From assembly GCA_017628205.1 (NCBI GenBank), contig JAGBZO010000014.1, positions 1 through 35,435 on the forward strand: a DNA stretch of 35,435 nucleotides. Reading direction: 5' to 3'. The notes below the pieces were generated by a model. The model was not told the origin of the DNA and did no database searches. It saw nothing but the letters and a program-made list of their open reading frames with translations. Made by a program: the position numbers and the translations under genes. This stretch comes from Duodenibacillus sp. (lineage in GTDB: Bacteria > Pseudomonadota > Gammaproteobacteria > Burkholderiales > Burkholderiaceae_F). Within the stretch, counting starts at the first letter, position 1. The number at the start of each line of letters is the position of its first letter. Shown one piece after another: positions 1 to 35,435 of the stretch.

Positions 1-57
1 AGCAGCCTGCTGATCGAAAAGAGCTCAGGGGTGATCATCGGACAGATTGCGGAATAA
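1..57 (+). CDS. Possible 3' end of a CDS entering from the left edge
   Basis: Reading frame 1 is open from the first base to a TAA at 55-57 and would encode 18 residues ending in GVIIGQIAE. Base composition here is richer in G+C than in the stretch after the stop, which is consistent with a coding-to-intergenic switch. The tail is too short to assign a family, and a chance open frame of this length is quite possible. Confidence 0.3.
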   Translation, partial: SSLLIEKSSGVIIGQIAE

Positions 58-410
58 GCGCCTTCGGCGTTACTCGTATCAGCACATTTGGGGCTGAGGC
101 GGAATTGTTGTGCCCGCTTCACATGTCTACATGAAAAAAAACATCCATAAAAAAAGTACTTACGCTTAAAGCGAGTAATGCAGTTGCTTTTCGTCAGTAG
201 ATACGAACTTTTGAGATAGGAGCAATGCTTTCTTTGACCATGAGTTACACACCTTTAACACGATGAGGTGTTTTGGAAGAATTTTGTCCTACACGAGCCG
301 ACACAAGGCGACGTAAGCCATTAAGTGAAAAATTGGTAAGAAAGCCTAAATGCTTGCAAGGCAAATAAAAAAAGCCTCCTTTCGGAAGCTTTTTCTATTC
401 ATCAATAAAT
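58..410. other. AT-rich stretch without a recognisable gene
   Basis: All + frames are closed at short intervals. On the minus strand one frame stays open for about 35 codons (roughly 247-360), but it has no convincing start and runs into the tRNA-Ser terminator, so I do not call it. The stretch contains a small hairpin at 162-173 (CGCTT/AAGCG) preceded by ACTTA. That resembles the ACTTA-plus-hairpin arrangement at 35211-35226 beside the transposase, so this may be degenerate insertion-sequence debris. Confidence 0.4.
366..396 (-). terminator. Intrinsic terminator after tRNA-Ser
   Basis: On the minus strand an A/T-rich stem (AAAAAGC with GCTTTTT) around a CTTCC/GGAGG-like core is followed by a run of seven T. 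It lies 18 bases beyond the encoded CCA end of tRNA-Ser. The T run on the + side means it could act in both directions. Confidence 0.65.
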
Positions 411-413
411 TTA

Positions 414-507
414 TGGCGGAGAAGGAGGGATTCGAACCCTCGAGACCAGTTATATTTGATCTGCACCCTTAGCAGGGGTGTGCCTTCAGCCACTCGGCCA
501 CTTCTCC
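414..507 (-). tRNA. tRNA-Ser(GCU)
   Basis: The minus strand reads GGAGAAG at the 5' end and CTTCTCC-G-CCA at the 3' end, giving a 7-bp acceptor stem, discriminator G and an encoded CCA. The anticodon arm is CACCC-CTGCTAA-GGGTG, so the anticodon is GCT, which reads AGC/AGU. A long variable arm, typical of class II serine tRNAs, lies between the anticodon arm and the T arm GAGGG-TTCGAAT-CCCTC. The gene is complete and has no odd features. Confidence 0.97.
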
Positions 508-592
508 GCGAGTACGCGAATCGCGTCTCGTGAAGCACGCATATTACAGAAAAGAATCGAGAATAGCAAACGCTTTTTGCATTTTCGGCTAT

Positions 593-1168
593 TTACTCGG
601 CTCCCGTGCTTTTGAGTTGCTTTACAAAGAGGTGGGCCATGGAAAATTCACAGCCACACCATTGTTGATTGTAAAAGCCGTTTAACTTGAGCAATTCGCC
701 TCGACGTTCCTGAAGACCGTCTTTACGCCAATTCTTCGCCCAATACTCCACGTCCCCGACCGCCTGGGCCGCTGCCAGACCGGCCGACTCAACTTGTTGC
801 AACGTTTTCCAACGGCTTGAGGCCAACGACGTCGTAAAGCGTTTTAGCCCGAGTTCCTTGCATTTTTTTGCCGCCGCCATCATGCGCACGTTAAAGCAGA
901 TCTGGCAACGGGCGCCTCTTTCGGGTTCCTGCTCGTAGCCTTTGACACTGTCGAGCCACTCCTTGTGCGTCCAGTCACCGTCGATGACCGTCAAACCCAG
1001 TTTCTCGCAATAGCGTGTCAATTCCGCCTTGCGTTTGTTGTACTCCGCCTCCGGAAAGATGTTCGGATTGTAGTAGTACAAAACGGGCTCGATTTCGTTA
1101 TTCAGCAACCATTCGATAATGGCGGCCGAGCACGGCGCACAACACGAATGCAACAAGACTTTTTCCAT
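593..1168 (-). CDS. queH: Epoxyqueuosine reductase QueH
   Basis: A 191-residue protein of the QueH (former DUF208) family, which performs the last step of queuosine synthesis: reduction of epoxyqueuosine to queuosine in tRNAs with GUN anticodons. QueH is the cobalamin-independent, non-homologous alternative to QueG. Visible motifs are the N-terminal CCAPC (Cys9, Cys10, Cys13), CQIC (Cys88, Cys91) and a C-terminal WCGC (Cys171, Cys173). These are the cysteines expected to bind the 4Fe-4S cluster and a second metal site. The length is normal for the family. It lies 9 bp downstream of the antitoxin-like regulator on the same strand, so the two are probably one transcript. Confidence 0.93.
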   Translation of the reverse strand: MEKVLLHSCCAPCSAAIIEWLLNNEIEPVLYYYNPNIFPEAEYNKRKAELTRYCEKLGLTVIDGDWTHKEWLDSVKGYEQEPERGARCQICFNVRMMAAAKKCKELGLKRFTTSLASSRWKTLQQVESAGLAAAQAVGDVEYWAKNWRKDGLQERRGELLKLNGFYNQQWCGCEFSMAHLFVKQLKSTGAE

Positions 1169-1177
1169 TCAAACTCC

Positions 1178-1462
1178 TTAGCGCGTCAAATGCAACGCCT
1201 TCATGATTTTAAGCATTGTCGTCAATTTGGGATCCCCCTCATCGGACAAGGCGCGGTACAACCCGGCACGGCTCATCCCGGTAGCCTTGGCCAAATCGGT
1301 AATGCCTCGCGCTTTGGCAATCCGATTGAGCGCCTCTTTAATGAGTTTGCCGTCGCCTTTGTCTTCGCAAAAACAAGCGGCCAAATACAGTCGACAGGCC
1401 TGCTCGTTTTCAAGGTCTTCTCCGACTCCCGTTGCCATTGAATTCACTGTATTTTTCATCAT
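1178..1462 (-). CDS. HigA-type / addiction-module antidote-like HTH protein, no toxin partner
   Basis: A 94-residue protein resembling the 'putative addiction module antidote' family (XRE-like HTH, the antitoxin partner of small HigB/RelE-like toxins). A helix-turn-helix is visible at about residues 55-73 (TDLAKATGMSRAGLYRALS), followed by the typical C-terminal DPKLTTMLKIMKAL segment. In this family the toxin gene normally sits directly beside the antitoxin. Here no toxin-sized ORF is present upstream (1463-1784), and the downstream neighbour is queH. Three palindromes centred on ACTATAGT lie upstream, the nearest ending 7 bp from the start codon, which suggests autoregulation. Either ATG at 1462 or 1459 could start translation. 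It may be a domesticated antitoxin acting as a repressor of its own operon. Confidence 0.8.
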   Translation of the reverse strand: MMKNTVNSMATGVGEDLENEQACRLYLAACFCEDKGDGKLIKEALNRIAKARGITDLAKATGMSRAGLYRALSDEGDPKLTTMLKIMKALHLTR

Positions 1463-1469
1463 TTACACC

Positions 1470-1485
1470 GTCTACTATAGTAGAC
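1470..1485. promoter_or_regulatory. Operator-like palindrome, copy 1
   Basis: A perfect 16-bp palindrome, GTCTACTATAGTAGAC. It ends 7 bp upstream of the antitoxin-like start codon on the minus strand. It contains TATAGT, which could itself act as a -10 element, so a bound protein would block transcription. It is the best preserved of three related copies. Role inferred; binding is not demonstrated. Confidence 0.7.
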
Positions 1486-1507
1486 AAAAGGTTAAATTCG
1501 AGAATTT

Positions 1508-1523
1508 GTATACTATAGTTTAC
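1508..1523. promoter_or_regulatory. Operator-like palindrome, copy 2
   Basis: GTATACTATAGTTTAC shares the GT..ACTATAGT..AC pattern with copy 1, with an identical 8-bp core and identical outer GT/AC. Its centre is 38 bp from copy 1, close to 3.5-4 helical turns. Confidence 0.65.
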
Positions 1524-1617
1524 GTTTTTTGTAGAAAAAAGGCCAATTTTTTGAAAAAATTTTCAAAGTATTTTTTCTTTAAAATCAATACACTAATGCC
1601 TATACCCCAAAATATGC

Positions 1618-1633
1618 GTCAACTATAGTTAAC
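1618..1633. promoter_or_regulatory. Operator-like palindrome, copy 3
   Basis: GTCAACTATAGTTAAC again carries the ACTATAGT core and outer GT/AC. It lies 110 bp from copy 2 and about 150 bp upstream of rpsU, so it could affect transcription in either direction. The surrounding 1486-1680 sequence is strongly AT-rich and holds no credible gene. Confidence 0.6.
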
Positions 1634-1784
1634 ACCAGATATTTACTTTATTTTTGTTTTGTGTCACAATGCGCGCCTATCCGAAGATCGTGTGTTTTGA
1701 CATCGCTCGACGGACCGTCCGAGAGTGACGATCCCGATGTCCGAACGCCACCCCCAATAAACAATTTTAGATTTTAGGTGCACA

Positions 1785-1997
1785 ATGCCTACCATCCGCG
1801 TTAAAGAAAACGAACCGTTTGAAGTTGCTCTTCGTCGCTTCAAGCGCACCATCGAAAAGTCCGGCCTCTTGACCGAATTGCGTGCTCGCGAATTCTATGA
1901 AAAGCCCACCACGGAACGCAAGCGCAAGAAGGCTGCTGCCGTTAAGCGTCACTACAAGCGCTTGCGCAGCATGATGTTGCCCAAGAAGCTCTACTAA
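1785..1997 (+). CDS. rpsU: 30S ribosomal protein S21
   Basis: A 70-residue basic protein that matches S21 over its whole length, from the start [20 protein letters not shown] to the KR-rich tail ending LPKKLY. S21 binds the small subunit near the anti-Shine-Dalgarno region and helps mRNA selection. The ATG follows an AGGTG ribosome-binding site. As in many proteobacteria it is followed by yqeY, but a strong terminator separates them here, and dnaG/rpoD do not follow. Confidence 0.98.
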
Positions 1998-2050
1998 TTC
2001 GTAGCAGCTCAACGGCAACCTGTCCGAGCTTTTCGCAAGTCGGATTCAAA

Positions 2051-2089
2051 AAGCGGCTTTCTCGGTCATCTGAGAAAGCCGTTTTTCTT
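2051..2089 (+). terminator. Terminator between rpsU and yqeY
   Basis: A perfect 10-bp stem CGGCTTTCTC / GAGAAAGCCG with an 8-base loop is followed by TTTTTCTTT. It ends only 15 bases before the yqeY start codon, so yqeY expression must depend on read-through or on partial termination. Confidence 0.88.
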
Positions 2090-2104
2090 TTGGAGAGAAA
2101 CGAA

Positions 2105-2551
2105 ATGTCCATCAAAGAACAATTGACCGCCGATATGAAGACGGCCATGCGCGCCAAAGACATGGCTCGCTTGTCCGCCATCCGTTTGTTGCTCGCCGCC
2201 ATCAAGCAGCGCGAAGTCGACGACAAGGTCGAAGCCACCGACGAACTGGTCACCTCCGTCATCGGCAAGCTGGTTAAGCAACGTCGCGACTCGGTCGTTC
2301 AGTACCAAAACGCCAATCGTCCCGAATTGGCTGAAAAAGAACAGTTCGAAATCGACGTTTTGAGCGTCTATCTGCCTCAGCAAATGAGCGAAGACGAAAT
2401 CAAGGCCGTGATCGCTCAGGCAGTTGCCGATGCCGGCGTCACCGGTATGGCCGCCATGGGCAAGGTCATGGGCGCCGTCAAGGCCAAATGTGCCGGCCGT
2501 GCCGACATGAGCAAGGTCAGCGCCCTCGTCAAGGCTGCGTTGACCGCCTAA
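2105..2551 (+). CDS. yqeY: GatB/YqeY domain protein
   Basis: A 148-residue YqeY-family protein. The family shares a tRNA-binding-type helical domain with the tail of GatB, but its exact role is not settled. MSIKEQLTADMKTAMRAKD at the start and the C-terminal AGRADMSKVSALVK segment are typical. I chose the ATG at 2105 because a GGAGAG ribosome-binding site precedes it; an upstream TTG at 2090 would fall inside the terminator T-tract. The rpsU-yqeY order is common in proteobacteria. Confidence 0.92.
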   Translation: MSIKEQLTADMKTAMRAKDMARLSAIRLLLAAIKQREVDDKVEATDELVTSVIGKLVKQRRDSVVQYQNANRPELAEKEQFEIDVLSVYLPQQMSEDEIKAVIAQAVADAGVTGMAAMGKVMGAVKAKCAGRADMSKVSALVKAALTA

Positions 2552-2569
2552 ACGATCGCTTCGATAAAA

Positions 2570-2610
2570 ACAAAAGAGCTTGGAATTCCTTCTTCCAAGC
2601 TCTTTTTGTT
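2570..2610. terminator. Bidirectional terminator between yqeY and the helicase gene
   Basis: A 13-bp perfect stem AAAGAGCTTGGAA / TTCCAAGCTCTTT has a 7-base loop and T-rich flanks on both strands. It can serve yqeY on + and the helicase gene on -, whose stop codon lies at 2625. Confidence 0.9.
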
Positions 2611-2624
2611 GACGCCCAACGCAA

Positions 2625-4685
2625 CTACACCCACGAATCGGGGTGCTTCCAGAAATCGACGACGCGCTCGAACCGTCGCGTACGACTGTAGCCCGGCAAA
2701 CTGCGAAGGAATCGATCGCCGTAACGCGTTCTGGATTGATTGGGCAACACGCGTCGATCCCCGATCACCAAGACGCCTCGATCGCTTTCACTGCGAATCA
2801 ATCGCCCTGTACCTTGTTTGAGCGCAATGGCGGCCAAAGGAATCTGGTGTTCTTGGAACGGATCGCCGCCTTGATCCCGAATCCACTGATTTTTGGCTTC
2901 CAATACCGGATCACCCTGAGGCGCGAAGGGCAACTTGTCGATGATGACCAAGGACAGCGCCTCGCCTTTGATGTCAATACCTTCCCAAAAACTCATGGTG
3001 CCGACCAATATGGCGTTGCCGTGCTTGCGGAAGTTTTCGATCAAACGCGAACGATTGTCCTCACCCTGGACATACACCTCGTAATGTCGGCGATTTTCAC
3101 TGACGTAGCGTCGCAATACCTCGCCGGCATGCGTCATCGCTCTGTAGCTCGTACACAGAACAAAGGTTCTTCCTTCGATCAAATCGATCACGGGCCAACA
3201 CTCGGCGATCAACCCTTCGATATAACTCTCGCGATCATCTTGCTTCGGATCGGGCAGACGCTCCGGAACATAGAGCATCGCTTGATTCTCAAAATCGAAC
3301 GGACTGGGCCAAACATGCGTTTGAGCAACGTCCGAGAGCCCCATCTCCTGCAAAAAGTGCGAAAAATTATTCCCCTCGGTTGCTAGCGTCGCCGACGTAA
3401 ACACCCAAGCGGTACCCGGTTGCGACGAACGCAATCGAGCAAAGTCTTCGGCAAAGCTGATCGGCGTTTCATGCAAGCGCGCCTCCGTCTTGCTTCGAGA
3501 AATCCAACGGATCACGGGGACGCCCGATTCGTTTTGAATCTTTTCCTGCGGGTGGGCCAACGCTTCCGACCACACACGCATCCCGGCCAACAGGTCCCCG
3601 GCATGTTCCGCCGCTTTTTCCAGATCCGGATCATTTTCGACCAACGGCGCAATAGCTCTGCGCAGACGATCCATCGCATCGGATGCGTCCTGCAACAACT
3701 CGCCGGCCCTTTCGATTCCGACGACGGCCTCAATATTTTTGCTGTCGCCCTCGTAAAGCCCCAACTCTTGCAGCAAAACACCGAAATCCATCAACGTATG
3801 AACGACGGATTGGCACAGTTCGTCCCACGTACGATCCTTCGGCGCCATCGATCGATGACGACTCATCGTCATGCGCTGAATGTCCTTGACGTTTTCTTTA
3901 ATCGCGAACGTCGAGAGTTCGGAACCGAAGAAGTTGGCCGCAATTTCAGGCAACTTGTGCGCTTCGTCCAAAATCGTCATGTCGGCGGCCGGCAGCATGT
4001 CGGCATCGGCCGCCTCGTCCTTAATGGCCATCGCGGACAAAAACAGATGGTGATTCACAACGACGATATCCGCTTCCTTGGCCTTGGCTCGGGCCTTGTA
4101 GACGAAACACTCGTCGGCATAAGGACACTTTTTCAAACCCAAGCAGTTGTCCTGTGTACTCGTGACATAGGGCCAAATCACGTCGTCTTCGGCAACGCCT
4201 TTGACGTTGGACTTGTCACCTTCCACGTCCGTTTCGGCGAAAATTTGAATCCGTTTGAGCGATTCGGCCGCTTGAGCCGAAGGCAACAAACCGTCCTTGA
4301 GCGTATTGCGGAGTCGATGCCAACAAATGTAATTGGCTCGCCCTTTCAAGAGCGCCGCCTGAGCATGGATACCCAGCGCCTCTTCAACGGCGGGCAGATC
4401 TTTCTTAAAAAGCTGATCTTGCAACGGCTTGCCGGCCGTGCTGACAATCACCTTGCAGCCGGCCAACAATGCGGGCGTCAAATACGCAAAGGTTTTACCC
4501 GTCCCCGTACCGGCCTCGATGACCTCGGTGGACGAGTTTTCGATAGCGCGCGCCACCGTCTTGGCAAACTGAGTTTGACCGTGACGAGAGACAAATCGGC
4601 TCGTTGCCTTGGAGAGTGGTCCCTTGGGAGCGAAACACGCGACGACGCGTTGGACAAAATCGCTGTCCTGAGTTGATGCCGTCAT
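2625..4685 (-). CDS. DinG/YoaA-family ATP-dependent DNA helicase (XPD-like, Fe-S)
   Basis: A 686-residue superfamily 2 helicase of the XPD/Rad3 group, closest by eye to YoaA/DinG. Walker A is AGTGTGKT at residues 58-65. The four cysteines expected to hold the 4Fe-4S cluster are Cys121, Cys181, Cys187 and Cys193. DEAH is at 240-243, preceded by the NHHLF segment, and motif VI GTGRLIRSE is near the C-terminus. These enzymes unwind DNA 5' to 3' in repair and in resolving replication blocks; YoaA in E. coli works with the HolC subunit. Its ATG overlaps the TAA of the upstream gene (TAATG), so the two genes are translationally coupled. I leave the symbol open because YoaA and DinG are hard to separate here. 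Confidence 0.92.
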   Translation of the reverse strand: MTASTQDSDFVQRVVACFAPKGPLSKATSRFVSRHGQTQFAKTVARAIENSSTEVIEAGTGTGKTFAYLTPALLAGCKVIVSTAGKPLQDQLFKKDLPAVEEALGIHAQAALLKGRANYICWHRLRNTLKDGLLPSAQAAESLKRIQIFAETDVEGDKSNVKGVAEDDVIWPYVTSTQDNCLGLKKCPYADECFVYKARAKAKEADIVVVNHHLFLSAMAIKDEAADADMLPAADMTILDEAHKLPEIAANFFGSELSTFAIKENVKDIQRMTMSRHRSMAPKDRTWDELCQSVVHTLMDFGVLLQELGLYEGDSKNIEAVVGIERAGELLQDASDAMDRLRRAIAPLVENDPDLEKAAEHAGDLLAGMRVWSEALAHPQEKIQNESGVPVIRWISRSKTEARLHETPISFAEDFARLRSSQPGTAWVFTSATLATEGNNFSHFLQEMGLSDVAQTHVWPSPFDFENQAMLYVPERLPDPKQDDRESYIEGLIAECWPVIDLIEGRTFVLCTSYRAMTHAGEVLRRYVSENRRHYEVYVQGEDNRSRLIENFRKHGNAILVGTMSFWEGIDIKGEALSLVIIDKLPFAPQGDPVLEAKNQWIRDQGGDPFQEHQIPLAAIALKQGTGRLIRSESDRGVLVIGDRRVLPNQSRTRYGDRFLRSLPGYSRTRRFERVVDFWKHPDSWV

Positions 4686-5320
4686 TATTCGGTCGCGTTC
4701 TGACGTTTTTCCGCGCGTTTGGCCAAAGCTTCTTCTCGCTTTTTGACGCGCTCTTCATGATCGCGCAACTTGGCTTCGTAAGCGGCGCGATTGACTTCTT
4801 CCTGCTTGGCGCGCTCCTGCGCTTGACGTTCGCGCTCGCGCACCTTTTCCTGTCGTTCGTTCAATCGCTCGACAACACCGGCGTCATGCTCGGGCGCGCG
4901 ACTTTGCACCGGCTTGATCGGTTTAGGAGGAGTCGCCGCCTTGGCGTCGCGTTCGGCCTGCTTGCGCTGAGCATGACGCGTGCGATCTTCGCGAATCACC
5001 CGTTGCGCCTCGACTTCGATGGCGTACAAACGCTTTTCTTGACGAATCTTGGCTCTGCGTATGTCTTCTCTGCAACTGTTGACAAAGAAGTTTTCCCCGC
5101 ATCGACGCCAAGAATAGTCGCTCAACTTATTTAAATACTGCGTCGCCGTATCGATGTCCAACAGTGCGCGCTCGGCTTTGACCGGGTCGTCGGCCAACGA
5201 ACCGGCAGGATATTTCTCTACCAACGTCAGATCTTCGATCGCTTTCAAATCGGGATCAAAAGCCGCGCATGTCATTGAAACCGCGGCAATCGCCATGCCG
5301 GTAATAAGTCGCTTCATCAA
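4685..5320 (-). CDS. Exported coiled-coil protein of unknown function
   Basis: A 211-residue protein with an N-terminal signal peptide (MMKRLITGMAIAAVSMTCAA, probable cleavage after CAA). Next comes a short domain with the motif CGENFFVNSC, whose two cysteines could form a disulfide in the periplasm. From about residue 85 it has a long charged helix rich in E, K, R and A, broken by a Pro-rich hinge (ATPPKPIKPVQ) around residues 130-140. The C-terminal half resembles TolA-like or structural coiled coils only in composition. Proteins with a similar CxxxFFVNxC region are, as I recall, common but uncharacterised in Burkholderiales. The stop codon overlaps the start of the downstream helicase gene, an odd pairing of an envelope and a DNA-repair protein. 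Confidence 0.75.
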   Translation of the reverse strand: MMKRLITGMAIAAVSMTCAAFDPDLKAIEDLTLVEKYPAGSLADDPVKAERALLDIDTATQYLNKLSDYSWRRCGENFFVNSCREDIRRAKIRQEKRLYAIEVEAQRVIREDRTRHAQRKQAERDAKAATPPKPIKPVQSRAPEHDAGVVERLNERQEKVRERERQAQERAKQEEVNRAAYEAKLRDHEERVKKREEALAKRAEKRQNATE

Positions 5321-5501
5321 TACAGTCCCAGAAATACGAATAAGTGTCCCAACAGTTTAGACCATTGAGACGACAACTTGGCGTTTTGAGACGATTTTTC
5401 AGGCCTTTTTCGCTGTTGTGAGAAAAAGCCAATCCGTATATACGCTGAGAGTATTTGCGATAAAAGGGCGTACACTAAGAGTCAGGGAGCGAAAACGCAA
5501 C

Positions 5502-6713
5502 ATGTACAACTGGCGCTTGACCTTAGGCATTTTGACAACTAGCACGATATTGATGTCCGCTAGTTACACGATGCTGATTCCGTTTTTGCCGATGTATCTC
5601 ATCGAGGAATTGGGAGTGCAGACCGCCGATGTCAATTGGTGGAGCAGCATCATCTTTTCCTGCACCTTTGTCATCTCCGGCATCATGGCCCCCATTTGGG
5701 GCGCATTGGCCGATCGCAAGTCACGCAAATTGATGGCGCTTCGAGCCGCCTTCTGTCTTTCGATTTCTTACCTTTTGGGCGCCTTCGTTCAGGGACCGTG
5801 GGAGCTGTTCTGGCTTCGCATCTTTCAAGGGTTCTCCGCCGGACTCTGGCCTGCTACGTTGGCCATCATGAGCGCTCAAGCCCCCAAACAACGATTGGGA
5901 CTTTGCATGGGTGTCATGCAGGCCGCATTGACGGCCGGCGGCGTATTGGGCCCGTTGATTGGCGGTCTGTTGGCCGAGTTCTTCGGCATGCGCAGCACGT
6001 TCATGTTGGCTGGCGGCGCATTGTTCCTCATCACGTTGGTCTTGGCGTTTTGCGTCAAAGACAAGCAAACGCCCAAGCCTCAAACGCAGGCAACCAAAGC
6101 CTCGGGGCGCGCTCTGTTGCGCACCCCGGTCATTCAACGCATGTTGTTGACGGCCGGCGTCTGCCAAATGACCGTATTGATGACTCAGCCCGTCTTGCCC
6201 ATGTACATCGCCGAACTTTACGGCCAGATGGAGGGCATCGTTCTCATTGCTGGCATCGTCTTTTCTATCGTCGGCATTTCCGGCGTGATTGCTTCGCCCT
6301 GTTGGGGAATTCTTGGACAGAGCTGGGGTTTCCGTCCCGTTCTGTATTTGTCGTTGTTCTTTAGCGGCATCTTCGGCGTGGTCCAAGCCATTCCCGACAC
6401 GCTGACAAGTTTCACCGTCTTGCGCTTTATCGGCGGCCTGGCTTTTGCCGGCATATTCCCCGCCATCAACGCCGTGATCACGCAAAGTACGGATCCCTCG
6501 GATCGCGGGCGCGTCTTCGGTTACTCGTATGCCGCCCAACAATTCGGTTGCGTACTCGGTCCGTTGGCGGGCGGCGTGTTGGCAACCTATTGCGGCAATC
6601 ATGCGGTGATTGCCGCCAGCGGCGCCGTTCTGTTCCCGCTTGTTGCGCTGCTGTACTTGCGTCGCCCCAAACAAGCATCCCCCGCCTCCGGCAGCCCCAT
6701 CGATCACAAATAA
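5502..6713 (+). CDS. MFS transporter, drug:H+ antiporter-1-like
   Basis: A 403-residue integral membrane protein with about twelve hydrophobic segments. The MFS motif A is GALADRKSRK at residues 67-76, between the second and third helices, and a weaker copy sits in the second half. The repeated GGVLGPLIGGLLAEFFG segment in helix 5 (antiporter motif C-like) points to a proton-coupled exporter of the DHA1 group. The substrate cannot be told. I prefer the ATG at 5502, preceded by GGGAG, over the upstream in-frame start at 5418, which would add 28 highly basic residues. It is transcribed divergently from the coiled-coil/helicase pair. Confidence 0.88.
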   Translation: MYNWRLTLGILTTSTILMSASYTMLIPFLPMYLIEELGVQTADVNWWSSIIFSCTFVISGIMAPIWGALADRKSRKLMALRAAFCLSISYLLGAFVQGPWELFWLRIFQGFSAGLWPATLAIMSAQAPKQRLGLCMGVMQAALTAGGVLGPLIGGLLAEFFGMRSTFMLAGGALFLITLVLAFCVKDKQTPKPQTQATKASGRALLRTPVIQRMLLTAGVCQMTVLMTQPVLPMYIAELYGQMEGIVLIAGIVFSIVGISGVIASPCWGILGQSWGFRPVLYLSLFFSGIFGVVQAIPDTLTSFTVLRFIGGLAFAGIFPAINAVITQSTDPSDRGRVFGYSYAAQQFGCVLGPLAGGVLATYCGNHAVIAASGAVLFPLVALLYLRRPKQASPASGSPIDHK

Positions 6714-6714
6714 A

Positions 6715-6746
6715 AAATAAGCCCGTTCTTTCGAACGGGCTTATTT
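6715..6746. terminator. Bidirectional terminator between MFS gene and tRNA-Gln
   Basis: A perfect 14-bp stem AAATAAGCCCGTTC / GAACGGGCTTATTT with a TTTC loop. The minus strand continues with T runs, so it ends the tRNA transcript as well as the MFS mRNA. Confidence 0.93.
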
Positions 6747-6755
6747 CTTGAAATC

Positions 6756-6833
6756 TGGCAGGGGTAGTAGGATTCGAACCTACGTATGGCGGATTCAGAA
6801 TCCGCTGCCTTAACCGGACTTGGCGATACCCCA
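6756..6833 (-). tRNA. tRNA-Gln(CUG)
   Basis: The minus strand begins TGGGGTATCGCC and ends TACCCCTGCCA. The anticodon arm is GCGGA-TTCTGAA-TCCGC, so the anticodon is CTG (reads CAG). The T arm is GTAGG-TTCGAAT-CCTAC. CCA is encoded. Position 1 is T and position 72 is also T, so the terminal acceptor pair is U1-U72, a mismatch. GlnRS is known to favour a weak 1-72 pair, which makes this tolerable. Confidence 0.95.
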
Positions 6834-6838
6834 ATCAC

Positions 6839-6923
6839 TGGTGCGGTCGGAGAGACTCGAACTCTCATGGCTCTCACCACAGCCACCTCAAGGCTGCGCG
6901 TCTACCAATTTCGCCACGACCGC
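6839..6923 (-). tRNA. tRNA-Leu(GAG)
   Basis: The minus strand starts GCGGTCG and ends CGACCGC-A-CCA. The anticodon arm is CAGCC-TTGAGGT-GGCTG with anticodon GAG (reads CUC/CUU). A class II variable arm is present and CCA is encoded. It lies directly downstream of secG, as in many proteobacteria, and only 5 bases before tRNA-Gln, so the two form one transcription unit. Confidence 0.96.
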
Positions 6924-6963
6924 TCTGGATTCGCCAATCAATCGATTAGCGAGAATTCGTATT

Positions 6964-7311
6964 TTAGCGCGGAACTTGGTTGGATTGCAAGCCCTTGGCG
7001 CCATTATTTTCAGCGGACTGCTCGGTTACGGTACCGAGAACGCCGGAAGCCTTTTGCTGAGCGGACTTCTGGAACACGCCGGAACCGAGCGTGATGGCGA
7101 TCGTCGCGCAGAAAAAGAGCGTGGCGGCCAAAGCGGTCGAGCGAGACAAGAAGTTGGCGGAACCGGTGGCACCGAAAACGGAACCGGAAGCGCCGGCACC
7201 GAAAGCGGCACCCATATCGGCGCCCTTACCGTGCTGCAACAAAACCAAAATAATCACGGCAATCGCGGAGATGATCTGAACAACGATTGCAATGCTCATC
7301 AACATTTGCAT
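6964..7311 (-). CDS. secG: Preprotein translocase subunit SecG
   Basis: A 115-residue SecG, the small auxiliary subunit of the SecYEG channel. It has two membrane segments: about residues 3-22 (IAIVVQIISAIAVIILVLL) and a second around 52-72. The conserved QHGKGADMGAAFGAG loop lies between them. I chose the ATG at 7311 because a GGAAGAG site precedes it; the upstream in-frame start lies within the tpiA end. The C-terminal tail after residue 75 is Gln/Ala-rich and variable, as usual. The gene follows tpiA and precedes tRNA-Leu, a classic proteobacterial arrangement. Confidence 0.95.
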   Translation of the reverse strand: MQMLMSIAIVVQIISAIAVIILVLLQHGKGADMGAAFGAGASGSVFGATGSANFLSRSTALAATLFFCATIAITLGSGVFQKSAQQKASGVLGTVTEQSAENNGAKGLQSNQVPR

Positions 7312-7331
7312 GTTTCTCTTCCCAATGAATG

Positions 7332-8087
7332 TCAAACTTGTGCGGATGCACAAATCGAATAAAAATCTTCAGCCTTCAAGGCGGCACCGCCAACCAGCGC
7401 TCCGTCAATATCCGGCATGGCAAACAGCTCGGCCGCATTGGCGGGCTTGACGCTGCCGCCGTAGAGAATGCGCAAGGCGTCGGCCGATTCGGGATCGACG
7501 GCACGAACGGCATCGCGCAATGCGGCATGAACCTCCTGCGCTTGTGCGGGCGTAGCCGTCTTGCCGGTTCCGATGGCCCACACGGGTTCGTAAGCCAATG
7601 CGCCTGCAGCCAAAGCCTGAGGTCCGATAGCATTCAAAGCGGCTTGAAGCTGTTCGGTGACGACATCGATGGTCGTACCGGCTTCACGCTCTTGGAGCGT
7701 TTCACCGACACACAACACGACGCGAAGTCCTTGTTCGTGGGCGGCGCGGCACTTGGCGGCAACGCGTTCGTTGCTGTCACCATACAGCGTGCGGCGTTCG
7801 GAGTGACCGATGATCACCCATTCGCATCCGACGTCCTTGAGCATGGCGGCGGCCGTCTCACCCGTATAGGCGCCGTTGGCATGTTCATTGACATCCTGAG
7901 CGCCGAGCATGACCTTGGTGCCTTCGAAGGCACGATCCAAATCAGACAGATAGACCGACGGAGCACAGACAAGAATGTTGCATGCCAATTCGGCCGAACG
8001 AGGAACGAAGGAATCGGTCCACGCACGGTTGGCCGTACGCGAGCCGTTCATCTTCCAGTTGGCCGCTGCCAAAATCTTTCGCGTCAT
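7332..8087 (-). CDS. tpiA: Triose-phosphate isomerase
   Basis: A 251-residue TIM barrel that interconverts dihydroxyacetone phosphate and glyceraldehyde 3-phosphate in glycolysis. Active-site residues are visible: Asn10 and Lys12 in NWKMN, His95 in GHSERR, and Glu167 in AYEPVWAIGTGK. The phosphate-binding GG loops near the C-terminus (YGGSV, VGGAAL) are intact. Length is normal. It is followed 20 bp later by secG on the same strand. Confidence 0.97.
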   Translation of the reverse strand: MTRKILAAANWKMNGSRTANRAWTDSFVPRSAELACNILVCAPSVYLSDLDRAFEGTKVMLGAQDVNEHANGAYTGETAAAMLKDVGCEWVIIGHSERRTLYGDSNERVAAKCRAAHEQGLRVVLCVGETLQEREAGTTIDVVTEQLQAALNAIGPQALAAGALAYEPVWAIGTGKTATPAQAQEVHAALRDAVRAVDPESADALRILYGGSVKPANAAELFAMPDIDGALVGGAALKAEDFYSICASAQV

Positions 8088-8137
8088 GTATTTTTCCGAT
8101 GTATTTGCTGAATTGACAAATTTTACCTGAACTCAGT

Positions 8138-8165
8138 GCATTTGCCCGCTAATGCGGGCAAATAC
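8138..8165. terminator. Hairpin between pnp and tpiA
   Basis: A perfect 10-bp stem ATTTGCCCGC / GCGGGCAAAT with a TAAT loop sits between the pnp stop and the tpiA start. There is no clear T run on the minus strand, so it may be a processing or stability hairpin rather than a strict intrinsic terminator. Confidence 0.55.
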
Positions 8166-8188
8166 CCTGCCGGTAACGCTCTGTCGAC

Positions 8189-10321
8189 TTACTCGGTGCG
8201 AACGTCCTGATTCTGTTCGTTCAACAGAACCTTCATGGACAAGCGAACGCGCCCCTTTTCATCAACTTCGATAACCTTGACGCGAACAACCTGACCTTCC
8301 TTGAGATAGTCGGAAACCTGGTTTACGCGTTCGTTGGCGATCTGGCTGATATGCAACAGACCGTCCTTACCCGGCAACAAGTTGATGATGGCACCGAAGT
8401 CGAGCAAACGCTGAACGGTACCTTCGTAGATCTGACCGGCTTCGACTTCCGCCGTGATGTCTTCAATACGCTTCTGAGCGATGGCGGCCTTTTCAGGATC
8501 ATTCGAAGCAATGGTGACGGTACCGTCGTCTTCGATGTTGATCTGGCAACCGGTTTCTTCGCACAAACCGCGGATCGTGGCGCCGCCCTTACCGATGACG
8601 TCGCGGATCTTTTCCGGATTGATCTTGATGGTGATCAGACGGGGAGCCCAAGCGGACAATTCCTTGGCGCCGTCGCCGGCCATTTCGTGCATCTTGCCGA
8701 GGATGTGCATGCGACCTTCGTGGGCCTGAGCCAAAGCGGCCTGCATGATTTCCGGCGTGATGCCTTCGATCTTGATGTCCATCTGCAAGGCGGTCACGCC
8801 GTTTTCGGTACCGGCCACCTTGAAGTCCATATCGCCCAAGTGATCTTCGTCACCGAGGATATCGGTCAGAACGGCAAACTTGTTGCCTTCCTTGATCAAG
8901 CCCATGGCAACGCCGGCAACGTAGTCCTTCAAAGGCACGCCGGCATCCAACATGGACAAGCAACCGCCGCACACGCTGGCCATGGAGCTCGAACCGTTGG
9001 ATTCGCAGATTTCGCTCACAACGCGAATGGCGTAAGAGAATTCTTCGGGGCTGGGCAAGACGGCCTTCAAAGCACGCTTGGCCAAACGACCGTGACCGAT
9101 TTCACGACGCTTGGGGCTGCCGACGCGACCCGTTTCGCCGGTGGCGAACGGAGGCATGTTGTAGTGCAGAATGAAGCGATCGCGGCTTTCGCCCATAATG
9201 GAGTCGATCACCTGTTCGTCCTGCTTGGTACCGAGAGTGGTCATCACCAAAGCCTGAGTTTCGCCACGCGTGAACAAAGCGGAACCGTGGGTACGCGGCA
9301 AAACGGACTGACGGATTTCGATCGGGCGAACCGTGCGGGTGTCGCGACCGTCGATACGGGGCTTGCCTTCGAGAATGTTCGTACGAACGACGGCGGCTTC
9401 CATTTCAAAAAGAATGCCGTGAACTTCGTTCATGTCGGCCACTTCCGTACCGGCAGCTTCGGCGTCGGCGGTCAAGGTGGTTTCAACGAGTTCGTAGATT
9501 TCGCGCAACTTGTCGTTGCGAGCCTGCTTCGTGCGGATCGTGAAGGCCTCTTCGATGGCGGCGCCGGCGATTTCGCGGATACGGGCGATCAACGCTTCGT
9601 TCTTCGGAGCGGGCTGCCAATCCCAAGCGGGCTTGCCGGCTTCTTCAACCAAAGCGTGGATGGCGTCGATGGCCACCTGCATCTGGGCGTGACCGTAGGT
9701 AACGGCGTTGAGCATGACGTCTTCGCTCAGGCAGTCGGCTTCGGATTCGACCATCAATACGGCGCGTTCCGTACCGGCGACAACCAAATCGAGCTTGCTG
9801 TCGGCCATCTGGCTCAACTTCGGGTTGCAAACGTATTCGCCGTTGATGTAACCGACGCGGCAGGCACCGATCGGGCCCTTAAAGGGGATGCCGGAAATGG
9901 ACAAAGCGGCCGAAGCGCCGATCATGGAAGCGATATCGGGATCGACTTCGGGATCAACGGACAAAACGTGAATGATGACCTGCACTTCGTTGAAGAAACC
10001 TTCGGGGAAGAGCGGGCGGATCGGACGGTCGATCAAACGGCTCGTCAAGGTTTCCTTTTCGGAAGGACGGCCTTCGCGCTTGAAGAAACCGCCGGGGAAC
10101 TTACCGGCCGCGTAGGTCTTTTCAATGTAATCGACGGTCAAGGGGAAGAAGTCCTGGCCGGGCTTGGCTTCCTTCTTGGCGACGACCGTGGCCAAAACGA
10201 CGGTGTCGTCCATCTGGCACATAACGGCGCCGGTGGACTGACGAGCGATTTCGCCGGTGGTGAGGGTGACGTCGTGGTCACCGAAACGGAAAGTCTTGCT
10301 TACTTTATTGAACATCGACAT
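8189..10321 (-). CDS. pnp: Polyribonucleotide nucleotidyltransferase (PNPase)
   Basis: A 710-residue PNPase, the phosphorolytic 3'-5' exoribonuclease of the RNA degradosome. The order is as expected: first RNase PH-like domain (about 1-230), linker helical domain, second catalytic RNase PH domain (about 310-540), KH domain with the [10 protein letters not shown] loop (about 555-615), and S1 domain (about 620-690, [25 protein letters not shown] region). The [19 protein letters not shown] segment supplies catalytic aspartates. The first ATG at 10321 is used, with an AGGA site upstream. It follows rpsO, as in nearly all bacteria. Confidence 0.98.
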
Positions 10322-10383
10322 TTCGATTGCGTCCTATAGAGCAATGCGCTGAAAAACGGTTCGTACCATTGTCCCCGACACGC

Positions 10384-10403
10384 TCGCCGGTCACAGCCGG
10401 CGG
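10384..10403 (-). other. Hairpin in the pnp leader
   Basis: CGCCGG and CCGGCG, 6 bases apart, form a GC-rich hairpin in the 5' leader of pnp. In E. coli the pnp leader is a stem cut by RNase III and then used for PNPase autoregulation. A similar role is possible but inferred only from position. Confidence 0.4.
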
Positions 10404-10508
10404 ACGGCACGCTGCGGCATCGAAATTCTGACGTTAAAACAAAACGTCGATGTCGCAACGCGCGAGACCGTCAAATGGGTAAAGGTTGTTTTTCAGCGGG
10501 GGTTAAAA

Positions 10509-10543
10509 CGAACGGCCTGTTTGTCATCTAACAAACAGGCCGC
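10509..10543 (-). terminator. Terminator / processing hairpin between rpsO and pnp
   Basis: A perfect 12-bp stem CGGCCTGTTTGT / ACAAACAGGCCG with a 6-base loop lies about 15 bases after the rpsO stop. On the minus strand it is followed by TTCGTTTT, a modest T tract, which suggests partial termination so that some transcription reads into pnp. Confidence 0.8.
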
Positions 10544-10558
10544 AGAAATCGGGATCGA

Positions 10559-10825
10559 TTACTTACGCAGACCGAGAGCTTCGATCAAGGTGCGGTAAGC
10601 GGCAACGTCCTTGCCCTTGAGGTAGTCCAGGAGCTTGCGACGGCGGCTAACCATCTTGAGCAAACCGCGACGGGAGTGGTGATCCTTCTTGTGTTCCTTG
10701 AAGTGACCGGTCAAACCGTTGATGCGGGCGGTGAGGAGAGCAACCTGAACTTCAGGAGAACCCGTGTCACCGGGGGTGCGCTGGAACTTGGCAACGACTT
10801 CAGCCTTGTTGATCTGAGCAGACAT
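10559..10825 (-). CDS. rpsO: 30S ribosomal protein S15
   Basis: An 88-residue S15, a primary 16S rRNA-binding protein. The diagnostic segments [45 protein letters not shown] and the final [12 protein letters not shown] are all present. In E. coli S15 represses its own translation through a leader pseudoknot; I cannot confirm such a structure here. Downstream pnp is on the same strand. Confidence 0.98.
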
Positions 10826-10992
10826 TTTTTACCTTTAGAGTAAAGAGTTAAACATGCGGTGCAGGTGTCATGTCCCACACCGTGATACAAGCTTGCGGAT
10901 TTTACAGAAAACAGCTGAAAAATCAAGTCCGAAACGGAAGATTCCATTCAAACTCACCATCCCCGCTTTCGCGTAAGACAAACGTCGTTCCG

Positions 10993-11036
10993 CAAAAAAG
11001 CGTCGGGCCCGAAACAAAGCTGTTTCGAGCCCGACA
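10993..11036 (-). terminator. Terminator after leuA
   Basis: On the minus strand a 14-bp stem with a single C/A mismatch (GTCGGGCcCGAAAC / GTTTCGaGCCCGAC) has a 6-base loop. It is followed after a few bases by TTTTTT. It lies 22 bases beyond the leuA stop codon. Confidence 0.85.
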
Positions 11037-11057
11037 CGCACCGATTCTCTCAATCGA

Positions 11058-12596
11058 TTAAATCGTATGCTGAGGATTGCACGGCGCTTCGGTAGACAAC
11101 TTGCTCAAGGCGTTGAGATAGGCCTTGGCGGAAGCCGCCACGATATCGGGGTCGGCACCGACGCCGTTGACCACGCGTCCGCCGCGAGCCAAACGCACCG
11201 TCACTTCACCCTGACTTTCGGTTCCGCCCGTAATGGCGCTCACGTTATAGAGCTGCAACTCGGCGCCGGATTGCGCCACAGCTTCGATCGCCTGGAACAC
11301 GGCGTCGACCGGGCCGTTGCCGGAAGCGGTGGAAGAGCGTTCTTCGCCCTCCTCGTTCCAAACCACCGTTGCGGTCGGCTGTTCGCCCGGTTCGGATTGC
11401 TGACGCAGGCTGACAAACTCGAAGGCGTCTTTTTGCATGCCGATTTCCGACCCCGTGAAGAGAGCCTGAATGTCTTCGTCGAAGATTTCGCTCTTGCGGT
11501 CGGCCAAGTCCTTAAAGCGCATGAAAGCCGCGTTCAGTTCGGTTTCCGTTTCCACCGGAATACCCAACTCCTTCACGCGCTGCTTGAACGCGTTGCGACC
11601 GGAAAGCTTGCCCAAAACGAGCTTGTTTTGCGTCCAACCCACATCTTCGGCACGCATGATTTCATACGTTTCGCGACTCTTGAGAATACCGTCCTGGTGA
11701 ATCCCGGAGGCATGCGCAAACGCGTTGGCGCCGACGATCGCCTTGTTGGGCTGGATCGGGAAACCGGTAATGGTACTGACAAGCTTGCTGGTCGGAACGA
11801 TCTGCTTGGTGTCGATCCCCGTTTCAAGATCGAAATAATCGCGGCGCGTACGTACGGCCATGACGACTTCTTCGAGCGAGCAGTTGCCGGCGCGTTCGCC
11901 CAAGCCGTTGATCGTGCATTCGATTTGACGGGCGCCGCCCAACTTGACGCCGGCCAAGGAGTTGGCGACGGCCATACCCAAGTCGTTATGGCAGTGAACG
12001 GACCAAATGGCCTTGTCGGAATTGGGAACGTTTTCACGCAAGTCGCGCAGGAAAGCCCCGTAAAGCTCCGGCGTGGCATAGCCCACCGTGTCGGGAATAT
12101 TGATCGTCGTGGCGCCCGCGTTGATCACGGCTTCGCAAATGCGATAAAGAAATGCCGGATCGGAACGGTAAGCGTCTTCGGCGGAAAACTCGATGTCGTC
12201 CGTATAGGCTCGGCATGCCTTGACCGCATCGATGGCTCGCTCGTAAACCTGATCGGGCGTCATGCGCAACTTCATCTCCATGTGCAGAGGCGACGTGGCG
12301 ATAAAGGTATGAATGCGCCCGCGATTGGCCGGACGAATGGCTTCGCCCGCGCGTTCGATATCGCGCAAATTGGCGCGGGACAACGAGCACACCGTCGAAT
12401 CTTTCACGTGACGGGCAATTTGGTGAATCGCTTCGAAATCACCGTTGGAGCTGGCTGCAAAACCGGCTTCCATCACGTCCACGCCCAGTCGTTCGAGTTG
12501 CAATGCGATACGCAACTTCTCTTCCTTCGTCATCGAGGCACCGGGACTTTGTTCCCCATCACGCAACGTCGTGTCGAAAATAACCAGGCGGTCCAT
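11058..12596 (-). CDS. leuA: 2-isopropylmalate synthase
   Basis: A 512-residue LeuA that condenses acetyl-CoA with 2-oxoisovalerate, the first committed step of leucine synthesis. The N-terminal [12 protein letters not shown] motif and HCHNDLG (metal-binding histidines) mark the catalytic TIM barrel. The C-terminal third carries the regulatory domain that binds leucine. I start at the ATG at 12596, seven bases after GGAGC; a TTG six bases upstream is not needed. No leuB/C/D genes are adjacent, and I see no leucine-rich leader peptide upstream. Confidence 0.97.
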
Positions 12597-12736
12597 AAAC
12601 AAGCTCCATCTACTTAGTCAATCGCTACACCCGAAAGCGAGAACTCTCGGGACGTTTGTTGAATCTATCAGCTTTTGTGTCGATATTGAGACCGTGCTCA
12701 AGAGTCTTTGACGCAAGACGAACACCTTAAGCACAA

Positions 12737-13678
12737 TTACGTAACGGATTGATTTTCAAACGTTCGAATGGAGACCAGCACGCCGCCGATCAACAGCGTC
12801 ATCCCCAAACACATCGTGAGCGAGGGCCACTGCATGCGCAAAGCGTGCGCGTAAATGACGGCGAAGATGGTCTCGAACACGATCATTTGCCCTCCCAATG
12901 CCGTCGGTAATTTTTGGCTCATGGCATTCCAACACGCCACGCCCAACCACGAGCCGCCCAAACCGGACAACAACATGACAAAAACGAACCATTGCGGCGT
13001 CTCTCCCAACAAAGGGGCGCCTTCGGGCATCGACAACCAAACGAAAAAGTAGATCAGCAACGCGACCGGCAACGTCGTGATCCCTTGCGCTGTCGCCCAC
13101 GCTTTGGGAGATCGTCCGGGGTGAGCCAACAACCAGTCGGCATTGCGAATCGGGTACCACGTCCAAATCAACAACGCGATCACGCCCGTACCGACACCGT
13201 ACCAAAAGTCCCACCCGGACTTTTGCAAGGCATTGATCACGTAATCGAACTCGGTCCAATTGGCCAAAACCAACCCGAAAGCGATCAAACCGATGCCGGG
13301 CACGACCTTGATCCAGGAAACGCCCGCTCCTCGACGTCGGTCGCGCCAATTGGCCAACACGCAAATCAAAACGGGAATCAACGCCATGCACATGCCCGCC
13401 AACGGCGCGCCGGCGTGTGAAATGGAGGTCGTCAAAAACCAGTAATACACGATGTTGCCGAAAAGCCCGAGCATCGTGACGTCAAACCAATCGCGCGCGC
13501 TGTACTGCTTGAACTCGTCCCAATCGACCCACAACAACGGCAACGCCACCAGACCGAAACTGATGTAGCGTCCCGACGCCAACAAAATCGCGTCATACTG
13601 GGGCAGCACCAACGGAACCAAATAAATAAACCCCCACAGCATGCACGCCGCGATACCGTAGGCCACACCGATCCACAT
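12737..13678 (-). CDS. DMT-family (EamA-like) permease
   Basis: A 313-residue membrane protein with about ten hydrophobic segments arranged as two repeats, as in drug/metabolite transporters. It begins MWIGVAYGIAACMLWGF, the usual first helix of the EamA repeat. The substrate is not predictable. The gene is upstream of leuA on the same strand with 140 bp between, and no convincing operon link is visible. The upstream flank separates it from a methyltransferase on the + strand. Confidence 0.85.
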   Translation of the reverse strand: MWIGVAYGIAACMLWGFIYLVPLVLPQYDAILLASGRYISFGLVALPLLWVDWDEFKQYSARDWFDVTMLGLFGNIVYYWFLTTSISHAGAPLAGMCMALIPVLICVLANWRDRRRGAGVSWIKVVPGIGLIAFGLVLANWTEFDYVINALQKSGWDFWYGVGTGVIALLIWTWYPIRNADWLLAHPGRSPKAWATAQGITTLPVALLIYFFVWLSMPEGAPLLGETPQWFVFVMLLSGLGGSWLGVACWNAMSQKLPTALGGQMIVFETIFAVIYAHALRMQWPSLTMCLGMTLLIGGVLVSIRTFENQSVT

Positions 13679-13819
13679 AGACGACTATCCGAAAAAAACA
13701 CAACAAGTCCAACGCCCGATCTTAGCAAGTCATTCAAGCGAACGAAATTTTCGCCCTCTTTGGATCAAGGGCGTACAATGCCAAAACCAATCATTGTTTC
13801 TACGCAAGGAATATCGTTT

Positions 13820-14536
13820 ATGTCCCAGTCCCCCGTTTTGACCGAATGGTTCCGACACGTCCCCGAAGACAAGTGGTTGCGCGACCCCGCTGCCAGCCGT
13901 GCCGATGCTGAAAAAATCTGGCAACACCTGCAGCTTCAACCCGGCGTTCGCGTCCTTGAATGCCCCTGCGGCAAAGCCGATATCAGCTTCCCGATGGCTC
14001 GTCTGGGCGCCAAAGTCATTGGCTACGATTTCAACGCGCACTTCATTACCGGCGCCAAAAACAAGTTCAAGCGCGCCGCGCTCGACGGCGAATTCCATAC
14101 GGACGACATGCGTACGGCGCATTTCCCCAAAGAAATGGATCTGATCATCAACTGGTCGAGCTCTTTCGGTTACTTCAAGGACGAGGCCAACGCCGACCTT
14201 TTGAAGCGTTTTGCCGGCGCCCTGAAAACCGGCGGCACCTTGCTGATTGAAGTGGCCAATCCCGAACTCGTCATTTCCGGCGAAGCCACGCGTTTGATCG
14301 CCTCCGGCGACGTCGTCGCCGAAACGTGGAACAGCGAAACGCGTCGCGCCAGCGTGATTTTCCCCGCCACAACGTTCCGCGGCCCCGTCACGGCCAGCGT
14401 GCGCGTTTACACGACCGACGAATTCCGTCAAATGATCGAAGATGCCGGTCTTGAACTCGTCGGCTTCTACGGTCCGGGCTTTGCTCAATATACCCCCGAC
14501 AGCTCTCGTCTGATCGTCGTCGCCAAAAAGCCCTGA
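13820..14536 (+). CDS. Class I SAM-dependent methyltransferase
   Basis: A 238-residue Rossmann-fold methyltransferase. Motif I is atypical: VLECPCGKAD at about residues 45-54, where most enzymes read VLDLGCGxG. The acidic residue ending strand 2 is Asp70 in IGYDFN. Later strands LIINWSSSFGYF and LLIEVANPE match the common core. The ATG at 13820 is chosen because AAGGA precedes it by nine bases. The substrate is unknown. It may form a single-gene unit, since a strong terminator follows. Confidence 0.8.
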   Translation: MSQSPVLTEWFRHVPEDKWLRDPAASRADAEKIWQHLQLQPGVRVLECPCGKADISFPMARLGAKVIGYDFNAHFITGAKNKFKRAALDGEFHTDDMRTAHFPKEMDLIINWSSSFGYFKDEANADLLKRFAGALKTGGTLLIEVANPELVISGEATRLIASGDVVAETWNSETRRASVIFPATTFRGPVTASVRVYTTDEFRQMIEDAGLELVGFYGPGFAQYTPDSSRLIVVAKKP

Positions 14537-14565
14537 TCGCCCGATCGTTTGATCGCGTGAATGTG

Positions 14566-14610
14566 AAACGAGTCGTCGCCTTAGGCGCCGACTCGTTATT
14601 TTTTGTATTT
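14566..14610 (+). terminator. Terminator after the methyltransferase
   Basis: The stem ACGAGTCG-T-CGCC / GGCG-C-CGACTCGT has one mismatch and a TTA loop and is followed by TTATTTTTTG. Position and T tract fit an intrinsic terminator on the + strand. Confidence 0.88.
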
Positions 14611-14692
14611 TTTCTTGTTCGGCCGAGCGACTGTAGTAGCATTGACCGTGTAAGTTTTCCGTGAACACTCTTTTGTTGGATGGAAATTAAGC

Positions 14693-16537
14693 ATGTCGAA
14701 AAAACTTGTCGTTTCTGCTGTAGCGGGCGTTGGCGTTTTGGCCGGTCTATATAGCGTCGCCGGCTATGTCGGGGTTCCGGCCGGCATCAAATGGGCGTTG
14801 AACAACTTTGCCGCCGGCGCTTTGGGCGGACGCTCCGTTCAAATAGAAAACATTCAATTTGATCCGTGGAATTGGTCGTTGACCTTGGAAAAACTCTCCG
14901 TCAGTTCGGCTTCCGATCCCAACGCAAAAATGATTGCGCTCGATCGGCTTCATGCCGACGTCAACGGTTCGACGCTTTTCAAACTGACGCCGATCGTTGA
15001 CGCCATCCGTGTCGAGGGCCTGCGCGCCACTCTCACGAACTTCGGACAACACATGGGAGAGGTTGACAAGTTGCTTTCCGCTTTAACCACCCCGACCGCC
15101 CGTCCCTCGTTCGCCCCGATCGGCACGGCGTGGGCCGCTGCCGCCGGCATGAACCTGCCGGCCTTCAGCTTGTCCAATGTGGAACTGGTCAACTCCAGTC
15201 TCATCTTTAAGAATCCGAAAGCCGGCAAAACGCTGAGCCTGACCGACATCAATTTCACGCTGCCTCGCCTTTCGACGATCGATGCGGCCGGCGCCATCCC
15301 CAACGTGAAACCGAGCTTCTCGATGAATATCAACGGCAAGCCTGTCAAAGCACTCGGTGAAACCAAGAGCGGTCTGGCAACGCTTGAATTGGACGTGGCC
15401 GAAGTGGACGTCGCCAATGCCATCGGCGCGATGGCGCTTGACCTGCCCGTGGAGGTTAAAAGCCTCAAAACCGCCGTCAAGGCCAAAGTCGCCTACGATT
15501 TGAACGACGCTTCCGGTACGGCGGCCACGCTGAGCGGCTCGCTCAGCGGCAAGACGTTCAACTTCTCGACGATCGACAAGCTGTATTCGGGATCGATCGA
15601 CGCGTTTGGCATTGACATCGGTGCTTTGGATTTGCGCAAACAATCCGTCGTGCTCGATCGCGTTTACGTCACCCATCCCGTCATCAAGGCGTCTTTCCAA
15701 TCGCAATCCACGACAGCCCCCGCTCCGATCGCAAAGGACGCGAGCGCATCGAGCGCCGGCATGCAAAAGCCCTGGTCTTGGAAGGTAGCGAAGGCTGAAA
15801 TCACGAACGGCGACGTCACCTTGACGGACACGTCGCTCAAACCCGCCGCTTCGTTGCACATCGCCCGATTGAACGCGAGCGTGTCGCAGTTGTCGTCGGA
15901 CGATAAGAAAGGCGGTACGTACACGGCCTCCATGCAGTTGGACAAGGGCTCGCTCGGCAGCAAGGGGACGCTCTCTTTGGCTCCCTTGACACTCAAGGGC
16001 ACGACGGAGGTAACGCAGTTCCCCTTCGCTCCCCTTAACCCCTGGATCCAAACGTTGAGCGGCGCCCGTATCGAACAAGGCACGTTGACCGTTAAGGGCG
16101 ACCTCAGTGTCAATCAAGGCGAGCAACTGGCCGTCAAGTGGCTCGGATCTGCGTCCGTCGACAACATGACCGCCAAGAAAGACAAAACGACGTTGGCCAG
16201 TTGGAAGGGCGTGGCCGCAGAAAACGTGTCCGTTTCGATTGCCGATCGCCCCGACATTGCCATCGGTTTACTGAAACTCGAGGATCCTTTGCAGGAAGTC
16301 ACCCAAAAAACCGACAAGGTTCTCGATCTTATCAGCGCGTTCGCCAGCATCACCGGACGCACCAAAACGGCGGAAAAGGCTGAAAAATACAAGGCCAAAT
16401 CGCACCAAACGATCGAGATCAAGGACATCCTTTACGTTAACAACAAATTCTCCGTCAAGGGTTACGATCAAGGATCGCTTGAGGCGCTCGCCGTCGAGAA
16501 ACTCAATTCGATTTTCGAAAACCAACCGCCCCAGTAA
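14693..16537 (+). CDS. DUF748 / AsmA-like envelope protein
   Basis: A 614-residue protein with one N-terminal membrane segment (about residues 5-27) and a long periplasmic part rich in beta-strands. It contains the recurring patterns of DUF748/AsmA-clan proteins: RSVQIENIQFDPWNWSLTLE, TLTNFG, VELVNSSLIF and AEITNGDVTLTDTSL. The AsmA/TamB/YhdP clan builds grooved rods that move phospholipids between the inner and outer membranes. This member's own function is not known. A low-complexity Ala/Ser/Thr stretch lies around residues 335-360. The final IKDILYVNNKFSVKGYDQGSLEALAVEKLN segment is typical of DUF748 C-termini. It stands alone between two terminators. Confidence 0.8.
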   Translation: MSKKLVVSAVAGVGVLAGLYSVAGYVGVPAGIKWALNNFAAGALGGRSVQIENIQFDPWNWSLTLEKLSVSSASDPNAKMIALDRLHADVNGSTLFKLTPIVDAIRVEGLRATLTNFGQHMGEVDKLLSALTTPTARPSFAPIGTAWAAAAGMNLPAFSLSNVELVNSSLIFKNPKAGKTLSLTDINFTLPRLSTIDAAGAIPNVKPSFSMNINGKPVKALGETKSGLATLELDVAEVDVANAIGAMALDLPVEVKSLKTAVKAKVAYDLNDASGTAATLSGSLSGKTFNFSTIDKLYSGSIDAFGIDIGALDLRKQSVVLDRVYVTHPVIKASFQSQSTTAPAPIAKDASASSAGMQKPWSWKVAKAEITNGDVTLTDTSLKPAASLHIARLNASVSQLSSDDKKGGTYTASMQLDKGSLGSKGTLSLAPLTLKGTTEVTQFPFAPLNPWIQTLSGARIEQGTLTVKGDLSVNQGEQLAVKWLGSASVDNMTAKKDKTTLASWKGVAAENVSVSIADRPDIAIGLLKLEDPLQEVTQKTDKVLDLISAFASITGRTKTAEKAEKYKAKSHQTIEIKDILYVNNKFSVKGYDQGSLEALAVEKLNSIFENQPPQ

Positions 16538-16552
16538 TCCGATCGTCTCATA

Positions 16553-16598
16553 ACAACAAAGCCGTTTATCTTCGGATAAACGGCTTTGTCATTTTTTA
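16553..16598. terminator. Bidirectional terminator between DUF748 gene and ygbA
   Basis: A perfect 15-bp stem ACAAAGCCGTTTATC / GATAAACGGCTTTGT with a TTCG tetraloop is followed by CATTTTTT on +. It reaches the ygbA stop codon region on the opposite strand. Confidence 0.92.
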
Positions 16599-16970
16599 AG
16601 CGGCTTTTCGATTTCTCGGCTTTTCCGGCGGTTTCACCATGACCGTTTTGATCATGTGATCCATCGCCAAAATGGGATTGGTGAAAATCAAACGCGGTCC
16701 CGAGTATCGCATCACATCGGCAATTTGCTGTTTTTCTTTTGCCCGATAACAGTGAATCTGGCACTTGTTGCAAACGGGCTTTTTATGACCGTACGGACAG
16801 CAGGCCAATCGCTTTAACGCATAAGCCAACAGGTCCTGACACTCTCGACATAATTGCCCGTCCGCACTGTGCCCCTTGTCTCGACAGTGCTTTCGGATCA
16901 TGACTTCAATCGTCTTGGCTTCCCGCCCCAAAGCGCCCGATTTAAGGCGTTCCATGCGGTCTTCTGTCAT
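16596..16970 (-). CDS. ygbA: YgbA family ('nitrous oxide-stimulated promoter') protein
   Basis: A 124-residue Cys-rich protein of the YgbA_NO family. E. coli ygbA is controlled by the nitric-oxide sensor NsrR and has been linked to recovery from nitrosative stress. Cysteines are clustered: HCRDKGH near residue 29, CRECQ at about 42-45, CC at about 57-58, and CNKCQIHC at about 67-74. This suggests an Fe-S or zinc site. The start has a strong AGGAGG site 8 bases upstream. It follows the ccmI-like gene by 14 bp and shares its strand, so these two are likely cotranscribed beside the nitrite reductase. Confidence 0.85.
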   Translation of the reverse strand: MTEDRMERLKSGALGREAKTIEVMIRKHCRDKGHSADGQLCRECQDLLAYALKRLACCPYGHKKPVCNKCQIHCYRAKEKQQIADVMRYSGPRLIFTNPILAMDHMIKTVMVKPPEKPRNRKAA

Positions 16971-16984
16971 ATACGTTCCTCCTT

Positions 16985-17878
16985 TTATCGGGCCTCTTGC
17001 TCTTGACGTTCTTGCAAACGTTGAACCTGCAGGATCGTTTGAGCAATACGCTGATACACGGGATCATCCATACTCAGCAACGTTAACAACGCTTCCAAAT
17101 GCGGCAACGCTTCGCCCCACTGCTGCGTTTCGATGGCCAAAATGGCCAACATTTCTCGAGCGCGATACTGCTTGGGATCGGCTTCGAGAATTTTGTATAA
17201 AACCGTACGAGCCGGCGCTTGGTTTTCGGCGATTCGCGAGCTGATGCACGCGGCTACGTATTCCAGAAGAACCTCCGTATCGTTGGCAACCAAGCGATTT
17301 AATTCAACGGCCTGCTTGTAAACGCGAACGGCCTCGTTCCAATTTTGACGCTCCACCATCAATCGGGCGTAAAGCACGAGTGCGCGCTCGTCTTCACCGT
17401 TATCCGCCAAATACGCCTTGAGGTGCTCGGGATTAAGCTGGCGGTCGTTTTGCGCCAACGTTCCGTCAGGATTGAGCAGGCCCTCTTGTCGCACCTCGTC
17501 GATAAAAGGAACCAATTTGGGCGAACCCAATTGCAGATAAAGAACGACGGCCAACAACACGCTAGCGCAGCCGACCGCAACGCCCGTCCAAACGGGAAGT
17601 TTCTTTTGCGGGCTCGACTGCGTTTTTTGTTCGATTTCTTGCAACGCTCGACGTTCGACGTCCTGCACGCTCTGCTCGTACAGCTCGTCGGACAGATGGC
17701 CTCGCTCGTGTTCGTCCTTTAGCAACGCCAACTCTTCTCGCAACAAGTCGCGCGTCGTTTCCGATCTCGTTTGCTCTTCGCGCGAGTCGGGTTGTCGAAC
17801 AAAGGCCCAAACAATGCCGGCAGCTCCAATCGCCGACAACAGGCCGACTATCGACCAAAACAAGACGGAAGAACTCAT
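16985..17878 (-). CDS. ccmI: CcmI/CycH-like cytochrome c biogenesis protein
   Basis: A 297-residue protein with two membrane segments (about residues 6-25 and 95-115). They flank a cytoplasmic leucine-zipper-like loop containing DLLREELALLKDEHERGHLSDELYEQ, and a periplasmic TPR region follows (about 155-290). This is the layout of CcmI, which holds apocytochrome c for haem attachment; NrfG-type chaperones share the TPR part. The ATG at 17878 follows GAGG. The downstream neighbour is ygbA and the upstream neighbour is a multihaem reductase, which fits a role in its maturation. Other ccm genes are not in the window. CcmI versus NrfG cannot be decided by eye. Confidence 0.75.
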   Translation of the reverse strand: MSSSVLFWSIVGLLSAIGAAGIVWAFVRQPDSREEQTRSETTRDLLREELALLKDEHERGHLSDELYEQSVQDVERRALQEIEQKTQSSPQKKLPVWTGVAVGCASVLLAVVLYLQLGSPKLVPFIDEVRQEGLLNPDGTLAQNDRQLNPEHLKAYLADNGEDERALVLYARLMVERQNWNEAVRVYKQAVELNRLVANDTEVLLEYVAACISSRIAENQAPARTVLYKILEADPKQYRAREMLAILAIETQQWGEALPHLEALLTLLSMDDPVYQRIAQTILQVQRLQERQEQEAR

Positions 17879-17918
17879 TGAAAACCTCAACAACCCGATA
17901 CGCTTATCGGAAATCCAT

Positions 17919-17963
17919 GAAAAAAGAGGCGTACCGGAGAATTTCTTCGGTAACGCCTCTTAT
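17919..17963 (-). terminator. Terminator after the octaheme nitrite reductase
   Basis: On the minus strand AAGAGGCGT and ACGCCTCTT pair with an inner ACCG/CGGT and a bulged T, followed by TTTTTT. It separates the reductase gene from the ccmI-like gene, which therefore probably has its own promoter or depends on read-through. Confidence 0.85.
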
Positions 17964-18006
17964 TGTGGCTAATTGCCCTTTACCAGAGCTTATCAGCTAC
18001 ACACGC

Positions 18007-19638
18007 TTACTTCTTGGCATTCTTGGCGGCGATGGCGTCGCGCAAGATCTTCGTAGCCTTGATGGCGGCGTCGGCACTCTTAGCGAGAGACAAAGCGGCC
18101 TGTTCAGGATTGTGGAAGTAGGCGCCGTTAGCAGCGGTCCACCATTCCCAGTTGGTGTGAGCAACGGAGTGGAGTTCCTGAGCCTTCTTGATGGCTTCGC
18201 CCGTGATGCCGAAGTTCTTGGCTTCGACGAAAGCGTTGAACATTTCGTTCATACGGCTTTCAGCTTCACGCAACTTACCGACGTGGTAAGCGTGCATACC
18301 GTCGATAACGCGGTTGAGCTGGTCAACAGACTTGTCCTTATGGCAGTTCTGGCAGGTTTCCTTCAGGTAGTTACGCGGCGAGGTAGCCCAGTGAATCGTC
18401 GTTACCTTACCATCCTTACCCTTAACCTTCGGCATATGGCAGTCACCGCACTGTACGCCGGCCTTGTCGTGCTTGGAGTTCCAGAACACTTCAACGTCGG
18501 GGTGCTGCATCTTCGTCAAGGCGGCGCCGGTCATCGGATGCTTGAAGTCCTTGAAGCCGACCTGCTTGTAGAAGTCGTCGATCTTGGTGATGTCAACCAA
18601 CGGGAAGAGGTTGGTCAACTGGCTCTTCATGCCGATCTTTTCGCCGGTCTTGGGATCGAAGCCCGGGTTGCAGTTGTATTCAACGTGGCACTGAGCGCAC
18701 ATCAACTTCGTATCGGCCTTTTCGAGCATACCGATCTTGCGGGTGAAGCCGCGAACGCCGAGGTCGACAACTTCAACCTTGGTTGCGTTCTTGTCTTCAG
18801 AGTACAAGGACGGGATATCCTTACGCGTTACGGCCTGGATCAAACCGTCGCGAACGATACGCGGCTTGGCGGAGTGAGGATCGTGGCAGAAGTTGCAGTT
18901 CAAGGCGTGGTTAACCTTGCGCATCACGTCAACGACCTTGGATTCACGAGAGAACGTCGTACCCGGAACGTTGTCGCCGAGGTAGGCCCAGTCGAGAATC
19001 AAGTCGGTGGACTTGCAGCTCCAGCAAACGGGGTTAGCGGCAGCAGCGGTGCCCATACGGCGCGGCTTCTGTTCGTTATCCTGCGGGAACTTGTCGTTGA
19101 TGACGTCCCAAACCTTGATGGCGCCCTTTTCGTGAGCCAGGTACATCCAACCTTCCTTCGGAGCGAAACGATCGCCGAAAGCACGGTCGCAGAGGTACTG
19201 GTCGAGAGCGGCGAACGTATGGCTACGCGGTTCGTTGTGTTCCTTCGTGAAGCCATGCATGCCCATAGCGCGATCGAAGAAGGGGCTCGGAGCTACGCTT
19301 TCGGCAGCCTTCTTGGAAGCGCGAGGCGTGATCGCGGTATTGACCTTATACATCGATTCAAACTGTGCAGGGTGGCAGTTACCGCACGTCTGAGGATCCA
19401 TGCTCGTTACGGGACGGGTTTCCTTACCGGGGTTGCCGGCATGCTTTTCCAAGCCGGTGTGGCAACTCGTGCAGGAGAGGTCCTTGTGCTTGCCGACGGT
19501 ATGGAACTGACCGATATTGCCGTGGCAAGCGGTACACATCTGCTGATTGATCTTTTCAGCAGCGTTTACGGAGGGGGTGAAAGCAAGAGCAACGGCCGCA
19601 GCGATAAGGGCCTGCATCATTTGTTTCGAATGTGACAT
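18007..19638 (-). CDS. Octaheme cytochrome c nitrite reductase (ONR/TvNiR type, ammonia-forming)
   Basis: A 543-residue exported multihaem cytochrome. The signal peptide is about residues 1-26, with likely cleavage after VNA. Eight haem motifs are present: CTACH (35), CTSCH (56), CGNCH (85), CWSCK (205), CNFCH (248), CAQCH (314), CGDCH (397) and CQNCH (429). Haem 4, with lysine as ligand, is the expected catalytic haem. Three extra N-terminal haems plus a five-haem NrfA-like core is the plan of octaheme nitrite reductases, not pentahaem NrfA. The catalytic tyrosine region reads CHVEYNC: Tyr321 and Cys323 match the Tyr-x-Cys pair cross-linked in TvNiR. His416 in TTIHW is a candidate for the active-site His. 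The enzyme reduces nitrite to ammonia in the periplasm. The start is the ATG at 19638 with GGAG eight bases upstream. Confidence 0.9.
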   Translation of the reverse strand: MSHSKQMMQALIAAAVALAFTPSVNAAEKINQQMCTACHGNIGQFHTVGKHKDLSCTSCHTGLEKHAGNPGKETRPVTSMDPQTCGNCHPAQFESMYKVNTAITPRASKKAAESVAPSPFFDRAMGMHGFTKEHNEPRSHTFAALDQYLCDRAFGDRFAPKEGWMYLAHEKGAIKVWDVINDKFPQDNEQKPRRMGTAAAANPVCWSCKSTDLILDWAYLGDNVPGTTFSRESKVVDVMRKVNHALNCNFCHDPHSAKPRIVRDGLIQAVTRKDIPSLYSEDKNATKVEVVDLGVRGFTRKIGMLEKADTKLMCAQCHVEYNCNPGFDPKTGEKIGMKSQLTNLFPLVDITKIDDFYKQVGFKDFKHPMTGAALTKMQHPDVEVFWNSKHDKAGVQCGDCHMPKVKGKDGKVTTIHWATSPRNYLKETCQNCHKDKSVDQLNRVIDGMHAYHVGKLREAESRMNEMFNAFVEAKNFGITGEAIKKAQELHSVAHTNWEWWTAANGAYFHNPEQAALSLAKSADAAIKATKILRDAIAAKNAKK

Positions 19639-19933
19639 AGTAAATCTCCTTCGTGACTTTTTCGATCGTCCGAACACGTCTTGGGGGGATTGGTGCCTTT
19701 CGATCACATCACTTGACGGAATTTAAGCAAAAATTAAGCGCCTAATCGACCCCCTATCATCTCCCAGTATTTTGCTCGTCTATGATCGAGCGCAGTAAGA
19801 ACAAACTTAAACAACTGTTTTTATTGATGAAAATTATTTTCCTCATCTTTTATATTGACTAAGCAATTCTCTGTAGTGCGCTCACTTTTAGGGGTTTTCC
19901 ATAATCGCCCGCGTTGATTTTAAGGCTTAATCA

Positions 19934-19967
19934 GGCCATTTAATACTTAATTAAGGATTAAATGGCC
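19934..19967. repeat. 34-bp near-perfect palindrome
   Basis: The sequence begins GGCCATTTAAT, is centred on CTTAATTAAG, and ends ATTAAATGGCC. Sixteen of seventeen base pairs match, with one A/G mismatch, and the flanking A/T at 19933 and 19968 extend it by one pair. There is no loop, so on DNA it could extrude as a cruciform or be a large operator. It shares its right arm GGCC with the adjacent inverted repeat. Confidence 0.85.
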
Positions 19968-20067
19968 TAGGACAAGTTTTTGCTCTTATAAATCAATGAT
20001 TTAGCTTGTTTTATTTAATCTTAATCAACTGTCTTTACATTCAAGTCGATCAACTTGTCCTAGGCCA
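19963..20067. repeat. 16-bp perfect inverted repeats flanking a 73-bp segment
   Basis: TGGCCTAGGACAAGTT at 19963-19978 is repeated in perfect inverted orientation as AACTTGTCCTAGGCCA at 20052-20067. The 73 bases between are strongly AT-rich and contain promoter-like hexamers. Possible explanations are a miniature transposon with terminal repeats, an invertible promoter segment, or a structured RNA. No obvious target-site duplication flanks it. Confidence 0.85.
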
Positions 20068-20078
20068 AAGGACGTTGA

Positions 20079-20118
20079 CGAAAAAAAACGGGACGCCCTT
20101 TCATCGAGCGTCCCGTCT
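20079..20118 (-). terminator. Terminator after rimO
   Basis: The stem ACGGGACGC / GCGTCCCGT has an 11-base loop, and on the minus strand it is followed by eight T. It lies 26 bases beyond the rimO stop codon and isolates the rluD-pgeF-rimO unit from the nitrite reductase region. Confidence 0.9.
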
Positions 20119-20143
20119 TCATTTCGCTTCCTACTCGAACCAA

Positions 20144-21499
20144 TCAAGCCTTCAGTCGGCCGATCAAATCGTATTCCTGACTGTTGGTCACCTCAACATC
20201 AACGAACTGCCCCGGCGTCAAAGGACGATCCGTCGTGACATAGATCACGCCGTCGATATCGGGCGCGTCCGCCGTCGTGCGGCCCACGGCGACGCCGTCT
20301 TCATCTTCAGGCTCGTCGATGATCACGCGTTGGACGGTACCGATCTTGCGTCGCAAGTTTTCAGCCGAAATTTCTGCCTGAACCTCCATGAATCGATTGC
20401 GACGCTCTTCGCGAACCTCATCGGGCAACTGCCCTTCGAGCAAATTGGCCTGCGCCCCTTCAACCGGGCTGTAAGCAAAGCAGCCGACGCGATCGAGCTT
20501 GGCCTCGCGCAAGAAATCGAGCAGGTACTCGAATTCGGCCTCGGTTTCACCGGGGAAACCGGCGATAAACGTCGAACGAATCGTCAAGTCCGGACAGATG
20601 GCTCGCCATGCCGCGATGCGTTCAAGATTCTTTTCGGCACTCGCGGGACGTTTCATCGCCTTCAGAACACGAGGATGCGCGTGCTGGAACGGCACGTCCA
20701 AATACGGCAACACCTTGCCCTCGGCCATCAACGGCACGACGCGATCGACGCTCGGATACGGATACACGTAATGCAAGCGCACCCAAGCGTCCAAACGTCC
20801 CAACTCCTCGCACAACTCAAGCATGCGCGTCTTGACCGGACGACCGTTGACAAAGCCCGTGCGGTAACCGACGTCCAAACCGTAAGCGGCCGTATCCTGA
20901 CTGATCACCAACAGTTCCTTGACGCCGCCCGCCACGAGGTTTTCGGCTTCTTGCAAAACGCTGGAAATGGGTCGGCTGACCAAATCGCCGCGCAAGTCGG
21001 GAATAATGCAGAACGAGCAATGGTGCGAGCACCCCTCGCTGATCTTCAAATAGGCGTAATGCGCGGGCGTCAGCTTGAGCCCGGCCGCCGGCACCAAATC
21101 GGAGAAAGGTTCGTGAGGTCGGGGCAAATTGCGATGCACCAAGGTCATCGTCTCTTCCACGCAGTCGGGACCGGTCACGCCCAACACCTGGGGAATGCGT
21201 TCCATCACCCAATTGGTGCCGTCGGGATTCTTTTTCCCTCCCAAACAACCGATCACGATGACACGACCGTTTTCACGCAAAGCTTCGGTAATGGCCTCGA
21301 TACTTTCCGCTACGGCCGCATCAATGAACGCGCACGTGTTGACGATGACAATGTCTGCGTCTTTATAGTCCGAAACGATGAGGTAACCCTCGGCACGCAA
21401 TTGCGTCATCACACGCTCGGTATCGACAAGCGCCTTGGGACAACCGAGGCTGACGAAACCGACTCGGCCGATATGAGGACTGGGACGACGTAAGGTCAT
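20144..21499 (-). CDS. rimO: Ribosomal protein S12 methylthiotransferase RimO
   Basis: A 451-residue radical-SAM methylthiotransferase that adds a methylthio group to the conserved Asp of ribosomal protein S12. The N-terminal UPF0004 domain has Cys20 ([12 protein letters not shown]), Cys56 (NTCAFID) and Cys85 (GCLGG) for the auxiliary cluster. The radical-SAM motif is CSHHCSFC (Cys157, Cys161, Cys164). A TRAM domain closes the C-terminus. The CPKALVD and FID signatures separate RimO from MiaB. The ATG at 21499 is chosen because of GGAG nine bases upstream; the longer frame runs into pgeF. It is 23 bp downstream of pgeF and is probably the last gene of an rluD-pgeF-rimO unit. Confidence 0.96.
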
Positions 21500-21522
21500 G
21501 GGGTGTTGCTCCGAAAGTTTTT

Positions 21523-22302
21523 TTATTCGATCCAAATGAGGGCCGCGTGACGACCGGAACGATCGCCGTCGCGGCGATAGCTGTAAAAACGCTTGGCGTC
21601 GGCATACGTCGACAGACCGCAATCCTCGACCGCATCGACACCCGAGCGAGCTAAAGCGTGAACGGCGTAAGCACCCAAATCCACCAAATACTTGTCGGCT
21701 TCGGCGCTCGGGGCGATCGCCTCGAGCACGTCGGGATACTTGGCCTCAAACACTTGTTTGACTTCTTCGCCCACTTCAAATTCCGCCTTACCGATACGCG
21801 GGCCGAGCCAGGCCTTGAATTGAGCCTGCGGATCGCCCAGGCGTTCGCGCAGACGATCGATCGTTGCTTCGACAATGCCGCCGGCAAGACTGCGCCAGCC
21901 GGCATGAACCGCGGCAACGGCCTTTCCGTTCGCTTCGGCAATGAGTACCGGAAGGCAATCGGCCACCTGAACGGCACACACGACGCCGGGCGTCATACTG
22001 ACTTGAGCGTCGGCTTCGCACGCATCGGATTCCACGCTTTCGGCATCGATCACGGCCGTCGAATGCACTTGCGTCATCCAACGCGGCATCTGCGGCGTCA
22101 ATTGCGCGACGATTTGGCGGTTCATGTTCACGCAACCAGCATTGTCGCCGACATGCGTGGCCACATTGAGCCCCATGATGCCGTCGACACCGCCCCACGG
22201 ACCGGACGAAACGCCGCCCTCGCGTTCGGTAAACAAACAACGTACGCCTTGGGCCAATTCCGGACGCAAGGCCGCCAACTCTTCTTTAAACAATCCCATC
22301 AT
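21523..22302 (-). CDS. pgeF: PgeF/YfiH family protein (peptidoglycan editing factor, multicopper-like fold)
   Basis: A 259-residue YfiH/PgeF (laccase-domain) protein. Conserved metal/active-site motifs are [39 protein letters not shown] and [14 protein letters not shown]. coli YfiH removes mis-incorporated residues in peptidoglycan precursors, and homologues act as purine nucleoside phosphorylases. Older annotations say polyphenol oxidase. It starts 21 bp after the rluD stop, the common rluD-yfiH pair of proteobacteria, which supports an operon. Confidence 0.95.
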
Positions 22303-22323
22303 GTTCGTACTCTTCCTTAACGA

Positions 22324-23385
22324 TTACTCAAACACGTCGACCGGTTCGTCCAGCGGACCGAAGTCAAGCGCCTCCATCACCTCGAGCATGTCCTCGGGCG
22401 GCTCGACAAACCACTCCATCGGCTCCTTTGTCTTGGGATGAACGATCTGCAAACGGCTTGCATGCAATGCCTGACGAGAGAACTGCGCGACGATGCCGGC
22501 CTGTTCGGGCAATTTCGACGCATTGGTTCGGTACACCGGGTCGCCCAATAAAGGCAGGTTCACGCTGGACAAATGCACGCGAATTTGATGCGTGCGTCCC
22601 GTATCCAAACGGCACGCCACCCAACTGATGGTTCGTCCCGCAATCTGCGTCACGTCCACCAAACGGCAATGCGTTTTGGCCGTTTTACTGCCTTGCCCGC
22701 CGCGACAAACGAACTTGGTCGGACAACGCGGATCGCGTCCGATCGAACGATCGACGAAACCGGCATCGGGCGCCAACCCCAACACGATCGCCCAATATTC
22801 ACGACCCACGGTGCGCGCCTGCAACTGCCGTACCAAATCGGTTTGCGCCGCTTCGGTTCGCGCAACGACCATCAACCCCGACGTTTCTTTGTCCAGGCGA
22901 TGCACGATGCCGGCACGCGGAATGCGAGCCAACTCGGGATAGCGGAACAACAAGCCGTTCAGCACCGTACCGGACCAATTTCCGGAGGCGGGATGAACTA
23001 CCAAACCGGCCGGCTTGTTGATGACGATGACCGTATCGTCCTCGTACACGACGTCAAACTCGATGCCGTCTTCGGGCTCGTAGGCCGTCTCTTCGGGAGA
23101 CGGCAAACGGGTAACGTCGATCGTGTCGCCCGCGCCAACTTTCATACGAACGCTCGTGGCGACAACGCCGTTGACTTGAACGGCACCGTTTTCGATCCAC
23201 GTTTGAATGCGTGCACGGCTGACGTCGGGCATCAGTCGCGCCACGATCTTGTCCAAACGATCGTTCGACGTGGCGTAATCGAGCTCGAAACGCAGACGCT
23301 CGCCAGACGCTTCCTCTAACTCGTCAAAATCTATATCATTATCGGCTGTGACTTCGGCATCCCCGATATAATCAGAAGTATTCAT
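22324..23385 (-). CDS. rluD: 23S rRNA pseudouridine synthase RluD
   Basis: A 353-residue RluA-family synthase that makes pseudouridines in helix 69 of 23S rRNA. It has an S4 RNA-binding domain (about residues 40-90, NDRLDKIVARLMPDVSRARIQ start) and the catalytic motif HRLDKETSG with Asp165. The C-terminal LDTGRTHQIRVHL block is intact. Start choice is uncertain: ATG at 23385 (MNTSDYIGD) or ATG at 23403, which would overlap the divergent bamD ATG. I prefer 23385. RluD rather than RluC is suggested by its position beside bamD and pgeF, the usual synteny. Confidence 0.93.
   Translation of the reverse strand: MNTSDYIGDAEVTADNDIDFDELEEASGERLRFELDYATSNDRLDKIVARLMPDVSRARIQTWIENGAVQVNGVVATSVRMKVGAGDTIDVTRLPSPEETAYEPEDGIEFDVVYEDDTVIVINKPAGLVVHPASGNWSGTVLNGLLFRYPELARIPRAGIVHRLDKETSGLMVVARTEAAQTDLVRQLQARTVGREYWAIVLGLAPDAGFVDRSIGRDPRCPTKFVCRGGQGSKTAKTHCRLVDVTQIAGRTISWVACRLDTGRTHQIRVHLSSVNLPLLGDPVYRTNASKLPEQAGIVAQFSRQALHASRLQIVHPKTKEPMEWFVEPPEDMLEVMEALDFGPLDEPVDVFE
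23367..23372 (+). promoter_or_regulatory. Candidate -10 element for bamD inside the rluD 5' end
   Basis: A TATAAT hexamer lies 30 bp upstream of the bamD ATG. No good -35 is visible at 17 bp, so it may use an activator or be fortuitous. It falls inside the first codons of rluD on the opposite strand. Confidence 0.35.
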
Positions 23386-23401
23386 TTCTTTACCGTTTGC
23401 C

Positions 23402-24187
23402 ATGAAATACAAAACTCTTTTGCGCTCCCGCCTTGTTCGCGCCGCCATCATTGTAACGGCTGCCGTTGCTTCGACAGGTTGCGGTTGGTTGCAAAGTATC
23501 GAAATCGATCCGACGCGCGATTGGACGCCGAACCAGTTGTACCAAGAGGCTCGCTCGGCCATGACCGAAAGCAATTGGGAGCTTGCCCGTGAATACTACA
23601 CCAAGCTTGAGGCGCGTTACCCGTTCGGCGCATACGCGCAACAAGCTCAGATCGACTTGGCTTATGTCTATTTCAAGGATGCCGAAGCACCCAACGCCGT
23701 CCAGACACTGGATCGTTTCCTTCGCGCCTACCCCAATCACCCCAACAGTGACTACGCATTGTATTTGAAAGCGCTCGCCACGTTGGACGAAAAAGATTCG
23801 TGGTACAGCTCTTTCACGACGCAGGATCTTTCGCACCGCGACGCCCAAGCCGCCCGCGACGCATTCGACCTATTTAAAGAATTGGCCGAACGCTTCCCTG
23901 ACTCCCGTTACGCGCCCGAAGCGCGTCGACGCATGCACGAATTGGTGTTGGCTCAGGCTCGCCATGAACTGAATACGGCACAGTATTATTACGAGCGCCA
24001 TGCCTACGTTGCAGCCCTCAACCGTGCCAAGGTGATTTTGTCCGACTTCCAGCAAACGTCCGTCTCCGACGACGCCATGGAGTTGATGGCCAATTGCTAC
24101 CGCCACCTCGGTTTGACCGATTTGGAAAACGACATGCGTCGTATCATCGAATTGAATAAAAACCGCGCGCTCAACATCAACAATTGA
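23402..24187 (+). CDS. bamD: Outer membrane assembly lipoprotein BamD
   Basis: A 261-residue lipoprotein of the beta-barrel assembly machine (BamABCDE), the only essential accessory besides BamA. The signal peptide ends in a lipobox ASTGC with Cys27 as the lipidated residue. About five TPR repeats follow (ELAREYYTKLEARYPFGAYAQQAQ and similar), as in all BamD/ComL proteins. Length is normal. It is divergent from rluD, with start codons about 14 bp apart and no clear ribosome-binding site. Confidence 0.96.
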   Translation: MKYKTLLRSRLVRAAIIVTAAVASTGCGWLQSIEIDPTRDWTPNQLYQEARSAMTESNWELAREYYTKLEARYPFGAYAQQAQIDLAYVYFKDAEAPNAVQTLDRFLRAYPNHPNSDYALYLKALATLDEKDSWYSSFTTQDLSHRDAQAARDAFDLFKELAERFPDSRYAPEARRRMHELVLAQARHELNTAQYYYERHAYVAALNRAKVILSDFQQTSVSDDAMELMANCYRHLGLTDLENDMRRIIELNKNRALNINN

Positions 24188-24204
24188 TCCTTGACGGCGT
24201 GTTA

Positions 24205-24247
24205 ACAAAAACGGATTTGACCCGACGGGGCAAATCCGTTTTTTTTC
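24205..24247 (+). terminator. Terminator after bamD
   Basis: The stem AAAACGGATTTG / CAAATCCGTTTT has a small CCG/GGG-containing loop region and ends in eight or more T. It abuts the stop codon of the convergent nudix gene. Confidence 0.92.
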
Positions 24248-24832
24248 TTAGGCCATTTCTTTGGCTTGAGACAACGATCCGTCCAAATAATCTCTTAACC
24301 ACCCCAAGCCGATCAACGTCTTGACATCGGTGATCGCACCGTTTCGCGTCATCTCGAACGCCTCTTGCATCGGAACGCTCACAAGCGTCAAGAATTCATT
24401 CTCATCGAGCCGCTGCTGGCAGGGCGTCAGATCCCGCGCCAAATAAATTTCAATGTGCTCGTCGCTGTAACCGATCGCATTGTGAATCGTTCCGAGATGG
24501 GTCCAACGCGCGGCCGAGACGCCGGCCTCTTCGATCAACTCACGACGGGCCGTCTCCAACGGATCTTCACCCGGATCGATTTTTCCGGCCGGAATTTCCC
24601 AAAACGCACCGCCCGCAGGAGCTCTCCACTGTCGTTCCAGCACAATGCGCCCATCGGCATCGAGCGTCACGATCGCACTCGCCCCCGGATGTCGAATCGT
24701 CTCGCGATGAGCCTGACGACCGTCGGGCAGGCGCACGGTCATGCGACGCACCTTCAAAAGCGAGCCGTCATAGACCAACGTCTCATCCAATACGGTCTCG
24801 GTCAAGCGAGCGTCGATCGTTTCGTGCGTCAT
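24248..24832 (-). CDS. Nudix hydrolase, ADP-ribose pyrophosphatase-like
   Basis: A 194-residue Nudix protein. The Nudix box GxxxxxExxxxxxxRELxEEAG is complete between Gly83 and Val105. The upstream RQWRAPAGGAFWEIPAGKID segment is typical of ADP-ribose pyrophosphatases (NudF-like), which hydrolyse ADP-ribose to AMP and ribose 5-phosphate. The exact substrate is inferred. It starts 13 bp after the smpB stop on the same strand, so it is probably cotranscribed with smpB. Confidence 0.88.
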   Translation of the reverse strand: MTHETIDARLTETVLDETLVYDGSLLKVRRMTVRLPDGRQAHRETIRHPGASAIVTLDADGRIVLERQWRAPAGGAFWEIPAGKIDPGEDPLETARRELIEEAGVSAARWTHLGTIHNAIGYSDEHIEIYLARDLTPCQQRLDENEFLTLVSVPMQEAFEMTRNGAITDVKTLIGLGWLRDYLDGSLSQAKEMA

Positions 24833-24845
24833 CGTTCCCTCTTTT

Positions 24846-25331
24846 TTAATCGTGGTAGTTCTGACGAGGCTTGCCCTTCGTCATATCGTTCTTCATGAGG
24901 CGCTCCTGATCGCGCTTCCATTCCTTCTTACTTTGGTCGGCGCGTTTTTCAAATTCACGCTTGCCTCGAGCCAAGGCCAGGGACAACTTGACGCGACCGC
25001 GAACGAAATGCAAATCCAATGGAATCAAGGAGTAGCCCGAACGATCCACCTTGCCCATCAGACGCATGATTTCTTTCTTGTGCATCAACAACTTGCGCGT
25101 GCGCGTCAATTCAGGCTTGTCGTGCGTGCAAATCTGATCGGCAGGGGTCAAGGACGCGTTGCACAAAAAAAGTTCCCCGTCTCGAACGTAGACGTGAGCC
25201 AAAGTGATGGTTGCGCGTCCGGCTCGAATACTCTTGACTTCCCACCCGCGCAGGACCAGACCGGCTTCGAATCGCTCTTCGATCACGTAATCGAATGTCG
25301 CGCGTTTGTTCTTGATTACTGCTTCAGCCAC
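24846..25331 (-). CDS. smpB: SsrA-binding protein SmpB
   Basis: A 161-residue SmpB, the tmRNA partner in trans-translation that rescues stalled ribosomes. The N-terminal KNKRATFDYVIEERFEAGLVL segment, the GWEVKSIRAG motif and the basic C-terminal tail (KREFEKRADQSKKEWKRDQERLMK) that enters the mRNA channel are present. It is divergent from rnfH. In many Burkholderiales ratA lies between them, but it is absent here. Confidence 0.97.
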   Translation of the reverse strand: MAEAVIKNKRATFDYVIEERFEAGLVLRGWEVKSIRAGRATITLAHVYVRDGELFLCNASLTPADQICTHDKPELTRTRKLLMHKKEIMRLMGKVDRSGYSLIPLDLHFVRGRVKLSLALARGKREFEKRADQSKKEWKRDQERLMKNDMTKGKPRQNYHD

Positions 25332-25409
25332 TTTTCAACATTTCCTATAATTCGGTGAGCGCATTGTATCAAGATGCGCCTTTCATTCCGATTTTTCTCC
25401 GAGTCCACC

Positions 25410-25724
25410 ATGCGTTTTACCGTCGCACTCATCGATCCGTCCAGCTTGCGCGCACGACAGATCCTCATTGATACAGACGCGCCCTGCACGGCCGAAAAGG
25501 CCGCACGTCTTGCCGGCGTTCCCGTCAAGCCCGATACGGAATTGGCGGTTTGCAACGTCCCCGTCGAACACGACCACCTCATGAGCGAAGGCGAACGCTT
25601 GGACATTTTGTCGTCGTTGTTGATCGATCCGAAAAAGGCTCGCGCGTTGCGCGCTCAGAACACGCGTACGAGCAAACGGGCCAACGTCGCCCGACACGGC
25701 GGCAAACATCAATTGGCCAAATGA
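25410..25724 (+). CDS. rnfH: RnfH family ubiquitin-like protein
   Basis: A 104-residue protein of the RnfH/RatB/YfjF family, a small beta-grasp (ubiquitin-like) fold of uncertain function. It is often found beside smpB and ratA or near rnf genes. The RMLG-like ERLDILSSLLIDPKKAR segment after the beta-grasp core is typical. The ATG at 25410 is chosen over an upstream in-frame start. The C-terminal 20 residues are basic and likely disordered. ratA is missing from its usual place. Confidence 0.88.
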   Translation: MRFTVALIDPSSLRARQILIDTDAPCTAEKAARLAGVPVKPDTELAVCNVPVEHDHLMSEGERLDILSSLLIDPKKARALRAQNTRTSKRANVARHGGKHQLAK

Positions 25725-25877
25725 TCCGTGCAAACGCGCCGGCGGCGAATGCGTACAAGAATGCTCGTAGAAAAATCGAGTTGCGTCTATTCAAATCGGA
25801 TTATATCGAGTAAAATTAAAGGTTAACTACTAAGGCTGTTTGGCTTTGGTATGCATTGGGATTTTGGTTTGTTTTGA

Positions 25878-25883
25878 TATAAT
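25878..25883 (+). promoter_or_regulatory. Candidate -10 element for guaB
   Basis: TATAAT lies 28 bp upstream of the guaB ATG, after an AT-rich stretch. The -35 match is weak. Position relative to the strong GAGG ribosome-binding site (at about 25898) would give a short leader. Confidence 0.45.
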
Positions 25884-25910
25884 TCATTTTTGCGCTTGAG
25901 GTTCTCAAAA

Positions 25911-27377
25911 ATGCGACTCATTCAGAAAGCTCTTACGTACGACGACGTTCTGCTCGTTCCGGCGTACTCCGAAGTTCTCCCCCGAGACGTCAGTCTCTCC
26001 ACCAAGCTTACGCGCGACATCACGCTGAATCTCCCGATGATTTCCGCCGCCATGGATACGGTAACGGAAAGCAATTTGGCCATCGCCATGGCTCAGGAAG
26101 GCGGTCTCGGCATCATTCACAAGAACCTGACGGCTCAGCAGCAGGCGGCCGAAGTAGCCAAGGTTAAGCGTCACGAATCCGGCGTTGTGAACGACCCCAT
26201 CACCGTTGGTCCCGGCATGCTCGTCGGCGACGTCGTTCGCATGTGCCGCGAACACAACATCAGCGGCGTGCCCGTCGTTGAGGGCCGTCGCGTTTTGGGT
26301 ATGGTCACGAACCGTGACTTGCGCTTTGAAACCCGCATGGAAGCTCCGATCAGCGAAGTCATGACTCCGCGCGATCGTCTCGTCACCGTTCTCGAAGGCT
26401 CTCCGCTTGAAGAAGCCAAGCGTTTGATGCACCAGAACCGTCTCGAACGCGTTTTGGTCGTTGACAAGGATTACAACCTCAGCGGCTTGATCACCGTCAA
26501 GGACATCGTCAAGGCTCACGAACATCCCTACGCCGCCAAGGACAAGGACGGCAAGTTGTTGGCAGGCGCTTCCATCGGCGTCGGTGCCGGTACGGAAGAA
26601 CGCGTTGAACTGTTGGTAGAAGCCGGCGTCGACGTCGTTGTCGTCGATACGGCTCACGGCCACTCCAAGGGCGTTTTGGACCGCGTCGCATGGGTTAAGA
26701 AGAACTATCCCAACCTTCAGGTTATCGGCGGCAACATCGCTACGGGCGACGCCGCTCGCGCTTTGGCCGATCACGGTGCCGACGGCGTTAAGGTCGGTAT
26801 CGGCCCGGGTTCCATTTGTACGACCCGTATCGTTGCCGGCGTCGGCGTGCCTCAGGTCACGGCCGTCAGCAACGTTGCTCAGGCTCTCGAAGGTACCGGC
26901 GTTCCCCTCATCGCCGACGGCGGCTTGCGCTTCTCCGGCGACATCGCCAAGGCCATCGCTGCCGGCGCCAACTGCGTCATGATGGGCGGCTTGTTGGCAG
27001 GTACGGAAGAGGCTCCGGGCGAAGTCATCCTCTACCAGGGCCGTTCTTACAAGTCCTACCGCGGTATGGGCAGCTTGGGCGCCATGTTCAAGGGTTCCGC
27101 CGACCGTTACTTCCAGGACAACAACTCCGGCAACCTCGACAAGCTCGTTCCGGAAGGCATCGAAGGCATGGTTCCGTTCAAGGGCTCCGTTTTGACCATC
27201 CTCTATCAGATGGCCGGCGGTTTGCGCTCTTCCATGGGCTACTGCGGTTGCCGCACGATCGACGAAATGCGCACCCGCGCCCAGTTCGTCGAAATCACGG
27301 CTGCCGGCTGGCGTGAAAGCCACGTCCACGACGTGAAGAACACGAAGGAAGCCCCGAACTACCGTCAGGAAAACTAA
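25911..27377 (+). CDS. guaB: Inosine-5'-monophosphate dehydrogenase
   Basis: A 488-residue IMP dehydrogenase that oxidises IMP to XMP with NAD+, the first and rate-limiting step to GMP. The catalytic loop [13 protein letters not shown] carries Cys303. Two CBS domains occupy about residues 93-204. The [13 protein letters not shown] and MGSLGAM segments of the barrel are intact. The ATG at 25911 has GAGG nine bases upstream; an upstream start at 25890 is less likely. guaA follows on the same strand, but a strong terminator lies between. Confidence 0.98.
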
Positions 27378-27394
27378 CCGACGGTACGTTGACT

Positions 27395-27430
27395 CGGCGC
27401 GAGTACACTACTCGCGCCGTTTTCTTTTTG
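27395..27430 (+). terminator. Terminator between guaB and guaA
   Basis: A perfect 11-bp stem CGGCGCGAGTA / TACTCGCGCCG with a CAC loop is followed by TTTTCTTTTT. It separates guaB from guaA, so guaA needs its own promoter or read-through. Confidence 0.93.
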
Positions 27431-27491
27431 TGTCGCTCTTTCCAAACGGATCCGACGACACAAAAAGTCTTGACATTTTGTGACCGAGAGG

Positions 27492-27539
27492 CGTTCGGAT
27501 TAGTTGCCGTCGTTATAATTATCGGATGCCCTCCGAACG
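27492..27539 (+). promoter_or_regulatory. guaA leader with inverted repeat around a TATAAT
   Basis: CGTTCGGA (27492-27499) and TCCGAACG (27532-27539) form a perfect 8-bp inverted repeat that encloses a TATAAT at 27514-27519. A TTGACA occurs earlier at 27470-27475, but the spacing to this -10 is too long. The repeat may be an operator or a leader hairpin; I cannot tell which. A second pair GAACCG/CGGTTC follows further down the leader. Confidence 0.45.
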
Positions 27540-27645
27540 TTTGGACGCTTGGCGTTTTGAACCGCTCGCAATCGATCCGGTTCATCAAACCGCTCTCGGA
27601 CCGTACTGAATTTCATATTCATCATCATTGAGGAGATATCTCATC

Positions 27646-28626
27646 ATGTCTACCATCGTTCGCCCCGAATCCATGGAGCGTATCACTAACGAAGCTTTGG
27701 CCAACGCTTTCATTGAATAACAGGTCAAGGCGATCCGCGAACAAGTTGGCGACAAAAAGGTATTGTTGGCTCTCTCCGGCGGTGTTGACTCCTCCGTCGT
27801 GGCCGCGTTGTTGATCAAGGCTATCGGCAAGCAGCTCGTTTGCGTGCACGTCAACCACGGTTTGTTGCGCAAGGGCGAACCCGAACAGGTCGTCGAAGTT
27901 TTCCGCAACCAAATGGACGCCAACCTCGTTTACGTCGATGCCGTCGATCGCTTCCTCGACAAGCTCGCCGGCGTTGCCGATCCCGAAACCAAGCGCAAGA
28001 TCATCGGCGCCGAATTCATCCGCGTCTTTGAAGAAGAAGCCCGCAAGCAGGAAGGCATTGAATTCCTCGCACAGGGTACGATCTACCCCGACATTCTCGA
28101 AAGCCACGGCGTGAAGGCTCACCACAACGTCGGCGGTTTGCCCGACGATCTGCAGTTCGGCTTGGTCGAACCCGTCCAGTTGCTCTTTAAGGACGAAGTT
28201 CGCGTCGTCGGCAAGACCCTCGGTCTGCCCGACAACATGGTTTACCGTCAGCCGTTCCCCGGTCCCGGTCTCGGCGTTCGTTGCTTGGGCGCCATCACGC
28301 GCGACCGTTTGGAAGCCGTGCGCGAATCCGACGCCATTTTGCGTGAAGAATTCGCCAAGAACGGTTTGGAAGGCAAGGTATGGCAATACTTCACGGCCAT
28401 CCCCGACTTCAAGTCCGTCGGCGTCAAGAACGACAAGCGTACCGACGCCTGGCCCGTCATCATTCGCGCCGTCAACACCGTTGACGCCATGACCGCCACG
28501 GTTGAAGACGTTCCCTTCGCTCTGTTGCAGCACATCACCAATCGCATCACGAACGAAGTCGAAGGCGTCAACCGCGTTCTCTTCGACCTGACGCCGAAGC
28601 CCTGCGGCACCATCGAATGGGAATAA
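27646..28626 (+). CDS. guaA: Stand-alone GMP synthase ATP-pyrophosphatase subunit, interrupted by an in-frame TAA
   Basis: GMP synthase converts XMP to GMP with ATP and ammonia. Only the ATP-PPase and dimerisation domains are encoded; the ~200-residue N-terminal glutamine amidotransferase domain of ordinary GuaA is absent, and there is no room for it upstream. The frame opens with an ATG at 27646 after a GAGGAG site and gives 24 residues ending NAFIE. It then meets TAA at 27718-27720 and continues in the same frame to a normal end (TIEWE). FIE-stop-QV aligns with the FIEEQV or FIEQQV expected of relatives, so the TAA replaces one GAA or CAA codon by a single substitution. P-loop SGGVDSS is at residues 44-50 and the [12 protein letters not shown] motif is intact. 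A TTG at 27763 could restart translation but has a poorly spaced site. Truncation, sequencing error, recoding or a recent nonsense mutation are all possible. Confidence 0.85.
27718..27720 (+). other. In-frame TAA at codon 25 of guaA
   Basis: The TAA is followed by CAG GTC AAG GCG in the same frame, and the codons downstream match the GuaA family without gap. The frame is open for 301 further codons before its natural stop. Confidence 0.9.
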
Positions 28627-28639
28627 TCGACAATTCGTC

Positions 28640-28713
28640 AAAGCATCTTGCATCGCTTGATGCTTTCCAAAAAACAAACGTCGCGTCCCCAAGGACACGA
28701 CGTTTGTTTTTTT
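28640..28713 (+). terminator. Double terminator after guaA
   Basis: Two hairpins follow the guaA stop. The first is AAAGCATC / GATGCTTT at 28640-28667. The second is a long stem AAACAAACGTCG-GTCC / GGAC-CGACGTTTGTTT at 28671-28713 with a T run. The second ends close to the convergent flavin reductase gene and may serve both strands. Confidence 0.85.
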
Positions 28714-28730
28714 ACGCTTCGATCCGACGA

Positions 28731-29300
28731 TCAGACGTCTTTGGCCGAGCCGATGGCATAAAAATGCCCGCCGGCCACGTAATGCAACGTTCGCAAACCG
28801 TCGGGAGCCTTCTCAAAATGCCAATGCCCATCCGAGAAAACGCGTTCGTCGGCCCAAGCGGCCACGCATTCGCCGACAAACAAGTCGTAAGCTTGTTCAT
28901 TGTGCGGTTCGGGAATGCGCTTGAAAATCATCCATGCCGAGCAGTCCCGCACCAACGGCACGTTTTCAAAACCGGGCATGGTAAAGAGCTTGACGTCGGC
29001 CGCTTCGAGTTTTTTCGGATCGTCGTGTCGGCTGACGCTTCCCAAACGCAAAACCAGTTCGGCCTGCTCGACGGTCGGAAGCTGTAAAACAAAGACGTTG
29101 CTTTGTTCAATCAAATCGCGCGTAAAGTGCGATTTATCGATCACGACCGTTGCTTTGGCTGGCGACAAGTCCAACGCGCAGGCCCAAGCCGCCGCCATCA
29201 CGTCGTCAACGCCTTCATGTCGGGCGGAAACCAACGTGGTCGCGCCGATATTCAACAAGCGATACGCTTTGTCCAGTTCCACCGGTTTGATATGGTGCAT
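28731..29300 (-). CDS. Flavin reductase-like domain protein
   Basis: A 189-residue protein with the flavin reductase-like (FMN-binding split barrel) fold. The segment TTLVSARHEGVDDVMAAAWACALDLSPAKATVVID matches the N-terminal FMN-binding part of this family, and FVLQLPTVEQAELVLRLGSVS follows the usual spacing. It probably binds FMN. Its partner and substrate are unknown. The ATG at 29300 follows GGGAG and lies 2 bp after the aldehyde dehydrogenase stop, so the two genes form an operon. Confidence 0.82.
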   Translation of the reverse strand: MHHIKPVELDKAYRLLNIGATTLVSARHEGVDDVMAAAWACALDLSPAKATVVIDKSHFTRDLIEQSNVFVLQLPTVEQAELVLRLGSVSRHDDPKKLEAADVKLFTMPGFENVPLVRDCSAWMIFKRIPEPHNEQAYDLFVGECVAAWADERVFSDGHWHFEKAPDGLRTLHYVAGGHFYAIGSAKDV

Positions 29301-29302
29301 TT

Positions 29303-30703
29303 TTAACTCCCTTTGTGCGTAAACCATTTCAAATACTTTTTGACAAGTTCCGAATAAGGAGGATTAAGCCACCGCCACAAGCTCGTTCTCGCCTGACGGG
29401 TCACGGGAACCCAATGCGTCATGGCATCGAAACCGTAAGCGCCGTGATACGCCCCCATGCCGCTGCGCCCGACACCGCCAAACGGCATCGACACCTGAGC
29501 GGCATGCAACAGCGTGTCGTTGATCGTCATGCCCCCCGCGCCAAGCTGCGCGGTCACGCGTTCGATGCGCCGCTCGTCTTCGTCAAACCAATATAAAGCC
29601 AACTGATCGCGATGCGATCGTTTGATCTCATCGAGCACCTGTTCGATCTCACAGTAACTTCTGACCAACAGAATCGGGCCGAAAAGCTCTTCGCGACAAA
29701 CACGGCACTCAAGAGGCGGATCGACGATCAGAACGGGAATGCGCTGACGCGCGTGCATCAAGCGGTCGAACGGCTCGCGTACGGCGACCACCCATGCGCC
29801 CGCCGCCTTCGCTTCTTCAACCAACACCTCCCATCGACTCACGTGCGCATCGCTCACGATCGACGTCAGTGCGGACGCATCGGGAATCAGTTTCGCGCTT
29901 TGGCGTTGCACCTCCCTGACGAACGCTTCCACCCCTCGGGCATGCACCCAAACGGTATTAGGCGCGATGCACGTTTGACCGGCATTCAAAAACTTGCCGA
30001 CCAACAACCGCTCGATGGCCCGTTCGAATCGTGCGTCGGGCGCGATCACGGCCTGACAAGCGCCGCCCAACTCCAAAACGACGGGAGTCAGGTTCTGCGC
30101 CGCACTCTTCATCACGCTCGAGCCGATCGGAGAGCTGCCCGTATAAACCAACAAATCGAACGGCAACGCGCAGAACGCTTTGGCCACCTCGGCATCGCCC
30201 TCCACGACCGTCATTTCATCGGGACCGAAGAACTCGGCCACGCATTGCCGTAACAAGGCCGCCGTTTCGGGGACGCGTTCGGACACCTTGATCATGCAAC
30301 GATTGCCGGCAGCCAATGCGCTGACCATCGGTTGCAACGAAAGCAACAGAGGATAATTCCACGCCGACACGTTGCCGACGACGCCGCGAGGCTGAGGATG
30401 GAGTCTGTTGGATGCGTTCGCCAACAGCGGATGAGCGCTTTGACGAACGGGTCGCATCCACCGTTTGAGTTGGCGACGAGCCGTTTGGATTTCCGTCTTG
30501 AGTCCGACCAATTCCGCCAGTTGCGTCTCGACGGCGCTTCGATACCCGAAGTCGCGGCAGACGGCTTGTTCGAAACGTTCGGCATAACGACCGAGCATTC
30601 GCTCCAATCGGTTGAGTCGATCCAGACGTACGCGATACGTTGGATTCGGGTCGTTTAGAAACGCTTCTTTTTGCGCCTCAAACAGGCGCGAGAGCTCGTT
30701 CAT
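29303..30703 (-). CDS. Aldehyde dehydrogenase, coniferyl-aldehyde-dehydrogenase-like
   Basis: A 466-residue NAD(P)-dependent aldehyde dehydrogenase of the class 3 / CalB type. The catalytic Cys245 lies in NAGQTCIAPN and the general base Glu211 in VLELGGAC. The NAD-binding YTGSSPIG and the C-terminal PFGGVGRSGMGAYHG motifs are intact. A hydrophobic C-terminal stretch suggests membrane association, as in fatty-aldehyde dehydrogenases. The substrate is inferred only to be an aromatic or long-chain aldehyde. I use the ATG at 30703, seven bases after GAG, rather than the ATG at 30709. Confidence 0.9.
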   Translation of the reverse strand: MNELSRLFEAQKEAFLNDPNPTYRVRLDRLNRLERMLGRYAERFEQAVCRDFGYRSAVETQLAELVGLKTEIQTARRQLKRWMRPVRQSAHPLLANASNRLHPQPRGVVGNVSAWNYPLLLSLQPMVSALAAGNRCMIKVSERVPETAALLRQCVAEFFGPDEMTVVEGDAEVAKAFCALPFDLLVYTGSSPIGSSVMKSAAQNLTPVVLELGGACQAVIAPDARFERAIERLLVGKFLNAGQTCIAPNTVWVHARGVEAFVREVQRQSAKLIPDASALTSIVSDAHVSRWEVLVEEAKAAGAWVVAVREPFDRLMHARQRIPVLIVDPPLECRVCREELFGPILLVRSYCEIEQVLDEIKRSHRDQLALYWFDEDERRIERVTAQLGAGGMTINDTLLHAAQVSMPFGGVGRSGMGAYHGAYGFDAMTHWVPVTRQARTSLWRWLNPPYSELVKKYLKWFTHKGS

Positions 30704-30922
30704 ACGCATTCTCGGTACGGTGAAGTGCTAATGACAACTGACTTTTGGCTAAGATGAGATCGATTTTCCGATCTTTGACCGTCAAATCGAGAGTTTTTCT
30801 TCCGCTCATTGATACAATCATAACCTGTATTTTTGACTCTCTTCGGTCCCGACGCTTCTTTCGGCGTTTTTACGCCTCGTTGCCATTGCTTGTTTTTGGA
30901 CCCGTTACGATTTTTTGTGCCT

Positions 30923-32410
30923 ATGTTTGATTTATCTCCCACCGCCACCACGTTCATCGCTTACCTGATCCTCATGACGGGCGTCGGCTTTGCCGCATGG
31001 TATTACACCAAAAACGTCAACGACTACATGCTCGGCGGTCGCAGTTTGGGCGGTGTCGTGACGGCTTTGTCCGTCGGCGCCAGCGACATGAGCGGTTGGC
31101 TTTTGATGGGCCTGCCCGGCGCCGTTTATTTAAGCGGTATCAGTGAAAGTTGGATCGCCATCGGTCTGACCGTCGGCACGTATCTGAACTGGAAGTTCGT
31201 GGCCGCACGTTTGCGCATCTATACGGAAGTCGCCAACAACGCCATTACTTTGCCGGACTTTTTCACCAATCGTTTTAACGACACGAGCAAGATGTTGCGC
31301 GTTTGCGCTTCCATCGTCATCTTGATCTTCTTCACCATCTACTGCGCCAGCGGTATGGTGGCCGGCGCCCGTTTGTTCGAAAACACGTTCGAACTCGACT
31401 ACACCACCGCCATTTGGTTCGGTGCGGCCGCCACGATCCTGTACGTTTATTTGGGCGGCTTCCTTGCCGTCAGTTGGACCGATGCCATTCAGGCCTCGAT
31501 GATGTGCGTCGCGCTCGTCGTCGCCCCCTTGTTCATTATTTTCGATTTGGGTGGCTTGGGCGCCACCCTCGCGACCGTTGAGGCGATCGATCCGAATAAA
31601 CTCAACATGATGACCAACCAGACCTTCATCGGCGTCATCAGCTTGTTGGCTTGGGGTTTGGGCTACTTCGGTCAGCCGCACATTCTCGTGCGTTTCATGG
31701 CCACCAAGTCCATCAAGGTGATTCCCAACGCCTGCCGCATCTCCATCGCCTGGATGATCTTCTGCCTGGGCGGTGCCGTGGCGGTCGGGTTCTTCGGTTC
31801 CGCTTACTTCGCCCAACACAGCGATCAGGCCGGTCTCGTCGTTCAGAACCACGAACGCATCTTCATCGTTTTGTCGCAGATTCTCTTTAATCCCTGGATC
31901 GGCGGTATTTTGATGTCCGCCATTTTGGCCGCCGTCATGAGTACGCTCTCTTGCCAGCTGCTCGTTTGCTCGTCCACTCTGACCGTGGACTTGTACAAGG
32001 CCTTCATGCGCAAAAATGCCAACACCAAGGAGTTGCTCTGGGTCGGCCGCTTGATGATCGTGGCCATCAGCCTGATCGCCATTTGGATTGCCATGGATCC
32101 GAACAGCCTCGTTTTGAGCTTGGTCAGTTATGCTTGGGGCGGTTTCGGCGCCGCGTTCGGTCCTGTCATTTTGCTCAGCTTGTGGTGGAAACGCACCAAC
32201 CGTCAGGGTGCGTTGGCCGGCATGATCGTCGGTGCCGCCACGGTTCTGATTTGGCACGAAGGCGGTTGGTGGGGGCTGTATGAAATCATCCCCGGCTTCA
32301 TCTTCGCCACGATCGCCATCATCGTTGTCAGCCTCATGACCAAGGCTCCGTGCGAAGAACAGCAAAAGGCGTTCGACAAGGTGGTGAACACCGTCAAGGC
32401 CGAAAGCTGA
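30923..32410 (+). CDS. putP: Sodium/proline symporter PutP
   Basis: A 495-residue solute:sodium symporter (SSS family) with about thirteen membrane helices. NDYMLGGRSLGGVVTALSVGASDMSGWLLMGLPGA is the canonical early segment of PutP, containing the Na+ and proline site residues. GLGYFGQPHILVRFMA and the SCQLLVCSS segment also match PutP closely. It imports proline as a nutrient or osmolyte. No putA is nearby. The ATG at 30923 is chosen because the upstream frame lacks coding character; no strong ribosome-binding site is seen. Confidence 0.93.
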   Translation: MFDLSPTATTFIAYLILMTGVGFAAWYYTKNVNDYMLGGRSLGGVVTALSVGASDMSGWLLMGLPGAVYLSGISESWIAIGLTVGTYLNWKFVAARLRIYTEVANNAITLPDFFTNRFNDTSKMLRVCASIVILIFFTIYCASGMVAGARLFENTFELDYTTAIWFGAAATILYVYLGGFLAVSWTDAIQASMMCVALVVAPLFIIFDLGGLGATLATVEAIDPNKLNMMTNQTFIGVISLLAWGLGYFGQPHILVRFMATKSIKVIPNACRISIAWMIFCLGGAVAVGFFGSAYFAQHSDQAGLVVQNHERIFIVLSQILFNPWIGGILMSAILAAVMSTLSCQLLVCSSTLTVDLYKAFMRKNANTKELLWVGRLMIVAISLIAIWIAMDPNSLVLSLVSYAWGGFGAAFGPVILLSLWWKRTNRQGALAGMIVGAATVLIWHEGGWWGLYEIIPGFIFATIAIIVVSLMTKAPCEEQQKAFDKVVNTVKAES

Positions 32411-32429
32411 TTCTTTTGAGTTCCTCGTC

Positions 32430-32463
32430 AAAGCCCGATCCCGTTTGGATCGGGCTTTTTTCT
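32430..32463 (+). terminator. Terminator after putP
   Basis: A perfect 11-bp stem AAGCCCGATCC / GGATCGGGCTT with a 5-base loop is followed by TTTTT. Confidence 0.92.
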
Positions 32464-32516
32464 ACAAGCTACTGCCTAGTGGGTTTGCGGTTTCCGCCCG
32501 AGCACGTGCGGACGCG

Positions 32517-32546
32517 TTGCATTTCGCTTTTGTATGCGCCTAAAAT
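32517..32546 (+). promoter_or_regulatory. Candidate promoter of the aminotransferase gene
   Basis: TTGCAT (32517-32522) and TAAAAT (32541-32546) are separated by 18 bases, an acceptable sigma-70-type arrangement. The gene starts 70 bases further on with AAAGG upstream of its ATG. Confidence 0.45.
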
Positions 32547-32617
32547 CGTAAAACGTTCGGCTCGCGAGCGCCCCGCGCGAAGCCGTCTTTGTTGTTTGGT
32601 TAAAGAAAGGTACTGTC

Positions 32618-33814
32618 ATGGCTTGCATCGATTGCCCCACCCCGTCTCTGAGCCGTCTGGCCACTCAGGCTTCTCCGTCCATCATTCGCGAACTGTTGAA
32701 GTTGGCGGGTCAACCCGATGTCATCAGCTTTGCCGGCGGCCTGCCCAGCCCGGCCGGTTTCCCCGTCGATGAAATCAAGGCCGCCGCCGATTTCATCATG
32801 GAAAAGCAAGGTCGCAGCGCACTGCAGTACTCTCTGACCGAAGGCGAACTCGCCCTGCGCGACTACATTGCGAAACGCGAAACCGAAAACGGCGTTCCGA
32901 CCACGCGCGACGAAGTGCAAATCGTCTCCGGCTCGCAACAGGCTCTGGACTTGATCGCCCGCGCCTTCATCGACGAAGGCTCTCGCGTATTGGTTGAAAG
33001 TCCCACCTATTTGGGCGCGCTGCAGGCTTTCCGCATGTGCTCGCCCGTTTTCGAGGAACTTCCGACCGACGACAAGGGCCTCAACCCCGACGCCATCGGT
33101 CCGGAGGCGCGCGGCGCCCGTTTTGCTTACGTCATGCCGACGTTTGCCAACCCGACCGGCCTGACCATCGACGAAGGTCGTCGCGAACGTTTGGCACAAA
33201 AGGCGCGCGAACTTGATCTTTGGCTGATTGAAGACGATCCGTACGGCGAACTGTGGTACGACCAGGCTCCGCCCAAGTCGTTGCGCGCTTTCGCTCCCGA
33301 ACGTACGTTGCGCTTGGGGACGCTCTCCAAGGTACTCGCTCCCGGCTTCCGTTTGGGCTACATTTGCGGTCCCAAGCACGTGCTCAACGTCTTCACCCAC
33401 ATGAAGCAGGCCATTGATTTGCACACCGCCACCTTCACGCAACAAATCGCCGCCAAGGTCATGAACGACGGTCTGCTCGACACGCACATTCCTCACGTGC
33501 GCGCGCTCTACAAAAACCAGTGTCAGGCCATGCTCGACGCGCTTGAAGAGTTCATGCCCAAACATCCGGACATCGCCTGGACCAAGCCCAAGGGCGGGAT
33601 GTTCATTTGGATGCGTTTGCCGCAATACATCGACTCGACCGAACTTATGAAGGAAGCGCTTGAAAAAAAGGTGGCGTTCGTCCCCGGCTCCGCCTTCTAC
33701 GCCAACGAAGTGCAAGCTTGGCACGCCCGTTTGTCCTTCGTGACCGTACCGCCCGAACGCATTCGTCAGGGCGTCAAGGCCTTGGCCGAAGTCGTTGCGG
33801 CACACATTCGTTAA
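32618..33814 (+). CDS. PLP-dependent class I/II aminotransferase (2-aminoadipate / aromatic type)
   Basis: A 398-residue fold-type I aminotransferase. The PLP lysine is Lys238 in LSKVLAPGFRLGY; DDPY at about residues 206-209 and NPTG at 178-181 are the usual cofactor and substrate-binding motifs. The start SxxxRELLKLAGQPDVISFAGGLP matches the 2-aminoadipate transaminase (LysN) / MocR-related subgroup. No HTH domain is present, so it is a metabolic enzyme rather than a regulator. The amino-acid substrate is not predictable. It sits between putP and the DAACS gene, each as a separate unit. Confidence 0.9.
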   Translation: MACIDCPTPSLSRLATQASPSIIRELLKLAGQPDVISFAGGLPSPAGFPVDEIKAAADFIMEKQGRSALQYSLTEGELALRDYIAKRETENGVPTTRDEVQIVSGSQQALDLIARAFIDEGSRVLVESPTYLGALQAFRMCSPVFEELPTDDKGLNPDAIGPEARGARFAYVMPTFANPTGLTIDEGRRERLAQKARELDLWLIEDDPYGELWYDQAPPKSLRAFAPERTLRLGTLSKVLAPGFRLGYICGPKHVLNVFTHMKQAIDLHTATFTQQIAAKVMNDGLLDTHIPHVRALYKNQCQAMLDALEEFMPKHPDIAWTKPKGGMFIWMRLPQYIDSTELMKEALEKKVAFVPGSAFYANEVQAWHARLSFVTVPPERIRQGVKALAEVVAAHIR

Positions 33815-33860
33815 GACAACGGTTGCGGATCTCTTAATTTTTTCCGCTTTCAACTACCTC

Positions 33861-33900
33861 AAGAGGAAACGAATTGATATGATTCTTTTCCTCTTTTTAT
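33861..33900 (+). terminator. Terminator after the aminotransferase
   Basis: The stem AAGAGGAAA-c-GAAT / ATTC-t-TTTCCTCTT has one mismatch and a 7-base loop, followed by TTTATTTTA. Confidence 0.88.
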
Positions 33901-33943
33901 TTTATCTCGGCTCGTCGTCGAACGAGCCTTGTTTGGGGGCCTC

Positions 33944-35173
33944 ATGTCCGAATCGAAGAAAACGTCCCAGTTGTTCACCGCCCTGGCGTATCTGATCGCC
34001 ATTGTATTGGGGGTGTGCAACGGCTTGTGGGGATCCGAAGGTCTTTTGGCTTTGGCCGACTTCGTCAGCTCCATTTTTATCCGTCTCTTTAAATTCATCA
34101 GCGTGCCGATCATCGCCGTTTCGATCATCGCCACGTTGGCGACGATTTCCCAATCGAGCGAATCCGGAAAGATTTTCCGTCACACGATCTTTTATACGCT
34201 CCTGACCACCATTTTGTCCGCTTCCGTCGCCTGCGGTTTGTATTTGGCTTTCGCACCGGCCAACGTATCGGTTGGCGAGGCCGCCCCTGTCGTTTCCAAG
34301 ATGGCAGAGCACTCCTATCTTGAATACGTTCAGTCGATCGTTCCCGACAACTTTATCGCTCCCTTCCTCTCGGCCAACGTCCTGTCCGTTCTTTTGGTAT
34401 CGGCCGCCATCGGTCTGGCCATCGCCAAGTTGCCGCGCGGCAGCCGCTCTCAGGACGTTTTGATGGCGTTCTTCTCCGGCGCACAGGAAGTCCTGTTCGT
34501 TTTGGTCCGTTGGTTGATTCAGGTTTTGCCCGTCGGCATTTTCGGCTTTATCACCGCTTTGGTCATTGAAATGAAGGCCGGCGTCGCCATCGGCGGTTTG
34601 GGCAGTTACTTCGCCACGATTTTGACGGCCAACTTCGTTCAGATGCTCCTGATTTTGCCCGCTCTGTTGTTGTTGCACGGTCTCAATCCGATCAAGGTCG
34701 CCAAAGGCATGTCGCCCGCATTGGTTGTCGCTTTCTTCTCCAAATCGTCGGCCGGCACCCTGCCCGTCACCATGAATTGCGCCGAAAACAACCTGAAGAT
34801 TCGTCCCTCCGTCGGACGCTTCGTGCTGCCGATCTGCACCACCATCAACATGAACGGTTGCGCCGCTTTCATCTTCGTCACCGTCATTTACTTGATGCAA
34901 AACGCCGGGGCCGACATCACCCCGATGACGTTGATCACCTGGATCGGCATCTCGACCTTGGCCGCCGTCGGCAACGCCGGCGTACCGATGGGATGCTTTT
35001 TCTTGTCCGCCAGCTTGTTGGCCAGCATGAACGTTCCCATTCTGCTGATGGGGGTCATCCTGCCGATCTTTGCCGTTATCGACATGATTGAAACCGTGTT
35101 GAACGTTTGGTCCGACAGCGTGGTCGCCGCCGTGGTGGACAAGGATCTGTACGGTCAAGACGGCCTAAATTAG
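33944..35173 (+). CDS. Dicarboxylate/amino acid:cation symporter (DAACS family)
   Basis: A 409-residue sodium- or proton-coupled carrier of the DAACS (GltPh-like) family. It has the usual membrane helices and the signature segments of the transport domain: SSAGTLPVTMNCAEN (HP1-like serine-rich loop), TINMNGCAAF (helix 7, cation site) and GNAGVPMGCFF (HP2 region). Substrates in the family are glutamate, aspartate, serine/threonine or C4-dicarboxylates; the choice is not resolvable by eye. The ATG at 33944 is preceded by GGGGG. A small hairpin GGCTCG/CGAGCC lies just upstream at 33909-33928. Confidence 0.92.
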   Translation: MSESKKTSQLFTALAYLIAIVLGVCNGLWGSEGLLALADFVSSIFIRLFKFISVPIIAVSIIATLATISQSSESGKIFRHTIFYTLLTTILSASVACGLYLAFAPANVSVGEAAPVVSKMAEHSYLEYVQSIVPDNFIAPFLSANVLSVLLVSAAIGLAIAKLPRGSRSQDVLMAFFSGAQEVLFVLVRWLIQVLPVGIFGFITALVIEMKAGVAIGGLGSYFATILTANFVQMLLILPALLLLHGLNPIKVAKGMSPALVVAFFSKSSAGTLPVTMNCAENNLKIRPSVGRFVLPICTTINMNGCAAFIFVTVIYLMQNAGADITPMTLITWIGISTLAAVGNAGVPMGCFFLSASLLASMNVPILLMGVILPIFAVIDMIETVLNVWSDSVVAAVVDKDLYGQDGLN

Positions 35174-35199
35174 GCCCGTCCCCACGTTTCATAGATTAT

Positions 35200-35241
35200 G
35201 CGCAAGGAAACTTACGACTTCAGTCGCGAGAGGAATTGCGC
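35200..35241 (+). repeat. Nested hairpin, candidate left end of an IS200/IS605-type element
   Basis: GCGCAA (35200-35205) pairs with TTGCGC (35236-35241), and inside it CGACT/AGTCG (35215-35226) forms a small hairpin directly after ACTTA. IS200/IS605 elements have subterminal hairpins rather than terminal inverted repeats and are cut at a TTAC-like tetranucleotide; TTAC occurs at 35212-35215. It lies about 60 bases upstream of the transposase start. It could instead be the end structure of the upstream symporter mRNA. Confidence 0.45.
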
Positions 35242-35301
35242 AAAAACGCGATATAGTCTGTAAACTTATCCATATGTGAGAATTCTTGACAACTAAACTC
35301 T

Positions 35302-35435
35302 ATGTTAAACATTGTTTTTGATAGAAATTGTGTTTACCAAACTGCATACCATGTGGTTTGGTGTCCAAAATATCGAAAACCCGTTTTAACAGGGACGATT
35401 CCCGCATTCGTCCAAAATCAAATTCAAGAAATCTG
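35302..35435 (+). CDS. tnpA: IS200/IS605-family transposase TnpA, N-terminal part cut by window edge
   Basis: The open frame starts with an ATG at 35302 and runs off the right edge, giving 44 residues. The segment TAYHVVWCPKYRKPVLTG is the well-known N-terminus of Y1 (HUH) transposases that move single-stranded DNA. The catalytic HUH motif and tyrosine lie beyond the window, so completeness is unknown. The local base composition is more AT-rich than the flanking chromosome, as expected for an acquired element. Confidence 0.9.
   Translation, partial: MLNIVFDRNCVYQTAYHVVWCPKYRKPVLTGTIPAFVQNQIQEI

Follow-up and report, generated by a model that had tools for sequence, protein, structure and literature searches.

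In the window, a 35,435-nt stretch of Duodenibacillus sp. DNA, a short guaA gene is interrupted by an in-frame TAA (27718-27720, +) after 24 sense codons from the ATG at 27646. Very probably, this TAA is an isolated and very young nonsense change, not a programmed one, and strong purifying selection acted on the gene up to that point. Downstream of it lie 301 sense codons in the same frame, free of any further stop, which lead to a normal C-terminus and a terminal TAA at 28624-28626. A sequence-only reading of this DNA had described a ribosome-binding site, an ATG, 24 codons, a TAA and 301 open codons, and direct reading confirmed this arrangement. The features of the locus are as follows.

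25890-27377 (+): guaB (IMP dehydrogenase), intact, upstream neighbor; from the ORF list, with 91–92% amino acid identity to guaB of same-genus genomes G003 (residues 6-495) and G006 (residues 4-495)
27395-27429 (+): terminator-like hairpin of 11 pairs plus T run, 3′ of guaB; pattern scan
27514-27519 (+): TATAAT, possible –10 element of a guaA promoter; direct reading
27630-27635 (+): GAGGAG, ribosome-binding site, 10 nt before the ATG; direct reading
27646-27717 (+): short guaA codons 1–24, before the stop; aligned with the N-termini of relatives
27718-27720 (+): in-frame TAA; a sense codon in relatives
27721-28626 (+): last 301 codons of short guaA plus normal stop (ATP-pyrophosphatase and dimerization domains); profile and structure matches
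27754-27768 (+): AAAAAGG then TTG TTG, the sole plausible near restart site after the stop; direct reading

A short guaA and its surroundings

The part of the gene downstream of the stop was identified on its own merits. It scored 453.9 bits with NF000848 (cut-off 400), 442 bits with TIGR00884 (cut-off 338.75) and 126.1 bits with PF00958 (cut-off 27), in each case above the curated threshold, and its residues 2–301 align with solved GMP synthetases, including 7sbc, 1gpm, 6jp9 and 2dpl. The 24 codons upstream of the stop, taken alone, matched no NCBIfam family. For comparison, we searched 66 other genomes of the family, three of which (G065, G066 and G086) contain the same short gene, and drew on the best 80 of 593 loci confirmed in a contig scan (86–92% identity). 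The 24 codons align, gap-free in the coding part, with the gene start in G065, G066 and two Mailhella loci. They also align with most of the 80 loci, a few of which, such as L108, begin differently. Since these codons match the gene start of relatives, the segments on either side of the stop are parts of one gene.

Judged as a GMP synthetase gene, the locus has no unbroken frame from its start codon, being cut at the TAA. Judged as a two-domain GuaA gene, it has no room for an N-terminal GATase domain, as the SGGVDSS (PP-loop) motif follows just 43 codons after the ATG. The earlier description of an otherwise intact guaA thus holds for a short form of the gene but fails for full guaA, whose GATase domain is absent.

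Upstream of the gene, TATAAT sits 3′ of the terminator-like hairpin behind guaB, an arrangement by which guaA may have its own promoter. The hairpin scan gave 2 sites versus 2.3 in shuffles, and it is position and sequence that back the hairpin at 27395-27429; the promoter scan did not report the TATAAT at 27514-27519. The TATAAT context is CGTTATAAT in the window and in G065, and CGCTATAAT in G066. In the window, G065 and G066 (loci L172 and L171), CGTT or CGCT precedes the TATAAT. Upstream of the ATG, AGGAGA is present in all five rows of the alignment (window, G065, G066 and the two Mailhella loci). A riboswitch before guaA was considered and rejected: at gathering thresholds, Rfam yielded just three tRNAs in the window.

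Isolation of the stop and selection on the gene

Alignment with guaA of relatives, as the sequence-only reading had proposed, showed that the stop is private to the window among the loci compared. All 80 loci (the best 80 of the 593) have a sense codon at the TAA position—67 Glu, 9 Gln, 2 Asp, 1 Lys and 1 Gly—and so do G065, G066 and G086. At the DNA level, the whole short guaA is 84, 83 and 82% identical to its counterparts in G065, G066 and G086, respectively. The highest protein identity of the post-stop part, 96% over 299 columns, is to the short GuaA of G086. That genome is a single contig in which unknown residues are scattered through genes (locus L170, G086:C1:634000-646000), with extra residues beside them in the short GuaA. 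Its assembly looks corrupted or patched, so G086 was used with care. Across the order, TIGR00884 matches were obtained in 282 of 300 genomes, with no internal stop among the matches listed; this profile reaches just a few positions before the TAA site.

The rest of the gene appears healthy. Estimated by the Nei–Gojobori method with the stop codon skipped, dN/dS for the window gene was 0.069 versus G065, 0.065 versus G066 and 0.055 versus G086, values that are rough because dS is 0.88–0.96. They fall inside the range seen among the intact genes of G065, G066 and G086 (0.029, 0.082 and 0.083). Among these four genes, the window has 8 unique residues besides the stop, and G086 has 6. Measured against 72 relatives of equal length (9 of 81 rows were of other length and left out, and G086 was not included), one of the 301 residues is private to the window, at a site not conserved at a level of at least 95%. 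With the remaining gene in this state, the stop must be young relative to the divergence of these genes, or absent from the DNA. An established pseudogene was rejected on the same grounds: a single lesion, low dN/dS and a single private residue.

We also assessed how unusual such a stop is in its own genome. The sample comprised 20 stretches of the same genome plus the window, 395,160 bases in all or ∼22% of 1,829,222. In it, 1709 in-frame stops were preceded by 20 or more open codons and followed by 60 or more. In 12 of these cases, the sequence on each side scores higher in the frame of the stop than in any of the other five, with the guaA stop at the top of the ranking. The remaining 11 are each followed by an ATG or GTG no more than 14 codons downstream and look like junctions of tandem genes. 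A second score also placed the guaA stop first, of 1705. The guaA stop seems to be the only one of the 1709 that lies inside continuous coding sequence in the 395-kb sample. Because the window was chosen for this very finding, the independent result is that none of this kind was seen in the ∼360 kb outside it. The six-frame test took its codon usage from 192 ORFs. It was used in place of an earlier broken-frame filter, which kept 129 of the 1709 stops and lost the guaA stop to a longer antisense shadow frame. Protein comparison with G003, of the same genus, uncovered no broken gene in our sample among the 38 testable ORFs (of 620 G003 ORFs), a small number. In the reverse comparison, where 26 of 334 ORFs were testable, one was flagged, with the in-frame stop on the G003 side. 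The guaA gene itself is beyond the reach of this comparison, as G003 has the long form (∼56% identity).

Cause and consequence of the stop

Of the causes put forward earlier, a base-call error and a very recent nonsense mutation are supported as the leading ones, as is the picture of one lesion in a sound gene. The stop may well be a real allele of the sampled population, truncating GuaA after 24 residues, though we rate this at somewhat under an even chance; nearly as plausibly, it is a wrong base in the draft consensus. We hold the two about equal. Counted toward consensus error is the draft state of the assembly (50 contigs). Counted toward a real allele is the precedent that guanine auxotrophy can be survivable in rich surroundings: in C. 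difficile, a research article reports, cells that lose guaA die in minimal medium, whereas rich medium lets them survive (PMC9312489). Viral contigs were scanned for the 26-base site with any base allowed at 27718, and gave no matches.

A real allele would mean that full-length GMP synthetase is no longer made. XMP from GuaB could then not be converted further, leaving salvage of guanine or related purines as the source of GMP. Loss of function and dependence on salvage, like the choice between allele and error, are points that we infer. No second GMP synthetase was found in the genome, where short guaA is the sole GMP_synt_C (PF00958) match; with the genome 85.66% complete, a second guaA could be missing from the assembly. 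As a null in the sole visible GMP synthetase, a real allele would be costly unless guanine is supplied. Seven phosphoribosyltransferase-domain matches were found in the genome, one of them under the family cut-off. Among candidates for salvage, the strongest is a phosphoribosyltransferase encoded on contig 5, which scored just 49.8 bits with the xanthine phosphoribosyltransferase model (cut-off 138). Neither of two phosphoribosyltransferase proteins tested further passed the guanine- or xanthine-specific cut-offs, and one of them passes the adenine phosphoribosyltransferase model.

Loss of function is not certain even for a real allele, since restart at TTG would give a 287-residue product that retains the PP-loop. 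Restart at TTG 27763 or 27766 is possible. We consider it unlikely, though, that the stop is real and the enzyme still made, either by such a restart, which would yield an active 286–287-residue synthetase without its first helix, or by low read-through of the TAA. AAAAAGG stands 2 and 5 nt before the two TTGs, which start 42 and 45 nt downstream of the TAA, and the SGGVDSS motif is downstream of both. An enzyme still made would also keep the gene useful, fitting its lack of decay. Yet the Shine–Dalgarno-like letters and the TTG pair are simply codons of DKKVLL, and TTG TTG encodes Leu-Leu also in the stop-free genes of G065 and G066, so nothing sets the putative restart site of the window apart. 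As a start codon, TTG is weak. Initiation at TTG 27763 would cost the enzyme the residues of its first 39 codons, and the stretch that would go, FI..QV...Q(V/I), is recognizable in the 80 loci (best 80 of 593). Read-through and restart alike have against them that no stop occurs at this site in the relatives examined and that anticodon TTA occurs in none of the 49 tRNAs found. All 49 were typed, and they form an incomplete set.

These tRNA data also weaken the suggestion of a suppressor tRNA. Recoding of the TAA is unlikely, and we assign only a negligible chance to its being decoded as an amino acid, whether by a suppressor tRNA or under an altered code; the sole argument for this is that the frame stays open past the TAA. 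The end codons of 322 ORFs picked in the sample were TAA (167), TGA (119) and TAG (28), with 8 run-offs, some of these ORFs being shadow frames. TAA is thus the commonest end codon, in support of the earlier view that it is not generally reassigned. Nor was a second TAA inside coding sequence seen in the 395 kb. Programmed read-through or recoding was rejected, there being a stop at this site in none of the 80 loci (best 80 of 593), nor in G065, G066 or G086, and no UAA-reading tRNA among the 49. The idea that the 24 codons form a short leader ORF was weakened by the finding that they are the ordinary N-terminus of the enzyme in intact relatives. With no separate short ORF there, an evolved leader peptide with reinitiation was rejected as well.

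Origin of the short gene and its nitrogen supply

Taken alone, the stop is unremarkable: a single recent nonsense base in a draft assembly, not a new mechanism. More interesting is the short guaA, through which, judging from drafts, a bacterium appears to have a glutaminase-free enzyme as its sole GMP synthetase. The sequence-only reading had missed this: the gene encodes a short GMP synthetase that lacks the glutaminase, it seems to have entered the lineage from elsewhere, and no other GMP synthetase was found in the genome. Seven of nine same-genus genomes have long guaA frames instead, of 530 to 571 codons and 56–58% identical to the short gene. The other two (84 and 87% complete) gave no match. 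In G003 and G006, the long guaA follows guaB; the same place is assembled in the window and holds the short gene. Given this and the 91–92% identity of guaB, guaB looks native and guaA foreign. The arrangements in the family are listed here.

Window 25890-28626 (G000, the window's own genome): guaB, short guaA
L172 256-2963 and L171 2065-4822 (G065 and G066): guaB, short guaA
L170 4635-8975 (G086): guaB, long guaA, short guaA

A 105-row tree places the short genes of the window, G065, G066 and G086 together (100/90). This group is nested in a clade that is mostly Clostridia by record title, plus two Mailhella, and that clade stands apart from 22 long genes. The root was placed for drawing only, the 22 long genes are all from this order, and long Clostridia genes and archaeal genes were left out. 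From tree and gene order, we read the short guaA as transferred from a Clostridia-like pool, displacing long guaA at the guaB–guaA place. In G086, both forms of guaA follow guaB, the long one first, and this arrangement looks like an intermediate of the displacement. The order guaB, long, short is also seen in L060 and L064 (Mailhella). A relic of long guaA between guaB and guaA was sought and rejected: the 420 bases around the gap contain no clear remnant, the best match being 10 residues (E 0.15). Relatives of the short GuaA are also present on IMG/VR contigs L198, L199 and L200 (85, 86 and 76% identity, L200 covering residues 167–301 only). These may be phage-borne genes, and hence a possible transfer vehicle, or host flanks.

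Whether the short enzyme has a glutaminase partner was assessed in 34 genomes, 5 of this family and 29 outside it that hold short-guaA loci, hand-picked from the 80. A GuaA-type GATase (TIGR00888) was over cut-off in 27 of the 34; those without were the window's genome, G065, G066 and 4 of the 29 outside. PF00117 matched in two places in the window's genome (85.66% complete), which we read from the ORFs and their neighbors as CarA and HisH. PF00958 genes number one each in the window's genome, G065 and G066 (85.66, 93 and 82% complete) and two in G086 (85%). We infer that the species of the window, G065 and G066 have a glutaminase-free GMP synthetase as their only copy and, with no GuaA-type GATase found in these genomes, that they would make GMP from free ammonia. 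A review (PMC10526850) lends this some support, stating that the synthetase part of known GMP synthetases accepts outside ammonia in vitro. Against an ammonia-only reading, the same source gives glutamine as the preferred substrate of GMP synthetases; every enzyme studied had a much higher Km for ammonium (ammonium chloride up to 174 mM) than for glutamine. Another point against it is that most outside genomes have a long gene as well as the short one. In most of the 29 outside genomes (G091–G119; Clostridia by title, two Mailhella), a long GMP synthetase accompanies the short one, the two lying close together in, for example, G109, G110, G105 and G117.

A long guaA outside the assembled sequence, with the short gene as a spare in early decay, strikes us as improbable; this reading overlaps with the real-allele half of the account above. 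In its favor, 25 of the 29 outside genomes with short guaA (hand-picked from the 80 loci) have a GuaA-type GATase over cut-off, G086 of the same family has long and short genes in tandem, and 85.66% completeness leaves space for a lost copy. But the place that long guaA takes behind guaB in G003 and G006 is assembled here and occupied by the short gene, with no clear long-guaA relic in the 420 bases around the gap. Moreover, PF00958 and TIGR00888 reveal no second GMP synthetase in the window's genome, in G065 or in G066. The window also has an ORF at 18007-19707 (–) with several CxxCH-like motifs and a CWSCK motif, a putative NrfA-like protein (nitrite to ammonia). This candidate could be an ammonia source in the same cell.

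With the two-domain, glutamine-hydrolyzing GuaA (NF000848; 1gpm, 7sbc), the window gene shares the ATP-pyrophosphatase and dimerization domains (post-stop residues 2–301), but it has no GATase domain, and its genome has no GuaA-type GATase over cut-off. Subunit B of the archaeal two-subunit GMP synthetase (2dpl, 6jp9) is likewise a separate ATP-pyrophosphatase polypeptide, of ∼310 residues, and aligns over the same post-stop residues. Unlike the archaeal case, no subunit A (GATase) was found in the window's genome, which is 85.66% complete, and the short gene falls in a mostly-Clostridia clade, in a tree without archaeal rows. According to a research article and a review, bacterial GMP synthetase combines its two domains in a single polypeptide, and the split form is archaeal (PMC9312489, PMC10526850). 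The literature searched yielded no description of a stand-alone bacterial GMP synthetase, which speaks for that search and does not establish absence from print. An established parallel in logic is the ammonia-dependent single-domain NAD synthetase, also an amidating synthetase without glutaminase, from which the window enzyme differs in substrate. That NAD synthetase is described as using ammonia and having glutamine-using relatives, with lineage-specific loss and horizontal transfer (PMC3376133).

A further-reaching reading, which we rate as less likely than not, is that some apparently gut-dwelling Burkholderiales have replaced the long GMP synthetase behind guaB by a clostridial-type, ammonia-fed domain, and that the stop in the window is genuine, leaving the strain on salvaged guanine or on a TTG-restarted enzyme. 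If true, the short guaA would exemplify an enzyme that has given up its own source of nitrogen, in surroundings assumed to be ammonia-rich, and would be a bacterial counterpart of the ammonia-only NAD synthetase.
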